Shown here piece after piece: positions 1 to 64,000 of a stretch of 64,000 nucleotides of DNA (the first letter of the stretch is position 1; every line of letters begins with the position of its first letter). The notes under the pieces were generated by a model, which ran no database searches, was not told the DNA's origin, and was given only the letters and a program-made list of their open reading frames with translations. This DNA comes from Rhodospirillaceae bacterium (lineage in GTDB: Bacteria > Pseudomonadota > Alphaproteobacteria > GCA-2731375), in assembly GCA_002731375.1 (NCBI GenBank), contig PCBT01000054.1, forward strand, positions 177,970-241,969, in the 5' to 3' direction. A program made the position numbers and the translations under genes.

Positions 1-395
1 TCGGCATGCAGAATTGCCAGGGGCGTTTCGATCATGCACCACAGGTCCATGTGCTTGGGCAGGGCGGCGGCAACGGCGCGGACCTGGCCGGCACCCTCGG
101 CCTTGGGCAAGACAAGCGCGGCTGCCTTGGAGGCGGCGACGGCGTCCAGGTCGTCGGCATGCCACTGGCTGCCGCTACCATTGATGCGGATTGCCACTTC
201 GCGTGGTTCATAGCCGCCATTGTTGACTGCATTGACTACCTGTTGCCGGGCCATGGCCTTGGTGTCCGGGGCGACGGCGTCTTCTAGATCCAGGATCAGG
301 GCGTCCGCCGCCAGGGTCTTGGCCTTTTCCAACGCCCGTGCGTTGGAGCCGGGCATATAGAGGACGCTGCGCCGGGGTTGAATATCGTTGGTCAT
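1..395 (-). CDS. HpcH/HpaI aldolase / citrate lyase beta-like protein (partial)
   Basis: The reading frame starts at ATG 395 and leaves the left edge, so only about the first 131 residues are present. The N-terminus reads RRSVLYMPGSNARALEKA, then ADALILDLEDAVAPD, LVLPKAEGAG and MIETPLAI. These are the hallmarks of the CitE/HpcH TIM-barrel family: substrate loop, acidic metal-binding region and MIET strand. Members cleave or form malyl-CoA, citramalyl-CoA or related beta-hydroxyacyl-CoAs; the substrate here cannot be told. Its ATG overlaps the TGA of the upstream VOC gene by four bases (ATGA), which implies translational coupling and a shared pathway. Confidence 0.85.
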   Translation of the reverse strand, partial: MTNDIQPRRSVLYMPGSNARALEKAKTLAADALILDLEDAVAPDTKAMARQQVVNAVNNGGYEPREVAIRINGSGSQWHADDLDAVAASKAAALVLPKAEGAGQVRAVAAALPKHMDLWCMIETPLAILHA

Positions 396-1279
396 GCCCC
401 GATCTTCTCTCTGTTGCCCATGCCGGCGGTGGGATGAATGATTTCAGGACGCCCGGACCAGTTCCAGGCAAATGTGGTGCGCGAGACACCTAGCAACAGA
501 CCGTTGGTGGCGGATGGATGTACCCACAAACCATGCTGTTCGGCTTCCTGGCTTTCCCCGCGTGGGGTCCAGCGGGCCCGGTTGGCATCCAGGCTGTCGA
601 GAAAGGCACCCATGTCATGGGTTTCGCAATAACACATATAGAGGCTATCGCCGCGCTTGGCCGCCCAGCGGCCCATGGCGGACGTGCCATTGGTAACCTG
701 GGAAATTTCGATCCGGTCCAGACGCTCCGGCGGATTAAACAGCGTCAACGTGCCTTTGTAGCCAAAGCGTTCGCTGCCGATAGCGGAAAAGCGCGTGGCG
801 TCCAGATTGAATAGACCGGCGAAATGTGCCGCCGCTCCGCTCCAGTCGCTGATTAGGGTATTGGTGACCTCGTAGAGGAAATTGACCAGGCCTACACGGG
901 GCCGCATCAACGAGGGTGAGATCACGAATGGCATGCCGTAGTGATCTTCCGCCGGGAGATAAAACTGTTCGCCATCCCAAATGGGTTCCACGCCCAGGCC
1001 AGCCATGTGTTCCACCAAGCCATCTATGTTAGAGGTCGACAGCCCGGCGGTCATCAGGCCCTCGCCCCGCTCTGCCAGAAAATCGGCGCAACGTCCGGCG
1101 CCGTCAGGCTGACACAGTTCAACCTCGCTTTCGCCGAATGACATGATTGTGCGCTTGGCAGAGAGATAGGCGCTGTCGTCCTCCCGTGCCACGTCGGCGC
1201 CAAACAGGGTTTGCCAGTTCGCCGCTGCCGATTTCCGATCGGCCACGGTCAATTGAATGCGGTCAATTTTATCCAACAT
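392..1279 (-). CDS. VOC (glyoxalase/bleomycin-resistance fold) protein, two-module
   Basis: A 295-residue protein starting LDKIDRIQLTVADRKSAAANW, the typical opening of vicinal-oxygen-chelate proteins. It ends with a second module (about residues 130-280: VGLVNFLYEVTN, RLDRIEISQVTNGTS, HGLWVHPSATNGLLLGV). The length fits two beta-alpha-beta-beta-beta modules. VOC members are metal-dependent lyases, isomerases, dioxygenases or epimerases, and no specific subfamily is recognisable here. The stop codon overlaps the start of the downstream CitE-like lyase, so the two probably act on the same acyl-CoA or hydroxyacid. The start follows an AGAAC-type weak ribosome site; ATG at 1279 is the natural choice. 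Confidence 0.8.
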   Translation of the reverse strand: MLDKIDRIQLTVADRKSAAANWQTLFGADVAREDDSAYLSAKRTIMSFGESEVELCQPDGAGRCADFLAERGEGLMTAGLSTSNIDGLVEHMAGLGVEPIWDGEQFYLPAEDHYGMPFVISPSLMRPRVGLVNFLYEVTNTLISDWSGAAAHFAGLFNLDATRFSAIGSERFGYKGTLTLFNPPERLDRIEISQVTNGTSAMGRWAAKRGDSLYMCYCETHDMGAFLDSLDANRARWTPRGESQEAEQHGLWVHPSATNGLLLGVSRTTFAWNWSGRPEIIHPTAGMGNREKIGA

Positions 1280-1300
1280 AATACGTTCTCCAGATAAATA

Positions 1301-1957
1301 TTAACGCCAGGCGAAGACGGGCTGTTCCAGGTGGTCGACCCGAATGTTGTTGCGGCCCCGCATAACAACCTCGCAGAATTGATGAACGACCGCCGCCGTG
1401 GGCGCATGCACCTGATCGTCGCCGAAGCGTACCCGCAGCATGGGGCGCTCGCTTTCGGGAATCGTGATGAACTCTGGTGAATCCGGCCGGATCAGATCAG
1501 CAAGCGGTATCGGCATGATTTTGGCGACTTCATCAGGGTTCGGCGACATGGTCGCACCCGCGCCGGCCCAAATTACCACTGGCGTTATGAAATAGCCCGA
1601 ACGGGTGGGATAATCGTCCAACAGGCCCAACACGGCATCCTCGCCCAGGTGTAGATTGATCTCCTCCGACCATTCCCGCAGGCCGGCCTGGGTCGCGTTC
1701 TCACCGCTATCAACACGGCCACCCGGTAAGGCCTTTTGTCCGGCGTGGGATGATAGCCTGGGCGTGCGCCGTGTCAGGACAAAGGCGGTCTGCCCAGCAC
1801 CGTCGTCGATCAAGGTCATGGTCACGGCGGCATGCTTCAGGCCATCGCCGGCCCCTGTCCCGTCATTGCCGCCTTCATGACTGGGGGCCTGCCGTCTAAA
1901 TTCCGCTAGGCGCGCCGCAAAAAGCCCGCGGGTCTCGTCCGTGTAGGGAAACTCCAT
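1301..1957 (-). CDS. NudL-like Nudix hydrolase (probable CoA pyrophosphatase)
   Basis: A 218-residue Nudix protein. The region FVLTRRTPRLSSHAGQKALPGG (about residues 78-99) matches the UPF0035 signature upstream of the Nudix box in CoA diphosphatases of the NudL/YeaB type. The box follows (GRVDSGE, then REWSEE), so the metal-binding RExxEE residues are kept. The normally invariant glycine after the second EE pair is replaced by Asn (EEINL). Family members split CoA or acyl-CoA into 3',5'-ADP and phosphopantetheine. The gene lies 21 bp upstream of the VOC gene in the same direction and could be co-transcribed with it. Confidence 0.85.
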   Translation of the reverse strand: MEFPYTDETRGLFAARLAEFRRQAPSHEGGNDGTGAGDGLKHAAVTMTLIDDGAGQTAFVLTRRTPRLSSHAGQKALPGGRVDSGENATQAGLREWSEEINLHLGEDAVLGLLDDYPTRSGYFITPVVIWAGAGATMSPNPDEVAKIMPIPLADLIRPDSPEFITIPESERPMLRVRFGDDQVHAPTAAVVHQFCEVVMRGRNNIRVDHLEQPVFAWR

Positions 1958-2079
1958 CGCCGTCTTTGTCCTCGAAGCAAAATCTTACATCGCCCCACCA
2001 TAGGCCTATGGACCCAGCAATCCAACGGCGCTTTCGGAGCGGCCAAACATAAAGATATGAGTATGTTTAAAAAAATCTA

Positions 2080-2108
2080 TTGACGCGACCTTCTGACCCA
2101 GCATATAT
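2080..2108 (+). promoter_or_regulatory. sigma70-type promoter of metY
   Basis: TTGACG at 2080-2085 and an ATATAT-type -10 at 2103-2108 are separated by 17 bases. The implied transcript start, near 2114, coincides with the first bases of the SAM-II aptamer. This is typical spacing for a riboswitch leader. Positions are read from sequence only. Confidence 0.6.
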
Positions 2109-2113
2109 GGGCC

Positions 2114-2166
2114 TTGCGCCGATTTGAGCCAGCTTGCGGGCGCAGTACAAATACAGCTAAACCGGT
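2114..2166 (+). promoter_or_regulatory. SAM-II (metA/SAM-alpha) riboswitch aptamer
   Basis: The element has the SAM-II layout. A perfect 6-bp P1 stem is formed by TGCGCC at 2115-2120 and GGCGCA at 2139-2144. The loop carries the conserved GATTTGA (2121-2127), and the 3' segment ACAAATACAGCTAAA (2147-2161) holds the pseudoknot and SAM-contact bases. Family knowledge: SAM-II occurs mostly in alphaproteobacteria upstream of methionine genes and binds S-adenosylmethionine through an H-type pseudoknot. Here it precedes metY, as expected for repression when SAM is abundant. Confidence 0.92.
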
Positions 2167-2173
2167 CGGTACC

Positions 2174-2205
2174 AACCGCCCAGCCAACGCTGTGGCGGTT
2201 TTTTT
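2174..2205 (+). terminator. Intrinsic terminator between SAM-II aptamer and metY
   Basis: AACCGCC (2174-2180) plus CAGC (2181-2184) pair with GCTG (2189-2192) and GGCGGTT (2194-2200) around a CAAC loop. The stem is 11 bp with one bulged T and runs into seven T residues (2199-2205). It begins only eight bases after the aptamer and ends about 40 bases before the metY start codon. This suggests SAM-dependent transcription attenuation rather than, or in addition to, ribosome-site masking. Confidence 0.88.
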
Positions 2206-2246
2206 GTTTGGAACCGGGCTGGCATGGACAGTGATAGGAGACGACG

Positions 2247-3557
2247 ATGACTGAAAGTAAAAACCCGGAAACCCTGGCTCTGCACGCGGGCTATCGCACG
2301 GACCCCACCACGGGCGCCGTCGCGGTTCCAATTTACCAAACAACTTCGTATCAGTTCGATAGTGCCGAGCATGCCGCCAACCTGTTTGGCCTCAAGGAAC
2401 TCGGCAATATCTATACCCGCATAATGAACCCGACCAACGATGTGCTGGAACAACGCATCGCGGCCCTGGACGGCGGCGTGGCGGCCCTGGCAGTGGGCTC
2501 GGGGCAGGCGGCGTCCGCCCTGGCCCTGCAGAATGTCGCCCAGGTGGGTGACAATGTGGTCAGCTCCACCGATCTTTACGGCGGGACTTGGAGCCTGTTT
2601 GCCAACACCCTGAAGCAGCAGGGTATCGAAGTGCGCTTTGTCGACCCTTCCGATCCGGAAAATTTCCGCCGCGCCACGGACGACAAAACCCGCGCCTATT
2701 ATGCCGAGACCCTGCCGAACCCAAAGCTGCATGTCTTCCCCATTCGGGAGGTTTCGGACATCGGGCGCGAATTCGGTATTCCGCTGATCATGGACAACAC
2801 GGCGGCCCCCATCATTTGCCGTCCCTTCGATCATGGCGCCGCCGTGATCATCTATTCCACGACCAAGTATATCGGCGGGCACGGTACCTCTATCGGTGGT
2901 TTGATCGTGGATAGCGGCACGTTCGATTGGGAGGCGCATCCCGCGCGCCAGCCGCTGTTGAACCAGCCCGATCCCAGCTATCACGGCGCGGTCTGGGTCG
3001 AGGCGGTGAAGCCCCTGGGCCCCATCGCCTATATCCTCAAGGCGCGAGTGACCCTGTTGCGCGATCTTGGTCCGGCGACCTCGCCCTTCAATTCCTTCCA
3101 GACCATTCAGGGCCTGGAAACATTGCCCCTTCGCATACGGGAGCATTGCCGAAATGCCGATGCGGTGACGGAATACCTGAGCCGCCATGACGAGGTGGCG
3201 AAGGTGATCCATCCCAGCCTGCAGGGTGGCGAGGAGCGGCGGCGGGCCGATGCCTACCTGACGGGCGGCTATGGCGGTCTGGTGGGTATCGAGTTGAAGG
3301 GCGGCCTGGAGGCTGGACGCGCCTTTATCGATGCGCTGGAGCTGTTTTATCATGTCGCCAATATTGGTGATGCGCGCAGCTTGGCGATCCATCCGGCGAC
3401 CACGACACATTCGCAATTGACCCCGGAAGAGCAGTTGGCCACCGGCGTCAATGAAGGCTATGTGCGGCTTTCGGTGGGCATTGAGCATATTGATGATATC
3501 ATCGCCGATCTGGCGCAAGCCCTGGACAAGGCGGTGGCGGTGAAGGCAGCCGCCTGA
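2247..3557 (+). CDS. metY: O-acetylhomoserine sulfhydrylase (aminocarboxypropyltransferase)
   Basis: A 436-residue Cys/Met-metabolism PLP enzyme. It replaces the acetyl group of O-acetylhomoserine with sulfide (or methanethiol), giving homocysteine in direct-sulfhydrylation methionine synthesis. The PLP lysine is K207 in IIYSTTKYIGGHG and the pyridine-nitrogen aspartate lies in IMDNTAAP near residue 183. The N-terminal ETLALHAGYRTDPTTGAVAVPIYQT run and the 430-residue length match MetY rather than the shorter MetB/MetC/MetZ. ATG 2247 follows GATAGGAG. Transcription is controlled by the SAM-II element and terminator just upstream. It forms a single-gene unit facing a convergent MFS gene. Confidence 0.93.
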   Translation: MTESKNPETLALHAGYRTDPTTGAVAVPIYQTTSYQFDSAEHAANLFGLKELGNIYTRIMNPTNDVLEQRIAALDGGVAALAVGSGQAASALALQNVAQVGDNVVSSTDLYGGTWSLFANTLKQQGIEVRFVDPSDPENFRRATDDKTRAYYAETLPNPKLHVFPIREVSDIGREFGIPLIMDNTAAPIICRPFDHGAAVIIYSTTKYIGGHGTSIGGLIVDSGTFDWEAHPARQPLLNQPDPSYHGAVWVEAVKPLGPIAYILKARVTLLRDLGPATSPFNSFQTIQGLETLPLRIREHCRNADAVTEYLSRHDEVAKVIHPSLQGGEERRRADAYLTGGYGGLVGIELKGGLEAGRAFIDALELFYHVANIGDARSLAIHPATTTHSQLTPEEQLATGVNEGYVRLSVGIEHIDDIIADLAQALDKAVAVKAAA

Positions 3558-3575
3558 TCATACGTGAAGAGTAAG

Positions 3576-3610
3576 CGGCGGCGCTGTCCAGACGAGCCGC
3601 GCCGCCGTTT
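3576..3610 (+). terminator. Terminator-like hairpin after metY
   Basis: CGGCGGCGC (3576-3584) pairs perfectly with GCGCCGCCG (3599-3607) over nine base pairs with a 14-base loop, followed by only TTT. The hairpin sits between the metY stop and the end of the convergent MFS gene, so it may end transcription from either side. The weak T-tract lowers certainty. Confidence 0.55.
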
Positions 3611-3611
3611 G

Positions 3612-4889
3612 CTATTCAGGAGAGGTGTCTTGTTGTTGCACCAATAATTGCGGCGGTGTTTTAAGAAACAGGAAGGCGGCGAAGGCGCAACCGGCCGGGT
3701 AAAGCGCCAAGAGCAACAAGGTCTCGCTATAACTGCCGAACGTATCGAAGGCGATGGCCAGCGGCATGGGCCCGATGGAGGCACCGGTCACGCCGATCAT
3801 CTGGCCGGTACCCTGAATGGCGCCCAAATGCTTGCGGCCGAAATAGCGCGGCCAGACATAGCCGAAGAAGGTCATGGTGCAGCCATTGTTCAGGCCGAAG
3901 GCAACGGCGTAGATCATGGCCGAGAACAGGTCGTGGACCTGGGACGCGCTGGTTAGGGATGTCACCATGACGATCAGGCCAAAGGTGAATACCCGGTGCG
4001 TCGGGAAACGGTCGAGGGCGCGGCCGACCAAGGGAATGGCGATGATCATGACCAGCGCGGAAATGGGAAATATTCGCGCCGCCGCCGCTTCACTTAGGCC
4101 TTGGGTGGTCAGGATCGAGACCTGGAAGAAATGTAGTGAGGTGACCAGCATGGACATTCCGAACAGGCCGGCGCAGAGAACCCAGAAGGTCGAGGTCGCC
4201 AAGGCCTCGCGCAAGGTCAAACCATGCTCGGAGGCGGAGGTATCCTCGCGGCCTGCGGCCGCTGTGTCGCCATCAGGCAGTAGATCGAGGTCCTCGGGCC
4301 GGTTATGAACCAGGAACAGTACGGGGGGCAGCATCAACACCCAGGTGCTCACCCCCAGCCAGAACCAGGCTTCGCGCCAGCCCACCGTATCGATCAGCCA
4401 TTGTGACAGCGGTGGATGCACGGCCATAGAGGCGGAAAAACCTATTGCCATGAGGCCCAGGGCAAAGCCGCGCTTGCGGTTGAACCAATGGGAAATGATG
4501 TTGGAGCTGGTCAGCATTAGACTACCCTGACCAAGGAACCGTAGGGCAGCGAAGCCGATCGCCAGCCACAAGAAGCCAGCGGCGGCGCCAAAGGCCGCGC
4601 AGGCCAGACCCAGCAGCAGGCTGACGCCCAGCAGCATCCGGCGCGGGCCGATCCGGTCCAGTAACCTCCCCATCCAAGGCAAGCCAAAGGCGGCAACCAG
4701 GGTGGCGAAGGCATAGGCGGATGAAACGGTGGTGGCGGAAAGGCCCAGATCGGCCTGGATATGAACCAGAAAGACGCTAAAGGTATGGGACTGCCCCGGA
4801 CCCGAGACAAATATACCCAAGGCAGCCACGGCCAAGATGACCCAGCCGTAAAAGAAACGGCGATTGATACTCAGAGCCAGAGATTTCAT
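3612..4889 (-). CDS. MFS transporter (monocarboxylate/oxalate-formate type)
   Basis: A 425-residue integral membrane protein with about 12 hydrophobic segments from WVILAVAALGIFVSG to LLLLALYPAGCAFAAFLFL. The loop MGRLLDRIGPRRML after the second segment is the MFS motif A (GxLxDRxGxRR). The first-segment context FFYGWVILAVAALGIFVSGPGQSHTFSVF resembles the OFA/monocarboxylate porter branch. The frame extends to a GTG at 4949, but ATG 4889 (MKSLALSINRRFFYGW) fits family N-termini. The substrate is unknown; a small organic anion is a reasonable guess. It is monocistronic, convergent with metY. Confidence 0.85.
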   Translation of the reverse strand: MKSLALSINRRFFYGWVILAVAALGIFVSGPGQSHTFSVFLVHIQADLGLSATTVSSAYAFATLVAAFGLPWMGRLLDRIGPRRMLLGVSLLLGLACAAFGAAAGFLWLAIGFAALRFLGQGSLMLTSSNIISHWFNRKRGFALGLMAIGFSASMAVHPPLSQWLIDTVGWREAWFWLGVSTWVLMLPPVLFLVHNRPEDLDLLPDGDTAAAGREDTSASEHGLTLREALATSTFWVLCAGLFGMSMLVTSLHFFQVSILTTQGLSEAAAARIFPISALVMIIAIPLVGRALDRFPTHRVFTFGLIVMVTSLTSASQVHDLFSAMIYAVAFGLNNGCTMTFFGYVWPRYFGRKHLGAIQGTGQMIGVTGASIGPMPLAIAFDTFGSYSETLLLLALYPAGCAFAAFLFLKTPPQLLVQQQDTSPE

Positions 4890-5063
4890 TGTGGGGCTGG
4901 CCGTCCAAACTAATGCGCCGGGCGGAACCAGCCCGAATGCGAATAACACCAGTGCTGCTTATAGCACTATATTCACGACAAGCGCTTTAGGTATTATTTA
5001 GCGCTATTCTAAATAGCCTGGAATTCGTTATAGGCTGGATGGCCTAATCAAAGATGACCAACG

Positions 5064-5094
5064 AAAAAGAAAGGGGACGCTGTGGCGCCCCCTT
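5064..5094 (-). terminator. Intrinsic terminator of the thiolase operon
   Basis: On the minus strand a 10-bp stem (arms at 5085-5094 and 5071-5080, with one G-U pair) closes a CACA loop and runs into TCTTTTTC (5064-5070). On the plus strand the G-U pair becomes an A-C mismatch, so the signal is strand specific. It lies 35 bp beyond the thiolase stop. Confidence 0.75.
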
Positions 5095-5128
5095 CCAAAT
5101 CGTCGCTAATCGCGGTTGAAAAACCGTA

Positions 5129-6331
5129 TCAGGCGCCCTCGCGGCCGATAATGGCCACCGAAGAGACGTTCTGATGCGGCTGACCGCCGAGATTATGGGT
5201 CATCCCGAAGGTCGGATCCTTCAACTGGCGCGGGCCGGCCCGGCCAAGGAGCTGGTTGTACATTTCGTACAGCATCCGCAGGCCGGAAGCACCGATGGGG
5301 TGGCCAAAGCATTTCAGGCCGCCATCGATCTGGCATGGCACCTGGCCGTCGGCATTGTAGAAACCGTCGAGGACATCGCGCCAGGCTTCGCCTTCGTTGG
5401 AGATGTAGAGATCTTCCATGGTCACCATCTCGGTGATCGAGAAGCAGTCATGGCACTCGAACATGGAGATCTGATCCCGTGGCTTCTCGATGCCCGCCTC
5501 TTTATAGGCCCGCTCGGAGGCCTTGCGGGTGGTCAGGAAGTAGCTGCCGTCCCAGGAGTTATGGCCCGATTCCTGACCATTCGAGACTGCCAATTGCAGC
5601 GCCTTGACGGTGATCCGGTCGGTTTTGCCCAAAGATTTGGCAATTTCCGGCGTGGTCACGATAGCGCAGGCGGACCCATCCGAGACGCCGCAGCAATCAA
5701 ACAGACCCAAGGGGGCCGCGATCATTGGTGCGTTCAAGACCGTATCCAAGGGGATCTCTTTTTGCAAATGCGCCTTGGGGTTCTTGGCGCCGTTGGCATG
5801 GCTTTTCACCGAGATGGTACCGATGGCTTTCTTCACCGTATCCATGTCAACGCCATGCTTTTCGGAATAAGCGGTCGCCAACTGGGCGAAACCGCCGGGA
5901 GCCGAGCCGTTATTCTTGATCATGTCGTTGAGGGGGCCGGAGCCGCGCTGGGGCAGGCCGCCATAGCCGGTGTCCTTCAGTTTTTCGACACCAACCGCCA
6001 GGGCGATATCGGCCGCGCCGGAGGCTACCGCATAAACGGCGCCGCGGAAGGCTTCCGTCCCTGAGGCGCAGAAGTTCTCGACCCGGGTCACGGGAATATT
6101 GGGCAGGCGCAGGGCCACGGAAAGCGGCACGCCGGATTTGCCCACATGCACTTCCTCGATCGCTGTGGCGAACCAGGCCGCATCGATCTGGCTGGTTTCA
6201 ATGCCCGCATCGACCAGGGCTTCCTGATAGGCTTCAACGATCAAATCTTCGGCATCGCAGTCCCAACGTTCCCCGAATTTCGAGCAACCCATGCCAAGAA
6301 TAGCGACTTTATCTCTAATACCTGAGGCCAT
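5129..6331 (-). CDS. Thiolase-superfamily protein (SCP-x/archaeal acetoacetyl-CoA thiolase type)
   Basis: A 400-residue thiolase-fold protein. The acyl-accepting cysteine is C88 in RVENFCASGTEAF. The second half carries HDCFS (H294, C296) and the conserved GHPIGASG histidine (H344). The NFCASG and HDCFS motifs belong to the SCP-x/archaeal branch, which commonly works with a DUF35 Zn-ribbon/OB protein. It lies 21 bp downstream of the ketosynthase-OB fusion gene in the same direction. Likely role: Claisen condensation or thiolytic cleavage of an acyl-CoA handed over within a complex; the substrate is unknown. An intrinsic terminator follows. Confidence 0.88.
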   Translation of the reverse strand: MASGIRDKVAILGMGCSKFGERWDCDAEDLIVEAYQEALVDAGIETSQIDAAWFATAIEEVHVGKSGVPLSVALRLPNIPVTRVENFCASGTEAFRGAVYAVASGAADIALAVGVEKLKDTGYGGLPQRGSGPLNDMIKNNGSAPGGFAQLATAYSEKHGVDMDTVKKAIGTISVKSHANGAKNPKAHLQKEIPLDTVLNAPMIAAPLGLFDCCGVSDGSACAIVTTPEIAKSLGKTDRITVKALQLAVSNGQESGHNSWDGSYFLTTRKASERAYKEAGIEKPRDQISMFECHDCFSITEMVTMEDLYISNEGEAWRDVLDGFYNADGQVPCQIDGGLKCFGHPIGASGLRMLYEMYNQLLGRAGPRQLKDPTFGMTHNLGGQPHQNVSSVAIIGREGA

Positions 6332-6352
6332 TTTTCGTTCTCCTTATACCGC

Positions 6353-7798
6353 CTAAATCTTCGGCGCTGCTTTCCAGTAATACTTGTTGAAATTACGCTT
6401 TTCGTCGGCCGCCTTGATGCGGAACACCATGCGGAATTCGTCGCCGACCGCCACGCCGCCTTCGTCAACGTCGGTGAAGTCGGCCATCATGCGGCCGCCC
6501 TCGCCAAATGTGACCATGCCGAAATGGTGAGGCGGGTCCGGTGCGTAGGTCAGGTTATCGGCTGTCCAGGACTGGATCATGGCGGAGGTTTCCGACATCC
6601 GGTGATCTTCCTGTGTGTTGATGGCGCCGCAATTTGGGTTCACGCAAATCCGGGCTTTCGGATATTGTACGGTGCCGCATTGTTCGCACTTGCCGCCAAC
6701 GAAACCGATGACCATTTCCTTGTTTCGGTACAACGTGGTCAGCGCGGTCTGTTTGTCCGTTTCCGAACGCAGGCCTCCGTCCTGTTCCACCAGGTTATTA
6801 AAGGCCAGGAACTTGTTGTAGTTGGTTTCTTCCTTGCGGTGCGCCAGATGACCCTTGATGCCCTGCCGGTTCGACATGGTGGACAACTTGTCCGTAGTGC
6901 GGAAGACCAGGGCGTCGCAGCCCTGACCCCAGCCGACCACCATGATGGTTTCGCCCGGTTTGGCATCCTGCAGGCAATCAACCAGCATGACCAGGGCGTG
7001 GGCGGTTCCCGCCTCGCCCATCACATTGTGCAGATTGTCCCGCGTTGCTTCGGCTTTAATGCCGCACGACTTGGCCACCATTCCGGCAATGTTGCGGATG
7101 GTGCCGGGCATTACGAAATGATCAATGTCGCCGGCGCCAAGACCTGTGTTCTCCAGAGCCGCTTGCACCGCTTCCGGCACGATCTTCATGTAGCCCTCGT
7201 CGCGGATCCAGCGTTCTTCCCAGTTATAGTCGAAGTCAGCGTTCTGGCCCCGATAGTGATCGACGAAATCCACCGCGATCTGACCGGCGCCGAGATATTC
7301 GGCGACCAAATCGTCACTGCCCAACAAAAGCGCCGCACCGCCGTCGCCATACATCAGCTCGTTGGTATTGGCTGTCTGGCTGCGCCGGTGTTCGCCAGTG
7401 GCGAACAGGGCGCTGCCTCCGGTACCCTGGGCCACGCTCAAGGCGTTGATCAAGCCGGAGGTCGCCGAGCGTTGGGACGAGGTAATATCCATCGTCATCA
7501 TGTTCTGGCCCAGGTTCAGGGCGGTGCCCAGAACGCCTGAATTCTGCCGGTCCGTGAACGGCAGTGTTGTCGAGGCCAGATAAATAGCCTTGATGTCGTC
7601 GGGCCGAGCCTTGTCCAGGCAATCGCGGGATGCTTCGACCGCCATGGTCAGGGCATCCTCGTCCCAATTGCACATGGAGCGTTCGCCCTTGCTGTACGCC
7701 TTGAGGGCGCCATTGAACCAGCTCACATTCTCTAGAATGACGCTTCTCGGCAGCCGCCGCCTGGGCACATAGCCGCCGTACGCTGTAATACCTACCAT
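6353..7798 (-). CDS. HMG-CoA-synthase/ketosynthase-III-like domain fused to Zn-ribbon OB-fold (DUF35) domain
   Basis: A 481-residue two-part protein. Residues 1 to about 335 are a KAS III/HMG-CoA-synthase fold (VGITAYGGYVPRRRL, TMDITSSQRSATSGLINAL, LMYGDGGAALLLG). Residues about 360-481 hold a rubredoxin-like zinc ribbon (C371, C374, C385, C390) and an OB fold ending MVTFGEGGRMMADFTDVD. At the site where HMG-CoA synthase and KAS III carry the catalytic cysteine, this protein reads SSQRSATSG with no Cys, so it may not form the usual acyl-enzyme. Archaea assemble separate HMGCS, thiolase and DUF35 proteins into a channel; here HMGCS-like and DUF35 parts are fused and a thiolase follows at 21 bp. 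Confidence 0.85.
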   Translation of the reverse strand: MVGITAYGGYVPRRRLPRSVILENVSWFNGALKAYSKGERSMCNWDEDALTMAVEASRDCLDKARPDDIKAIYLASTTLPFTDRQNSGVLGTALNLGQNMMTMDITSSQRSATSGLINALSVAQGTGGSALFATGEHRRSQTANTNELMYGDGGAALLLGSDDLVAEYLGAGQIAVDFVDHYRGQNADFDYNWEERWIRDEGYMKIVPEAVQAALENTGLGAGDIDHFVMPGTIRNIAGMVAKSCGIKAEATRDNLHNVMGEAGTAHALVMLVDCLQDAKPGETIMVVGWGQGCDALVFRTTDKLSTMSNRQGIKGHLAHRKEETNYNKFLAFNNLVEQDGGLRSETDKQTALTTLYRNKEMVIGFVGGKCEQCGTVQYPKARICVNPNCGAINTQEDHRMSETSAMIQSWTADNLTYAPDPPHHFGMVTFGEGGRMMADFTDVDEGGVAVGDEFRMVFRIKAADEKRNFNKYYWKAAPKI

Positions 7799-8376
7799 TC
7801 GCTCTTCCCTTCACGGGGCCGGCAACGCCAAGGGCAATGCCAAGGATACCATCAGCCCGCACAATTATTGCATTGTGTATTCAAATCTAATTTACCAGAG
7901 CTGGGTTCTTCGTCAAGGAAAGCACCTGAGCCATGTCAGTTTCATCAACCTTGCAAAACTAGCTTGGGCTTCAACTTATGTGTTGACCAATTCGAAAATG
8001 GTGGTGGAATGGCAACTAAATTCTAGTTTTGGCAATAGACCCATGGGGCCAGAAATGCTCTTTATCTGTGGTTATGGATGCATCAAGCAAATACGTGGGC
8101 TGGACTAAGCCGTCCGTAGGTGATGGCGTGTGGGAACTATTTCGGTGTCATCCGGGCATTCCGGTGCAGGTTCATTCGGTTCTCTCCTCAAGGCTTCTGT
8201 CTTCACAAACGTCAGATTTTCGGAAGAAGGATCGAATGAACATCCTTGTGAGAACTCACATCTAGAACTTCGGCTTCAGACGCTTGCCGATTAGTGGCAG
8301 CAACGCGGACGTTAACCTTTTCGCCCATTTTTTGAGGAATGTTTCGGAGGAACGCTGCCGCGCCCGGCATCCGCGA
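7799..8376. other. Intergenic stretch, no gene recognised
   Basis: About 580 bases of lower GC than the neighbours separate two minus-strand genes. A 77-codon plus-strand frame (7875-8108) has no recognisable motif, no convincing ribosome site and unusual composition. No tRNA, IS end or strong promoter was found. It could hold the promoter of the thiolase operon near 7800-7860 or a decayed gene. Confidence 0.4.
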
Positions 8377-9870
8377 CTATTGCGGTTTCGGTGGGCGGAC
8401 GGCGAGGATCAGGGGCATGGCGACCAATGCCGTCAGGGCGAAGAACATGAAGGCGTTCAAATAGCCGATCATCTGGGACTGGCGGCCGATCTCGTGCACC
8501 ATGGGCAGGGCTTGTTGCACACTGGGCGCTGCCGTCTCCAGACCCCACAGCGCCGGGCGGCCCGGTTGTACGCGCTCGGCGATCTCGGCGTAGGATATTT
8601 TCGAGGTTCTGAGCGCCACTGCTACGGACAGCGAGATATGTACCGAGCTGCCGAACAGGCGCAGCAAATGAAACAGCGAACTGACCAGCGGGAACTTGTC
8701 CGGCGTCACCGCGCCCATGTTGATCACCAACAAAGGCACCCAGACAAAGCCGATGCCCAGGCCGGAGACGAAACCGGTCCAGGCGAGCTGGAAATAGGTT
8801 ACGTTGATATCGAAGCTGGCCATCGCCCAGCCGGTCCAGATTTGCGCGCCAAAGCCCAAGGTAAGCCAGATTCGCGGATCGTAACGTGACCCCCAGAGCA
8901 GGGTGACGAAACCGAGCATCATGCCCAGGCCGCGGATAGCCAGCAGAACACCGATGGTGTCTTCGGGGTAGCCACGAAGTTGCTGCAACATGTTGGGCAG
9001 GAGCACCAATGGTGAATAGCTCAACATACCGAAGGCTGCGACCAGCAACAGGCCGATCACCAGGTCGCGGTTGGCCAGAACACGGAGATCAATGTATGGC
9101 TGGCGCCAGGTCAGGCTGTGGATGACGAAGAGGTACAGGCAAAACAGGCCGGCCAGGCATTCCAGAACAATTTCCGTGGAGTCGAACCAATCGTTGCGCT
9201 CACCCCGGTCAACCATCAACTGGAAACAGGCGATCGCAATGGACAAAAAGATAAAACCGCGCAGGTCCAGGCGGTTGCGACTTTCTGGTTCATCGCGGGG
9301 AATCACGGCAATGACCCCTAGGCAGGCCACGATCGCGAACGGCATGCAGAAATAGAACACCGCGCGCCAACCATATTCTTCGGTCAGGATGCCGCCCAGC
9401 CAAGGTCCAATCATCGGTCCAATGGTGACCCCGATGCCGAAGATCGAGGTTATTACGCCGTGCCTCTCACGTGGATACGAGGCCATGACCAGAGCCATAG
9501 TCAGGGGCGTCAATGGTGCCCCAAACGTACCTTGAATGGCGCGAAACAGCACCAGAGATTCAAGGTTCGGCGCTAATGCACAGGCCAGCGTGGCAAGGGA
9601 AAAACCAATTGTCGAGATCACGATCAAACGGCGCGAGCCAAAACGATCGTTCAGCCAGCCGGTCGCCGGCAATCCAACCGCGTTGGCTACCAGATATGAG
9701 GTCACCACCCAGGCGACCTGATCACGTGTCGCCGATAGTGAACCCTGGATCTGTGGTAGGGAGACGTTGGCGATGGTGATGGTCATGGCGAGTAGGAAAA
9801 CAACCAGCACACAGGCCGCCAGCAGGGCGACCCGGCTGCTGTTGTCGAGCGCTGTCTGTTCCGCCACGGC
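8377..9870 (-). CDS. MFS drug:H+ antiporter, DHA2 (EmrB/QacA) family
   Basis: A 497-residue protein with about 14 hydrophobic segments, the DHA2 number. It starts MAVAEQTALDNSSRVALLAA. The first segment ends NVSLPQIQGSLSATRDQVAWVVTSYLVANA, the classic EmrB opening. Motif A is GWLNDRFGSRRL, and GIGVTIGPMIGPWLGG is motif C of antiporters (segment 5). The frame extends to GTG 9915, but ATG 9870 gives the family N-terminus. No EmrA-type membrane-fusion partner or TetR/MarR regulator is adjacent. Likely exports hydrophobic compounds across the inner membrane. Confidence 0.88.
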   Translation of the reverse strand, partial: AVAEQTALDNSSRVALLAACVLVVFLLAMTITIANVSLPQIQGSLSATRDQVAWVVTSYLVANAVGLPATGWLNDRFGSRRLIVISTIGFSLATLACALAPNLESLVLFRAIQGTFGAPLTPLTMALVMASYPRERHGVITSIFGIGVTIGPMIGPWLGGILTEEYGWRAVFYFCMPFAIVACLGVIAVIPRDEPESRNRLDLRGFIFLSIAIACFQLMVDRGERNDWFDSTEIVLECLAGLFCLYLFVIHSLTWRQPYIDLRVLANRDLVIGLLLVAAFGMLSYSPLVLLPNMLQQLRGYPEDTIGVLLAIRGLGMMLGFVTLLWGSRYDPRIWLTLGFGAQIWTGWAMASFDINVTYFQLAWTGFVSGLGIGFVWVPLLVINMGAVTPDKFPLVSSLFHLLRLFGSSVHISLSVAVALRTSKISYAEIAERVQPGRPALWGLETAAPSVQQALPMVHEIGRQSQMIGYLNAFMFFALTALVAMPLILAVRPPKPQ

Positions 9871-10003
9871 CATACGCACACACCTGGTCCCTGAATGGGA
9901 GATCAAGGCTAGCACGCCGTGCCTCGTGCCGCCAACGGGACAAAATTTTTCCCCTCAAACTGTGTGAACCCGGCCCAATGATGCTCTACACTAGTGCTAT
10001 GTA

Positions 10004-10017
10004 GTACATCATTGTAC
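10004..10017. promoter_or_regulatory. Small inverted repeat upstream of the kinase pair
   Basis: GTACA-TCAT-TGTAC, a perfect 5-bp dyad with a 4-base spacer, lies 29 bp before the first phosphotransferase start and just after CTATGTAG, a possible -10. The geometry fits an operator for a small dimeric repressor. No regulator gene is adjacent, so its role is only a suggestion. Confidence 0.35.
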
Positions 10018-10045
10018 GAGTCACGGGGCCGGGAGAGCCAATGTC

Positions 10046-11110
10046 ATGAGCGACCTTCAATTACAATTCGCCGGCACCCAAGATGTCTTGGAACAGCACC
10101 GCATAGACGTGGATCGGCTGCAAACCTATATGCAAGAACACGTGGCGGGTTTCTCGGGCAATATTGAGTTGAGCCAATTCAAGGGCGGACAGTCCAATCC
10201 CACCTACCGCATTGACGCGGACGGCCAATCCTATGTTTTGCGCCGCAAGCCGCCAGGCGTTTTGCTGCCCTCGGCCCATGCGGTGGACCGGGAATACCGT
10301 GTCATCACCGCCCTGGCGGACACGGATGTGCCGGCGCCCAGGACCTATTGCCTGTGCGAGGACGAAAGCGTTATCGGCACTATTTTCTACATCATGGAGA
10401 TGGTGCAGGGCCGTATTCTGTGGGATTCCACCCTACCCGGAATGAGCCGGGAGGAGCGCGGCCAGATCTACCGCTCCATGAACGAGGCCATGGCCGCCCT
10501 GCACAGGGTCGACTATGAAGCCATCGGCCTGGGCGATTTCGGCAAGGTCGGTGAATACCGGGAACGACAGATCCACCGTTGGAGCAAGACCTACCGGATT
10601 TCGGAAATGGATACGATCCCTGCAATGGACCGGCTGATCGAATGGCTGCCTAAGAATATTCCTAGCGGTGACGAAACAACCCTGATTCATGGCGATTTCC
10701 GCATGGACAACATGGTTTTCCATCCCACTGAGCCCAAGGTGGTCGCCCTGCTGGATTGGGAATTGGCAACCCTGGGGCATCCGGTGGGGGATTTTACCTA
10801 CACCATGATGGGCTGGCGCCTGGACAAGGATCTGTTCCGCGGCATCGCCGACGCGGATATCGAGGGTCTGGGCATCCCAACCGAGGAACAGCATATTGCG
10901 CACTACTGCACATTGACCGGGCGCGATGGAATTCCCGATCTGGAATGGTATTTTGCTTATAATATGTTCCGCTTGGCGGCCATTCTGCAGGGCATTGCAA
11001 AGCGGGCCGCGGATGGTACGGCGGCCTCGGAACATGCCGTGGAACAGGGCCGCCGGGCCCGTCCTTTGGCCGAGGTGGCTTGGAAGCAAGTTGAGAAGCT
11101 GGCTGGTTAG
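10046..11110 (+). CDS. APH-fold phosphotransferase, ACAD10/11-like
   Basis: A 354-residue aminoglycoside-phosphotransferase-fold protein. The nucleotide-loop region is FKGGQSNPTYRI, followed by the lysine-bearing strand YVLRRKPPG. The catalytic loop is HGDFRMDN (residues 215-222) and the metal-binding strand is VVALLDWELATLG (D236 region). The GQSNPTY and RRKPPGxLLPSAHAVDREY signatures mark the branch found with acyl-CoA dehydrogenases, homologous to the kinase half of human ACAD10/11, which phosphorylates 4-hydroxyacyl-CoAs. Here it heads a run with a paralogue and pyrF. The substrate is uncertain; ATG 10046 follows GGGAGAGCCA. Confidence 0.85.
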   Translation: MSDLQLQFAGTQDVLEQHRIDVDRLQTYMQEHVAGFSGNIELSQFKGGQSNPTYRIDADGQSYVLRRKPPGVLLPSAHAVDREYRVITALADTDVPAPRTYCLCEDESVIGTIFYIMEMVQGRILWDSTLPGMSREERGQIYRSMNEAMAALHRVDYEAIGLGDFGKVGEYRERQIHRWSKTYRISEMDTIPAMDRLIEWLPKNIPSGDETTLIHGDFRMDNMVFHPTEPKVVALLDWELATLGHPVGDFTYTMMGWRLDKDLFRGIADADIEGLGIPTEEQHIAHYCTLTGRDGIPDLEWYFAYNMFRLAAILQGIAKRAADGTAASEHAVEQGRRARPLAEVAWKQVEKLAG

Positions 11111-11143
11111 AGCCCACTGGTTAAAGAGTGTGACAGAAAGAGT

Positions 11144-12181
11144 ATGATCGAGATGAGTAACTATCAGAACGAAACCATCCCCGTGCGCGAGGCGCACCGC
11201 CTGGATGAAGAAAAGCTGCGGGTCTATCTGTCCGCCAACATGGATGGTATCGGCGACGATATTGCCATGTGCCAATTCGCCGTCGGCCAATCCAACCCGA
11301 CCTACATGATTTCCACCGGTGGGTGTGAATTTGTTCTGCGCAAGAAGCCGCCGGGGACCTTGCTGCCCTCGGCCCATGCCGTCGACAGGGAATACAGGAT
11401 TATGACCGCCCTTAGGGACACGGATGTGCCCGTGCCTAAGACCTATCTGTTGTGTGAGGACGAAAGTGTACTGGGCACAGCCTTTTTCGTCATGGACAAG
11501 GTGGATGGCCGGGTTCTTGATGATCAGTACGCACCAGCCTTTAGTCCGGAAGAGCGCGGCGCGGTCTATGATCACCTGCTGCAGGTTCTGGCGGCCTTCC
11601 ACGCAGTGGATTATGAGGCGGTGGGCCTGGGCGATTTCGGCCGTCCCGGCAATTATTACGAGCGCCAGATCAACCGTTGGACCAAGCAGTATCTGGCCTC
11701 GCAGACGGATGATATTGAGGCCATGATGAAATTGATGGAATGGCTGCCCAAGAACGTTCCCCAGGATGACACCACGACCCTGGTGCATGGCGACTACCGC
11801 CTGGGCAACAATATCATCCATCCCACAGAGCCCCGCATCGTCGCCGTGCTGGACTGGGAATTGGCCACCCTGGGCCACCCCCTGGCGGATCTGGCCTATT
11901 GCTATGTTGCCTGCTTCATGGCCACGGGGGAGCTGTTGGAGCGGCTGTCGGGTTTGCCGAGTGAGGAGCAATTTATTGGCCGTTATTGCGAGCTGACCAA
12001 CCGGGACGGGATTCCCGACTGGACATTTTACAAGGTTTTCCAATTGTTTCGCCTGGCGGCCATTGTTCAGGGCGTCTACAAGCGCGGCCTGGATGGTATT
12101 GCCTCGAATGCCAAGGCGGTAACCTACGGCGACAGATGCCGTGACCGGGCTAAAGCCGCCTGGGCCATGGTGCCGGAATAG
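11144..12181 (+). CDS. APH-fold phosphotransferase, ACAD10/11-like (tandem paralogue)
   Basis: A 345-residue paralogue of the preceding gene, 33 bp downstream, sharing GQSNPTY, LRKKPPGTLLPSAHAVDREY, WLPKN, the catalytic loop HGDYRLGN and VAVLDWELATLGHPLADLAY. It keeps all kinase motifs and so is probably active. The two copies have diverged widely, which suggests an old duplication and separate substrates. Start is ATG 11144 or ATG 11153; a weak GAAAGAG precedes the first. pyrF begins 8 bp after the stop. Confidence 0.85.
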   Translation: MIEMSNYQNETIPVREAHRLDEEKLRVYLSANMDGIGDDIAMCQFAVGQSNPTYMISTGGCEFVLRKKPPGTLLPSAHAVDREYRIMTALRDTDVPVPKTYLLCEDESVLGTAFFVMDKVDGRVLDDQYAPAFSPEERGAVYDHLLQVLAAFHAVDYEAVGLGDFGRPGNYYERQINRWTKQYLASQTDDIEAMMKLMEWLPKNVPQDDTTTLVHGDYRLGNNIIHPTEPRIVAVLDWELATLGHPLADLAYCYVACFMATGELLERLSGLPSEEQFIGRYCELTNRDGIPDWTFYKVFQLFRLAAIVQGVYKRGLDGIASNAKAVTYGDRCRDRAKAAWAMVPE

Positions 12182-12189
12182 GCTTGGCA

Positions 12190-13023
12190 ATGGTTGATTT
12201 TCTGGATCAAATTGCCGCTGCCGAAAAGCAGAACAAATCATTCCTGTGCGTCGGCCTTGACCCTGATCCGGGCCGCATGCCGGAGCATCTGGCGCAAGAG
12301 CCCGATGGCATATTCCGGTTCTGCAAGGGCATCGTCGATGCGACCCATGATCTGGTTTTGGCGTTCAAACCGCAGATTGCCTATTTCGCCGCCCAGGGAG
12401 CGGAAGAGCAGCTGCGCCGTGTGATCGAATACATTCACGCCAACACGGATATCCCCGTGATCCTGGATGCCAAACGGGCGGATATTTCCTCCACCTCGAA
12501 AATGTATGCCGAGGAAGCGTTTGATGTCTACGGCGCCGATGCTTTAACCGTGAACCCCTATTTTGGCATGGATTCCATCCAGCCTTTTCTGGATTACAAG
12601 GACAAGGGCATCATTATTCTCTGCCGCACCTCGAACCCCGGCAGCGCGGAAATTCAGAACATTGTCTCCCAGGACGGCGAAACGGTCTATGAGGTGGTGG
12701 CGCGCAAATCTGCTGGTGAGTGGAACATGCACGGCAATATCCTGCTGGTCGCTGGCGCCACCCATCCTGACGAGCTGCGCCGTATCCGGGAGATCGTTGG
12801 CGGCATGACCCTGTTGATCCCCGGTGTCGGCGCCCAGGGCGGCGATATTCCCGCCCTGATCGGAAGTGCCAGGGGCGGCGGTGTGATCATCAATTCCTCG
12901 CGCGCGGTGATCTATGCGGGGTCCGGCACGGATTATGCCGATGCAGCCCGTGCCGCCGCCCGAGAAACACGGGATGCCATCAACGATGCCGTCTATGCCA
13001 TTTGCAATGATATCCGCGTCTGA
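12190..13023 (+). CDS. pyrF: Orotidine 5'-phosphate decarboxylase, type 2
   Basis: A 277-residue OMP decarboxylase. It converts orotidine 5'-phosphate to UMP in the last step of pyrimidine synthesis. The catalytic DxKxxD array is VILDAKRADI (residues about 91-100). LCVGLDPDPGRMPEH, NPYFGMDSIQPFL, RTSNPGS and LIPGVGAQGGD mark the longer subfamily 2 seen in actinobacteria and some proteobacteria, not the 230-residue E. coli type. The frame opens at TTG 12184, but ATG 12190 is the better start. It is coupled to the two kinase genes at 8 bp, an unusual neighbourhood. Confidence 0.92.
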   Translation: MVDFLDQIAAAEKQNKSFLCVGLDPDPGRMPEHLAQEPDGIFRFCKGIVDATHDLVLAFKPQIAYFAAQGAEEQLRRVIEYIHANTDIPVILDAKRADISSTSKMYAEEAFDVYGADALTVNPYFGMDSIQPFLDYKDKGIIILCRTSNPGSAEIQNIVSQDGETVYEVVARKSAGEWNMHGNILLVAGATHPDELRRIREIVGGMTLLIPGVGAQGGDIPALIGSARGGGVIINSSRAVIYAGSGTDYADAARAAARETRDAINDAVYAICNDIRV

Positions 13024-13213
13024 TCGGCTGCTGGAAAAGGAAGACCGGTGATGAGCTTTTTGGCCTGCGCCATGACAGAACACGGCAGGCCATGGTTGAG
13101 TGCTTAGCGGCATTGCAGAGACTGTTTTATGACGCCGAGGTGCCCGGCTTCTTTTCCGGCAACCTGCATACCCTGGCTTGGTGTGGCCGAACGGCCCCAA
13201 ACATCCCTGGCGC

Positions 13214-13965
13214 TCAGCCAGCGAGAAAGGCGCCGTCGATGGGCAGTGCCACACCCGAGATGTAGCTGGCCTGTTCCGAGAACAGAAATTCCATGGCGGC
13301 GGCGACTTCGTCCGCCTCGCCGGCCCGATGCATGGGCGAGAGACCAAGCGTCCTCTCTATAGGCGGGCTCCTGCGCTTCGAAACGGGCGCGGATGCGGGA
13401 GCCCGGCTCGCTCAGGATCAGCCTTGGCAGGACCGCGTTGGGGATGATGCCGAATTCGGCAACGTCCTTGGCCAATTGATGGGTGAAGCCGAGAATGCCT
13501 GCCTTTGCCGTGGCATAGACCAGCCGGGCGCCGGTGGTGCCGACCGGGCCGATGCGGCCATGGGCCGAGGTGGAGGACATGTTGACGATACGGCTGTGTG
13601 ATTGCTCCCGCATGGCCGCGATCACGGCCTGGCAGGCCCAATAGGTGCTTCTGAGATTGATAACCAGATTCCAATCATCGTCGGAAATTTCATCGATCTG
13701 ATGCACGCTTTTTGGACCGGCGCCGCCGGCGATGTTGGCGAGCGCATCTATACGGCCATATTTCTTCAAGGCCGCATCCGTGAAGTCTTCGACATCTGGG
13801 CGGCGCAAGACATCCGCCGCATGATACATCACAGTGCCGCCCGCTGCCTCGTTTGATCCGGCGGCTTTCGTCAGGCCTTCCTGGTCCCGATCGACCAGAC
13901 ACAGATCATAACCGGCCATCGCCAGCCGCAGGACCGTTGCCTTGCCGATGCTGTTCGCTGCTCAT
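13214..13965 (-). pseudogene. SDR oxidoreductase, broken at both ends
   Basis: The core is a clear short-chain dehydrogenase: NSIGKATVLRLAMAGYDLCLVDRD, ANIAGG, NMSSTSAHG and the YATAK catalytic pair. In-frame translation upstream of NSIGK hits a TGA (13962-13964) where the TGxxxGIG N-terminus should be; ATG 13965 is followed almost directly by GCAGCGAAC, as if about 20 bases after the start codon were deleted. Near 13340-13350 the frame shifts by one base. The true C-terminus (MHRAGEADEVAAAMEFLFS, VALPIDGAFLAG) continues in another frame to a stop at 13214. It is either a decayed gene or carries two sequence errors. Confidence 0.75.
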
Positions 13966-13977
13966 GGTTTAGAAATC

Positions 13978-14898
13978 CTAGGCAGCCTCGGCCAGCGTGA
14001 AGCCCAGCTCGTGACAAGCCTGGTTCAGGGCGGCGACAGCCTCCGCCGAAAGCGGTAGCATGGGTGGGCGCATGTTGCGCCAGGCCTCGTCGCCCGTATT
14101 TTGCGCCAACAATTCCTTCATGCCGGGCACGAAGCCAAATGCCTGCAGCATTTTGCGGGCCGCCGACGCGGTCGCCTGGGCCGCCTCCGCCCCCGCCGCA
14201 TCACCCGCCAGATGTGCGGCATAAACCGGCTGACAAAGATGCGAGGTGGCGTTGCCCGTGGCCGTTATACAGCCCGCGCCGCCTTCCTTCAGGGTGTCGA
14301 GTAGATACAGCTCGGTCCCGGCAAAGGTGCGGAAGCCGGGAATCGCCCGGGCCACCGCCTTCATATCTTCCCAATTGCCGGAGGAATCCTTCACCCCGAC
14401 CACGGTCTTGGGAAAGGCTCTGTTCAGGCGTATCAGTAACTCGGTGTTGATCTCAAGGCCGGTCATGGTGGGGAAGTCGTAGATCACGATGCGCATACGG
14501 TCGTCGCCCAGGCTTTGGATCACCTGATCATAGCAGGCGAACAGGCCATCATTGCCGATGCCTTTGTAATAGAAGGGGGGCAGCATCAGGATCTGGCCAA
14601 AGCCCGCATCCAGCGCCGCTTTGGTCAACTCAATGGTATCGGGCAGGGCGCAACAGCCGGTGCCGATCATCAGCTTGTTCTTGGCGATGCCCGAGTTGGC
14701 GGCGGCCGCGATTACATCCAGGCGTTCGGCGACGGAAAAGGAATTCGCCTCGCCCGTGGTGCCCAGCACCGAGATACCGTCGCAGCCATTGCCGAGCAGC
14801 CATTTGTGATGCGCCACCATTTTGTCCAGATCGACCGACAGGTTGGCACGCTGCGGCGTTACGGCGGCGCTCCAGACGCCCGAAAGGGGGTCGCTCAT
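13978..14898 (-). CDS. DapA-family (N-acetylneuraminate lyase superfamily) aldolase
   Basis: A 306-residue TIM-barrel aldolase. The pyruvate-binding loop is VLGTTGEANS (residues 44-53), the catalytic tyrosine is Y140 in VIYDFPT, and the Schiff-base lysine is K170 in VVGVKDSSG. Cys-rich GTGCCALPDT replaces the usual substrate loop, and RNMRPPMLPL near the C-terminus differs from true dihydrodipicolinate synthase. The protein is therefore probably a catabolic aldolase on a 2-keto acid, not the lysine-pathway enzyme. It lies just upstream of the broken SDR, which may once have acted in the same pathway. Confidence 0.85.
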   Translation of the reverse strand: MSDPLSGVWSAAVTPQRANLSVDLDKMVAHHKWLLGNGCDGISVLGTTGEANSFSVAERLDVIAAAANSGIAKNKLMIGTGCCALPDTIELTKAALDAGFGQILMLPPFYYKGIGNDGLFACYDQVIQSLGDDRMRIVIYDFPTMTGLEINTELLIRLNRAFPKTVVGVKDSSGNWEDMKAVARAIPGFRTFAGTELYLLDTLKEGGAGCITATGNATSHLCQPVYAAHLAGDAAGAEAAQATASAARKMLQAFGFVPGMKELLAQNTGDEAWRNMRPPMLPLSAEAVAALNQACHELGFTLAEAA

Positions 14899-14930
14899 AT
14901 AGGTGCCTCCAACTAATTGTAGTTCGCTAT

Positions 14931-15386
14931 TTATGGTCGTCTATCCAGAACATGATGCTCCAATGGTCCGGCATGGCGCTCGCTAATGCAGCGACCGCGA
15001 ACCGAAATACCCGCCCGGTGTACACTATCCGGGTCCCCGGTGACCAGAGGGTGCCAATGAGCCAGGGACTTTCCCTCCGCCAGCATCCGATAGGCGCAGG
15101 TTGACGGCATCCAGACCAGTTCGCCGACATTCCTTGGATTCAGCACCACGCAATCGGGCTCCAGGGTGGAGCGGCGTTCATAATTGTCGCAGGCGCAGGC
15201 GCCGATATCCAACAGCCGGCAGGCCACGTTGGTAAAGGCTAATTCGCCCGTATCGATATCTTCCAGCTTATGCAGGCAGCATTTGGCGCAGCCGTCGCAA
15301 AGTGATTCCCATTCTTCTGGAGACATCTGGTCGAGCACCTTGCGCCGCCAAAAAGGTTGTTCCGAAACTGTGTCCTCAGCCGGCAT
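14931..15386 (-). CDS. YcgN-type cysteine-cluster protein (UPF0260)
   Basis: A 151-residue protein with the UPF0260 signature PFWRRKVLDQMSPEEWESLC followed by DGCAKCCLHKLED and further cysteines in ACRLLDIGACACDNYERR and CVVLNPRN. The cluster suggests Zn or Fe-S binding; function is unknown. ATG 15386 gives the family length; the frame runs on upstream without homology. The start overlaps the end of phaZ by 11 bp, so the two are probably translationally coupled. Confidence 0.88.
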   Translation of the reverse strand: MPAEDTVSEQPFWRRKVLDQMSPEEWESLCDGCAKCCLHKLEDIDTGELAFTNVACRLLDIGACACDNYERRSTLEPDCVVLNPRNVGELVWMPSTCAYRMLAEGKSLAHWHPLVTGDPDSVHRAGISVRGRCISERHAGPLEHHVLDRRP

Positions 15387-16608
15387 GGCGGGTGATGAAG
15401 GCCTTGATGCGCGGTGCGATTTCCTGACGCCAGCGGTGGCCGTTAAAGACACCGTAATGGCCAACATCTGGCTGTTCCCAATGTTCGCGCATGTCATCGG
15501 GCAGGGCGTGGCACAGATCCTGAGCCGCCCTGGTCTGGCCGACGCCGGAGATATCATCCTTGCTGCCCTCGACCGTCATCAGGGCGCAATTGGTGATTGC
15601 GCCCGGATCAACCAATTTGCCGCGGTGGCGGAAGGTGCCCACGGCCAATTGATGTTCCTGAAATACCTTCTCTATGGTTTGCAGATAGTATTCCGCCGTT
15701 AGGTCCATCACCGCGCAATATTCGTCATAAAAGGCGCGATGCTGGTCGGCGCTGTCGCCGTCACCACGCAACAGATTATGATATAGCCTCATATGGGCGC
15801 CCACATGGCGGTCCAGATTCATGGTCATGAAACCGGTCAATTGCACGAAGCCGGGATAGACTGGGCGCATGAAACCCGCATTGGACGCCGGTACCCGCTG
15901 GATCACGGTTTGTTCGAACCATTCCAGGGAATGATTTTGGGCCAATTCGTTCGGGGTCGTGGGATTGATGCGGGTATCGATTGGCCCGCCCATCAAGGTC
16001 ATGGTACGCGGCGTCAAGGCATCATCGACGGCTGATAACAGCGATACGGCGGCCAACATCGGCACCGATGGCTGGCAGACCGCCAAGGTGTGGCAGCCCG
16101 GCCCGATGTGAGCCAGGAACTCGATCAAATAATCGATATAGTCGTCCAGGTCGAAGGACCCTTCCTGCAGCGGCACATTGGCCGCATCACGCCAATCGGT
16201 GATGTAGACATCGTGGTCGGGCAGCATGGCCCGCACCGTGTCGCGCAGCAGGGTGGCGAAATGGCCACTGAGGGGAGCCACGATCAACAACCGGGGATGG
16301 CCCAGGGCGCCGGTCTCGTCACCCGCCCGGACAAACCGCTTCAATTGACCAAACGGTAGGCGGTGCACGATCTCTTCGTGCACCGCAATAATTTCACCGT
16401 CGATTTCAGTTCTGTCCAGACCAAAGGCCGGTTTCTGGTAATGCCGGACGCTGGATTCAAGCAGTTCTAGCGAAGCCGCTATCGCCCGTGCGGCGGGGGT
16501 ATAGCTCATTAGGTTCATTGGATGGCGCAACAGCGCCTGATTGGCTTCAGCGGCGAAACGGAGCGGCGCCAGCGCCAACTTGTGAAACTCGTGCAAATGA
16601 TAGATCAC
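15376..16608 (-). CDS. phaZ: Intracellular polyhydroxyalkanoate depolymerase
   Basis: A 410-residue alpha/beta-hydrolase of the intracellular PhaZ family, which hydrolyses stored poly(3-hydroxybutyrate). The nucleophile is a cysteine, C178 in HTLAVCQPSVPML, as in Ralstonia PhaZ1-type enzymes. Family features include YHLHEFHKLALAPLRFAA at the N-terminus, PLSGHFATLLRDTVR, VYITDWRDAANVPL, GGPIDTRINPT and VGHYGVFNGHRWR with the catalytic histidine. A PhaR-like box overlaps the -35 of its promoter. It is the only polyester gene in the window; synthase and phasin genes must be elsewhere. Confidence 0.92.
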   Translation of the reverse strand: MIYHLHEFHKLALAPLRFAAEANQALLRHPMNLMSYTPAARAIAASLELLESSVRHYQKPAFGLDRTEIDGEIIAVHEEIVHRLPFGQLKRFVRAGDETGALGHPRLLIVAPLSGHFATLLRDTVRAMLPDHDVYITDWRDAANVPLQEGSFDLDDYIDYLIEFLAHIGPGCHTLAVCQPSVPMLAAVSLLSAVDDALTPRTMTLMGGPIDTRINPTTPNELAQNHSLEWFEQTVIQRVPASNAGFMRPVYPGFVQLTGFMTMNLDRHVGAHMRLYHNLLRGDGDSADQHRAFYDEYCAVMDLTAEYYLQTIEKVFQEHQLAVGTFRHRGKLVDPGAITNCALMTVEGSKDDISGVGQTRAAQDLCHALPDDMREHWEQPDVGHYGVFNGHRWRQEIAPRIKAFITRHAG

Positions 16609-16656
16609 GCAGTATTACCTGTGGTTACGGCTGGTACGGAAGAGCCAACGATTCTA

Positions 16657-16686
16657 TCTATACAGCGAATATGCTGCAATGCAACA
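16657..16686 (-). promoter_or_regulatory. phaZ promoter with PhaR/PhbF-like operator
   Basis: On the minus strand TTGCAT (16679-16684) and TATAGA (16657-16662) are 16 bases apart. Overlapping the -35 is TGCTGCAATGCAACA (plus strand 16672-16686), which contains the TGC-N3-GCA core reported for PhaR/PhbF-type repressors of polyester genes. Placement suggests repression by blocking RNA polymerase until the repressor is titrated by polymer granules. Confidence 0.6.
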
Positions 16687-16753
16687 AAAAGCAGCCCGAA
16701 ATTGATGCGGCGCAGTGTAAATTTTACGTCGTCGTTGGCTGATGCGGGCTTTG

Positions 16754-17110
16754 TCATAGTTTATCGAGCACCGTGATCAATTTATCCTTGAACTGCCAGG
16801 GCGAAAACGGTTTCCGGATATAGGCGGTCTTATTGTGCCTGGCGGCGGTTTTGATCGATTCCATGTCGGAATAATCATTGCGGACCTCTATAAGAAGTTC
16901 CGGACCGGACATACGGGGAATGCGCCAATCACAGACAATAAGATCGATCATGGCGCCGGAACGGTTCAGAAATTTCCGGGCTTCGTGACCAACGCCTACC
17001 GTGAAGACCCAATCCACGCCCATGTAGGCTAAAAGTGCCCGGGTGAGATCCCGGGCCTGAACCACGCCATCCACCACAAGGACTACCAAATCGTGCTTAT
17101 TCTTTACCAA
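16754..17110 (-). CDS. Single-domain response regulator receiver
   Basis: A 118-residue stand-alone receiver. Phospho-acceptor D61 lies in IVCDWRIPRMSG and the conserved lysine K100 is in YIRKPFSP. The acidic pair is reduced to a single Asp (VVDG, D14), so metal binding may be weakened. There is no output domain. It resembles single-domain receivers such as those related to DivK or CheY. The short minus-strand frame at 17144-17326 just upstream may be the remnant of a partner kinase. Confidence 0.85.
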   Translation of the reverse strand: MVKNKHDLVVLVVDGVVQARDLTRALLAYMGVDWVFTVGVGHEARKFLNRSGAMIDLIVCDWRIPRMSGPELLIEVRNDYSDMESIKTAARHNKTAYIRKPFSPWQFKDKLITVLDKL

Positions 17111-17143
17111 CGGGCGCTCCCGGTTTCATGTGAATAATCTGAA

Positions 17144-17326
17144 TTAGTCCTGATGTGATCTGATACCGCCCCCTTCCCAGCAAGCTGGAATGGGGACGGC
17201 ACCGAAGCTAGGACCGCAAATGTGACTAATCACGAAAGCGCGCTGCCAGCGGTGCTCCTCTTCGCTTTCTCTCGATTCCTCCGGAATGAACCAATCCAGG
17301 AAATTAAAGAAACGCCAAAATATCAA
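17144..17326 (-). pseudogene. Possible N-terminal remnant of a membrane sensor kinase
   Basis: A 60-codon frame starting MIFWRFFNFLDWFIPEESRE, with EEHRWQRAFVISHICGPSFGA. The LDWFIP opening and RAFVISHxxGPxxG stretch resemble the first segments of alphaproteobacterial membrane sensor kinases. It then ends in non-hydrophobic sequence where further membrane segments would be expected. It precedes the receiver gene by about 33 bp. The resemblance is from memory of the family pattern; it could also be a small unrelated gene. Confidence 0.35.
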
Positions 17327-17570
17327 TTCACGACCCGTAATACCGCGACCCGATCATGCTCATGGAAGAACTAATTAGAATTTACGATTACTATGAAGAT
17401 ATTCATAAAAAATAAAGAAATAGAGCTCCTATAAGTTGAATTTTTTCTCTTCAACAACTCATGGGTACTGTCTGGAATTCATTTGGTGTCTTCGGAGGCG
17501 GTCACAAAATTTTCTTGAATCGAAGAATTACGAGAGTCGGCAGCCGAAAGGCGGCATGCGCGGCTTGGTA

Positions 17571-18182
17571 TCAGCCGCCGGAAATCACCGCGCGGACCTT
17601 CGCCGCCATGTCCTCGGGCTTGGTCATGGGCGAGAAATGATGCAAATATTTGCCGTCCGGGCCCATTAAATATACGAACGAGGAATGGTCCATGAAATAA
17701 TCACCCTCGTCGTCGGGCGGATTTTTGACAAAGTAGACGCGGTAGGCCTTGGCTGTCGCCTTGACCTGTTCCGGGCTGCCGGTCAGGCCGGTGATGGATG
17801 GATGAAAATTGCTCATGTAATCAGCCATGGCGGCCACGGTGTCGCGCTCCGGATCAATGGTCACCATCAAGGGGCGTACCTTGGCGCCGGCATCACCCAA
17901 TAAATCCATGGCGCCGCCGATAACCTGCAACTCCGTCGGGCAGACATCGGGGCAATACGTGTAGCCGAAAAATACCAGCAGATATTGTCCGCTATAGTCG
18001 GCCTCGGTCACTGTCTTGCCCTTGTGGTTCACCAGCTTGAACGGGCCGCCAATGGTCGGCACGCCCACGCCGGATGTGTTCATCTCTCCCCGCTCGTCAA
18101 TAAACAGGGTGTTGACGACCAGGGCCAGGGCCACCGCGACCACGGTTGCCACGATGAACAGCATCACACGGGGGAAAGTCAT
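17571..18182 (-). CDS. SCO1/SenC-type copper chaperone
   Basis: A 203-residue membrane-anchored thioredoxin-fold protein that supports Cu(A) assembly in cytochrome c oxidase. An N-terminal hydrophobic anchor (VMLFIVATVVAVALALVVNTL, residues 6-26) is followed by a periplasmic domain. C77 and C81 of YTYCPDVCPTE and the histidine of FMDHSSFVYL form the copper site. TIDPERDT is a family signature. ATG 18182 gives the anchor; the longer frame adds an unrelated arginine-rich tail. No oxidase gene is adjacent. Confidence 0.92.
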   Translation of the reverse strand: MTFPRVMLFIVATVVAVALALVVNTLFIDERGEMNTSGVGVPTIGGPFKLVNHKGKTVTEADYSGQYLLVFFGYTYCPDVCPTELQVIGGAMDLLGDAGAKVRPLMVTIDPERDTVAAMADYMSNFHPSITGLTGSPEQVKATAKAYRVYFVKNPPDDEGDYFMDHSSFVYLMGPDGKYLHHFSPMTKPEDMAAKVRAVISGG

Positions 18183-18225
18183 GTTGGCTCCGCGCCTATC
18201 TCGGCCGCTATCTCGAAAAAATGCT

Positions 18226-19662
18226 CTAGCCTTCCAGCATGCGGCGCAGCAGGTCGATATCCTCGGCCAGGGCCGCATCGGTCTGGCGCAGTTCCTCGAT
18301 CCGCTTGACTGCGTGCATCACTGTTGTGTGGTCCCGACCGCCGAACTTGCGACCGATTTCTGGCAGGGAGCGGGTGGTCAGCTGTTTCGCCAGATACATC
18401 GCCACCTGGCGTGGCCTAGCCACGGCGCGGGCGCGGCGGGCGGAATGCATATCGGCCAGACGGATATTGAAATGCTGGGCGACTTTTTTCTGGATTTCCT
18501 CGATCGTGACCTTGCGGTCGTTGGCGCGCAGCAAATCCTGTAAGGCTTCCTGGGCCATCTCCAGATTAATTGGGCGACCCACCAGATGGGAATGAGCTAT
18601 CAGGCGGTTCAGTGCGCCTTCCAACTCGCGGATGTTGGAGGTGATGCGGTGAGCCAGGAATTCCAACACCTTGGGTGGAAAGTCGCCCACGTTGGCACGG
18701 GCCAGCTTGGCCTCGAGAATGCCGAGGCGTAATTCAAAGTCGGTTTGATGGATGTCCACCACCAAGCCCCAGCCCAGGCGTGAGCGGATACGTTCTTCCA
18801 CATCTTCCAGGTCCGAGGGTGAACGGTCGGCGGAAATGACAATCTGTTTGTTCTGATCTACCAGCTCGTTAAAGGTATGGAAGAATTCTTCCTGGGTGGA
18901 ATCCTTGCGCGAGAAAAACTGCACATCATCGATCATCAAGACATCAGCGGAGCGGAAAACCTGCTTGAATGCCATGGTCTCCCGGTCGCGCAGGGCGCGG
19001 ACGAACTGGTACATGAAACGTTCGGCCGAGAGATAGATTACCTCGCGGCTTGGGTCGCGCTCGCGAATATGCCAGCCAATGGCGTGCATCAAGTGGGTCT
19101 TGCCCAGGCCGACGCCGCCATAAAGGAACAGTGGGTTGAAATTCACCTGGGCCGTGTCGGCGACCCGGCGGGCGGCGGCATAGGCTAGTTCGTTGGATTT
19201 GCCGACCACGAATGATTCGAATTGATACCGTGAATCTAGGGTTGAACCCATGCGTGGCCCGCCGGCGGCGGAGGCCACGGCGGGAATTGCCGCCTGGGCA
19301 CTATCAAAGGGCATGATCTTGCCGGCCTCGACCGCGTTTCCCGAAGCCCCGGCATCATTATCGGCGCCTGCTCCGGAAACCGCTCCAGGATTTGCGGCGC
19401 CACGCCCGGCGACGGGATGCACGGTAATTTCGATTTCACGCACGGCTTCGTCTTCGGCCTGCCAAAAGGTGCGGATGCGTTCGCCATAGTGGGATAACAC
19501 CCAGTTCCGCATGAACCGGGTCGGGGCCTGCAGGTGGGCCATGTTGCCGTTGATGCGTTCAAACTTCAGTGGGCGCAGCCAGGAATTATATGCGGCATCG
19601 CCGAATTCGGATCGCAACCGGGCACAAACCCTTTGCCACTGACCGAGATACTCTTGGTCCAT
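18226..19662 (-). CDS. dnaA: Chromosomal replication initiator DnaA
   Basis: A 478-residue DnaA. Domain I is LGQWQRVCARLRSEFGDAAYNSWLRPL, followed by a Gly/Ala-rich linker. The AAA+ domain has Walker A GGVGLGKTH (residues 182-190) and Walker B MIDDVQFFS. Domain IV carries the DnaA signature KFGGRDHTTVMHAVKRIEEL for DnaA-box recognition. ATG 19662 is preceded by AAGGGCGGG at good spacing; the frame runs upstream without homology. rpsT lies upstream in the same direction, an arrangement common in alphaproteobacteria. Three GGCGCACT repeats lie 107-142 bp upstream of the start. Confidence 0.96.
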   Translation of the reverse strand: MDQEYLGQWQRVCARLRSEFGDAAYNSWLRPLKFERINGNMAHLQAPTRFMRNWVLSHYGERIRTFWQAEDEAVREIEITVHPVAGRGAANPGAVSGAGADNDAGASGNAVEAGKIMPFDSAQAAIPAVASAAGGPRMGSTLDSRYQFESFVVGKSNELAYAAARRVADTAQVNFNPLFLYGGVGLGKTHLMHAIGWHIRERDPSREVIYLSAERFMYQFVRALRDRETMAFKQVFRSADVLMIDDVQFFSRKDSTQEEFFHTFNELVDQNKQIVISADRSPSDLEDVEERIRSRLGWGLVVDIHQTDFELRLGILEAKLARANVGDFPPKVLEFLAHRITSNIRELEGALNRLIAHSHLVGRPINLEMAQEALQDLLRANDRKVTIEEIQKKVAQHFNIRLADMHSARRARAVARPRQVAMYLAKQLTTRSLPEIGRKFGGRDHTTVMHAVKRIEELRQTDAALAEDIDLLRRMLEG

Positions 19663-19768
19663 CAACCCGCCCTTTTGCAACCCGTCGTCTGCGTACAAAT
19701 ACCCGGTCAATAAATGCCCGGCCCGAAATCTTCCGGTCCAAGTGATGCTGTTGCGAGACAGTCTCGAA

Positions 19769-19804
19769 AGTGCGCCGGTACAAGTGCGCCAACAAGAGTG
19801 CGCC
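19769..19804. repeat. Three AGTGCGCC repeats at 14-bp spacing upstream of dnaA
   Basis: AGTGCGCC occurs at 19769-19776, 19783-19790 and 19797-19804, exactly 14 bp apart. The intervening bases are not conserved. Regular spacing of about one and a third helical turns suggests cooperative binding of a regulator in the dnaA 5' region, or origin-type iterons. No protein is known to me for this motif. Confidence 0.6.
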
Positions 19805-20066
19805 GATAAAAACTGCGGTGGATGAAGGCTTTCCCGGAGCAGCCACTGCGGATTAAACTCTGGTGGAACTTTGCGCCTACCCGAACACTATTTTCACCCG
19901 GTGTCCCGGCTTGCGGCCCGACCCACCATAAGATCCATACGGCAGCTTTGCCGTCCACGTTTTACCGACAATGTCCTAACGACAATGTCTCTGCGTCAAC
20001 ATACCCCCCGGTTTGACCACGGCAACTTTGTTTGCGCATCGCCCTTTTCCCAGGCCCTTTGCGCGA

Positions 20067-20092
20067 GGACCAGCCGTGGTCCGGTTTTTGTT
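20067..20092 (+). terminator. Plus-strand intrinsic terminator without an upstream gene
   Basis: GGACCA (20067-20072), GCCG loop, TGGTCC (20077-20082), then GG and TTTTTGTTT. This is a standard terminator oriented to the right, yet no plus-strand gene lies upstream until the left side of dnaA. It could end a small RNA antisense to or upstream of dnaA. Confidence 0.55.
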
Positions 20093-20588
20093 TATGGTTG
20101 AAACGAATGCTTTAAAAAATCAAATAAAACAGAAAAGGTATTTTAATTTTTCAGTATTGTAAAAATAACACAGGATAATTACTTTCCGAAAAGCAAAAAT
20201 CGTAAGTCCCCAATTACATATTAACTTGCCGATCCCGTCTCGACAAGGTCTATGTACGGTACTTTGACGAGGCCGTGAACGCAATGGGGGGAAATGGAGA
20301 ACAGTGCAATTTTATTCGCGGTGAAGTGTAGTCAATAGCTCGCAGCCTACCAGATATAGATGCGTCGTCTGGCTTCTGTCTGGATGGCTAAAATCATCGC
20401 GGCAAAATTATGACCGCGCCATTTGGACGCGGCCTGTCGCGGCTCAAATTTTTGTTACGTCAGAGGTTTTATGTTGGCGAATCGCACCGGCAGTGCACAC
20501 GTCATGGCTTCGGCCACCACGCCGTTGTCCCCCCGGTATGGCAGCGTATCAAACGTATTGCGGGTGACCGGCAAGAGGCCGCAATTGC

Positions 20589-20861
20589 TTATTCGGCGGC
20601 GCCCATGGAGTTGACCAGCCGGGTCAGACGGGAAATCCGCCGGGCCGATGTGTTGGCTTTCAAAATACCTTGTTGGCCGCTGCGTGCCAGGACCGGTTCG
20701 GCGGCTTTCAGAGCCGCGACGGCGGCATTCTTATCACCCGCCGCTAAGGCATCCTCGACCCGGCGCACATAGGTGCGGACACGGCTGCGCCGTCCGCGGT
20801 TGACCACGGTGCGCCGCTCGGCTTGACGGAGGCGTTTTCTTGCTTGTTTCGTATGGGCCAT
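20589..20861 (-). CDS. rpsT: 30S ribosomal protein S20
   Basis: A 90-residue, strongly basic, alanine-rich helical protein: MAHTKQARKRLRQAERR, RSRVRTYVRRVEDALAAGD, KANTSARRISRLTRLVNS. This is the S20 pattern; S20 binds 16S rRNA early in 30S assembly. Transcribed alone towards dnaA from a near-consensus promoter. Confidence 0.97.
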   Translation of the reverse strand: MAHTKQARKRLRQAERRTVVNRGRRSRVRTYVRRVEDALAAGDKNAAVAALKAAEPVLARSGQQGILKANTSARRISRLTRLVNSMGAAE

Positions 20862-20914
20862 ATCTGATTGTCTAACTTTTCTATATCCGGTTTTCCCAGC
20901 ACTTGGGACGCGCG

Positions 20915-20943
20915 GTTATAGACGCGAGGTAGGACGGGGTCAA
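20915..20943 (-). promoter_or_regulatory. rpsT promoter
   Basis: Minus-strand TTGACC (20938-20943) and TATAAC (20915-20920) are separated by exactly 17 bases. The transcript would start near 20908, leaving a leader of about 47 bases before rpsT. A strong sigma70 match is expected for a ribosomal protein gene. Confidence 0.75.
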
Positions 20944-20973
20944 GGCCGGCGTCTGTTTAGCTTTCGGCTGGCT

Positions 20974-21753
20974 TCAGCCATCCTTTCGCGCCTCGTCAGG
21001 GGCATAGATCGAACGCCGCCGCCACCACAACAATTCGCCGCGCAGAAAGGCCTGGGCCAGATCGTTTTTAGGGCCCTCAAAGAATTGCGCGGCGGGGCCC
21101 TGCTCCTTCAAGCGGCCCCTGTGCAGGAACAAAATTTCATCCGCCAGGCGGCGGGCCTGGTGCAGATCATGGGTGGTCATGATGACCTTGGTGCCCTGGG
21201 CTGTGGCCTCGCGGATGATGTCTTCGACCAGATGGGTGGCGGCAGGGTCCAGGTTGGCGCTGGGTTCGTCCAGCAACAGTAATTCCGGGCGCACCGCCCA
21301 TGCGCGGGCCAGTGCCAGGCGCTGCTGTTCGCCAAATGACAACAGGCGGGCCGGGCGCTGCGCATAGCGGCTCAAGCCAGCTAGTGCCAGGGCCTCATCG
21401 CTCCTCCTCCGCTGCTCCTCTGCCGTCACGCCCTTGATTTTAAGGGCGTAGGCCACGTTGGCATGGACGGAGCGGCGCAACAGCACGGGCCGTTGCAACA
21501 CCATGGCTTGATGCTGGCCGCGCAGACCGGGGTCGGTGCCGCCGGCCCAGCTGAGCCGGCCCTGGTCAGGCTGGATCAGGCCGTGGCACAGTTTCAGCAA
21601 CAGACTTTTGCCGGCGCCATTAGGGCCGATGATCACGCTGCATCCGGCGCCCGCATCGAAGCGGCAACTGAAATCCTTGATCACCGGCTTGTCGCCAGCC
21701 ATGAGCCGGACATCATGCAGTTCCAGGGGCAGGGTTTTTCGCTGGGCATTCAT
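20974..21753 (-). CDS. ABC transporter ATPase, tungstate/TupC-like
   Basis: A 259-residue ABC ATPase with Walker A GPNGAGKS (43-50), Q-loop VLQRPVLLRRSV, signature LLSFGEQQRLALARA and Walker B LLLLDEPSANLDP, then the H-loop TTHDLHQARRLADE. The Q-loop context and HDLHQARRLAD resemble TupC/WtpC tungstate or molybdate importers. No permease or binding protein gene is adjacent: a divergent dehydrogenase lies upstream and rpsT downstream. The partners must be elsewhere or lost. Confidence 0.8.
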   Translation of the reverse strand: MNAQRKTLPLELHDVRLMAGDKPVIKDFSCRFDAGAGCSVIIGPNGAGKSLLLKLCHGLIQPDQGRLSWAGGTDPGLRGQHQAMVLQRPVLLRRSVHANVAYALKIKGVTAEEQRRRSDEALALAGLSRYAQRPARLLSFGEQQRLALARAWAVRPELLLLDEPSANLDPAATHLVEDIIREATAQGTKVIMTTHDLHQARRLADEILFLHRGRLKEQGPAAQFFEGPKNDLAQAFLRGELLWWRRRSIYAPDEARKDG

Positions 21754-21861
21754 GGCGCCTATGTTGCCGTTAAAACGGCGTGAGGTGAAGGGCTACCATT
21801 CTGAAAACTGTTGGTTATGCTGGCGGACCTGTAATGAGGAATGTTTGGGGGGAGCGTTTGG

Positions 21862-22794
21862 ATGAGCACGATTTTGATGGCATCGCAGCAGGATCCGGTG
21901 GATTTGTGGCGCGACAGTTTGGCAAAAGAGATGCCGGAGCTGGAGTTTCGCGCCTATCCCGATGTAGGCGATCCGGGTGATATCGACTATGCCCTAGTCT
22001 ACTGGGCTCCACACGGCCTGATCGCCAGCCTGCCGAATGTCAGGGCGGTGTTTTCCATCGCGGCGGGCTGTGATCATGTTCTGGCCGATCCGCAATTGCC
22101 CCCCCATCTGCCCATCGTGCGCATGGTGGATGATTATTTGGCCGCGATGATGGCCGAATACGCGCTCTATGGCGTGCTGCATTTTCATCGGGACATGCAC
22201 TACTACCGCCAGGAACAGCTGGCGGCTAGGTGGAGCCGGGCCTGGCCGCTCTATACCCCGGACACGGCGGTAGGCATTCTGGGACTGGGCGCCATTGGTG
22301 GTGATTGTGCCCGTAAACTTGGTGCCCTGGGATTTCAGGTGCACGGCTGGTCGCGGGGACCGAAAAAGATGGACGGCGTTACCTGCCATCACGGCCCGGA
22401 CGGCTTGCTGGAGATGGCCGGGCAATGCCGCTACTTGGTCTGCGTCCTACCCCTGACGTCTGAAACCCAAGGCATCATCAATAGCGAACTGATCGCCGCC
22501 ATGCCCCAGGGCGGCTATATCATCAACATCGCCCGCGGCGGCCATCAGGTCGACGAGGACCTGCTGGCGGCCCTGGACAGCGGCCATTTGGGTGGCATTT
22601 TCCTCGATGTCTATAATCAGGAGCCCTTGCCCCCCGAACATCCCTATTGGCGGCATGACAAAGTCTGGATAACGCCCCATGTAGCGGGGGAATTGGTGCC
22701 GCGGTCCTGTGCCAAGTCCGTCGCCGCCAATATCCGCCGCTTTGAGGCGGGCGCGCCGGTGCCGGATCTGTTTGATAAATCAAGAGGCTATTAG
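21862..22794 (+). CDS. D-2-hydroxyacid dehydrogenase, GhrA-like (glyoxylate/hydroxypyruvate reductase)
   Basis: A 310-residue NAD(P)-dependent D-isomer dehydrogenase. The Rossmann motif GILGLGAIGGDCA is central. The catalytic set is Arg in NIARGGHQVDEDLL, Glu in NQEPLPPEHPYW and His in WITPHVAGE. Overall length and HPYWRHDKVWITPH fit the GhrA group, which reduces glyoxylate and hydroxypyruvate. ATG 21862 follows GGGGGGAG at 8 bases, so it is preferred to ATG 21841. The ABM gene begins 2 bp after the stop. Confidence 0.88.
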   Translation: MSTILMASQQDPVDLWRDSLAKEMPELEFRAYPDVGDPGDIDYALVYWAPHGLIASLPNVRAVFSIAAGCDHVLADPQLPPHLPIVRMVDDYLAAMMAEYALYGVLHFHRDMHYYRQEQLAARWSRAWPLYTPDTAVGILGLGAIGGDCARKLGALGFQVHGWSRGPKKMDGVTCHHGPDGLLEMAGQCRYLVCVLPLTSETQGIINSELIAAMPQGGYIINIARGGHQVDEDLLAALDSGHLGGIFLDVYNQEPLPPEHPYWRHDKVWITPHVAGELVPRSCAKSVAANIRRFEAGAPVPDLFDKSRGY

Positions 22795-22796
22795 AG

Positions 22797-23096
22797 ATGA
22801 TCTTAATTTCAGGCTGTTTCCGCTTTGCGCCGGAAAACCGCGCCGCCGCGCTGGCCGCCGCTTTGGCCATGGCGGCGGAAACCCGCAAGGAAGCGGGCTG
22901 CATCACCTATGGCTTTTTCGCCGATGTGGAGGATGAGAACACGTTTCGTATTTTTGAGGAATGGCAATCCCAGGCACATCTGGACGCTCATTTCCGGACT
23001 GCCCATATCGCCCAGTTCCGCGAAACCGTCGGCGCCCTGGACCCGTTGGAGCGTGATGTCAGCCGTTATGTTGTTGCAGAGATCAGCAAGCTTTAG
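22797..23096 (+). CDS. Antibiotic-biosynthesis-monooxygenase (ABM) domain protein
   Basis: A 99-residue dimeric ferredoxin-like ABM-fold protein: CFRFAPENRAAALAAALAMA, EAGCITYGFFADVEDENTFRIFEEW, HLDAHFRTAHIAQF. Family members act as quinol monooxygenases, haem-degrading enzymes or small-molecule binding proteins. The EEW-x-HLDAHF pattern is the typical core. Only 2 bp separate it from the GhrA-like gene, so the pair is co-expressed. Substrate unknown. Confidence 0.82.
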   Translation: MILISGCFRFAPENRAAALAAALAMAAETRKEAGCITYGFFADVEDENTFRIFEEWQSQAHLDAHFRTAHIAQFRETVGALDPLERDVSRYVVAEISKL

Positions 23097-23519
23097 CTAT
23101 TTGCCGCGCCGAAAAATTCGAAACACACCAGATGCAGTGAATACTAATGCGCCGTCCGCGAAGGCTTCCGCCTCGGCGAAGGCTGTATGCTCGTCCTGGC
23201 CCGTGACCCAGGCCGTGCCCTCCAGCCAGGCGCCGGCGTCGACGCTGCCGATCAGATCGCAAACCATGCGCACCGTGACCCCGCGCATGCCCGTACCCCG
23301 CGAGACCGAGGTCGCCAGCAGGCCGTCGGCAAAGGACGACATCATGCCGCCGTGCAGGCTGCCGTGGACGTTGCAATGGCGGTACTGAACCCGCAGGCCG
23401 TGCCAGAACCGCTCCCCCTCCACCTTGTGAAAATAGGGCCCATTGCGGCTCGAATAGGGACCACGAGTATGTGATTGTTGAAAGCCCAAGGGCGGATCGG
23501 CGGCAAATTCTTTTTCCAT
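23097..23519 (-). CDS. PaaI-type hotdog thioesterase
   Basis: A 140-residue single-hotdog protein. The HGSLHGGMMSSFADGLLA run holds the HGG motif and catalytic Asp of PaaI-type acyl-CoA thioesterases. It is followed by RGVTVRMVCDLIGSVDAGAWLEG and a C-terminal strand VFTASGVFRIFRR. It faces the ABM gene end to end with no gap. The likely substrate is an acyl- or aryl-CoA; the neighbouring ligase and dehydrogenases fit a CoA-thioester degradation theme. Confidence 0.85.
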   Translation of the reverse strand: MEKEFAADPPLGFQQSHTRGPYSSRNGPYFHKVEGERFWHGLRVQYRHCNVHGSLHGGMMSSFADGLLATSVSRGTGMRGVTVRMVCDLIGSVDAGAWLEGTAWVTGQDEHTAFAEAEAFADGALVFTASGVFRIFRRGK

Positions 23520-23588
23520 GTGGCAAGTATATCAAAGGTTCAAGATGATATGCTGGTGCGAACTTAGTTATCGGAAAGGAAGATCACC

Positions 23589-24485
23589 ATGGCGGGTTCA
23601 GAGGAGGGACGTTTGGCGGGTAAGGTTGCCATGATTACGGGTGGCACCTCCGGCATGGGCGCGGTCACCGCGCAACGCTTTGTGGCCAAAGGTGCGCAGG
23701 TGGTCTTGACCGGGCGTTCGGAGGCCCGTGGCCAGGCGCTGGTGGAGGAGATTGGCGCCAACGTCCGCTTCATCCGGATGGAGGCCAGTGATGAGGAGCA
23801 GATCAAAGGGACCGTTGATTTCACAATCTCTGAATTTGGCCGCCTGGATTGCCTGTTCAACAATGCCGGCGCGGTAACCCACTCCAGCCGGATCGAGAAA
23901 ATCACCACCGAACAGTTTGATTATGAAATGGCCGCCCTGGTCGGCGGCGTTCTATTCGCCATGAAGCACGCTATCCCGATCATGCGGGAGCAGGGCGCTG
24001 GCTCGATCATAAACAATGCTTCCACCGCCGGGCATCGCACCGGCCATGGCCCGATACTCTATTCTATCGCCAAGGCCGCCGTGCTGCATCTGACCCGCGT
24101 TGTCGCCATGCAGAATGCCAGTACTTCTATAAGGGTCAATTCCATCTCGCCTGCCTGTGTCGCCACCCCGGCATTTTCCTTGGGCACCGCCATGACCCAG
24201 GAGCAATCCGCCGCCTCCATGCCGATTATTGAACGTGAGCTGTCTAAGATCGTGCCCCTGGGCCGGGCCGGGGAGTCGGAAGATGTGGCCGCTATGCTGG
24301 TGTTCCTGGCCAGTGATGAAAGCCGCTACATCACGGCCCAGGACATCGCCGTGGACGGCGGCCTGATCGCTGGCTATACACCAATTGAATCCTTGGATAA
24401 ATTCGGTGGCCTGCATGCTGAACTGACGGTCGAACTGGCCAAAATGAAGGAGACGTCAGGCTCTAATCCACCAGATATCGGCTGA
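23589..24485 (+). CDS. Short-chain dehydrogenase/reductase
   Basis: A 298-residue classical SDR. Cofactor motif TGGTSGMG (18-25), NNAG (about 93-96), catalytic Ser in INNASTAGH, and YSIAK (Tyr, Lys). The DGG near the C-terminus (AQDIAVDGGLIAG) is typical; a C-terminal tail of about 35 residues follows it. A tail and the acidic residue after the second strand are insufficient to assign the substrate. ATG 23589 is preceded by AAGGAAG. The last 23 bp overlap a small minus-strand gene. Confidence 0.88.
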   Translation: MAGSEEGRLAGKVAMITGGTSGMGAVTAQRFVAKGAQVVLTGRSEARGQALVEEIGANVRFIRMEASDEEQIKGTVDFTISEFGRLDCLFNNAGAVTHSSRIEKITTEQFDYEMAALVGGVLFAMKHAIPIMREQGAGSIINNASTAGHRTGHGPILYSIAKAAVLHLTRVVAMQNASTSIRVNSISPACVATPAFSLGTAMTQEQSAASMPIIERELSKIVPLGRAGESEDVAAMLVFLASDESRYITAQDIAVDGGLIAGYTPIESLDKFGGLHAELTVELAKMKETSGSNPPDIG

Positions 24486-24654
24486 TGGCGGCGTCGGCGC
24501 CGCTGGCTTCTATATGGGGCCAGGCGGCGAGGACTTCCCGGCGCGCCCAGGTCCATATGACTTCTGGTGTGCTCTCGCCCGCCTGCCGCGCCGCTGCGAT
24601 GCCTCGTTCGACGCAGAGCGCCAGGTCGGCTTCGCTGGGTTCGCACATCATCAC
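24463..24654 (-). CDS. Small hypothetical protein
   Basis: A 63-codon frame starting MMMCEPSEADLALCVERGIAAARQ and ending ISRYLVD. It begins 11 bp after the stop of the acyl-CoA ligase in the same direction. It is hydrophilic, mostly helical, with no known motif. The operon position and protein-like composition favour a real gene, but it overlaps the convergent SDR end by 23 bp and has no strong ribosome site. Confidence 0.45.
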   Translation of the reverse strand: MMMCEPSEADLALCVERGIAAARQAGESTPEVIWTWARREVLAAWPHIEASGADAAISRYLVD

Positions 24655-24665
24655 GTGATCTTTCG

Positions 24666-26219
24666 CTATTCCCGCGCCGGGCCTGGAAACTGTTCCCGCA
24701 GGATTCGCTTCAACGGCTTGCCCGTTGGATTGCGGGGAATCTCATCGATAAACGCCGCGCCCTTGGGCTGCTTGAAGCGGGCCAGCTTGCCGTCGCAATA
24801 TCGCAGCACATCGGCTTTGCTCAAGCTCTCGTCCTTGCGAACCACGACCGCGAAGGCGCATTCCCCCCAACGTTCACTGGGCTGGCCGATCACCGCCACA
24901 TCCGCCACGCCCGGATGGCCGATCACGACATTCTCCAATTCCGCCGGATAGACGTTCTCGCCGCCCGAAATGATCATGTCCTTGACCCGGTCGTGAATGG
25001 TGATGAAGCCGTCCTCGTCCTGAAAGGCGATGTCGCCGGTATAAAGCCAGCCTTCGCGGATCGCCTCGGCCGAGGCCTGCGGATTGTTCCAATAGCCCTT
25101 CATGACATGAGCGCCGCTGACCAGTAACTCACCGGGCACGCCGGGGGCGGTGTCATTGCCATCCCCGTCGACGATGCGCACGGTGGTATGAAAAAACGCC
25201 TTGCCGGCGGAGCCGATTCTAACCATGGCATCTTCGGGGCTGAGCACCGTGCCGGGCCCGCCAGCTTCGGTCAGGCCATAGGCCTGGTGAATTTCTATGC
25301 CGATATCCTTGTAACTTTCAATCAGGTTGGTGGGCACTGGCGAGGCGCCGGAGATAATGGCGCGCAGGTTCGAGGTGTCGTATTCTTCGTGCCCGGGCAC
25401 CTGCAGCATGAAGTTCAACATGGCCGGCACCGCCAGGGACGAGGTGATCCTCTCCTGCTCGGTAATTTCCCACATCACCTTGGGGTCGAACTGGCGCAAC
25501 AGCACCACGGTGCCACCGGTATAGATGGTGAAGATGACCGGCAATAAGGCGCCTACATGGAACATGGGTAGGGCGATGGAATAGCGGTCCCGAAACCTGA
25601 CATCGGTGGAGTTGGCGAAGGTGATGACAGCCCAGGTCATGGTGTTGTGTGTGTGCAACGCGCCCTTGGGCAGCCCGGTGGTGCCAGAGGTATACATGAT
25701 GAAGAGATCATCATCCTCGCCAGCATCGCTGTCCGGCGTGTCTTCACCGCCCTGGGCCAAAAAATCATCATACTCGGTGGCGAACGGGTTGCGCTCGTTA
25801 CCTTCGCTCAGCTCTATCCAGTGGTGGATATCCGTGCCATTCGATCCCGGGCCCCGGTCATGCAGCGCCGCCGCCACCTCGGCGAAATCATTGCCGTAGA
25901 TCAGGACCGTGGCGCCAGAATCTTTCAGAATATAACTCAATTCGTCAGCCATAAGGCGCCAGTTGAGGGGGACGATAATAACGCCGATCTTGGCCAGGCC
26001 GGCGAAGCTCTCGAAAAACTCAACACTGTTCATCATTAGAATGGCGACCCGGTCGCCTTTCTTGATGCCCAGCCTAAGCATGGCGTTCGCCACTCTGTTG
26101 GCGCGCCGGTCGCTCTGCGCATAAGTCAGCCGCCGGGAGGTCGCGGGATCGTAGAGCGCTTCCAGATCCGGGTTCGTATGGGCTCGTTTGCCCAGATACG
26201 CGCCAATATTGTTGCGCAC
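24666..26219 (-). CDS. Acyl-CoA synthetase (AMP-forming, class I adenylate-forming)
   Basis: A 517-residue ligase that activates a carboxylic acid to its CoA ester via an acyl-adenylate. The P-loop is YTSGTTGLPKGALHTH. A5 is IHQAYGLTEAGG, A7 is WLYTGDIAFQDEDGF, A8 is HDRVKDMIISGGENVYPAELE, and the adenylation lysine lies in RNPTGKPLKR. The fold matches FadD3/FadD13-like medium- or long-chain and cyclic-acid ligases. The chain specificity cannot be read. The small gene at 24463 follows it, and the GFA pseudogene ends 19 bp before its start. Confidence 0.92.
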   Translation of the reverse strand: MRNNIGAYLGKRAHTNPDLEALYDPATSRRLTYAQSDRRANRVANAMLRLGIKKGDRVAILMMNSVEFFESFAGLAKIGVIIVPLNWRLMADELSYILKDSGATVLIYGNDFAEVAAALHDRGPGSNGTDIHHWIELSEGNERNPFATEYDDFLAQGGEDTPDSDAGEDDDLFIMYTSGTTGLPKGALHTHNTMTWAVITFANSTDVRFRDRYSIALPMFHVGALLPVIFTIYTGGTVVLLRQFDPKVMWEITEQERITSSLAVPAMLNFMLQVPGHEEYDTSNLRAIISGASPVPTNLIESYKDIGIEIHQAYGLTEAGGPGTVLSPEDAMVRIGSAGKAFFHTTVRIVDGDGNDTAPGVPGELLVSGAHVMKGYWNNPQASAEAIREGWLYTGDIAFQDEDGFITIHDRVKDMIISGGENVYPAELENVVIGHPGVADVAVIGQPSERWGECAFAVVVRKDESLSKADVLRYCDGKLARFKQPKGAAFIDEIPRNPTGKPLKRILREQFPGPARE

Positions 26220-26237
26220 AATGACTACTCCCTGGGA

Positions 26238-26724
26238 CTACTTCATGGACGCGGTCACGGCCGCGAAACGGGCCAGACTGTCATCCGGCCACACCTTGTC
26301 GCGGTCATAATAGACCTCGTGGACGGGAATATCGCCAGGTAAATCCAGCCAGGGCTGTTTCGAGCGGGCAAAGATGTGCACGTCCGGGATCAGGGCATTT
26401 TGCTCATCAAGGGTGCAGGCGCGTACAAAGCAAAAGCCCGGCATATACTCGGTCCAGACATAGGTGCCGCATTGCGGGCAGAAATGCACGCTGTTGTCAC
26501 GTCCCCCGGTATCGAACTTGAATGATGCGGGGTTGCTCGAGAGCAATTCCACCTTGGCTTTTTCGATCCAGGCATTGATCACGAACGGTCCGCCGGTCAG
26601 GCGTTGGCAATCGGTGCAATGACAGGCATGAACGATCAGTGGTTTGGCCTTTAGCGCATAGCGAATGGAGCCGCAGGCGCAGGCCGCCCTCCAGCCTAGT
26701 CGTCGCCAGATTGCGTTTTAGCAT
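26238..26724 (-). pseudogene. GFA-domain protein (glutathione-dependent formaldehyde-activating fold), frameshifted
   Basis: The protein from CACGSIRYALKAK through VHACHCTDCQRLTGGPF, HFCPQCGTYVWTEY to the stop has every zinc cysteine of the GFA/Mss4-like fold. That frame has no start codon: going upstream it meets a TAA after about 18 codons. The plausible start (ATG 26724, MLKRNLATTRLEGG) lies in a different frame and joins perfectly to CACGS if one base is removed near 26682-26689. This is a single-base insertion or assembly error. The gene would overlap the LLM monooxygenase end by 29 bp. Confidence 0.75.
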
Positions 26725-27850
26725 GGCGTTCAATCTCGTGCTCCACCGCCGCCTGGGCAGCGCCGACGAAGACCTCCCGGTTCTTGTGGCTGTAATTATA
26801 AGAGGCCCGGCGTTGATCGTTCTTGCGGTTGAAATGGGGCACCACGTAGCGGGCCATCAACTCGAAATGCTCCAACGTGGCCTCGTAGTCGGCCCAGTTA
26901 TGGGCCAGTTCCAAAAAGACGCCGAAGCCGCCCGAGCCCTCAACCAGTTTTTCAATATGCCGGATCGCATCGTCGGGATCGCCGATCACTGCCATGCCGC
27001 TTTCCGTCAAATATTCATAGGCGTTGTCGATGTCCGCCGGCACGATGGGGAAAGTGGCGATATCGCGGAAATATTGCGCCCATTGTTCCAGGCCGTGTTC
27101 CACATTTTTTTTCGCCTGCTCCCGGCTGCGCGCCACATGCGCCAGGGTGACCACGCGCCAGTTTTGCCGATTGACGGTTTTGCCGTTCTCCTTGGCGGTG
27201 TCCTCGCATAATTTCCAGTTGGCGGCGTGGGCCGCCAAGGCCTCGTCATTGGTGCCGCCAATGGACAACATGCCCAGCCCATGCTTGCCCGCCGCAAGCG
27301 CGCCGGCGGGAGAGCGGGCACAGGCCACGGCCATCTCCATGCGTGGCCGGGAATAGCAAGGTAGTTGCATCTGCGCATCGCGCAATTCGAACCAATCAGT
27401 TTTCATGCTGACTACTTCGCCGTCCAGCATGGGAACGATGGCGTCTAGGGCCTCGTTCATCATGCGGCGCTGGTTGTCCGGATCGATGCCCATGCGAAAG
27501 GCATCGCCGACCAGGGCGCCGGGCCCGACGCCAAACATCACCCGGCCCTTGGTCATATGATCCAACTGAACCATGCGCCCGGTGTTGGTGAAGGGGTGGT
27601 GATAGGGCAGGGACGAGACCCCGGTACCCAGGCGGATCTGCCTGGTTCGCTCGGCCGCCGCCGCGATGAACAGATCCGGCGCGGCGATGATTTCGTAGCC
27701 GCCCGAATGATGCTCGCCGATCCAGGCCTCGTCATAGCCCAGCCGGTCCAGATGCTCGACCAGCCCCATATCCCGGTCCAGCGCCGCTGTTGGATCTTCA
27801 TCCACGGTATGAAACGGCGCCAGAAAAATACCAAAACGCATGTCCTTCAT
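26696..27850 (-). CDS. LLM-class flavin-dependent monooxygenase (LimB-like)
   Basis: A 384-residue bacterial-luciferase-family flavoprotein. Signatures: MRFGIFLAPFHTVDEDPTAALDRD, DEAWIGEHHSGGYE, AAAERTRQIRLGTGVSSLPYHHP, MTKGRVMFGVGPGALVGDA, NEALDAIVPML. Length and motifs resemble limonene 1,2-monooxygenase and alkanal-type monooxygenases using FMNH2 from a separate reductase. No reductase gene is adjacent. ATG 27850 is preceded by GGAG. The gene diverges from the MttB-family gene at 28059. Confidence 0.87.
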   Translation of the reverse strand: MKDMRFGIFLAPFHTVDEDPTAALDRDMGLVEHLDRLGYDEAWIGEHHSGGYEIIAAPDLFIAAAAERTRQIRLGTGVSSLPYHHPFTNTGRMVQLDHMTKGRVMFGVGPGALVGDAFRMGIDPDNQRRMMNEALDAIVPMLDGEVVSMKTDWFELRDAQMQLPCYSRPRMEMAVACARSPAGALAAGKHGLGMLSIGGTNDEALAAHAANWKLCEDTAKENGKTVNRQNWRVVTLAHVARSREQAKKNVEHGLEQWAQYFRDIATFPIVPADIDNAYEYLTESGMAVIGDPDDAIRHIEKLVEGSGGFGVFLELAHNWADYEATLEHFELMARYVVPHFNRKNDQRRASYNYSHKNREVFVGAAQAAVEHEIERHAKTQSGDD

Positions 27851-28058
27851 ACTCCATACCCCTATAATCTATTCGATAGGCCCAAGCCGTCATCATAGGC
27901 AATTTGCGTTTTGCTTTCATCTATCTATTAGAGGGTGCTATTCTTGGCCTGATCATTCGGGCCGTCGGCGTTTCGGGCGGGCAAGGACGTTTAACTGCCC
28001 CGGTTCTGAGCGAAAGGAGAGCTTTACCCAGCTGACCCGCAGTAGTACGGACACTTGC

Positions 28059-29645
28059 ATGACTGATGGGAACCGAGACACATCCAAACGCCCAACGGGT
28101 CGGCACGGGGGCCGGCGCGGCGGCCGTGAAGCCCGGGTTCGAAAACGCAAGGACCCGAGGCTCGCGCATTCACCTCAAGGACCTGATGCGGGAGCCTACA
28201 AACCGCTGTCGCAAGGCCAACTGGAACAAGTTCTCGACGGTGCCCATCATCTGCTTGAGACCATCGGCATGGGCCTTTCCGGCGAGCCGCCCCCCGCCGC
28301 CAGGTGGATGCTGGAGAACGGCGCGCGCTTGAGCGAACACGAACGGATCCTGATCCCCCGCGCCATGGTAGAGGATGCCTTGGCCAAGACACCATCATCG
28401 TGGATATTGCATGCCCTTGACCCCGAACGCTCGATCGAGATCGCTCCGGGCCGCCCGCATTTCGGCACCGCGGGCGGCGCGGTCATGATCCTGGATGGCG
28501 AGAGCGGAAGGTATCGCGAGACGACGTTGCTGGATGTTTACGACATGGCGCGCCTGGTAGATACGCTGCCCAACATTCATTGGTGTTACCGAACTCCGGT
28601 TGCGCGCGATATGGAAACCGCCGAATTGCTGGATATTAACACGGCTTATGCATTGCTGTGCGGTACCTCCAAGCCAATTGGTCTCTCCTTGAGTTCGGCA
28701 GCGAATGTTAGGGCGGTAACGCGGATGTTTGATATCGCCCTTGGCGGCGAGGGGCAATTCAAACGCACACCGATCGCGCATATGGTTCAGGGCGCTGGCG
28801 TGCCGCCGCTGCGGTTTTCCCGTGAACGGTGTCTGATCAAGGAAGAAGTCATTCGGCAAGGTTTTCCGATCATGGTTGCCTCGGCCCCGCAAGCGGGCGC
28901 CACCTCTCCGGCGGCGCTTGCCGGCTCCGTGGTTCAGGCAACGGCCGAAGTTCTGGCCGGGATCGTTTACGCCAACACCGTATCGTCTGGTTGTCCGCTG
29001 ACTTTCGCCGCTTGGCCATTCGTCTCCGATCTGCGCACCGGGGCCATGACCGGTGGCTCGGGCGAACAGGCCGTTCTGATGGCGGCGGCGGCTCAGGTTG
29101 CCCGCCACCTCAATATTCCGGCCAGTATCGCCGCCGGCATGACGGATGCGAAACTGCCTGATGCCCAGTCCGGTTTCGAAAAGGGCATCACCACCACTTT
29201 GGCGGGGCACGCGGGTGCGGCGATGATCCACGAATCCGCTGGCATGCACGCCAGTCTTTTGGGCTGTTCGCTGGAAAGTTTCGTCATCGACGACGATATG
29301 CTGGGCAGCGTATTGCGCACCATCGAAGGCATTAATCTCTCCCAATCTGCGCTGTCGTTCGAGACCATCGCCGATGTCAACATCGATGGTGCCGGCCATT
29401 ACTTAGGGGAAGCGCAGACCCTGGATTTGATACAATCGGAGTACCGCTATCCGGCTCTGAGCGATCGCCAATCGATAGTGGAGTGGGAGGAAGATGGCTG
29501 CCAAGGCATGGCGGAGCGGGCCAGGGCCTATACGAAACGCATATTGTCAAACCATCACCCGGTGCATATCTCGGCTGAGACAGACGATAAAATCCGGGCG
29601 GCCTTTGATATCCGGCTTTCAAAGGAGGTGATTGGCCGAGGCTGA
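28059..29645 (+). CDS. MttB-superfamily methyltransferase, non-pyrrolysine
   Basis: A 528-residue member of the trimethylamine methyltransferase (MttB) family. A basic N-terminal extension (RPTGRHGGRRGGREARVRK) leads into LSQGQLEQVLDGAHHLLETIGM. Later signatures include HFGTAGGAVMILDGESG, CPLTFAAWPFVSDLRTGAM and a C-terminal YRYPALSDRQSIVEWEEDG. There is no in-frame TAG, so it is not a pyrrolysine enzyme; such homologues demethylate quaternary amines such as glycine betaine, proline betaine or carnitine. ATG 28059 is chosen over the longer frame. It points towards the GcvT-type flavoprotein. Confidence 0.88.
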   Translation: MTDGNRDTSKRPTGRHGGRRGGREARVRKRKDPRLAHSPQGPDAGAYKPLSQGQLEQVLDGAHHLLETIGMGLSGEPPPAARWMLENGARLSEHERILIPRAMVEDALAKTPSSWILHALDPERSIEIAPGRPHFGTAGGAVMILDGESGRYRETTLLDVYDMARLVDTLPNIHWCYRTPVARDMETAELLDINTAYALLCGTSKPIGLSLSSAANVRAVTRMFDIALGGEGQFKRTPIAHMVQGAGVPPLRFSRERCLIKEEVIRQGFPIMVASAPQAGATSPAALAGSVVQATAEVLAGIVYANTVSSGCPLTFAAWPFVSDLRTGAMTGGSGEQAVLMAAAAQVARHLNIPASIAAGMTDAKLPDAQSGFEKGITTTLAGHAGAAMIHESAGMHASLLGCSLESFVIDDDMLGSVLRTIEGINLSQSALSFETIADVNIDGAGHYLGEAQTLDLIQSEYRYPALSDRQSIVEWEEDGCQGMAERARAYTKRILSNHHPVHISAETDDKIRAAFDIRLSKEVIGRG

Positions 29646-29673
29646 GACCCCTTTGGTCAACTTTGCCTCAGCG

Positions 29674-32109
29674 CTAGGCCTTCAATCGTTCGTTCGTAGG
29701 GTCGTAGGGGCTTTCCAGAATTACGGTGACCGGGTGATCAGTATCCAGGATGCGCATGTGCAATACCGTGCCGGGGGTTGCTACATCGGGTTGCAGCATG
29801 GCCAGGGCAAGGGATTTCTCCACCCGAAAGCCGTAATTTCCACCCGTTGCCCGGCCGACCAATTTATCGCCTTGGAAAATCGGATTGTTGCCCAGGGCAT
29901 CGGCATCCGTGACGCCATCAACTTCAATGGTGGTGAAACAATTGGCGAAACCCCGCTGTTGCCACGCCATCAAGGCATCCCTACCTATGAAATCGCCCTT
30001 GTCGGGGTGGATGAACCGGCCCAGACCTGATTCATAAGCTGCGTATTCGATGGATAATTCCGTGCCTACCATGCGGTAGGATTTCTCGTAGCGCAGGCTG
30101 TCCATGGCGCGGATGCCAAAGGGCTTCAGTCCAAATGCCCCGCCCGCGGCCATCAGAACATCGAAAATATGGTTCTGATAAACCAGATCATGGTGCAATT
30201 CCCAGCCCAGTTCTCCCACGTAATTGACTCGGATTGCGGTGGCTGGCGCTGCGCCGATGGTAACGTTTTGTGCGGAGAGCCAGGGAAACATCTGGTTGCC
30301 AAAATCCGTATCCGAGACGGCCTGCAACAGCGCCCGCGACTTCGGGCCGGCCAAGACAAGTACCCCCTTGGTATTGCTCAAATCATCCATTTGGACGCTG
30401 CCATCCGTGGGCATGTGCTGCCAAAGCCAGTCATGGTCTAGACGTTGATAGGCCCCGGCGGAGACCAGATAGAAATCATTCTCTCCCTGGCGCAGGATGG
30501 TGAATTCACTGTGCACGCCGCCGCGGCTATTCAGAGCGTGCGATAGGTTGATGCGGCCATCCCGCGACGGCAATTTATTGGCAACGAGATGATCAAGGAA
30601 CGCGGCGGCGCCGGGTCCCGAAATGCGGCATTTGGCGAAAGCGGTCATGTCCAACAGCCCGACATTTTGCGCCACGTTGCGGCATTCATTGCCGATATGC
30701 TTGAACCAGGCGGAGCGGCGGAACGACCAGTCATCCTCCCTGGTCGTGCCGGGCGGCGCGAACCAGTTTGGCCGCTCCCAGCCAGATTTCTGCCCGAACA
30801 CCGCGCCCAGTTCCTTCATCCGGTCGTAACAGGGCGCCTGACGCAGGGGCCGCGCCGCGGGCCGCTCCTCGTCCGGGTAATGTATGACGAAAACGTTGGC
30901 GTAAGCTTCTTCGTTCTTGGCCTTGAGATAGGCGGCATTGGCGTAATCGCCAAAGCGGCGGGGCTCTACCCCCAGCATGTCGATGCTCGGCTCTCCTTCG
31001 ATGATCCATTGCGCCAACTGCCAGCCGGCCCCCCCCGCCGCAGTGATGCCGAAGCTGTGGCCCTCGTTAAGCCAAAAATTACGCAGGCCCCAGGCCGGGC
31101 CAATAATCGGGCTGCCGTCGGGGGTATAGGCAATAGCGCCATTATAGACCCGCTTGACGCCGGCTTCGCCAAATGCCGGTACGCGGGCAATCGCCGCTTC
31201 GATATGGGGGGCCAGGCGGTCCAGGTCTTCGGGAAATAATTCGTATTCGGTGCCGTCGGCGGAACCGTCGGGATAGCAAATCGGCGCGCCCTGCTCATAC
31301 GGACCCAAAAGCAGGCCGCCGCCCTCTTCCCGCATGTACCAGGAGCCATCGGATTCCCGCAACACGCCCATCTCGGGCAGGCCTACCGCATGCCGCTCGA
31401 GAATCGCCGGATGCGCCTCGGTGACGATATATTGATGCTCCACGGGAATGACCGGCAAATCCAGGCCGACCATGGCGCCGGTGCGCCGGGCAAAATTGCC
31501 GGTGGCCGAGACCACATGCTCGCAGGTGATATCGCCTTTATCGGTCTTGACCAGCCACTCGCCATTTGGCTTTTGTACGAATCCCAGAACCGTTGTCTGG
31601 CGATGGATCTCCGCCCCCAGATTACGTGCGCCGATGGCCATGGCCTGGGTAACGTCTGCGGGTTGAATATAGCCGTCGCCCGGATGCTGGATGGCGCCGA
31701 CCAGGCCATCGGTCTCGCACAGCGGCCAGATTTCCTTGACTTCGTCCGGACTCAGGAATTTGACTTCGACGCCGATGGTTTCGGCAACAGAGGCGTATTG
31801 GTAGTATTCGTCCATCCGGTCCTTGTTCATGGCCAGGCGAATGTTGCTGACTTGGCTGAAACCTACCGCCTGCCCGGTTTCCGCTTCTAGACCCTGGTAC
31901 AAATTCACCGAATGTTTGTGTATTTGGCCGACGGAATAGCTCATATTGAACAGAGGTAACAAACCCGCCGCGTGCCAGGTGGAGCCCGACGTTAATTCGT
32001 TCCGCTCCAACAGAACGGCATCCGCCCAGCCTAGCTTGGCCAATTGATACAATGTCGCGACACCGACAACACCGCCGCCAACGACAACCACGCGTGCCTG
32101 GGTTTTCAT
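29674..32109 (-). CDS. FAD-dependent dimethylglycine/sarcosine-dehydrogenase-like protein with GcvT domains
   Basis: An 811-residue two-part protein. Residues 1 to about 390 are an FAD-linked oxidoreductase (VVVVGGGVVGVATLYQLAKLG). It has SGSTWHAAGLL, whose His46 matches the covalent FAD histidine of dimethylglycine dehydrogenase. Residues about 430-811 are the aminomethyltransferase (GcvT) folate-binding part (NVGLLDMTAFAKCRISGPGA, VNYVGELGWELHHD, KSYRMVGTELSIEYAAYESG). The family oxidises N-methyl groups and gives 5,10-methylene-THF. Its position between two MttB genes suggests it takes the dimethyl- or monomethylamino product of the corrinoid step. Confidence 0.9.
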   Translation of the reverse strand: MKTQARVVVVGGGVVGVATLYQLAKLGWADAVLLERNELTSGSTWHAAGLLPLFNMSYSVGQIHKHSVNLYQGLEAETGQAVGFSQVSNIRLAMNKDRMDEYYQYASVAETIGVEVKFLSPDEVKEIWPLCETDGLVGAIQHPGDGYIQPADVTQAMAIGARNLGAEIHRQTTVLGFVQKPNGEWLVKTDKGDITCEHVVSATGNFARRTGAMVGLDLPVIPVEHQYIVTEAHPAILERHAVGLPEMGVLRESDGSWYMREEGGGLLLGPYEQGAPICYPDGSADGTEYELFPEDLDRLAPHIEAAIARVPAFGEAGVKRVYNGAIAYTPDGSPIIGPAWGLRNFWLNEGHSFGITAAGGAGWQLAQWIIEGEPSIDMLGVEPRRFGDYANAAYLKAKNEEAYANVFVIHYPDEERPAARPLRQAPCYDRMKELGAVFGQKSGWERPNWFAPPGTTREDDWSFRRSAWFKHIGNECRNVAQNVGLLDMTAFAKCRISGPGAAAFLDHLVANKLPSRDGRINLSHALNSRGGVHSEFTILRQGENDFYLVSAGAYQRLDHDWLWQHMPTDGSVQMDDLSNTKGVLVLAGPKSRALLQAVSDTDFGNQMFPWLSAQNVTIGAAPATAIRVNYVGELGWELHHDLVYQNHIFDVLMAAGGAFGLKPFGIRAMDSLRYEKSYRMVGTELSIEYAAYESGLGRFIHPDKGDFIGRDALMAWQQRGFANCFTTIEVDGVTDADALGNNPIFQGDKLVGRATGGNYGFRVEKSLALAMLQPDVATPGTVLHMRILDTDHPVTVILESPYDPTNERLKA

Positions 32110-32148
32110 GGAGAGCTCCCTGCCTCGTTCGGATTCATTAGCTTGTCA

Positions 32149-33678
32149 TCAATAGGCCGCGTCGGGAATGGCGGCTTTGCGCTTGGCGATGAAGTCATTC
32201 AATGCGTCATCAATGCCCGGGTCTAGGGTGGGCGGCTGATAGCGCGCCAACATCTCCTTCCAAAGGGTATTGGCACGGGCAGTGGCATCCAGACCGCCGT
32301 CGTCCTCCCATTGTTCGACGGAATTATTGTCAGCAATGCCGGAACGATAAAAGGCTTGTTCGAAATTGCTCTGGGTATGGTCACAGCCCAAATAATGCCC
32401 CCCTGGCCCGACCTCACGAATTGCATCCATGGCTTGGCCATTATCGCTTAGATCGACGCCGTTGGCGTAGACCCCCATCATGCCCAATTGATCGCAATCC
32501 ATGACAAATTTTTCGTAGGATGAACAAAGCCCCCCCTCCAGCCACCCCGCTCCGTGCAGGACGAAATTGGCGCCGCTATTCATGGTTGTCTGCAGTGTGG
32601 CCGCGCTTTCATAGGCCGCCTGGGCATCGGTCAATTTAGAGGCGCATAGAGAGCCACCGGAGCGGTACGGCAGGTTCAAGCGGCGGGCTAGTTGCGCCGC
32701 ACCCAGCAACAACAGATTGGATTCAGGGGTGCCAAAGGTCGGCGCCCCCGACTGCATGGAGATGGAGGAGACGAAGGTGCCAAAGATCACCGGTGCGCCC
32801 GGGCGGATCACTTGGGTCAGGGCGATCCCCGCCATGGCCTCGGCCAACAGCTGTGTTAGGGTGCCAGCCACGGTTACCGGGCTCATGGCGCCGGACAGAA
32901 TAAAGGGGGAGACGATACAGGCCTGGTGATGACGGGCATAAACCTTTAATGCCCCCAACATGGTGCCATCGAACATCATTGGCGAATTGGCGTTGATCAG
33001 ATTGACCATGACCACATTGTTGTCCACGAACTCGGACCCAAATACCAGCTTCGCCATATCCACGCTGTCCTGGGCGCGTTCCGGCGCCGTGACCGAACCC
33101 ATGAAGGGCTTGTCCGATAGCTTCAGGTGACTATAGACCATATCTAAATGCCGCTTGTTCACCGGCAGGTCCACGGGCTCGCATACGGTGCCGCCGGAAT
33201 GATGTATGTAGGGTGATTGATAGGCCAGCTTTACAAAATTGCAGAAATCCTCAATCGTGCCATAGCGTCGGCCACCTTCCATGTCGCGGACAAAGGGGGA
33301 GCCATAAACCGGGGCGAATACCGTACTGTCGCCGCCGATCAAGACATTGCGGGTGGGATTGCGGGCATGTTGGGTAAACCGCGCCGGTGCGGTGGCGATC
33401 AGTTGCCGCAACAGGCCTTTGGGGAACCGCACCCGCTGATCCTGTACATCTGCGCCTACGCCCCGCCACCGATCCAGGACTTCTCCATCATCGCGAAACT
33501 CAATGCCTATTTCCTGCAACAATGTATCCGCATTGCCTTCGATCAGGGCCAGCCCCTCTTCGCCCAGGATCTCAATGGTGGGCAATGTCCGGGTGATATA
33601 GGGCGCGGTCATGACCGGCTTGGCGGCTCGGCTTTCGCGGCGGGCGGCGCGGCCACGGCGGGCGATTCTTTCAGCCAT
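32149..33678 (-). CDS. MttB-superfamily methyltransferase, non-pyrrolysine (second)
   Basis: A 509-residue MttB-family protein. A basic leader (AERIARRGRAARRESRAAK) is followed by YITRTLPTIEILGEEGLALIEGNADTLL. FAPVYGSPFVRDMEGGRRYGT, HSGGTVCEPVDLPV and MMFDGTMLGALKVYARHHQA are family signatures. No in-frame amber occurs. ATG 33678 is favoured over the longer start for its basic leader. It lies 39 bp upstream of the GcvT-type flavoprotein in the same direction, so the pair forms an operon. Limited similarity to the first MttB copy suggests a different quaternary-amine substrate. Confidence 0.9.
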   Translation of the reverse strand: MAERIARRGRAARRESRAAKPVMTAPYITRTLPTIEILGEEGLALIEGNADTLLQEIGIEFRDDGEVLDRWRGVGADVQDQRVRFPKGLLRQLIATAPARFTQHARNPTRNVLIGGDSTVFAPVYGSPFVRDMEGGRRYGTIEDFCNFVKLAYQSPYIHHSGGTVCEPVDLPVNKRHLDMVYSHLKLSDKPFMGSVTAPERAQDSVDMAKLVFGSEFVDNNVVMVNLINANSPMMFDGTMLGALKVYARHHQACIVSPFILSGAMSPVTVAGTLTQLLAEAMAGIALTQVIRPGAPVIFGTFVSSISMQSGAPTFGTPESNLLLLGAAQLARRLNLPYRSGGSLCASKLTDAQAAYESAATLQTTMNSGANFVLHGAGWLEGGLCSSYEKFVMDCDQLGMMGVYANGVDLSDNGQAMDAIREVGPGGHYLGCDHTQSNFEQAFYRSGIADNNSVEQWEDDGGLDATARANTLWKEMLARYQPPTLDPGIDDALNDFIAKRKAAIPDAAY

Positions 33679-33954
33679 ATTCTCACACTCCCCAATGCAG
33701 CAAATACCGAGCATGACGAAAATCTTATGTCGCCAAAACCATAGAGCTAATCCAGGTGCGCCTGATCATGATCCATTTCCGCCATTTTGTCGTCCAAATA
33801 GGGGCAAAACGGTGGAAAAGGAGCATGGGCTCTGCTTATGATCGGCTAGAATTCGGGGAGCACATCATCATCATATTTGCCTTGTGCCCCGGAATATTGT
33901 CGCCTTATCATTCACGGGTAGCGAACCTATCAACTATGAGTTGGAGCGTTACTT

Positions 33955-34983
33955 ATGGTGGCGGCACCTGAATTTAATGAACCCCATCACATCGCCTTCA
34001 TATTGGTTCCTAACTATTCCCTGATCGCCTTTGCCTCGGCCCTGGAACCACTACGCCTGGCCAATCTGATCAGCGAACGGGAACTTTATACCTGGAGCTG
34101 CCATAGCCCAGACGGTAAAGCGGTAAAGGCCTCCAACGGCCTTGCCACACAGCCTGATGGCACCCTTGATGATATACGGAACACTGAACTGGCCGTGGTC
34201 TGCGCGGGCATCAATGTGGAGCGTCAAGAGCATCCCAGTGCCCTATTGTCGCGGCTGCGATATTTGGCCACCCACGGCACTAGGATCGGGGCGATCTGTA
34301 CAGGGACGTATGTCCTGGCCAAGGCGAGATTGCTGAACGGCTGTCGTTGTACCATCCATTGGGAAAGCCTGCGCGGGTTCAGGGAGGAATTTCCGGACAT
34401 CGACGTTACATCTGAATTATTCGAGATTGACCACCGCCGGGTTACCTCCGCTGGTGGAACGGCGCCCTTGGATATGATGCTACATTATGTTGCCTCTCAA
34501 AACGGCATGTCGTTGGCCTCAAGCATTGCCGATATGATGATGCACCATCAAATCCGCGCCGGCGATGATCCACAGCGTCCGAACCTGCGGGTCCGCCTTG
34601 GTATATCACACCCAAAATTGGTTGCCGCTATCGCCCTGATGGAGGCGGATATCGAAACACCTTTGAGCTGTAGTGCCCTGGCGGCGGCGGTGGATTTATC
34701 GTCGCGGCAACTAGAACGCTTGTTCGCGAAACACCTGGCTACGACGCCCATGCGCTATTACTTGCGTCTGCGACTCATCCAAGCCCGCCGGCTGTTGACG
34801 CAGACGTCTCTTTCCGTGTTGCGCATCGGGCTTGGCTGCGGATTTGCGTCCGCTTCCCATTTTTCCAAATGCTATAGGGAGCAGTTCAATAAAACACCTA
34901 GCCAGGAGCGTGCCGGACAGGCCTGCCCATCATCGGCGCCGGCCGCGGCGGCGGCCACGCCGTCCCCTACCGCCGGCATCTGA
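33955..34983 (+). CDS. GlxA-family transcriptional regulator (GATase1-like + AraC HTH)
   Basis: A 342-residue regulator with an N-terminal DJ-1/PfpI-like domain (HHIAFILVPNYSLIAFASALEPLRLAN, GAICTGTYVLAKARLLNG) and a C-terminal AraC double HTH (SSRQLERLFAKHLATTPMRYYLRLRL, IGLGCGFASASHFSKCYRE). Family members GbdR and CdhR sense glycine betaine/dimethylglycine or carnitine and activate catabolism. It is divergent from the MttB/flavoprotein operon, so it is the likely activator. The C-terminal 54 bp overlap the end of the opposite-strand methyltransferase gene; the tail (APAAAAATPSPTAG) is low-complexity. Confidence 0.9.
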   Translation: MVAAPEFNEPHHIAFILVPNYSLIAFASALEPLRLANLISERELYTWSCHSPDGKAVKASNGLATQPDGTLDDIRNTELAVVCAGINVERQEHPSALLSRLRYLATHGTRIGAICTGTYVLAKARLLNGCRCTIHWESLRGFREEFPDIDVTSELFEIDHRRVTSAGGTAPLDMMLHYVASQNGMSLASSIADMMMHHQIRAGDDPQRPNLRVRLGISHPKLVAAIALMEADIETPLSCSALAAAVDLSSRQLERLFAKHLATTPMRYYLRLRLIQARRLLTQTSLSVLRIGLGCGFASASHFSKCYREQFNKTPSQERAGQACPSSAPAAAAATPSPTAGI

Positions 34984-35829
34984 TGCGGGTTCCCTGAACT
35001 TCCCGATCCAATCGGCGCAGTTTGGGTCAAGGCCCATAACCACATTGGCCCCCAGGACAGCCGACACAACCTCGTCATGCAGCGGATTGGTAATGGCCGA
35101 AGTCAAGCCGGCGCCGATTGCCATGGCCAGAAACGACGAGTTCAATCCGTTGCGGTTCGGTAATCCAAAGCTGAAATTCGATGCTCCGCATGTGGTGTTA
35201 ACGCCCAACTCCTCCCGCAGGCGGCGGATGATTGATAAGGCTTGGCATCCGGCCTGATTGATGGCGCCCACGGGCATGACCAAGGGATCGACAACCACAT
35301 CGCCACGTGGGATGCCATGATCGGCGGCCCGTTCGACGATCTTTTTTGCGATGGAGAAGCGTACGTCGGGGTCTTCGGAGATACCGCTTTCATCATTCGA
35401 AATCGCCACGACGGCGGCGCCGTGTTTCTTTACCATGGGCAGAATGATTTCCAGCCTCTCGTCTTCCCCCGTGACCGAATTGACCAATGCCTTGCCTTGA
35501 TAAACAGCCAATCCGGCCTCCAGGGCGGCTGTGATGGATGAATCGATCGACAGCGGAACCTGGGTCAATTTCTGCACCAGGGTGATAACCTCTGCCAAGA
35601 TCCGCGGTTCGTCCGCCAAGGGGATACCCGCATTGATATCTAGCATCTGCGCACCGGCGCCGACCTGGGCCAGAACATCTGCTTCCACCCGGCAATAATC
35701 CCCCGCCTTCATTTCGGCGGCTAACTGTTTACGGCCACTCGGATTGATGCGTTCGCCGATGATCACAAAGGGCCGATCAAAGCCCAAGACCACTTCCTGT
35801 CCGGGGGAACTCAATATTGTATCCACCAT
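34930..35829 (-). CDS. Methyltetrahydrofolate:corrinoid methyltransferase (MtgA-like)
   Basis: A 299-residue pterin-binding TIM-barrel protein. FVIIGERINPSGRKQLAAEM, AGAQMLDINAGIP, LSIDSS, NSVTGED, VVAISNDESG and GVNTTCGASNFSFGLPNRNG are hallmarks of MetH/AcsE-type methyltransferases, here of the MtgA/MtbA-like set that moves methyl from Co(III)-corrinoid to THF. It is separated from the downstream-oriented corrinoid protein gene by 129 bp. The highly basic tail (GGRGRRGRRRGRRR) arises in the antisense overlap with the GlxA gene and may be non-essential. Confidence 0.88.
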   Translation of the reverse strand: MVDTILSSPGQEVVLGFDRPFVIIGERINPSGRKQLAAEMKAGDYCRVEADVLAQVGAGAQMLDINAGIPLADEPRILAEVITLVQKLTQVPLSIDSSITAALEAGLAVYQGKALVNSVTGEDERLEIILPMVKKHGAAVVAISNDESGISEDPDVRFSIAKKIVERAADHGIPRGDVVVDPLVMPVGAINQAGCQALSIIRRLREELGVNTTCGASNFSFGLPNRNGLNSSFLAMAIGAGLTSAITNPLHDEVVSAVLGANVVMGLDPNCADWIGKFREPASDAGGRGRRGRRRGRRR

Positions 35830-35958
35830 CGGCCGTGAACTCCCATTATTGAAGAAATTGGATTTCGAAAACGATGGCCCGCCTATTGATGGCCGTCGAA
35901 ACGGAGGTGCCCATTTCGAAACACTACGTTTTGAAACAATTCGGCGCTTCCCTCGCGT

Positions 35959-36681
35959 TCAAACATCGGCCGCGATTATCGAGCCTTGCCGGTGGCTCAT
36001 TTGTTCCAGCGCAATTTCCACCGCCGTCGCGGCATCCCGGCCATAGCCGTCGGCGCCAATGGCATCAGCGAATTCCTGATTCACGGGCGCCCCTCCCACG
36101 AGTACGATATAGTCGCTGCGTAACCCCTTTTCCGTCAGGGCATCAATAACGGCTTTCATATACGGCATGGTGGTGGTCAAAAGTGCCGACATGCCAAGGA
36201 TATCGGGTTTATGTTCCTCCAGGGCGGCCAGGTAGTCATCCACGGACTGATTGATCCCCAGATCGACGACTTCAAATCCGGCCCCCTCCATCATCATCGC
36301 GACGAGGTTCTTGCCAATATCATGGATATCGCCTTTGACCGTGCCAATGACAATCTTGCCTATGCGCGGCGCATTCGAGGCGCTCAATAGCGGCTGCAAT
36401 ACCGCCATCCCCGCCTTCATGGCGTTGGCTGACATTAGAACTTCCGGTACGAACAGAATACCATCGCGGAAATCGACGCCGACAATACGCATCCCCTCGA
36501 CCAGGGCGGTGTTCAGAACTTTCTGCGCCTCCCACCCACGGTCCAGTAGGATCCGTACACCTTCCGAGATTTCGTCGGCTAAACCGTCGTAGATGTCATC
36601 ATGCATCTGCGCGACGAGATCATCGTCATTCAATGCAGCAAGATCAATCTGATCTTCCGTCAGGCTCGTATCGTCCGCCAT
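35959..36681 (-). CDS. Corrinoid (cobalamin-binding) protein, MttC/MtgC-like
   Basis: A 240-residue B12-binding methyl carrier. An N-terminal helical cap (DDDLVAQMHDDIYDGLADEISE, NTALVEGMRIVGVDFRDGILFVPEVLMSANAMK) is followed by the Rossmann B12 domain with the lower-axial histidine H120 in KGDIHDIGKN, plus GMSALLTTTM and VGGAPVNQEFA. It shuttles methyl groups from an MttB-type demethylase to the MtgA-like transferase. It is upstream of that gene on the same strand. No activase (RACo/RamA) follows. Confidence 0.92.
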   Translation of the reverse strand: MADDTSLTEDQIDLAALNDDDLVAQMHDDIYDGLADEISEGVRILLDRGWEAQKVLNTALVEGMRIVGVDFRDGILFVPEVLMSANAMKAGMAVLQPLLSASNAPRIGKIVIGTVKGDIHDIGKNLVAMMMEGAGFEVVDLGINQSVDDYLAALEEHKPDILGMSALLTTTMPYMKAVIDALTEKGLRSDYIVLVGGAPVNQEFADAIGADGYGRDAATAVEIALEQMSHRQGSIIAADV

Positions 36682-37017
36682 ATAGCCAACTCCAAAGGAT
36701 GCCGGAGCAAATAAATTGACAACCTGCTCGGGCTCTTAAGAAGAGTGCAATTCAACCAGTTCTCTTAGCCGCGAATGTGGCCCCAATGACTAGTGGACCT
36801 GCGCTAACAATAATTTCGTAACGGGCAACCTATTGTGAACAAGACCATATTTTGGAAGCTTCACATTGGCATGCTATCGTTGGTAAGACCATGATTGTAC
36901 GATTAGCGACATATTTGGATCGCAACAAGCCTCGCCAGGCAATGGGCCCCTTTAGGGCATAGCCGGCGCCTATTGTCGTCCAGAAATTGACGCGTTCGTG
37001 GATGGCCCTGAAACCCG
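36682..37017. other. Intergenic region before the corrinoid gene
   Basis: About 336 bases, AT-rich near 36720-36900, holding the promoter of the corrinoid/transferase unit on the minus strand and the end of the GMC unit. No gene, repeat or terminator was recognised. A regulator site for the GlxA protein would be expected here but no clear dyad was seen. Confidence 0.35.
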
Positions 37018-37464
37018 TTAGCTGCGATAACTCCGAGGATGCGCGAGGACGGTATCTAGCAAGGACAGGTCACCGGGCTCAACAGCATAGCCTTGAGGGA
37101 AAGGCGCGCCTGGCCGTACGCCAATGAGCTCGCACACGCGACTGTTCTGATAGTAGCAATCATAGATGTGGAATAGCAGGCCGTTGAACGCTTGCTTTTC
37201 GGTTTTGCTGTAGTCTTCCACTGCTGCAAGGCGGGTGGACAACGGCTGGTTGGAAAATTCGTCATCGAAGTGATCCACTATCGCTGCCAGCTTGGGCATG
37301 AACTCTTGGGCTTGCTCCCGTACATAAGCAAGGAAATCTAATTCCCTGGCGCTGGGCATGCTGCCGTCCTCACTGGCCGGCAGTACCGTATCAAGCAGAG
37401 CTGACAGGCTCCGCTGCCGCCTGCCACTGAACGGATGAGCCGTCGCATTTACATCATTTGTCAT
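37018..37464 (-). CDS. Gluconate 2-dehydrogenase subunit-3-like small subunit
   Basis: A 148-residue protein of the gluconate 2-dehydrogenase subunit 3 family (LSALLDTVLPASEDGSMPSA, GLLFHIYDCYYQNSRV, GVRPGAPFPQGYAVEPGDLSLLD). These small subunits partner the GMC flavoprotein and aid its folding or export. No Tat or Sec signal is obvious. ATG 37464 follows GGACGGGG; ATG 37482 overlapping the upstream stop is an alternative. It follows the GMC gene directly. Confidence 0.8.
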   Translation of the reverse strand: MTNDVNATAHPFSGRRQRSLSALLDTVLPASEDGSMPSARELDFLAYVREQAQEFMPKLAAIVDHFDDEFSNQPLSTRLAAVEDYSKTEKQAFNGLLFHIYDCYYQNSRVCELIGVRPGAPFPQGYAVEPGDLSLLDTVLAHPRSYRS

Positions 37465-37481
37465 GGACCCCGTCCCGATCA

Positions 37482-39098
37482 TCAATCAAATAGGTTGGCA
37501 AGGTTCTTCTTCATAGTGTCGGCAATGTACAGCGCCAGCGCCTGTATGGTGCTGGTTGGATTGACGCCACCGCTGGTCACGAAGATGCTGCCATCGACGA
37601 CAAACAAATTTTTCACGTCATGACTGCGCCCCCAGGAATTGACCACCGATGTCTCCGGTTCATTCCCCATCCTTGCCGTGCCCAGTAGATGCCAGCCCGC
37701 CGGCCGTAATAAATCAACGGTGTCGACCTGCTTCGCGCCCGCCGCCTGCATCACCTCTCGGCCCCGCGCCAAACCATGAGCCAACATCCTGCGGCTGTTT
37801 TCGCTGATCCGATAGGTGATTTTCGGCGCCGGAATGCCGTTGGAATCCGTTAGCTGGGGATCAAGCGTAACCGTGTTGCTTTCCTCCGGCAGGTCCTCGC
37901 AGACATTGACGATGGAGGCGATATGATCGAACTGTTCGCGAAATGCCTCGTGATGTCCTGGACCCCACGGAATATCGCCTGACGCATGGCCCCGCAGCGC
38001 CATCGTCAAGGGCCCCGGCCCGCGGGAGATTTGCATGTTATAACCGCGCACGAAATCCCGGTCGGGGTCCGTTTCATAGAATTCCTTGCTGATTATGCAG
38101 CAGGCTGGCGGGCCCTTATGGCTGTCCAGCCGTTCCTCGAACACACCGCGCACGACGCTAATGGGGTGAAACATCAGGTTCTTGCCGACAAGACCACTGC
38201 GGTTCGCCAGCCCATCGGGAAACTGCCCCGACTTCGAATTCAAAAGAATGCGCGGCGTGCCCACGCCATTGCAGGCCATGATCACGATCTCGGCCTTCTG
38301 GAAATGCTCGTTCCCGTCCGCATCGTAATAGATCGCGCCATCGGCCATGCCATCGCTATTCAATGTTATATCACGCACCCGGCATCGCGTGCGCAGCTCC
38401 ACACCGCTTCTAATCGCCTGGGGCCAATAGGTGATGTCGGTGCTGGATTTGCCACCCTGGGCGCAACCCGACATGCAGGTGCCAAGGTTCAGGCATTTGT
38501 CCCGGCCCTCATAGGGCTGCGAAATTACCGCGCCATCGGACGGCCACCAATGCCAGCCCAGTTTGTTATAGCCCTTCGCCATGGTTTCCCCGACAAGCCC
38601 TATGGGCAAAGGGGGCAGGGGCATTTTCTTCGGGGGATACATGGGATCCCCGGTCAGGCCGGAAACCCCCATCATCCGGTCATTTTCTACGAAGTACGGC
38701 TCCAACTGCTCGTAATCCACCGGCCAGTCATCGGCTACGCCGTCCAGGGTTTTCACCTTGAAGTCGGATGGATGCAGGCGCGGGAAGTGAGCCGCATAAA
38801 GAACCGTGCTGCCGCCAACACCGTTGAAATTGACAACGTCAATGGGCGAGGCATCGCCATTGATGGGATAGTCGGTATCCAAGCCCCGTACGTTCGGGTC
38901 TATGTTAAAGGCGCCGAATTGCTGCGCCTCCCAATTGTTGGTGGTCGTTGGATATTTTGACGATTTCATCCAATCGCCTTGTTCCAGGCACAAGATGCGC
39001 ATCCGTGTATCGCTCAAGCTCCACGCCACGGCGCTGCCGGACGCACCAGCGCCAATGATAAGGACGTCTACCGGACCGTGATCGGACGCATTTTCCAT
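37482..39098 (-). CDS. GMC-family FAD dehydrogenase with 3Fe-4S motif
   Basis: A 538-residue GMC flavoprotein. VDVLIIGAGASGSAVAWSL binds FAD; NFNGVGGSTVLYAAHFPR is the GMC signature; a C-terminal WHLLGTARMG and GGVNPTSTIQALAL contain the catalytic His/Asn pair. C202, C208 and C212 in KCLNLGTCMSGC have the same spacing as the 3Fe-4S cysteines of bacterial FAD-glucose dehydrogenase. With the adjoining small subunit it is probably a membrane or periplasmic sugar/polyol dehydrogenase complex, but no cytochrome c subunit is beside it. Substrate unknown. Confidence 0.88.
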   Translation of the reverse strand: MENASDHGPVDVLIIGAGASGSAVAWSLSDTRMRILCLEQGDWMKSSKYPTTTNNWEAQQFGAFNIDPNVRGLDTDYPINGDASPIDVVNFNGVGGSTVLYAAHFPRLHPSDFKVKTLDGVADDWPVDYEQLEPYFVENDRMMGVSGLTGDPMYPPKKMPLPPLPIGLVGETMAKGYNKLGWHWWPSDGAVISQPYEGRDKCLNLGTCMSGCAQGGKSSTDITYWPQAIRSGVELRTRCRVRDITLNSDGMADGAIYYDADGNEHFQKAEIVIMACNGVGTPRILLNSKSGQFPDGLANRSGLVGKNLMFHPISVVRGVFEERLDSHKGPPACCIISKEFYETDPDRDFVRGYNMQISRGPGPLTMALRGHASGDIPWGPGHHEAFREQFDHIASIVNVCEDLPEESNTVTLDPQLTDSNGIPAPKITYRISENSRRMLAHGLARGREVMQAAGAKQVDTVDLLRPAGWHLLGTARMGNEPETSVVNSWGRSHDVKNLFVVDGSIFVTSGGVNPTSTIQALALYIADTMKKNLANLFD

Positions 39099-39166
39099 GT
39101 CTATTCCCTTAGCTCAAAAGGCGTCACGGCAAGTATAGACCGAATAGGCGAGTATTCCTCGACTTA

Positions 39167-40672
39167 TCACCAGGCATCGATGGCCCGCTTGCGGTGATTG
39201 CGCGTGGCTGGCGTGGGCATGGCCTTTAACGTCTGACCGAGGAAATGGCGGGTATCCGCTGGATCGATAATGTCATCGATCTCGAACTTCGCTGCGACTT
39301 CGATGCCCGTGTTCCTACGTTTTAGATCTTCCGTGGCCTTGGCGTGGATCATGGCCCTGGCGGCCTCGTCCGGGGCCGCCGCCAGCTCGGCACCATGAAT
39401 GATATTAACCGCGCCTTCCAGGCCCATGCCACCGAACTCCGCCGTCGGCCAACCGACGCACAAGGCCGGGTCCAAGCCGCGCGCGCCCATGACATAACCA
39501 CCCAGGCCATAGGCCTTACGCAGCACCACGGTCATGAAGGGCACCGTGGCTTGCGATAGGTTCAACAACAGGCGGCCTGAATGGCGCACCAACGCGGTCT
39601 TCTCGACTTCCGGCCCAACCATCAGGCCCGGTGTATCGCACAGGAACAGCATGGGAATATCATGGGCATCGCACAGCTGGATAAAGCGTGAGGCCTTGTC
39701 CGAGGCCGGGCTGTCGATGGCGCCTGCCAGGAACATCGGCTGGTTGGCGATCACGCCCACCGCCCGGCCTTCGATGCGGATCAACGAAGTGACGATGGCG
39801 CGGCCGAACTTGGCGCGTAGTTCCAGGATGCTATCTATATCTGCTATACCTTCGATCACCTTGCGTACGTTGTAGGCCCGGCGTGGGTTGTCCGGGATCA
39901 TCTCGCGCAAGGCTTCCGCATCCGGGGACCCGAAGCTTTCGGACGGGCCGCGAAAATAGCTCAGATATTTCTTGGTCAGCACAATGGCCTCGCCTTCGTC
40001 TGACGCTAGAATATCGATGACGCCGTTGGGCTCCTGCACATCAACCGGGCCGATCTGTTCCGGGGTGAAACTTTCGCCCAGGGCGGCCTCGACCAATGGT
40101 GGGCCGGCCATGCCGATATTGGCCTTGGGCGTGGCGATCAACACGTCGCACATGCCGGCCAGATTGGCGTTGCCCGCGAAACAGCGCCCCGTCACGATGC
40201 CGACCAAGGGCGCGATGCCGGACAGATTGGCGAAGGCCATGAACGTGGTCAGATCCAGGCCCAGGCCGGTGCCCGCACTCAGGTCATGGGGCCTGGCGCC
40301 GCCACCCTCCAGCCAGCAGATCATGGGCAGGCGCAAATGCTCCGCCACCTCGAAGATGCGGTCGTGCTTCTTGTGATTGATCAGGCTCTGAGTGCCGGCA
40401 TAGACCGTGTAGTCATAGGCCAGAATGGCACAGGATTGGCCGTCCACCGCGCCGGTGCCGGTGATCAGGCCGTCCGCCGCGCCAGTCATGTCATCGCGTA
40501 CAGGCCGTGACAGCCCGCCGTATTCGGCGAAGCTGCCGGGGTCAAGGAAGGCGTCGAGCTGCTCCCGCGCGGTCCAATGACCGGTCTTGCGCCGTTTCGC
40601 CACCGCCTCGGGCCGGGCCGCATCCAGATTCCCGGCATGTAACGCCCGTATCTCCTCAACATCCTTACGCAT
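39167..40672 (-). CDS. Acyl-CoA carboxylase, carboxyltransferase subunit (PccB/MccB-like)
   Basis: A 501-residue biotin-dependent carboxyltransferase. LEGGGARPHDLSAG, IVTGRCFAGNANLAGMCDV, GMAGPPLVEAALG, VGVIANQPMFLAGAID, FLCDTPGLMVGPEVEK, RKAYGLGGYVMG and VGWPTAEFGGMGLEGAV are family signatures with both oxyanion holes. Propionyl-, methylcrotonyl- or geranyl-CoA are possible substrates. No biotin carboxylase/BCCP subunit is adjacent. ATG 40672 (MRKDVEEIRALHAG) is preferred to the longer frame. Confidence 0.87.
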   Translation of the reverse strand: MRKDVEEIRALHAGNLDAARPEAVAKRRKTGHWTAREQLDAFLDPGSFAEYGGLSRPVRDDMTGAADGLITGTGAVDGQSCAILAYDYTVYAGTQSLINHKKHDRIFEVAEHLRLPMICWLEGGGARPHDLSAGTGLGLDLTTFMAFANLSGIAPLVGIVTGRCFAGNANLAGMCDVLIATPKANIGMAGPPLVEAALGESFTPEQIGPVDVQEPNGVIDILASDEGEAIVLTKKYLSYFRGPSESFGSPDAEALREMIPDNPRRAYNVRKVIEGIADIDSILELRAKFGRAIVTSLIRIEGRAVGVIANQPMFLAGAIDSPASDKASRFIQLCDAHDIPMLFLCDTPGLMVGPEVEKTALVRHSGRLLLNLSQATVPFMTVVLRKAYGLGGYVMGARGLDPALCVGWPTAEFGGMGLEGAVNIIHGAELAAAPDEAARAMIHAKATEDLKRRNTGIEVAAKFEIDDIIDPADTRHFLGQTLKAMPTPATRNHRKRAIDAW

Positions 40673-40766
40673 TGTTACCTCATTTATCCACGGCATACTC
40701 AATGGCAACAATGAAATCAATTTGCCAATGGGTGTCGACAATTTTCAATGTGATTTTATGGCTGTG

Positions 40767-41852
40767 CTAGCGTTCTTCTCCGCGTTCCTCCGGCACCAGG
40801 GATGCCTCGTCTCGGCTGCTTTCCTCCGGCACCAGGGGCAACCCTTGCCGGCGCTTCCGTGCGATTTCTTTGGCTGCCATCCTGATGGCGACAAAGCGTT
40901 TTGCGGTTGACGGGTGGGACGATCCCGCGAGATGAATAGAACTTGGGTGATTGACCGCCATCCTGCGCAAGAAATATTCAGCACCGGCCATGTCAAAGCC
41001 TGACCGCTCCGCCAGATAGAGGCCAACGTAATCCGCCTCCTTCTCGAATTCCTGCGAGAAGGCGCTGGCGCCAACATTCGCCCCCACCCCTATCACGTTG
41101 ATGCCGGTAACGCCCGTCAGGACGGCCCCCAGGATAGCCCCGCCCATGGCGTTGGTTTGCTTGGCTTCGATGTGTTTTCGGATATTGTGGGCAAATTCGT
41201 GCGCTAGCACCAACGCCAATTCCTGATCCTTGGTGGCGAGCCGCATCATGCCCTTGGTTACGTACACGGCATTGCCGTCGGCAAAGGCGTTGACCCTGCT
41301 ATCCTCTCGTAATTGCGCGGGATAATCGCAGGCAATTGCCGGTGACATTGTTACCGAATGTGTTTTGCCTTTGCGCCTGATTTTTAGGACATAGTCTTCT
41401 CCCGCCTGTATTTCTCCCGCTATGTCCGAGATCGATTTCACGCCGGTCGTTTCTTTTCCTTCAAAAGACAGCAAGACATCGCCAAGCTTAAGCACTTCCG
41501 AGGCTGGCATGGACCCGGAGATGGCGGTCACAATGGGATGTGTGTGTGGCCCGCCGGTCACAACGTCAAACGCCTCTTTCCACTCCACCGTTTTGTGTGA
41601 ACCACTGGCTTCCACGTTAAAGCCGAATAATGCCCGGACTTTCTCACCGCACAGGGCCACATTCGCCCTTTGGATTGGACCGGAAATTTCGCTGAGACGC
41701 TGCGCCAGCTCGTAATATTCGCGCAACGCGAACTCACGTTGCAGCCTCGCCTCGGCTCGGGCGGCGGCGTCATCGGCGATGGGTGTAGATGATTTCGGCG
41801 TTACACATGAGGTAACAACCAACGATACAAGCAAAAGAAAAACCAGGCGCAT
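40767..41852 (-). CDS. M48-family metalloprotease, lipoprotein
   Basis: A 361-residue lipoprotein: signal peptide RLVFLLLVSLVVTSC with lipobox VTSC (Cys16). A PDZ-like region lies about residues 100-170 (GSMPASEVLKLGDVLLSFEGKE). The HEFAH zinc motif spans 218-222, and EKEADYVGLYLAERSGFD supplies the third ligand. It likely acts in the periplasm, anchored to a membrane, in envelope quality control. The C-terminus carries a near-duplicate: PLVPEESSRDEASLVPEERG. Confidence 0.9.
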   Translation of the reverse strand: MRLVFLLLVSLVVTSCVTPKSSTPIADDAAARAEARLQREFALREYYELAQRLSEISGPIQRANVALCGEKVRALFGFNVEASGSHKTVEWKEAFDVVTGGPHTHPIVTAISGSMPASEVLKLGDVLLSFEGKETTGVKSISDIAGEIQAGEDYVLKIRRKGKTHSVTMSPAIACDYPAQLREDSRVNAFADGNAVYVTKGMMRLATKDQELALVLAHEFAHNIRKHIEAKQTNAMGGAILGAVLTGVTGINVIGVGANVGASAFSQEFEKEADYVGLYLAERSGFDMAGAEYFLRRMAVNHPSSIHLAGSSHPSTAKRFVAIRMAAKEIARKRRQGLPLVPEESSRDEASLVPEERGEER

Positions 41853-41883
41853 AAGATTTGCCTAATATAAATGCTGCGTCTCT

Positions 41884-42555
41884 TCAAATAATCACGTGTT
41901 CGGTGGTGATGATGAAGGGGATTTCTTTATCGGTGTCGAGAAAATTCAGCTCGTCCTCCCGGGTTCTGGCATAGGCCGCGCTCTGGGCTGATTGCCGCAT
42001 GGCCGCGACATTGTCGAACCAGGTGATGGCGCAGCCGTCCCAGGCCGGCACCCGGCCATCGCGGTAGCCGCCCAGTAGGGTATGGCTTTGCACATAGCGG
42101 CGGATAACCTCGATCTCGGCCGCGATGGGGCCATGCACATCGCGCCAATAGATTTGAAAGGCTTCGACCTCCATGCCGGTCTTTCGGGGCACGAACTCGA
42201 TATTCTTGACCGCGCCTTCGGGAATGGGGCCGTCCTTGATAATATGCTCCTGGGTCAGGATCGTCGCCATGTTAGGGCGGTCGATAAAGTTCTCCTCGTC
42301 TCGCTGTATTGCTTCGTAAGCCGCGCCGCCGGCATTGGCGCGCAGGGTATCCACGTCATCGACCCAGATCTCGGCAATACCGTCGTAGGGCAGTTCGCCC
42401 TTGCGGTAGCCGCCCGGCAGGGCATGAGATTGAATATAGCGGCGCAGGTTGGGCAGGCCCTTGACGACCTCGGCATGATCGGTCCGCCAATACGCCTGAA
42501 AATCCTCAACCGACATGCCGGGTTTCCGCTTTATGCAGGTTATGACCTTTATCAT
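41884..42555 (-). CDS. Tandem EthD-domain protein
   Basis: A 223-residue protein made of two similar halves of about 105 residues. First: KVITCIKRKPGMSVEDFQAYW, HAEVVKGLPNLRRYIQSHALPGGY. Second: KNIEFVPRKTGMEVEAFQIYW, HGPIAAEIEVIRRYVQSHTLLGGY. Both match EthD (ferredoxin-like ABM-related fold). Fused tandem EthD proteins could mimic the usual dimer. Function unknown; likely aromatic or ether catabolism. It lies 31 bp before the M48 gene start on the same strand. Confidence 0.85.
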   Translation of the reverse strand: MIKVITCIKRKPGMSVEDFQAYWRTDHAEVVKGLPNLRRYIQSHALPGGYRKGELPYDGIAEIWVDDVDTLRANAGGAAYEAIQRDEENFIDRPNMATILTQEHIIKDGPIPEGAVKNIEFVPRKTGMEVEAFQIYWRDVHGPIAAEIEVIRRYVQSHTLLGGYRDGRVPAWDGCAITWFDNVAAMRQSAQSAAYARTREDELNFLDTDKEIPFIITTEHVII

Positions 42556-42689
42556 GACTTTCCCTCCTTATCCATCGGCGGCGGATACGATCTCACAGGG
42601 TGGCGGATTTGTCATCTCCGCCCATCGGCTTCAAATTCTGGTAACGCAATATTAAGCATTGTTTCCATATATTAAAACTTCGGCAAGGA

Positions 42690-44265
42690 ATGGCGGGCAA
42701 TGCCATGATTACAACGGATTTGGACCAGACAATGGATCATTCTGTAAACGAAATAATTGGGAATGCGGGTGGTATGCGCGCATTCGTGCAGGATGTAACG
42801 TCAAGTGAGCGGCTGACCACGCTGGAACAAAGCCTTGGTCATCTGTCCATTGGCATCGCGATTTATGATGATCAGTTCCGCCTTATTACCTGGAATGAAA
42901 TGCCAGTCGATATTCTCCGGGCGCCGCCTGGTTTGTTTCGGAAGGGCATGAATCCCAAGGAGCTGATGCCGTATCTGGCGAGCATCGGGTTCTACGACGG
43001 GGCGAACGCCAGATCGATTGAGGAGTGGCGCCAGGAAATGGACGGCGGCGAGTTGAGCCGAGAACATGGGGTAAATGACGGCCGCATATTGGAACTGCGC
43101 GGCTCCCGCACCCCGGACGGCGGTTATGTTTACATTACCAGGGATGTTAGCGCGCAACGGCAAGCCAAAAGCGTGACGAGGGAGCTGGCGGCGATCGTGG
43201 AATCATCGGAAGCAGCCATTCTTAGCCTTTCTCCCGCTGGTGTCAGAACCTCTTGGAACGGCGGCGCGGTAAATCTGTATGGCTATAGCGTCGAGGAATC
43301 CATCGGGCAGCGCACGCGGTTGCTGACTGGCGATACCGCGCAAGCCGAGGCCAGCAAACAATTTGGCGAAAGCTTCTGAGTGGGGAGCGGATCGTACAGT
43401 CAGTCGCGCAGCGGACCCATAAGGATGGTCACGTCTTTTCAGTTTCATTAAGCATGTCGCCGATATTTGGTGATAATGGCGAGGTTGTCGGGGTTTGGGC
43501 ATCGCGCGTGATATCACGGAGCGCCTCGAGGCGGAGCAGGCCCCTGCCGATCAGCGTGATGAATTGGAAAGCCTGAATGCGCAAAAGAACCGCCCGTTTT
43601 CTATTATCGCGCATGATCTGCGTACGCCGTTCAACAGCCTTTTGGGCTTTTCAGGAATTCTCAGCGAGAACGCGGCGGACTTTGCCCTCAAGGATGTCAG
43701 CGAATACGCCCGAATGATGCATCAATCCGCCGGACAGGCCAATGCATTGTTGGAAAATCTGCTGGATTGGTAGCGGCTGCAAATGAGTGGTTTGCAAAGC
43801 GAACCAAGGCCTTTCGATGTGGCAATGGCCATCGAAAAAGCGCTGGCGTTCAACAGCACCAGCGCGGCGGCGAAAAATATCATGACCGAGCGCCTGGAAA
43901 ACCCTCTGCTTACGGTTCTGGCGGATCCGCAAATGGTCGAGACCGTGCTGCGTAATCTGATCGGTAATGCGGTGAGTTTCGCCGAAAGAGACGGCACCGT
44001 CTCGAGCGAGGCGCGCCGGGATGAGGGTGAGGTCGTCATTACCATTCGTGACAACGGTGTCGGCATACCGTCTAAACGCCTGGTGCATCTGTTTAATTTC
44101 GAAAGCGGCGCCTCGATCGTTGGCACCGAGGGTGAAGAAAAGGGCACCGGTCAGGGCCTGCAACTATGCAAGGAACTGATCGAATTACAGGGTGGCGTCC
44201 TAAGCGTGGAAAGCACCGTGGGGCAGGGCTCCACCTTCCGCTTCACCTTGCCGTCGGCCATCTGA
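42690..44265 (+). pseudogene. PAS-domain sensor histidine kinase, two frameshifts and an amber stop
   Basis: The product would be a cytosolic PAS-PAS-histidine kinase of about 525 residues. It is split in three. Frame 1 (42690-43379) covers two PAS domains (SIGIAIYDDQFRLITWNEMP). A base deletion near 43370-43376 moves to the frame reading LSGERIVQSVAQRTHKDGH; a second near 43490 (in GTTTGGGCATC, one G short) continues GIARDITERLEAEQ. TAG at 43771 interrupts ENLLDW-stop-RLQMSG. Beyond lie the H-box (SIIAHDLRTP before the stop), N-box VLRNLIGNAVSF, G1 DNGVGIP and G2 GTGQGLQLCKEL. All motifs are otherwise intact, so decay is recent or the sequence has errors. Confidence 0.85.
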
Positions 44266-44415
44266 ACAAGCTCTCTCAATTGGTATCCGGATTTCCGGTG
44301 TTACTATCCGTGCGCCTGTTTGGTTGATCCCGCCCCCAAGGCGCCTTATGTGAGGGCGGTACGGTTGCATTCCTATTCATGCCAAGACACGAATGAAAGC
44401 GGGGAACCGAAAAAA

Positions 44416-45393
44416 ATGGTGACGGAACGGTTCATGGGACGGGCCCGGCGTTTGCTGCCCGATTTGAGCGGCACCCGCCTACAAGCGGCACGCAGCATTG
44501 GTATCGCCGTGCTGGTTGCCGCCGTGCTTTATTACCCCATTGGCATGGCGATCACCCACTCCATTGATGACGATGTCGCCTTCCAGCCACCCGCAGCAAT
44601 GGCACCCGAGGGCGGCAGCCGTGCCGTGGCCGTTGCCGCCGCCTTGATCCAGCGCGAAATCGATGAAAACCGCTGGGTCGCCAACGATCCGTTCTTCCTG
44701 CCCCCCGCCGTCCTGGACAACATGCCGAACTATCAACAGGGCATTATTTCCGCCCTGGCGCGCTTTGCGTTCGAATTGACGGATCAGATCGGCCGCACCC
44801 GGGGCACCTCGCAAACCGACAAGGATTTGCAGGAGGCGGCCGGGCAGCTCCAATATGCCGGCAATGTCTGGATATTTGACCTTTCCACCTCGTTCGCCCC
44901 GACCACGACGTCCGAGGCCCGCTACCGCAAGGCCGCAAAGTCACTGCTCAGCTATAACAAGCGCCTGGCGGACGGCAAGGCGGTGTTCGAGAGGCGGGCC
45001 GACAATCTGCTGGCCACCCTGGACCGCTTCGCCCTGGACATGGGGGCCTCGTCCGCCAATCTTGACCGCCATATCGCCGAGCATGCAGGCGATCTGATCG
45101 ATACCCGCGCCGACGATGTCTTTTATGGCATCAAGGGGCAAAGCTATGCCTACTATCTGATCATCCGCGAACTGGGCCTGGACTATGCCAATGTGCTGGG
45201 CGAGCGGGAGCTAGCCAATGCCTGGGCCAAGATGCTGGAAAGCCTGCGCCATACGGCGGAGCTGTCACCCATGGTGGTGATCAACGGCAGCCCGGATGCC
45301 CAGGCCATGCCCTCGCATCTGGCTGCCCAGGGCTTCTATTTGCTGCGCGCGCGTACGAAATTGCGTGAAATCACGAATATTCTACTTAAATAA
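44416..45393 (+). CDS. DUF2333 family membrane-anchored protein
   Basis: A 325-residue protein with one N-terminal membrane helix (SIGIAVLVAAVLYYPIGMAITHSID) followed by a mostly helical domain. DDVAFQPPAAMAPEGGSRAVAVAAALI, WVANDPFFLPPAVLDNMPNYQ, and DDVFYGIKGQSYAYYLIIRELG match DUF2333. Function unknown. ATG 44416 is favoured over TTG 44320. It lies downstream of the broken kinase and 66 bp before a UspA gene. Confidence 0.8.
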   Translation: MVTERFMGRARRLLPDLSGTRLQAARSIGIAVLVAAVLYYPIGMAITHSIDDDVAFQPPAAMAPEGGSRAVAVAAALIQREIDENRWVANDPFFLPPAVLDNMPNYQQGIISALARFAFELTDQIGRTRGTSQTDKDLQEAAGQLQYAGNVWIFDLSTSFAPTTTSEARYRKAAKSLLSYNKRLADGKAVFERRADNLLATLDRFALDMGASSANLDRHIAEHAGDLIDTRADDVFYGIKGQSYAYYLIIRELGLDYANVLGERELANAWAKMLESLRHTAELSPMVVINGSPDAQAMPSHLAAQGFYLLRARTKLREITNILLK

Positions 45394-45459
45394 CGGCTGC
45401 GCATTCTAGTTGCCCTATAGCCTGGGTGCTGTCACCATATTGTTGATAAAGAGGGCAAG

Positions 45460-45951
45460 ATGATGGAAGAGCTGCAACAGGGTACGCTGACGCGCCGGAA
45501 ATTTCTTTGCGTGGTCGACGATTCTCCCGAATGCCGGTTGGCATTGCGCTTTGCCTTTCGCCGGGCGGCGCGCACGGGTGGCGGCGTTATTTTGCTGTAT
45601 GTGATCGAACCAGCCGATTTTCAGCACTGGATGGCGGTCGAAAACCTGATGCGCGAGGAGGCGCGGGAGGCCGCGGAAGAAGTCCTGCAAACCCTGGCGG
45701 ATGAGGTCAATGAATGGTCTGGCATCATGCCGGAATTCTCCATCCGCGAAGGCCGCAAACAGGATGAGGTTCTCGCCCTGTTGGAGGAGGAGCCGGAAAT
45801 CCGCCTGCTAGTGCTCGGCGCCTCCGCGGAGAAAGACGGCCCCGGCCCGCTTGTAACCGCCCTGGCCGGTCCTCTGTCCGCCAATATGCGGGTCCCCGTC
45901 ACCGTGGTGCCGGGTAATCTGAATATCCAGCAGATCGACGAAATTACCTGA
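45460..45951 (+). CDS. Universal stress protein (UspA family)
   Basis: A 163-residue Usp-fold protein. FLCVVDDSPECRLALRFAFRRAARTGGGVILLYVIEP is the N-terminal strand-loop with the adenine-binding Asp; VLALLEEEPEIRLLVLGAS, then GPLSANMRVPVTVVPG, is the C-terminal segment. The G-2x-G-9x-S/T ATP motif is not intact. It lies downstream of DUF2333, likely co-expressed. Its last 8 bp overlap the end of the opposite-strand transglycosylase remnant. Confidence 0.85.
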   Translation: MMEELQQGTLTRRKFLCVVDDSPECRLALRFAFRRAARTGGGVILLYVIEPADFQHWMAVENLMREEAREAAEEVLQTLADEVNEWSGIMPEFSIREGRKQDEVLALLEEEPEIRLLVLGASAEKDGPGPLVTALAGPLSANMRVPVTVVPGNLNIQQIDEIT

Positions 45952-46649
45952 CGGCGATCCTGACCCGGCGTTTCTTGATCCGATTTTTCTTGGCCTGGCG
46001 TATCTTGGTCACGCGCCGCTTGCCGGCGGTCGTGCTCTGCTTGCGCCAGGCGCCGTGCGTTCCGTGATCGCCATGTGCCGTTCCTTGTACCACAGCTTCA
46101 CCACCTTGCGCCGGCAAGGCATGTTCAGGGCCCTGGTGGAAGAATGGTAATGGGCCATGGCCTGGGTCCAGGAGCGGTGCTGGCGGTACAGCCGCCGCAA
46201 CAGCCGGGCCGCATAATCGATGTTGGTGGCGGGGGTCAGAGCTTCATCCAGATCCGCGAAGACATCGGGGTGGTGGTGCAGGTTTCCCTGCATGAAGCCC
46301 ACGTCAATATTGCGTACGCCCTGCTTGGATAATGTCCGCACGGCGGCCACTGCCGAGGCCCGGTCGGCAAAATGCCACCCCTTGCCTTGGTCATAAACTG
46401 TCCAGGGCAAGGCAACAAATGGCCTCTGTTTGGCGTCCCAATGACCCAATTCGGTCAATGTCAAGGCAGCCAGAAATTGTCCGGGAGGAGGTATTGGCGC
46501 TCCGCTGCTCCGACCATGCGGCGGCTATCCAAAGCCTAGACGGCGCCGCCCTTGTTCTGATTTTTGGCTGTTTCAGGTTGGTTTCGCGCCACGGTGGACG
46601 ATCCGAACCCAACGCTGCAAAGGGTTAATACCAATATCAATACCAACAT
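45944..46649 (-). pseudogene. Lytic transglycosylase (SLT-like), amber stop and frameshifts
   Basis: Starts MLVLILVLTLCSVGFGSS, a signal peptide, at 46649. TAG at 46536-46538 is followed by ALDSRRMVGAAERQY. One base is then off near 46470-46485, after which PPGQFLAALTLTELGHWDA, WTVYDQGKGWHFADRASAVAAVRTL, GVRNIDVGFMQGNLHHHPDVF and MAHYHSSTRALN give the transglycosylase core with catalytic Glu in LTELG. The C-terminus probably shifts again near 46070 to end GAWRKQSTTAGKRRVTKIRQ at 45944. A decayed periplasmic peptidoglycan-cleaving enzyme or a multiply mis-sequenced one. Confidence 0.75.
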
Positions 46650-46750
46650 TTTGAGGCGGCTGGGCGCCACGATCTTCCGTGCTCCGGTAAGTTGTATCTG
46701 CTAATAGTCAGCGCAAGAACCATGCCAGTTACGGTGATCTGGATTGTACT

Positions 46751-47713
46751 TTATTCAGCGGCTGCGCGTTGCGGCGTGAAATAGGCGTCGGGCAGGCGGC
46801 ACAGAGCTTCAATCACCGCCGTCATGGCGGCCTCCATCCGGGCCATGCCGGGCGTGGCGGCAACCTGTTCCTCGTCCATGAACAAACGGCGGTTGATTTC
46901 GATCTGCAAGGCATGCACCCCGGCCCCGGGCCGGCCATAGTGGTACGTGGTGAAGCCGCCCGCATAGGGGTTGTTGCGCCGCACGGCAAAGCCGAGGCCG
47001 GATAGCACATCATGGACGCAATCGATCAGTTCAGGTGAGCAGGCGGTGCCAAAGCGGTCACCCAAAACAAAGTCGGCCCGGCCAATAGTGCCGGGGGCGG
47101 CAACAGGGGTCGGGCCTTTACCAGCGTCCCCGCCATTGCCAACGGGACTGTTGCTGGAAGGCATGGAATGGCAATCGATCAACAGGCAGTGGCCAAACGC
47201 CCGCTGACAATCTTCAAGCATCCGGGCCAGGCAATGATGATAGGGGAAATAGACTTTATTCAGCCGCTGTCCGACCTCGGCGAAATCCAGCTTGCCACGA
47301 TAAATATCCCGCCCATCGGCGGCCAGGCGCGGAATGGTGCCCAGACCACCCGCCACACGCAGAGAAGTGGCGTTGACATGGCTGGGCAGTTCCTCGGCGA
47401 ACATCGTTGGGTCTAACTCCCACGGTTCCCTGTTCAAATCCAGATAGGCGCGGGCATAGCCCGCCCGCAGCAGTGGTGCGCCATGCTCCGGCGCGGCGGC
47501 GAATAATCCATCGACGAAATTATCGGCTGAGCGGCGCAGCAATAATTCCGGTAATTCGCTCGCCGTTATCAATTCGTCCGGATAATGCTGGCCGCTATGG
47601 GGCGAGGTAAAGACCAGCGGCACCGACTGTTTGTCAGGGTGGAGAACATCAAATGCCGCCGGTGCCGCCCCCATGGGCTTGGCGGCCTCTTCCCCCGCTT
47701 TCGATAATGTCAT
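46751..47713 (-). CDS. N-formylglutamate amidohydrolase family protein
   Basis: A 320-residue metal-dependent amidohydrolase. LVFTSPHSGQHYPDEL, RRSADNFVDGLFAAAPEHGAPLL, YARAYLDLNREPWELDP, LLIDCHSMPS and HYGRPGAGVHALQIEINRRLFMDE are hallmarks of the FGase family. Family members release formate from N-formylglutamate in histidine breakdown, but the alphaproteobacterial copies beside cpdR have no proven role. ATG 47713 gives the family start. It is divergent from cpdR with 241 bp between. Confidence 0.88.
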   Translation of the reverse strand: MTLSKAGEEAAKPMGAAPAAFDVLHPDKQSVPLVFTSPHSGQHYPDELITASELPELLLRRSADNFVDGLFAAAPEHGAPLLRAGYARAYLDLNREPWELDPTMFAEELPSHVNATSLRVAGGLGTIPRLAADGRDIYRGKLDFAEVGQRLNKVYFPYHHCLARMLEDCQRAFGHCLLIDCHSMPSSNSPVGNGGDAGKGPTPVAAPGTIGRADFVLGDRFGTACSPELIDCVHDVLSGLGFAVRRNNPYAGGFTTYHYGRPGAGVHALQIEINRRLFMDEEQVAATPGMARMEAAMTAVIEALCRLPDAYFTPQRAAAE

Positions 47714-47954
47714 CCCGCGCCCCCATTTCGGTGTCCACGCAAGAATGCTAGCACGCCAGGGAGGACGGTCCATAGGGCCGGGAGAGGGAAATTCGCCGCG
47801 AGATCGGAATAATTTAATACTTTGCTGGGGGGATCTTTACTCTTTTGCAGGCATGTCGGACTATCATGAGTACGGATGGAGATAGCGAAGTGACCCTCAG
47901 GGGCTCTTGTCGGGCATTTTGGGAGCTGCTGTTTCGCGGTTATAGAGGACAACC

Positions 47955-48314
47955 ATGGCGAAGACCCTTTTGGCGGGAGACGATGATTCCATGCGGCATT
48001 TTATGGGGCGGCCCCTGGAGCGCGCTGGGCATGAGGTATTTTCCGTGGGCCAGGATGACGAAGCCCTGCCGGTACTGGCGGAAGGGCACTTTGATCTGCC
48101 GTTGGCGGATATCGTGATGCTCGAAATGGATGGCATCGAGCTGGCCCGGCGGGCGGTGGCGGTGGACCCGGCCATCCGCATCATGTTCATTACCGGCTTT
48201 GCCGCCGTTGCCCTGCGTAACCGCCAGTCCTCGCAGTGCGATGCCAAGGCCCTCTCGAAGCCATTTCATCTACGCGACCTGGTCGATGAGATCGACAAGA
48301 CCCTCGCCGCCTAA
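47955..48314 (+). CDS. cpdR: CpdR-like single-domain response regulator
   Basis: A 119-residue receiver. The phospho-acceptor is D52 (PLADIVMLEMDG), Thr80 is in MFITGFAAVALRNR, and K102 is in ALSKPFHLRDLVDEIDK. In Caulobacter CpdR the unphosphorylated protein recruits ClpXP to degrade CtrA and others. Departures from the usual CpdR core include LLAGDDDSM for LLAEDDDSM, and a Leu replacing the conserved Pro after D52. Acidic residues remain. ATG 47955 follows AGAGGAC. It pairs with the amidohydrolase, as in many alphaproteobacteria. Confidence 0.86.
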   Translation: MAKTLLAGDDDSMRHFMGRPLERAGHEVFSVGQDDEALPVLAEGHFDLPLADIVMLEMDGIELARRAVAVDPAIRIMFITGFAAVALRNRQSSQCDAKALSKPFHLRDLVDEIDKTLAA

Positions 48315-48351
48315 CCGCCTTCCAACCCGTTAGCGCATGTCGCGGCTATAC

Positions 48352-49440
48352 CTACAGCCGCGCTTTGACCTGTTCGGCAATGGCTATGAAGGCTTGAGCC
48401 TCGTCCGACTCCGGCATCGTCGCAACAATTGGCGTGCCGCTATCGGACGTCTCCCGAAGGCTGATATGCAAGGGAATTTCACCCAGGAAGTCGCAGCCAA
48501 GCTCCTCCGCCGTATCCCGCGCGCCGCCATGGCCAAAAACATCCGCCCGCTCGCCACAGCTGGGGCAATGAAAATAGCTCATATTCTCGACCATCCCCAT
48601 TACCGGTACCTCGGTATGGCGGAACATGTTCAGGCCTTTGCGGGCATCGATCAAGGCGACATCTTGGGGGGTGGAGACAATGATCGCGCCCTTTAGGGGC
48701 ACTCTTTGCGCCATGGTCAATTGGGCGTCGCCGGTGCCGGGGGGCATATCCACCAGCAGCAAATCCAACTCGCCCCAATTCACATCGCCCAGTAATTGTT
48801 CAAGTGCCCCCATCACCATGGGACCGCGCCAGATCGTCGGCTGGTCGGGGTCGACCAGAAAACCGATCGACATACAGCTGATGCCGTGACCTTGCATGGT
48901 CTCCAGCTTATCGCCGTTCGAGCGTGGTTGGCCCGAAATTCCAAGCATTCGGGGCATGGATGGGCCATAGATGTCCGCATCCAGAATGCCCACCGATAGA
49001 CCGAGGCGGCTTAGGGCCACCGCCAAATTAGCAGTGACGGTGGATTTGCCCACGCCGCCCTTGCCCGAGGCAACGGCGACCACCGCCTTGATGCCGGGCA
49101 GGTCCATTTTTTGCATACCGCCACTGCCGTGACGGCCTATGTGCGGTGCCTGTTGGGTTTGCTGCGGCTGTTGCGTTTGCGCTGGAGCGGCCCGTTCGGC
49201 GGTCAAAATCGCCGTGACCGACAGGGTGCCGGGCAGGCCCGCGACCACTTGTTCGCAGGCTTGGCGCAGGCTTTCCATTTCCGGCGCACGCTCGGGCTCG
49301 ATCTCGATCGAAAAGGCGACGTTGCCGTCGCGCACGGCTAGACCGCTGATCATGTCAAGGTCGACCACGTTACCAGTCTGGGCCGGGTCGCCGACCTGCC
49401 GCAATGCCTCTAGAACTTCGTCTTCGCTCACCCGCGCCAT
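48352..49440 (-). CDS. mrp: Iron-sulfur cluster carrier ATPase, Mrp/ApbC (NBP35 family)
   Basis: A 362-residue P-loop ATPase that carries Fe-S clusters to target proteins. An N-terminal MIP18/DUF59 domain (EDEVLEALRQVGDPAQTGNVVDLDMI) is followed by a Q-rich linker (TQQPQQTQQ) and the deviant Walker A VASGKGGVGKST. DADIYGPSMPRMLG and LLVDMPPGTGDAQLT are family signatures. The cluster-binding CPSCG lies near the C-terminus (NMSYFHCPSCGERAD). It is convergent with cpdR. Confidence 0.94.
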   Translation of the reverse strand: MARVSEDEVLEALRQVGDPAQTGNVVDLDMISGLAVRDGNVAFSIEIEPERAPEMESLRQACEQVVAGLPGTLSVTAILTAERAAPAQTQQPQQTQQAPHIGRHGSGGMQKMDLPGIKAVVAVASGKGGVGKSTVTANLAVALSRLGLSVGILDADIYGPSMPRMLGISGQPRSNGDKLETMQGHGISCMSIGFLVDPDQPTIWRGPMVMGALEQLLGDVNWGELDLLLVDMPPGTGDAQLTMAQRVPLKGAIIVSTPQDVALIDARKGLNMFRHTEVPVMGMVENMSYFHCPSCGERADVFGHGGARDTAEELGCDFLGEIPLHISLRETSDSGTPIVATMPESDEAQAFIAIAEQVKARL

Positions 49441-49582
49441 TGCCTCAACTCTCCAATTATTCGTCCCTGCAGCGTGTTTCTCTTAAACATGCTCAGGACC
49501 CTTAAGTGTCGAGCAATTGAACCAATTAACCTACGCCGCGAAAGCGAGCCCGCTTAATTGAAAATTGCTCTTGCGGGCACCG

Positions 49583-49611
49583 TTGCACCTGACGCCGCAA
49601 GGTGTCATATA
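49583..49611 (+). promoter_or_regulatory. hflK promoter
   Basis: TTGCAC (49583-49588) and CATATA (49606-49611) are 17 bases apart. A transcript start near 49619 excludes the GTG at 49621 and supports ATG 49690 as the hflK start. Confidence 0.55.
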
Positions 49612-49689
49612 GCGTCATAAGTGGCTGCGGCAAAGTGCCCTGGCCCACGTTTTATGAATCTTTTTAATATTTCGGGGATTGGAAATTTC

Positions 49690-50820
49690 ATGCCGTGGAG
49701 CAATCAAGGCGGTGGTGGTAATGATGGCGGTGGTGGCGGCGACTGGCAAGGCGGCGGCCGTGGCCCCTGGGGACAGGGCGGCGGTGGCGGCGGACAGCCA
49801 CCTAATCTGGAAGAACTGCTGCGCAAGGGACAGGACCGCTTCAAGGGCGCCCTGCCAGGCGGCCGTTGGGGCGGCAGGGGCGTTTTCCTGATTTTCCTGG
49901 TTCTGATCGCGGCTTGGTTCGCATCGGGTTTTTACCGGGTCGGCCCCGACGAGCAGGGCGTGGTCCTGCGCTTTGGCAAGTTCACCGGCTCGACCTCGCC
50001 CGGTCTGCGCTATCATCTGCCTAGCCCCATCGAAGCCGCGCTGACGCCGAAGGTAACTCGCGTCAACCGGGTCGAGGTTGGCTTTCAAAGCTCCGGCGAT
50101 TTCGGCCGTTCCTCGGCCCTGCGTAATCTGCCAGAGGAAAGCCTAATGCTGACCGGCGATGAGAACATCGTCGACATTAACTTTACGGTGCTGTGGCAAA
50201 TCAGCAATGCCGGACATTTTCTGTTCAACATCCAGCGCCCGGAAAATACCGTCAAGGCGGTGGCTGAGAGCGTCATGCGCGAGGTCGTGGGGCGGTCGAA
50301 AATCGTTGATGTCTTGACCGAAGGCCGAAATGAAGTTGAGCGCCAGACGTTGGACCTGATGCAAAGTACCTTGGACGAATACAAGGCCGGTATCGTGGTG
50401 ACACAGGTCAAGCTGGCCAAGGCCGATCCACCCTCCGCCGTCATCGACGCTTTCCGCGACGTGCAGGCGGCCCGCGCCGACGAGGAACGCCTGGTCAACG
50501 AGGCGCAGGCCTATTCCAACGATATCCTGCCGCGTGCCAGAGGCGAGGCGGAAAGGATCCGCCAGGAAGCCGAAGGTTATCAGAAGCAGACCGTGGCCCA
50601 GGCCGAGGGTGAAGTTTCCCGCTATCTGGCTATTCAAAAGGAATACCATCTGGCTCCGAACGTCACCCGTAAACGGCTGTATCTGGAAACCATGGAAGAG
50701 GTTTTGCAGGGCACCAACAAAATTGTCATCGACAATGAAGGCGGCAGCCAGGGTGTCCTGCCTTATCTGCCCTTGCCGGAATTGCAGAAACAATCCACTA
50801 GCAAGGCGGGGACAAACTGA
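49690..50820 (+). CDS. hflK: HflK, FtsH protease modulator (SPFH/prohibitin family)
   Basis: A 376-residue membrane protein. A Gly-rich N-terminus (PWSNQGGGGNDGGGGGD) leads to a membrane helix (VFLIFLVLIAAWFASGFY) and the SPFH domain (VGPDEQGVVLRFGKF, VDINFTVLWQISNAGHFLFN). A coiled, charged C-terminal half (ARGEAERIRQEAEGYQKQTVAQ) follows. With HflC it forms a periplasmic cage around FtsH that restrains membrane-protein proteolysis. ATG 49690 gives the family N-terminus. Its TGA overlaps the hflC start by one base (TGATG). Confidence 0.95.
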   Translation: MPWSNQGGGGNDGGGGGDWQGGGRGPWGQGGGGGGQPPNLEELLRKGQDRFKGALPGGRWGGRGVFLIFLVLIAAWFASGFYRVGPDEQGVVLRFGKFTGSTSPGLRYHLPSPIEAALTPKVTRVNRVEVGFQSSGDFGRSSALRNLPEESLMLTGDENIVDINFTVLWQISNAGHFLFNIQRPENTVKAVAESVMREVVGRSKIVDVLTEGRNEVERQTLDLMQSTLDEYKAGIVVTQVKLAKADPPSAVIDAFRDVQAARADEERLVNEAQAYSNDILPRARGEAERIRQEAEGYQKQTVAQAEGEVSRYLAIQKEYHLAPNVTRKRLYLETMEEVLQGTNKIVIDNEGGSQGVLPYLPLPELQKQSTSKAGTN

Positions 50821-51698
50821 TGAACCGGAAACTAGCAACAATTCTGGCGATCATTCTGATCGTCCTGGGCCTGATCGGATACGGCAGCTTCTTTTCCGTG
50901 CATGAAACCCGGCAAGCCCTGGTCCTGCAATTCGGTAATCCCGTGAAGACCGTGCAGGCATCTGGTCTGAACTTCAAGGTGCCGTTCGTGCAAAATGTGC
51001 AGTTCATGGAAAAGCGCATTCTTGATTTCGATGCGCCCCCCGTGGAAGCCGTGGCGGCGGATAAAAAGCGTATCGTGGTGGATGCCTATGCCCGTTTCCG
51101 CATTGCCGATCCGTTGAAATTCTATCAGACCGTCAACAACGAGGTTACGGCCCGCAACCGCTTGGCACCTATTGTTAATTCTAGCCTGCGAAACGCCATT
51201 GGCCGGGTTAAGCTGGAACAAATGCTGTCGGGCGAACGCGGCAAGTTGATGCACGAAATTCGCGGCCTGGTGAACACCGAGGCGTTGAAGCTGGGCATTG
51301 AAATCGTCGATGTGCGGATCAAACGCGCCGATCTGCCGGCCGCCAACTCTCAAGCGGTCTATGATCTGATGCGGGCGGAGCGGAAACGGATCGCCACCGA
51401 GATCCGGGCTGAGGGCGCCGAGCGTAGCCAGAAGATCACCGCGAACGCGGATCGGGAGCGCACGATCCTGTTGGCGGAGGCGCAGAAATCATCGCAGATT
51501 ATCCGCGGTGAGGGTGATGCCCTGCGCAACAAGATCTTCGCCGATGCCTACAAGGAAGACCCGGAATTCTTTACCTTCTACCGCTCGCTACAGGCCTACC
51601 GGACGGCACTGCAATCGGGCGATACCACCATGGTGTTGTCGCCGAATAGTGATTTCTTCAGCTATTTCGGTAACAGCCGGGGTGCAATCAAGAAATAG
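50820..51698 (+). CDS. hflC: HflC, FtsH protease modulator (SPFH/prohibitin family)
   Basis: A 292-residue partner of HflK. An N-terminal membrane helix (LATILAIILIVLGLIGYGSFFS) is followed by the SPFH domain (SVHETRQALVLQFGNPVKTV) and a helical domain with GAERSQKITANADRERTILLAEAQ and GDALRNKIFADAYKEDPEFFTFYRSL. The 1-base overlap with hflK implies coupled translation and a balanced complex. DUF2065 follows at 27 bp. Confidence 0.95.
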   Translation: MNRKLATILAIILIVLGLIGYGSFFSVHETRQALVLQFGNPVKTVQASGLNFKVPFVQNVQFMEKRILDFDAPPVEAVAADKKRIVVDAYARFRIADPLKFYQTVNNEVTARNRLAPIVNSSLRNAIGRVKLEQMLSGERGKLMHEIRGLVNTEALKLGIEIVDVRIKRADLPAANSQAVYDLMRAERKRIATEIRAEGAERSQKITANADRERTILLAEAQKSSQIIRGEGDALRNKIFADAYKEDPEFFTFYRSLQAYRTALQSGDTTMVLSPNSDFFSYFGNSRGAIKK

Positions 51699-51725
51699 CC
51701 GGAGCAATTTTCGGAGGTAAGGTCC

Positions 51726-51917
51726 GTGGTTGATATCCTGGTGGTCGTGGGCCTGATCCTGGCCCTGGAGGGCGGTTTATATGCAGCCTTTCCCGCCGGG
51801 ATGAAACGCATGATGGCTATCATGATCAAGCAGCCCGATGAGGCCTTGCGTCTCAGCGGACTGGGCGCGGCGACTTTTGGCGTCGGCATCATCTGGCTGG
51901 TAAAAACATTTCTATAG
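51726..51917 (+). CDS. DUF2065 small membrane protein
   Basis: A 63-residue protein with two hydrophobic segments (ILVVVGLILALEGGLYAAF and LSGLGAATFGVGIIWLVKTF), the pattern of DUF2065/YjeT. In many proteobacteria it lies between hflC and a Deg-type protease, as here. Function unknown. SD GGAGGTAAG precedes GTG/ATG-like initiation; ATG-equivalent start at 51726 is a GTG. Confidence 0.82.
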   Translation: MVDILVVVGLILALEGGLYAAFPAGMKRMMAIMIKQPDEALRLSGLGAATFGVGIIWLVKTFL

Positions 51918-52155
51918 TCCCGACCGTCTTGGGGCCCGTGCTGTCTCACGCCGAAGTGAAGCATGTTTTATCAGATATTTTGAAGAAATTTCGACGCTGC
52001 CATGGTTCTGTCACATTTATTTCCGATATCACCACTCAGTAGGCCGAATGGCGGTTGACTTGAAAGACGCCAGTTTAGGCAATACTTACTAAGGCAAACG
52101 AACCAGGCGCGGGCGGTTGATCCGGTTCCGCCGCCTCGTACTAAGGAGATTATTC

Positions 52156-53718
52156 GTGATTGGCACATTGATATCCAGGCCGCCGAAAACCCCAGCCGCC
52201 TTTGGTCTCACCTCTCGCCCCGCTGTCGCATCGTTGGCCGCCGCCACGATCAGCTTGCTGTTGATGCCTGTGGCCGGCCAGTCCCGTGGCGCGCCCGACA
52301 GCTTCGCCGACCTAACCGCCAAGCTAATGCCGGCGGTGGTCAACATCTCGACAACCCAGGTTGTCAAGGGTAAAAAACAGAACCAACCGGAATTCATGGT
52401 GCCGCCCGGTTCTCCGTTCGAGGAGTTCTTCAAGGAATTTCTCGAGCGCAACCGTCCCAAGAACCGCGGGCCAAGGCGCGCGACGTCACTGGGTTCGGGC
52501 TTTATCATCGATGCCAACGGCTTGGGGGTGACCAATAACCACGTTATCGCAGAAGCCGACGAAATCAGCGTTCGTCTTTCGGACGGCTCCCGGCTGAAGG
52601 CCGTACTGGTTGGCCGTGACGCCAAGACAGACCTGGCCTTGTTGAAGGTGGAGCCCAAGGGCAAACTGCCGGCGTTGAAATGGGGCAATTCGGGCGATTC
52701 CCGTGTCGGCGATTGGGTGCTGGCCATCGGTAACCCGTTTGGTTTGGGCGGTTCGGTCACCGCTGGCATCATTTCCGCCCGTGGCCGGGATATCAATTCG
52801 GGGCCCTATGATGATTTCTTTCAAACCGATGCCGCCATCAACCGGGGTAATTCGGGCGGCCCTTTGTTCAACATGAAGGGCGAAGTGATTGGCATCAACA
52901 CGGCGATCTATTCGCCGACGGGAGGCAGCGTCGGCATCGGTTTTGCCATTCCCTCCACCCTTGCGAACCGGGTTATCAAGCAACTGGCGGAATTTGGCCG
53001 CACCCGGCGCGGTTGGCTGGGTGTGCGTATCCAGACCGTGACCGAGGAAATCGCCGATGGCTTGGGCATGGAAAAAGCCGGCGGCGCACTGGTGGCTGGC
53101 GTGGGCGATGATGGACCCGCGGGCAAGGCGGGTATCGAACAGGGTGACGTGATCTTGCGCTTCGACGGGCAGGATGTTGATGAAATGCGAGCCTTGCCCC
53201 GGATCGTCGCCAACACTGCGATCGGCAAGACGGTGAAGGTCGAAGTCTGGCGCAAGGGCAGGCCGACGACCCTGGAAGTGACCATCGCCGAAATGGAAGA
53301 GAGCAACACCAAGCTGGCCAGCGTGGACGAAGACAGCAAGCCCGAACCGGCCAAGGATGTCACCTTGCTTGGCATGCGTCTTTCGGCCCTGACGGCGGAG
53401 GCGCGGGAGACCTTTAAGGTAGATGAGGAATCCGAGGGTGTATTGGTATTGGAGGTTGCGGGCGATAGCTCGGCCGCCAAGCGCGGTTTGCAGCCCGGCG
53501 ACCTGATTGTCGAGGTGCAGCAAAAACCAGTCACCACACCAGCCGATGTGGCCAAGCAGATTGACCAGATCCGGGAAAGCAACAAGGTGCGCAAGACCAA
53601 GAAGGTTAAAACCGTATTGTTATTGGTGGAGCGTGCCCGCAACAAGCGCTTCGTGGCTGTGCAGTTGGATACGGTGGGCAAATCTGGGAAAAAGGTCCCG
53701 GAAAAATCCAAGGAGTAG
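52156..53718 (+). CDS. degP: Do-type periplasmic serine protease (DegP/HtrA)
   Basis: A 520-residue HtrA protease-chaperone with a signal sequence (PAVASLAAATISLLLMPVAG). The trypsin-like domain has His in GVTNNHVIAEAD, Asp in DAKTDLALLKVEPKG and Ser in AAINRGNSGGPLFNMKG. Two PDZ domains follow (GWLGVRIQTVTEE... and a divergent second one ending VEVQQKPVTTPADV). It degrades or refolds envelope proteins. The start is GTG 52156, 7 bases after AAGGAG; the TTG at 52117 lacks a site. Co-directional with hflKC; a large gap (238 bp) suggests its own promoter. Confidence 0.93.
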   Translation: MIGTLISRPPKTPAAFGLTSRPAVASLAAATISLLLMPVAGQSRGAPDSFADLTAKLMPAVVNISTTQVVKGKKQNQPEFMVPPGSPFEEFFKEFLERNRPKNRGPRRATSLGSGFIIDANGLGVTNNHVIAEADEISVRLSDGSRLKAVLVGRDAKTDLALLKVEPKGKLPALKWGNSGDSRVGDWVLAIGNPFGLGGSVTAGIISARGRDINSGPYDDFFQTDAAINRGNSGGPLFNMKGEVIGINTAIYSPTGGSVGIGFAIPSTLANRVIKQLAEFGRTRRGWLGVRIQTVTEEIADGLGMEKAGGALVAGVGDDGPAGKAGIEQGDVILRFDGQDVDEMRALPRIVANTAIGKTVKVEVWRKGRPTTLEVTIAEMEESNTKLASVDEDSKPEPAKDVTLLGMRLSALTAEARETFKVDEESEGVLVLEVAGDSSAAKRGLQPGDLIVEVQQKPVTTPADVAKQIDQIRESNKVRKTKKVKTVLLLVERARNKRFVAVQLDTVGKSGKKVPEKSKE

Positions 53719-53747
53719 CCGTCTAAATTCCATCAATGCCGGATTTG

Positions 53748-54623
53748 TTAGCTTTGAAATTGGCTGGCCCGATAGCCCTGCAGATATAGCAGGGCTGTCA
53801 GGTCGCCATATTCGATCCGCGCCTTGGCGGCCCGCGCCAGCACCGGCTTGGCGTGATAGGCAACGCCCAGTCCGGCGGCCTTGACCATGGCTAGGTCGTT
53901 GGCGCCGTCGCCAACTGCCAGGGTTTGCGTCGGTTTCAGATTTAGCTGTTCCGTGAACGCGTGCAACGCCGACAGCTTCTCCTCCGGCCCCAAAATAGGT
54001 TGCGCCACGCCGCCATCCAGACGGCCGTTGACGAAATGCAACTGGTTGGCTTGCTGATGATCAAAGCCGGCGGCGGCGGCCACGCGCTCGGTAAAAAAGG
54101 TGAAACCGCCAGATACCAGCGCCGTCAGGGCACCATGGGCCCGCATGGTGCCGACCAATTCCCGTGCACCGGGGTTCAGGTGGATGCGCTGATCATAAAC
54201 CGCCTGTAGGTCGGCCTCGGCCAGGCCGGTCAGCATTCTTGCCCGTTCGCGCAAGGCTTGGCCGAAACTGATCTCGCCCGACATGGCGCGCTCGGTTATC
54301 GCCGCCACTTCGGCTTTTCGCCCGATCACCGCCGCCATCTCATCGATGCATTCGCCGCTGATGATGGTCGAGTCCATATCCGCCACCAGCAATTGCCGCC
54401 GCCGTGATGGCCCGTCCGCCTGACAGAACAAATCCACCTCGGCGCCTGCAAGCGCCTGCCGCACCGTTTCTTCCACGCCCTGCATGGAGCCGGTGAAGCG
54501 CAGATCACAGGCCTGCCCCGGCGCCAGCCAGTCAGCTTCCGCGCCGGCAGGCAACGTGGCGAGGGCGAGACGGACATGGCCGTCCGTCAATGGCTTCGCT
54601 ATAAGGGTCAGAACCTGAGACAT
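53748..54623 (-). CDS. serB: Phosphoserine phosphatase
   Basis: A 291-residue HAD phosphatase, last step of serine synthesis. An N-terminal ACT-like region precedes the HAD core. Motif I is VADMDSTII (D82, D84), then ECIDEMAAVIGRKAEVAAITERAMSGEISF. Motif II is ALVSGGFTFFTERVA, and LAVGDGANDLAMVKAAGLGVAYHAKP carries motif III/IV. ATG 54623 shares the CATG with a plus-strand ATG at 54622. The gene is divergent from miaA with almost no intergenic space. Confidence 0.94.
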   Translation of the reverse strand: MSQVLTLIAKPLTDGHVRLALATLPAGAEADWLAPGQACDLRFTGSMQGVEETVRQALAGAEVDLFCQADGPSRRRQLLVADMDSTIISGECIDEMAAVIGRKAEVAAITERAMSGEISFGQALRERARMLTGLAEADLQAVYDQRIHLNPGARELVGTMRAHGALTALVSGGFTFFTERVAAAAGFDHQQANQLHFVNGRLDGGVAQPILGPEEKLSALHAFTEQLNLKPTQTLAVGDGANDLAMVKAAGLGVAYHAKPVLARAAKARIEYGDLTALLYLQGYRASQFQS

Positions 54624-54648
54624 GACGAACCGCGAAAGAAAATCCTCA

Positions 54649-55566
54649 ATGGATAATGCCATTCTGATAGCCGGACCGACGGCCAGCGGCAAGTCCCGTT
54701 TGGCGATCGATCTAGCGCGGGCCTTGAATGGCGTCATCATCAATGCCGATAGCATGCAGGTTTATGCCGAATTGCGGGTTTTGACCGCGCGCCCTGATGC
54801 GGATGAGGAGGCCGCCGCGCCGCATCGATTGTACGGCATCACCTCCGCCGCCGCGCCGTTCTCGGCCGGGCGCTGGCTGGAGCTGGCCCTGGCTGAGGCC
54901 GTCGCGGCCCGGGAGTCGGGCCAGGTGCCGATCATCGTCGGCGGCACCGGGCTCTATTTCCAGGCGTTGACCGAAGGCATGGCCGAAATTCCGGATATTT
55001 CCGAGCAAGCCCGCGCCGAGGCGCGGTCTATGCTGGAGGAACTGGGCGCCGCCGGTTTGCATGCCTTACTTGGTGAGCGGGACCCGATCATGGCCGAACG
55101 CCTGAAACCGACCGATTCCCAACGTCTGGTCCGCGCCTATGAGGTGATGCTTGGCACGGGTGTTTCCCTGGCCGAATGGCAGCAATGCCCCGCCACCACG
55201 CCGATCTTGCCCGGCCCTTGGCTTGGCTTTGTCCTGGACTGGCCCCGGGTGGACCTGTACCGCCGCTGCGATGAACGCTTGGCTGGCATGTTGAAACACG
55301 GCGCCCTGGACGAGGTGGCTAGACTGGCATCGATGAACTTGGACCCGGCCCTGCCCGCCATGAAGGCCCTGGGTGTGCCCGACCTGATCCGCCTGAGCAG
55401 GGGCGAGATTAGCCGGGATGCGGCTCTGGCGGCGGCGCAACAGGCCACCCGGCGCTATGCGAAGAGGCAGATGACATGGTTCAGAAGCAAGATTTATGCG
55501 TGGAACAGGCTTAACGCGCAAGATTCGGAAAGATTATTCGAAAAAATCATTCCATTTATAACGTAA
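54649..55566 (+). CDS. miaA: tRNA dimethylallyltransferase
   Basis: A 305-residue prenyltransferase that makes i6A37 in tRNAs reading UNN codons. The P-loop is LIAGPTASGKSRLAIDLA; INADSMQVYAELRVLTARP holds the substrate Asp-Ser; IIVGGTGLYFQALTEGMAEIP and QQATRRYAKRQMTWFRSK are family signatures. ATG 54649 (MDNAILIAG) is the family start; ATG 54622 overlaps the serB start codon and is less likely. ilvB follows after a leader. Confidence 0.94.
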   Translation: MDNAILIAGPTASGKSRLAIDLARALNGVIINADSMQVYAELRVLTARPDADEEAAAPHRLYGITSAAAPFSAGRWLELALAEAVAARESGQVPIIVGGTGLYFQALTEGMAEIPDISEQARAEARSMLEELGAAGLHALLGERDPIMAERLKPTDSQRLVRAYEVMLGTGVSLAEWQQCPATTPILPGPWLGFVLDWPRVDLYRRCDERLAGMLKHGALDEVARLASMNLDPALPAMKALGVPDLIRLSRGEISRDAALAAAQQATRRYAKRQMTWFRSKIYAWNRLNAQDSERLFEKIIPFIT

Positions 55567-55572
55567 AATCTA

Positions 55573-55601
55573 TTGACTGGCCCTCCATGAGGCACTATGT
55601 T
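55573..55601 (+). promoter_or_regulatory. ilvB promoter
   Basis: TTGACT (55573-55578) and TATGTT (55596-55601) are separated by 17 bases, close to consensus. The transcript would start near 55608, giving a leader of about 107 bases to the ilvB start codon. Confidence 0.7.
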
Positions 55602-55655
55602 GCGCCCGCCTGTGCCGCTCCACTTTACGGATATCGAGCACGGCAAAACGCTTAT

Positions 55656-55677
55656 AAGCCTCTCTGTCGAGGGGCTT
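55656..55677 (+). promoter_or_regulatory. Hairpin in the ilvB leader (possible attenuator)
   Basis: AAGCCTCT (55656-55663) pairs with AGGGGCTT (55670-55677) with one G-U pair and a 6-base loop, then TATTGC. The T-tract is short, so it is at best a weak terminator. No branched-chain-rich leader peptide lies between the predicted start site and the hairpin, so classical attenuation is not supported. Confidence 0.4.
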
Positions 55678-55714
55678 TATTGCATTCATCGACACCCCGC
55701 GTTAGGAGCAGATC

Positions 55715-57529
55715 ATGTCGGGTACGGAGCAGAATTTGGGGTGGGCAAGTGACCAGAACGAGGTTGCTGAAACCTTGAGCGGCGCGGAAATCCTGATCCG
55801 CGCGCTGACCGATCAGGGCGTGGAAGTCATTTTCGGCTATCCCGGCGGCGCGGTACTGCCGATTTACGATGCCCTGTTCGCGCAGAACAACATCCGGCAC
55901 ATCCTGGTGCGCCAGGAGGGTGGCGCTGTGCATGCTGCGGAAGGCTACGCGCGCTCCACCGGCAAGCCAGGCGTGGTCCTGGTCACCTCCGGCCCCGGCG
56001 CGACCAACGCGGTAACCGGCCTGACCGATGCCATGATGGATTCCATTCCCATCGTCTGCCTGACCGGCCAGGTCGCATCCCACCTGATCGGCAACGACGC
56101 CTTTCAGGAGGCCGACACCATTGGCATCACCCGGCCCTGTACCAAGCACAACTATTTGGTCAAGGACACGGATGAGATGGGCCGCATCGTGCACGAGGCG
56201 TTTTACGTGGCCACCCAGGGCCGCCCGGGCCCCGTGGTTATCGACCTGCCCAAGGATATCTGCGTCAACCAGGGCGTCTATGAGATGCCCGACCTGGATA
56301 ATCTGCACCATAAGACCTATCGCCCGCCCACTGCCGGTAAGGCGGACCAGGTCGCGGAAGCGGTAAAGTGGATGGCGGGAGCGAAACGGCCGATCTTTTA
56401 TACCGGTGGCGGCCTGATCAATTCCGGGCCGGAGGCTTGCGAGAAACTGCGCGAGCTGGTCAAGCTGACCGGCTATCCCATCACCTCGACCTTGATGGGC
56501 CTGGGCGCTTTTCCCGCCTCGGACGATCAGTTCCTCGGCATGTTGGGTATGCATGGCACTTACGAGGCCAACAACGCCATGCACGACTGTGACGTGATGA
56601 TCTGCCTGGGCGCCCGTTTTGATGACCGGATCACCGGCCGACTGGATGCGTTTTCGCCGGGCTCGAGAAAAATCCATGTGGACGTGGATCCGTCCTCGAT
56701 CAACAAGAATATCTCGGTCGATCTGGGCATCATCGGTGATGTGGGCCAGGTGATCGAACAGATGCTGGCGGTCTGGAAGCAGGCCGGCCACCAACCGGAT
56801 GCAGCGGCGTCCAAGGACTGGTGGACGACGATCCAGAAATGGCGCTCCCGCGACTGCCTGGCCTTTGATCAGGGCAAGGACGTGATCATGCCGCAACATG
56901 CGATCCAGCGCCTGTACGAGCTGACCAAGGAGCGCGACACCTATATCACAACCGAAGTGGGCCAGCATCAGATGTGGGCGGCGCAGTTCTATAAGTTCGA
57001 GGAGCCGAACCGCTGGATGACCTCCGGCGGCCTGGGCACCATGGGCTATGGCTTACCGGCGGCGGTGGGCGTGCAGGTGGCGCATCCTGAAAGTCTGGTG
57101 GTGGATATCTCGGGCGAGGCATCCTTCATGATGAACCTGCAAGAAATTGCAACGGCGGTGCAGTACCGTCTACCCCTGAAGGTCTTCATCCTGAACAACC
57201 GTTGGATGGGCATGGTGCGCCAGTGGCAGGAGCTGTTGCACGGCAGCCGCTATGCTGAAACCTATTCCGAGACGCTGCCGGATTTCGTCAAGCTGGCGGA
57301 ATGTTTCGGTGCCACCGGCATGGTGATGCAGGACCCTGCGAGCCTGGATGACGATATTCAAAAAATGCTGGATATGAACGGCCTGGTGATCGCCGACGTG
57401 CACGTGGCTCAAGAGGAAAATTGCTTCCCCATGGTGCTATCGGGTGCGGCCCACAACGAAATGATCATGGGCGGCGGCAAGGGGGCGGAAAGCCCCAAGG
57501 TCACCGACGATGGCATGGCGCTGGTTTGA
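55715..57529 (+). CDS. ilvB: Acetolactate synthase, large (catalytic) subunit
   Basis: A 604-residue ThDP-dependent synthase that makes acetolactate or acetohydroxybutyrate in valine, leucine and isoleucine synthesis. The ThDP-activating Glu is in HILVRQEGGAVHAAEGYARS; GARFDDRITGRLDAFSPGSRKIHVD and the C-terminal ThDP fold GEASFMMNLQEIATAVQYRLP with NNRWMGMVRQWQELLHG are signatures. ATG 55715 follows TAGGAG. It heads the ilvB-ilvH-ilvC run. An acidic-hairpin element separates it from ilvH. Confidence 0.96.
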   Translation: MSGTEQNLGWASDQNEVAETLSGAEILIRALTDQGVEVIFGYPGGAVLPIYDALFAQNNIRHILVRQEGGAVHAAEGYARSTGKPGVVLVTSGPGATNAVTGLTDAMMDSIPIVCLTGQVASHLIGNDAFQEADTIGITRPCTKHNYLVKDTDEMGRIVHEAFYVATQGRPGPVVIDLPKDICVNQGVYEMPDLDNLHHKTYRPPTAGKADQVAEAVKWMAGAKRPIFYTGGGLINSGPEACEKLRELVKLTGYPITSTLMGLGAFPASDDQFLGMLGMHGTYEANNAMHDCDVMICLGARFDDRITGRLDAFSPGSRKIHVDVDPSSINKNISVDLGIIGDVGQVIEQMLAVWKQAGHQPDAAASKDWWTTIQKWRSRDCLAFDQGKDVIMPQHAIQRLYELTKERDTYITTEVGQHQMWAAQFYKFEEPNRWMTSGGLGTMGYGLPAAVGVQVAHPESLVVDISGEASFMMNLQEIATAVQYRLPLKVFILNNRWMGMVRQWQELLHGSRYAETYSETLPDFVKLAECFGATGMVMQDPASLDDDIQKMLDMNGLVIADVHVAQEENCFPMVLSGAAHNEMIMGGGKGAESPKVTDDGMALV

Positions 57530-57553
57530 GGGCGTTGATGAAAGGCAAATGTC

Positions 57554-57641
57554 TTTGCCGGGCTTGACCCGGCAAACCATGTGAGACGAGGAACTCGTCA
57601 TCAGTGGCGAGGCTATGGATACCCGGATCAAGTCCGGGTAT
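57554..57641. repeat. REP-like element of three perfect hairpins between ilvB and ilvH
   Basis: Three inverted repeats occur in 88 bp: a 9-bp stem TTTGCCGGG/CCCGGCAAA (57554-57576, loop CTTGA); a 6-bp stem GACGAG/CTCGTC (57585-57599); and a 9-bp stem ATACCCGGA/TCCGGGTAT (57619-57641, loop TCAAG). The outer loops are complementary to each other. The layout resembles BIME/REP elements found between genes inside operons, where they stabilise the upstream message. Confidence 0.75.
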
Positions 57642-57676
57642 GACGAAAGAACAGAACTTACGACGGAGGTTACGTG

Positions 57677-58192
57677 ATGAATGGTAGATCCGAAGCCGCG
57701 CCGAAACATACCATCGCTGTATTGGTTGATAACGAGCCGGGCGTCCTTGCCCGCGTAGTGGGGCTGTTTTCGGGCCGGGGCTATAACATCGACAGCCTGA
57801 CCGTGGCCGAGGTGGATGCGCGGCGGGACCGATCTCGCATCAATATCGTCACCTCCGGCAACGAGAAGATCATTGATCAGATCCGGGCCCAGCTGGAACG
57901 CTTGGTCCCGGTCTTCAACGTCGTCGACCTGACCGAGGACGGACCTTCGATCGAGCGAGAACTGGCCCTGATCAAGGTGGTGGCGAGAGGCGAAAACCGT
58001 ATTGAGGCCCTGCGCGTGGCGGACATCTTCCGGGCCCGGGCGGTGGATTCCACCCTTGGCAGCTTCGTCTTTGAAGTCACTGGTGACAGCGGCAAGGTAA
58101 ACGCCTTCATCGACCTGATGGAGCCCCTTGGTTTGACCGAAATCTCACGCACCGGCGTCGTGGCCATTGCGCGCGGCGTGGACGCCATGTAG
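57677..58192 (+). CDS. ilvH: Acetolactate synthase, small (regulatory) subunit
   Basis: A 171-residue ACT-domain subunit. HTIAVLVDNEPGVLARVVGLFSGRGYNIDSLTV is the ACT domain that binds valine and inhibits the holoenzyme. The C-terminal half reads ERELALIKVVARGENRIEALRVADIFRARAVD. ATG 57677 follows GGAGGT; the GTG at 57674 is an alternative. Only the repeat element separates it from ilvB. Confidence 0.95.
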   Translation: MNGRSEAAPKHTIAVLVDNEPGVLARVVGLFSGRGYNIDSLTVAEVDARRDRSRINIVTSGNEKIIDQIRAQLERLVPVFNVVDLTEDGPSIERELALIKVVARGENRIEALRVADIFRARAVDSTLGSFVFEVTGDSGKVNAFIDLMEPLGLTEISRTGVVAIARGVDAM

Positions 58193-59311
<1,119 letters not shown>

Positions 59312-59334
59312 CGTCTTGGGCGCATGGTGAAATG

Positions 59335-59370
59335 CGGCCCTGCCCTGGTTACCAGGGTGGGGCCGTTTTT
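59335..59370 (+). terminator. Intrinsic terminator after ilvC
   Basis: CGGCCC/GGGCCG (59335-59340, 59360-59365) encloses CCCTGG/CCAGGG (59343-59348, 59352-59357), with a symmetrical TG internal loop and a TTA apical loop, then TTTTTGTTT. It ends the ilvB-ilvH-ilvC unit. Confidence 0.9.
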
Positions 59371-59616
59371 GTTTCTGCCAGCCAATTATACCTAGACCAT
59401 TTTCGGGATTAAAACGGTTGGTCAAGGTCGCGACGGCGGCCCGGCGTTTATGCGCCGCCCGCGCGGAGCGGTGCGCTCTTGCGCACAAGCGTGAGCGAAG
59501 AAAGCTAGATCGGACTCGATGAATATCGAAAAAGGTTGAGCTATCGCCTGATGCCTGCAACATGCTATATCCATAACTTGGAACGATTCTTAGGTATGCC
59601 GGTTTGGAAACGCCCG
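59371..59616. other. ilvC-yaaA intergenic region with GC-rich dyads
   Basis: About 245 bases. GTGCGC-TCTT-GCGCAC is a perfect 6-bp hairpin near 59470-59486, preceded by a CGGCG/CGCCG dyad near 59441-59456. This could be another REP-like element. No gene is apparent, and the yaaA start codon is taken at 59617 after these dyads. Confidence 0.4.
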
Positions 59617-60387
59617 ATGCTTGTAGTGATCTCGCCCGCCAAGAAGCTGAATTTTGACCTGACATCCGTGACGCGTCATAGCCAGCCGAAATTTTTGCCG
59701 CAAGCGGGGAAGCTTGCGAAATCCGTGCGCCGGTTGTCCCGTGCAAAGCTGGCCGCGACCATGAAGTTGAGCCCGTCGTTGGCGGATCTGAATTATCAGC
59801 GCTTTCAGGCCTATTCGGACAGCCCGCCCCGTGAACATACCAAGCAGGCCGCCCTTGCCTTCAATGGTGATACCTATATCGGCCTCGATGCGCCGTCGTG
59901 GGACGACGATGATCTGGATTACGCCCAGGATCACTTGCGTATATTGTCGGGTCTTTATGGTTTGTTGCGCCCGCTGGATTTGATGCAGCCCTATCGCCTG
60001 GAAATGGGCGCGCGCTTTACCCCGCCACGGCGCAAGGACCTTTATGACTTTTGGAGTGATCAGATCACTGAAGCGCTGAATGATGTGCTGAGCCATCACG
60101 CGGAAAAAACCATTATTAACCTAGCCTCCAACGAATATTTCAAAGCCGTACGTCCCGCCAAGCTGAATGGGCGCGTTATCACGCCGGCGTTCAAGGAGGA
60201 ACGTGATGGCGAAACTCGCATGATCGGCTTTTTCGCCAAACAGGCGCGCGGTATGATGGCGCGGTATCTGGTGCAAAACCGGATCTCCGGCCTGGATGAG
60301 CTAAGAAATTTCGATCTAGGCGGCTATCAATACCGCGACGCCCTTTCCCAAGACGGCGCCTGGGTTTTCACCCGCCCGCAACCTTAA
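59617..60387 (+). CDS. yaaA: YaaA family (DUF328/UPF0246) peroxide-stress protein
   Basis: A 256-residue protein. MLVVISPAKKLNFD is the exact YaaA opening. TKQAALAFNGDTYIGLDA, QDHLRILSGLYGLLRPLDLMQPYRLEMG, INLASNEYFKAV and IGFFAKQARGMMARYL are family motifs. E. coli YaaA lowers free iron and protects DNA under peroxide stress. ATG 59617 (MLVVISP) is preferred over the upstream ATGs at 59551, 59575 and 59596. An intrinsic terminator follows. Confidence 0.93.
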   Translation: MLVVISPAKKLNFDLTSVTRHSQPKFLPQAGKLAKSVRRLSRAKLAATMKLSPSLADLNYQRFQAYSDSPPREHTKQAALAFNGDTYIGLDAPSWDDDDLDYAQDHLRILSGLYGLLRPLDLMQPYRLEMGARFTPPRRKDLYDFWSDQITEALNDVLSHHAEKTIINLASNEYFKAVRPAKLNGRVITPAFKEERDGETRMIGFFAKQARGMMARYLVQNRISGLDELRNFDLGGYQYRDALSQDGAWVFTRPQP

Positions 60388-60441
60388 GCGCATTTGAAGA
60401 AAATGTGCTCAGGCCCTTAATGGGCACGCGACCTTTTCGAT

Positions 60442-60468
60442 GGCGCCAGGCGGCGCCGTTTTTGTTTT
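60442..60468 (+). terminator. Intrinsic terminator after yaaA
   Basis: GGCGCC (60442-60447), AGGC loop, GGCGCC (60452-60457), then GTTTTTGTTTT. A compact GC stem with a run of T residues 55 bp after the yaaA stop. Confidence 0.85.
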
Positions 60469-60589
60469 GGCGTGCGATGGCTTCAGGCAAATGAGCGCCC
60501 AGCCCTTGTGGAAAGTGATCATAATGAAGATCGTCGCACGCCTGATGGGATGAACCGAAGACAGGCATCACAATTGCAAAGGCTTAGAA

Positions 60590-61040
60590 AAGGTTTTTGG
60601 ATGACGTGTTCAAATGCATCTGATGTTGAGAAGTTTGACGAAAATTTTGATTTATCAACTTCACATAGAATGAAGGTAATGGATGTATTGATGGATGAGG
60701 TTGATAAATATCAATACATTGATGATAATAGAAAGCGATGTAAAGTAACTAGAAAATAAATTGATCAAATTATCTATGATGTATGAGAAAAAATATTAAA
60801 GAAAAATTACTGTATATCAGTAATTTTAGTTGAAATTATAGATTATGTGATGCACAGATAATCTTATCTTATAGAAGTAGAAAAAATAAATGGTGATAAT
60901 AGGCGCACCTGATGGGCTGTTACAGAAATAAAAAATTTGAAACATTTCCAAGTAGCATAGGTTTAGGCAACGGATATTTCGCTTTATTTGTACAATTCGT
61001 AATTTTTCGCGAGGTTTCTTGTCATCGGCGTCTTGCCCGC
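60590..61040. other. AT-rich island
   Basis: About 450 bases of strikingly low GC compared with the rest, ending about 10 bp before the orphan permease. A plus-strand frame (60472-60759, inner ATG 60601: MTCSNASDVEKFDENFDLST) could encode a 52-residue hydrophilic peptide with no known motif. Stretches such as 60780-60910 are almost pure A/T with several short direct and inverted repeats. This points to foreign or decayed DNA at the break in the ilvC-mreB neighbourhood. Confidence 0.5.
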
Positions 61041-61052
61041 ACCATTCCCACC

Positions 61053-62000
61053 CTATTCGGCATATCGAATTCTTGGGTCTAGCAGGGCGTAGATCATGTC
61101 GACGATGAAATTGATAACGACGGTGACGACCGCCATCAGCATCACCAGGCTTTGTACGATGGGGTAGTCGCGTACCTGGATCGCCTCGACCAGGAAGTAC
61201 GCCATGCCGGGGATGTTGAAGACGATTTCTACGACCACTAGGCCGCCCATCATGAAGGCCGCCTCGATGCCGATGATGGTGCTTACCGGCAGCATCGCGT
61301 TCTTTAGCGCGTGGTGGTAGTTAACCGCCCGGTTCGAGACGCCCTTGGCCCGCGCCGTGCGGATATAGTCCTGGCCCATCACCTCCAGCATTGTCGAGCG
61401 GGTCAGGCGCATGATCAAAGCGGAGGCGCGAAAACCGACAACGGCGGCGGGTACGGAATAAAGCAGCAGTTCCCGCCATAGGCTTTCCGGCGGATCCAGA
61501 TAGACCGGGAGGATGCCGAGGGTATGGACGAAAAACATCAGGATCAACAGCGCCAGCCAGAACGACGGCATCGACAGCCCGCTGAGTGAAATCACCCGCA
61601 ACGTGTAATCGAGCGCGCTGTCCTGCTTGACGGCGCTGATCACGCCCAGGGGCAGCCCGAACAGGATCGAGAAAGCCAGCGCCAACGCCGCCAGTTTGGC
61701 GGTGATGGGGATGCGTGGCGCCAATTCATCCACCACCGGCATTTCCGAGACGAAGGATATTCCCAGATCCCAGGTCAGCAGGCCGCCGATCCAACGGAAA
61801 TACTGCAGCGGTATGGCCAGATCGAGGCCGAGCTCTTTCTCGATTCCGGCCAATTCGCCTGGATCGATGAAGCCGGCGGAATCGAACATGATGATGGCGA
61901 TGTTGCCCGGCATCAGCCACAACAGCACAAAGATCAGCACTGACGTTCCGGCCAAGGTCAGAAGCATCAGCAATAGGCGTTTTACCAGATAGGCGGCCAA
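61053..62000 (-). CDS. Dipeptide/oligopeptide-type ABC permease (DppB-like), orphan
   Basis: A 315-residue inner-membrane permease with six hydrophobic segments. AAYLVKRLLLMLLTLAGTSVLIFVLLWLMPG is the DppB start. LGLDLAIPLQYFRWIGGLLTWDLGISF is the family loop. The EAA motif lies in EVMGQDYIRTARAKGVSNRAVNYHHALKNAMLP. It pairs in transporters with a DppC-type permease, two ATPases and a binding protein. None lies downstream; the gene ends at the AT-rich island. A DUF1028 gene is 34 bp upstream on the same strand. Confidence 0.9.
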   Translation of the reverse strand: MAAYLVKRLLLMLLTLAGTSVLIFVLLWLMPGNIAIIMFDSAGFIDPGELAGIEKELGLDLAIPLQYFRWIGGLLTWDLGISFVSEMPVVDELAPRIPITAKLAALALAFSILFGLPLGVISAVKQDSALDYTLRVISLSGLSMPSFWLALLILMFFVHTLGILPVYLDPPESLWRELLLYSVPAAVVGFRASALIMRLTRSTMLEVMGQDYIRTARAKGVSNRAVNYHHALKNAMLPVSTIIGIEAAFMMGGLVVVEIVFNIPGMAYFLVEAIQVRDYPIVQSLVMLMAVVTVVINFIVDMIYALLDPRIRYAE

Positions 62001-62034
62001 GATCCGTCCCCAGAACTAACCAGACTAATCGCTG

Positions 62035-62739
62035 TTATCCGGCAAGCCATTCGTCGTGGTCAACGCCCCGGGCTTCCAACCACTCGCGATAGCCCACGGT
62101 CGGGTTCAGGGGCCGTTCCGCATAATAGGGGATCAGGGGAATATATCTGTTCATATGGCTGCGCAGCTTGGCGATGGCATCGACCTTGTGCCAATCGACA
62201 CGCAGGTCCACACGCGCCAGATCATCGCGGTCAAAGACTTTCAGTACGGAAATATGTTGGCCCACGCCGCGCTGGCCACCGGCCTCCCGCCCGGCCTCCA
62301 GCGCCCGCATCAGGCGTTCCTCCAGATCCTCGTCGACGGCGGCGCGGAAACCGTCTGCGATGGCGGCGACGACACCTTCGTTGACTCGGTTGCCCAGGGC
62401 GATCAGATTGCTCTCGGCGATGTGTTCGGCCACGTCCGCATTATTCGCGCCGGTGCGCGCCGCCGTCCGCCCAAAGCGGTCCATCACGCCAAGCTGGCGA
62501 AATTCAACATGGGTGTCGGAGGCAACGATTTCGTCCAGCACCTTGTGCGGCGCATAGCCGATCTCCAACAGCTTGATGCCGAGGTGGCCCAGATACGGAT
62601 TGGTCAGGGCCTGGGTGATCACCGCGCCGATCTGCGCCTTTGCGTGCGGAAAACGCCCGCCCGCTGCCAGCTCGCTCGTCGCGCCGGCAAAGCCGATCAT
62701 GCCGGTTCGTTCACAGCGGCCCATAAGTGAAAATGTCAT
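62035..62739 (-). CDS. DUF1028 family protein (Ntn-hydrolase-like)
   Basis: A 234-residue DUF1028 protein. TFSLMGRCERTGMIGFAGATSELAAGG, GAVITQALTNPYLGHLGIKLLEIGYAPHKVLDEIVASD and FRQLGVMDRFGRTAARTGANNADVAEHIAESNLIALGN match the family. The usual DUF1028 motif near the mature N-terminus is retained. Members often lie with peptide ABC transporters, and the permease follows. ATG 62739 follows GGAGGAG at 8 bases. Function unknown. Confidence 0.84.
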   Translation of the reverse strand: MTFSLMGRCERTGMIGFAGATSELAAGGRFPHAKAQIGAVITQALTNPYLGHLGIKLLEIGYAPHKVLDEIVASDTHVEFRQLGVMDRFGRTAARTGANNADVAEHIAESNLIALGNRVNEGVVAAIADGFRAAVDEDLEERLMRALEAGREAGGQRGVGQHISVLKVFDRDDLARVDLRVDWHKVDAIAKLRSHMNRYIPLIPYYAERPLNPTVGYREWLEARGVDHDEWLAG

Positions 62740-63297
62740 CTTTATATCTCCTCCCATTTTGTCTGCCGGGAATGGCTGAAGCGGTCATTATTGCTAGTTT
62801 CGGCGAATTAACCCCAAAAGCGCAACCTTGCCCCATTGATGTTTGGTTTGCTGCTTGGTTCGCCGTTTGCCATTTGCCGCCCCGATGGAATGGTTTCGCC
62901 GGCAAACGCGGCCAACGGTTTCCCAAGCCCTATATATGTTGGGGTGACGGCCGGATTCACCATATTTCCACTTGCGGCGCTGGTCGAATTAGTCGTAATA
63001 AATATTTGGAATCGGATCATAATGACCGGTTTATGGAGTCCGTATGGCGGCTTTGGTGTTGATCGGTGTCGGCTGCCTTATTGCCGCCAAATTTGGTGGT
63101 TATGAGCAGGGATAACGTTGTGACGGCGATCATCGACGCAAAACGCTGCGGAAGGGTGTTTTGTCTGCGCTGTGCTGGTGGCTTTTTGACCAGTAGTATT
63201 CGGTTATCCATTAGGACTTGGTTAACCGAATTAGATTAAGAGCTATCAGGGTATGACAATTGATGAATTAAGGCCTTTGGGCCGGGGGCGGCATTAG
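62740..63297. other. Intergenic region upstream of mreB
   Basis: About 560 bases. It holds the divergent promoters for the DUF1028/permease unit and mreB. CGGTTA/TAACCG flanks a loop near 63201-63230, and GGTTAACC is palindromic, but no specific regulator is known to me. A short plus-strand frame (62727-63062) overlaps the DUF1028 promoter and has no motif. No tRNA or terminator seen. Confidence 0.35.

Positions 63298-64000
<703 letters not shown>

Follow-up and report, generated by a model that had tools for sequence, protein, structure and literature searches.

The leader of metY in the examined window (the whole 64-kb stretch of DNA that was analysed, part of a 4.5-Mb assembly of a marine alphaproteobacterium) combines a SAM-II aptamer, an intrinsic terminator and a pairing able to compete with the latter, and we hold with good confidence that SAM represses metY here by transcription attenuation, the riboswitch acting as a kinetic OFF switch. 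From the computed aptamer, terminator, antiterminator pairing and enrichment of such pairing across the class we infer binding of SAM as well as the direction and the size of the response at this leader.

Aptamer, promoter and terminator of the metY leader

Scanning of the entire window against all Rfam families (cmscan) registered one SAM_alpha (SAM-II, RF00521) element, which occupies positions 2106–2181 of the plus strand including flanks and is matched at full length with 38.5 bits against a gathering cut-off of 36 (E value 4e-5 over 64 kb). The covariance search proposed by the first-pass annotation as a check of an aptamer at 2114–2166 is thereby in favor of it. All hallmarks of the class were found: stem P1, formed by TGCGCC (2115–2120) and GGCGCA (2139–2144), the loop GAUUUGAGCCAGCUUGC, and the GCUAAA box (GCTAAA in DNA, 2156–2161), which is also conserved in relatives. 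The stem, the conserved loop (GAUUUGA..GCUUGC) and the box are invariant across 12 family members, five core pairs of P1 being retained in 12/12. Strands of the pseudoknot P2 receive no pair score in the Rfam model and were assigned from the sequence according to the published SAM-II pseudoknot. Its 5′ strand (2128–2133) can pair as AGC (2131–2133) with GCU of the box (2156–2158), giving P2a, and as GCC (2128–2130) with GGU (GGT in DNA, 2164–2166), giving P2b. The latter consists here of three base pairs including one G-U, versus six in many alphaproteobacterial members and two in L014 and L016; the affinity for SAM may therefore be low. Taken as a whole, the leader has an ordinary minimum free energy (z −0.24), which is no surprise for a GC-rich RNA with a pseudoknot. 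The aptamer lies upstream of a methionine/SAM gene: the open reading frame 2247–3557 (plus strand, 436 aa) is metY, O-acetylhomoserine/O-acetylserine sulfhydrylase (TIGR01326, 596.9 bits with a cut-off of 495), to which the leader had been correctly attributed. Judging by this set of sequence features, the element is a genuine SAM-II riboswitch, and SAM would be its ligand.

A second SAM-II element of the same genome (G000:C10:18057–18132, minus strand, locus L002) remained sub-threshold with 33.5 bits. It is conserved in the genus (relatives L018, L022–L027, L029, L031 and L032) and runs directly into a GC hairpin of 8 bp (CCACGGGG..CUCCGUGG) that lacks a strong T tract; the downstream genes are a rhodanese and a metZ-like one, and in relatives a DUF2849 gene. 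GGGC of the loop could pair with GCCC located beyond this hairpin, which would make the hairpin a possible insertion into P2; covariation gives no support to this pairing. There was also a PYLIS_3 match in the window (29139–29238, plus strand), placed inside an uninterrupted 601-aa MttB-family ORF (27840–29645). Its interpretation as a pyrrolysine insertion element was rejected: the UAG position of the family reads AUG, which points to coding homology with a non-pyrrolysine MttB relative.

Inspection of the upstream sequence and its alignment with relatives revealed a −35 element TTGACG (2080–2085) and a −10-like TATATG (2104–2109), which are separated by an 18-bp spacer and make 9/12 consensus matches. 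In 12/12 family members TTGACN is kept 30–32 nt upstream of the GCGCC of P1, and this conserved spacing supports transcription start near 2114–2117, making plausible the earlier idea of a promoter whose start site meets the aptamer. A simple promoter/terminator consensus scanner reported neither promoter nor terminator in the region 1800–2500, which was not counted as absence, because the stem was presumably missed for its bulge and the −10 hexamer lacks the required final T.

The intrinsic terminator occupies positions 2174–2205 between the aptamer and the metY start codon, and it is conserved in the family. Its arms, AACCGCCCAGC (2174–2184) and GCTG-T-GGCGGTT (2189–2200), form 11 pairs with T2193 bulged and a CAAC loop, so that the stem-loop spans 2174–2200, and the run of seven Ts expected to provide RNA release (2199–2205) donates its first two residues to the outer two A-T pairs. 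Folding of 2174–2206 gives −17.7 kcal/mol (z −4.6), and none of 200 shuffled sequences was as stable. Across 12 family members 97.7% of the terminator cells pair and a single compensatory change is seen, and the length of the loop varies freely (L019, L021, L028) at constant arms, as it should if the stem is what matters. The 11-bp stem and seven Ts initially reported at 2174–2205 are thus confirmed with the bulge added, as is their start eight bases after the aptamer, since seven bases intervene between the end of P2b (2166) and position 2174. On these grounds, computed from sequence, we regard the hairpin and the T run as a genuine transcription stop signal.

The Shine-Dalgarno AGGAG of metY (2236–2240) lies outside the aptamer, about 70 nt downstream of P2b; it is neither a part of P2 nor paired in the ligand-bound state, and its predicted accessibility does not drop when the pseudoknot is held. 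No start codon is present in the leader at the proper Shine-Dalgarno distance from P2b, and the seven-T tract would be needless for translation control. Occlusion of the ribosome-binding site has been proposed for the SAM-II element of solved structure, the Sargasso metX (PMC10907184); for the metY leader such a mechanism, with the hairpin being incidental, appears highly improbable.

Competing antiterminator and the predicted order of folding

The pairing able to interfere with the terminator is formed by GGTCGGT (2164–2170) and ACCGCCC (2175–2181), the latter lying within the 5′ arm of the terminator and being indicated both by folding and by complementarity in the class. In this structure G2164-G2165 pair with C2180-C2181 and C2167-U2170 pair with A2175-G2178, which leaves a loop ACCA and a U2166-C2179 mismatch with U2166 unpaired. 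Its predicted energy is −7.1 kcal/mol (z −2.8), a value not reached in any of 200 shuffles. Thus the statement that no obvious antiterminator pairing exists was wrong, and the accompanying suggestion of an alternative fold with the 3′ end of the aptamer was essentially correct, because the antiterminator uses the 3′ strand of P2b (2164–2166), the same strand as throughout the class. Sequence and class comparison both indicate that this strand is common to pseudoknot and antiterminator. Occupying the whole of it together with seven bases of the terminator 5′ arm, the antiterminator must exclude the terminator and cannot assume its full form while the P2 pseudoknot exists. The inner four pairs are outside the overlap with P2b and can still be formed with the pseudoknot held, so that the switch may be shallow. 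In 12 relatives 94.4% of the antiterminator cells pair, versus at most 68.1% when the strands are slid. The antiterminator is nearly invariant within the genus and has no compensatory change; covariation, examined for both terminator and antiterminator, is uninformative among such near-invariant sequences, and class-wide complementarity was tested instead.

Folding was followed as a function of RNA length with P1 imposed; the pseudoknot was also imposed, by withholding the P2 bases, rather than predicted. For RNA ends 2184–2196 the mean pair probability of the antiterminator is 0.82–0.91 without the pseudoknot and 0.49–0.62 with it held (0.82 and 0.49, respectively, at the end 2196). With the pseudoknot held the terminator has a probability of 0.36 at the end 2192 and of 0.62 at 2196, versus 0.10 and 0.08 without it. 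Once the RNA end has reached 2198, the equilibrium favors the terminator in either state. In this model SAM would advance formation of the terminator by several nucleotides. Given the much greater equilibrium stability of the terminator compared with the antiterminator, control must be kinetic.

The course of events can then be imagined as follows. Transcription would start at the foot of P1. In the absence of SAM the segment G2164–U2170, i.e. the 3′ strand of P2b and the bases following it, would fold onto A2175–C2181 as soon as these emerge, and the antiterminator would delay the terminator long enough for some polymerases to escape the T run and to synthesize metY mRNA. In the presence of SAM the P2b strand would be held in the pseudoknot, the antiterminator would lose its outer G-C pairs, and the earlier formed terminator would stop transcription near 2205, yielding a leader RNA of about 90 nt. 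Transcriptional attenuation, to which the layout seemed to point from the beginning, is thus the best-supported mechanism, with terminator, antiterminator and class-wide complementarity in its favor.

The modest stability of the antiterminator deserves separate consideration. Its −7.1 kcal/mol compares with a median of −11.4 kcal/mol and takes rank 109 of 122, so that basal termination is likely to be high and the response shallow, and within the genus termination is probably high even without SAM, yielding the ~90-nt leader RNA. Together with the terminator of −17.7 kcal/mol, which wins at equilibrium in both states, this position among the weakest antiterminators speaks for a constitutive terminator, stopping most transcription at any SAM level and thus lowering metY or producing a short leader RNA, with SAM acting little or in some other way (e.g. 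via RNA stability). A precedent is given by metA of Sinorhizobium meliloti, where the terminator following SAM-II is not predicted to be SAM-responsive and limits expression in both media (PMC9373788). No antiterminator is predictable for that leader, whereas the metY leader has one that the family conserves and that is built on the same strand class-wide. A purely constitutive stop is therefore unlikely, though it is the most serious competitor of SAM-dependent attenuation.

Complementarity across SAM-II leaders

The same leader is present in nearly all searched genomes of the genus as alignable orthologues, most of them above the Rfam cut-off. For the wider comparison we pooled SAM-II loci of three origins: the family itself, the class, where 190 of 385 genomes gave a match, and named contigs of alpha-, beta- and gammaproteobacteria. 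The set comprises 177 distinct leaders; the statistics exclude 8/199 loci without a recognisable GATTT...GCTAAA core, among them L033 (27.9 bits). A terminator was accepted if a hairpin of −10 kcal/mol or better was followed by at least five Ts in eight within 110 nt of GCUAAA. In this set, which is not random since some leaders were retrieved by exact matching of a pattern and others were taken as the top-scoring members of the class, 130 of the 177 leaders contain an intrinsic terminator, versus 10–17 of 177 per dinucleotide-shuffled set. The combination of SAM-II with a terminator is, consequently, the rule.

The complementarity test was carried out with 89 non-redundant terminator-bearing leaders left from 122 by a k-mer filter, which reduced shared ancestry but did not remove it. 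A 9-nt window was slid along each leader, and the duplex energy with the terminator 5′ arm was compared with that of shuffled arms. The nine nucleotides directly after GCUAAA, i.e. the 3′ strand of P2b, were the only stretch of strong complementarity, differing from shuffled arms by −1.99 kcal/mol (t −10.3); the next overlapping window gave t −5.6, and all remaining windows stayed within |t| ≤3. True strand partners had −11.3 kcal/mol, versus −9.77 (sd 0.23) for partners swapped between leaders and −8.86 for shuffled strands, with 0/200 randomizations as good in both cases. The advantage of swapped pairs over shuffles is expected from a shared motif, since GGUCGG recurs in P2b and in the 3′ arm of the terminator. 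This computed enrichment indicates that the 3′ strand of P2b is the antiterminator strand across the class.

The same test bears on another candidate strand, that of P1. GGGCG (2138–2142) can form five contiguous pairs with CGCCC (2177–2181), at −10.5 kcal/mol or better in 12/12 family members, and SAM-stabilized P1 would then free the terminator arm. Across the 89 leaders windows −36 to −24 show no enrichment (|t| ≤1.5), P1 strands overall are no better than shuffles, and CGCCC is missing from the terminators of those beta- and gammaproteobacterial leaders that share this P1. Such an antiterminator would also need opening of the GC-rich P1, which in the metX element is formed with or without SAM (PMC10907184). 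All this makes a role of the P1 3′ strand very doubtful and leaves the P2b strand as the preferred one.

Based on these data one can assume, with somewhat less confidence than for metY itself, that SAM-II works mainly by transcription attenuation of a shared design, in which the 3′ strand of P2b doubles as antiterminator and is often imitated by the terminator 3′ arm, GGUCGG being present in either, the ribosome-masking form being in the minority. Some gammaproteobacterial leaders, mostly of Wenzhouxiangella, have the same core without a detectable terminator (L041, L042, L045, L046, L048, L055, L058, L065, L066 and L071), which suggests a different platform in that lineage.

Two loci of sister genera differ in their gene context, as seen by inspection of ORFs. 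In L015 (1501–1577, plus strand) the SAM-II/terminator leader is followed by an OsmC-like ORF and then by a metY homologue. In L013 (1501–1578, minus strand) SAM-II with a terminator precedes a likely periplasmic binding protein of a sulfonate/taurine-type ABC system, not a methionine synthesis gene, and the antiterminator GUUGGGC/GCCCAGC is unlike that of the metY leader in both sequence and register.

Relation to known SAM-II systems

The metY leader is an ordinary locus for alphaproteobacteria, and its arrangement is already known and usual in the class. SAM-II elements with terminators had been described by Corbino et al. 2005 (PMC1273637), Barrick and Breaker 2007 (PMC2258182) and Scheuer et al. 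2022 (PMC9373788), in line with their frequency in our set. The remark of the first-pass annotation that masking of the ribosome site is what the class is best known for applies to the crystallized Sargasso metX, terminators being the commoner platform (PMC1273637, PMC2258182). That metX element (PDB 2QWY) has the same pseudoknot fold, but its P2 carries the Shine-Dalgarno sequence and its action is thought to be translational (PMC10907184), unlike the metY leader with a ribosome site so far away.

The metA motif of Agrobacterium tumefaciens (PMC1273637) belongs to the same aptamer class, being its first description, and has a promoter ending at P1, and in many of its members a terminator separates P2 from the ORF; the passages of that paper on the motif name no antiterminator strand, unlike the present analysis. 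Closer is the metZ riboswitch of S. meliloti with its RZ sRNA, where an intrinsic terminator also stands between SAM-II and the gene of a homocysteine-forming sulfhydrylase and where SAM-induced termination is predicted (PMC9373788). RNA levels were measured there in SAM-rich and SAM-poor media, and the leader RNA of about 100 nt was higher in SAM-rich medium, whereas our case concerns metY, with a short P2b and a weak antiterminator read from sequence. The metA leader of the same bacterium combines translational control with its terminator (PMC9373788). SAM-II with a terminator also precedes the O-succinylhomoserine sulfhydrylase gene of Gluconobacter oxydans, which is of another lineage; the evidence there is RNA-seq coverage in one organism, with 20-fold more reads for the leader than for its ORF (PMC5756330). 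That source considers the coverage consistent with the terminator and antiterminator conformations which it cites as predicted by Millman et al. 2017. As of 2007 a transcriptional mechanism of SAM-II had not been experimentally established (PMC2258182).

In open-licence full-text literature we found predictions for single cases and no class-wide test of such pairing, so that the complementarity result goes a little beyond the published work found there. SAM-II is usually discussed as a ribosome-masking riboswitch, yet terminators occur in roughly three of every four leaders in our set, which gives this result a corrective value. The complementarity pattern also names the strand to mutate, and with few point mutations the transcriptional mechanism of SAM-II becomes testable.
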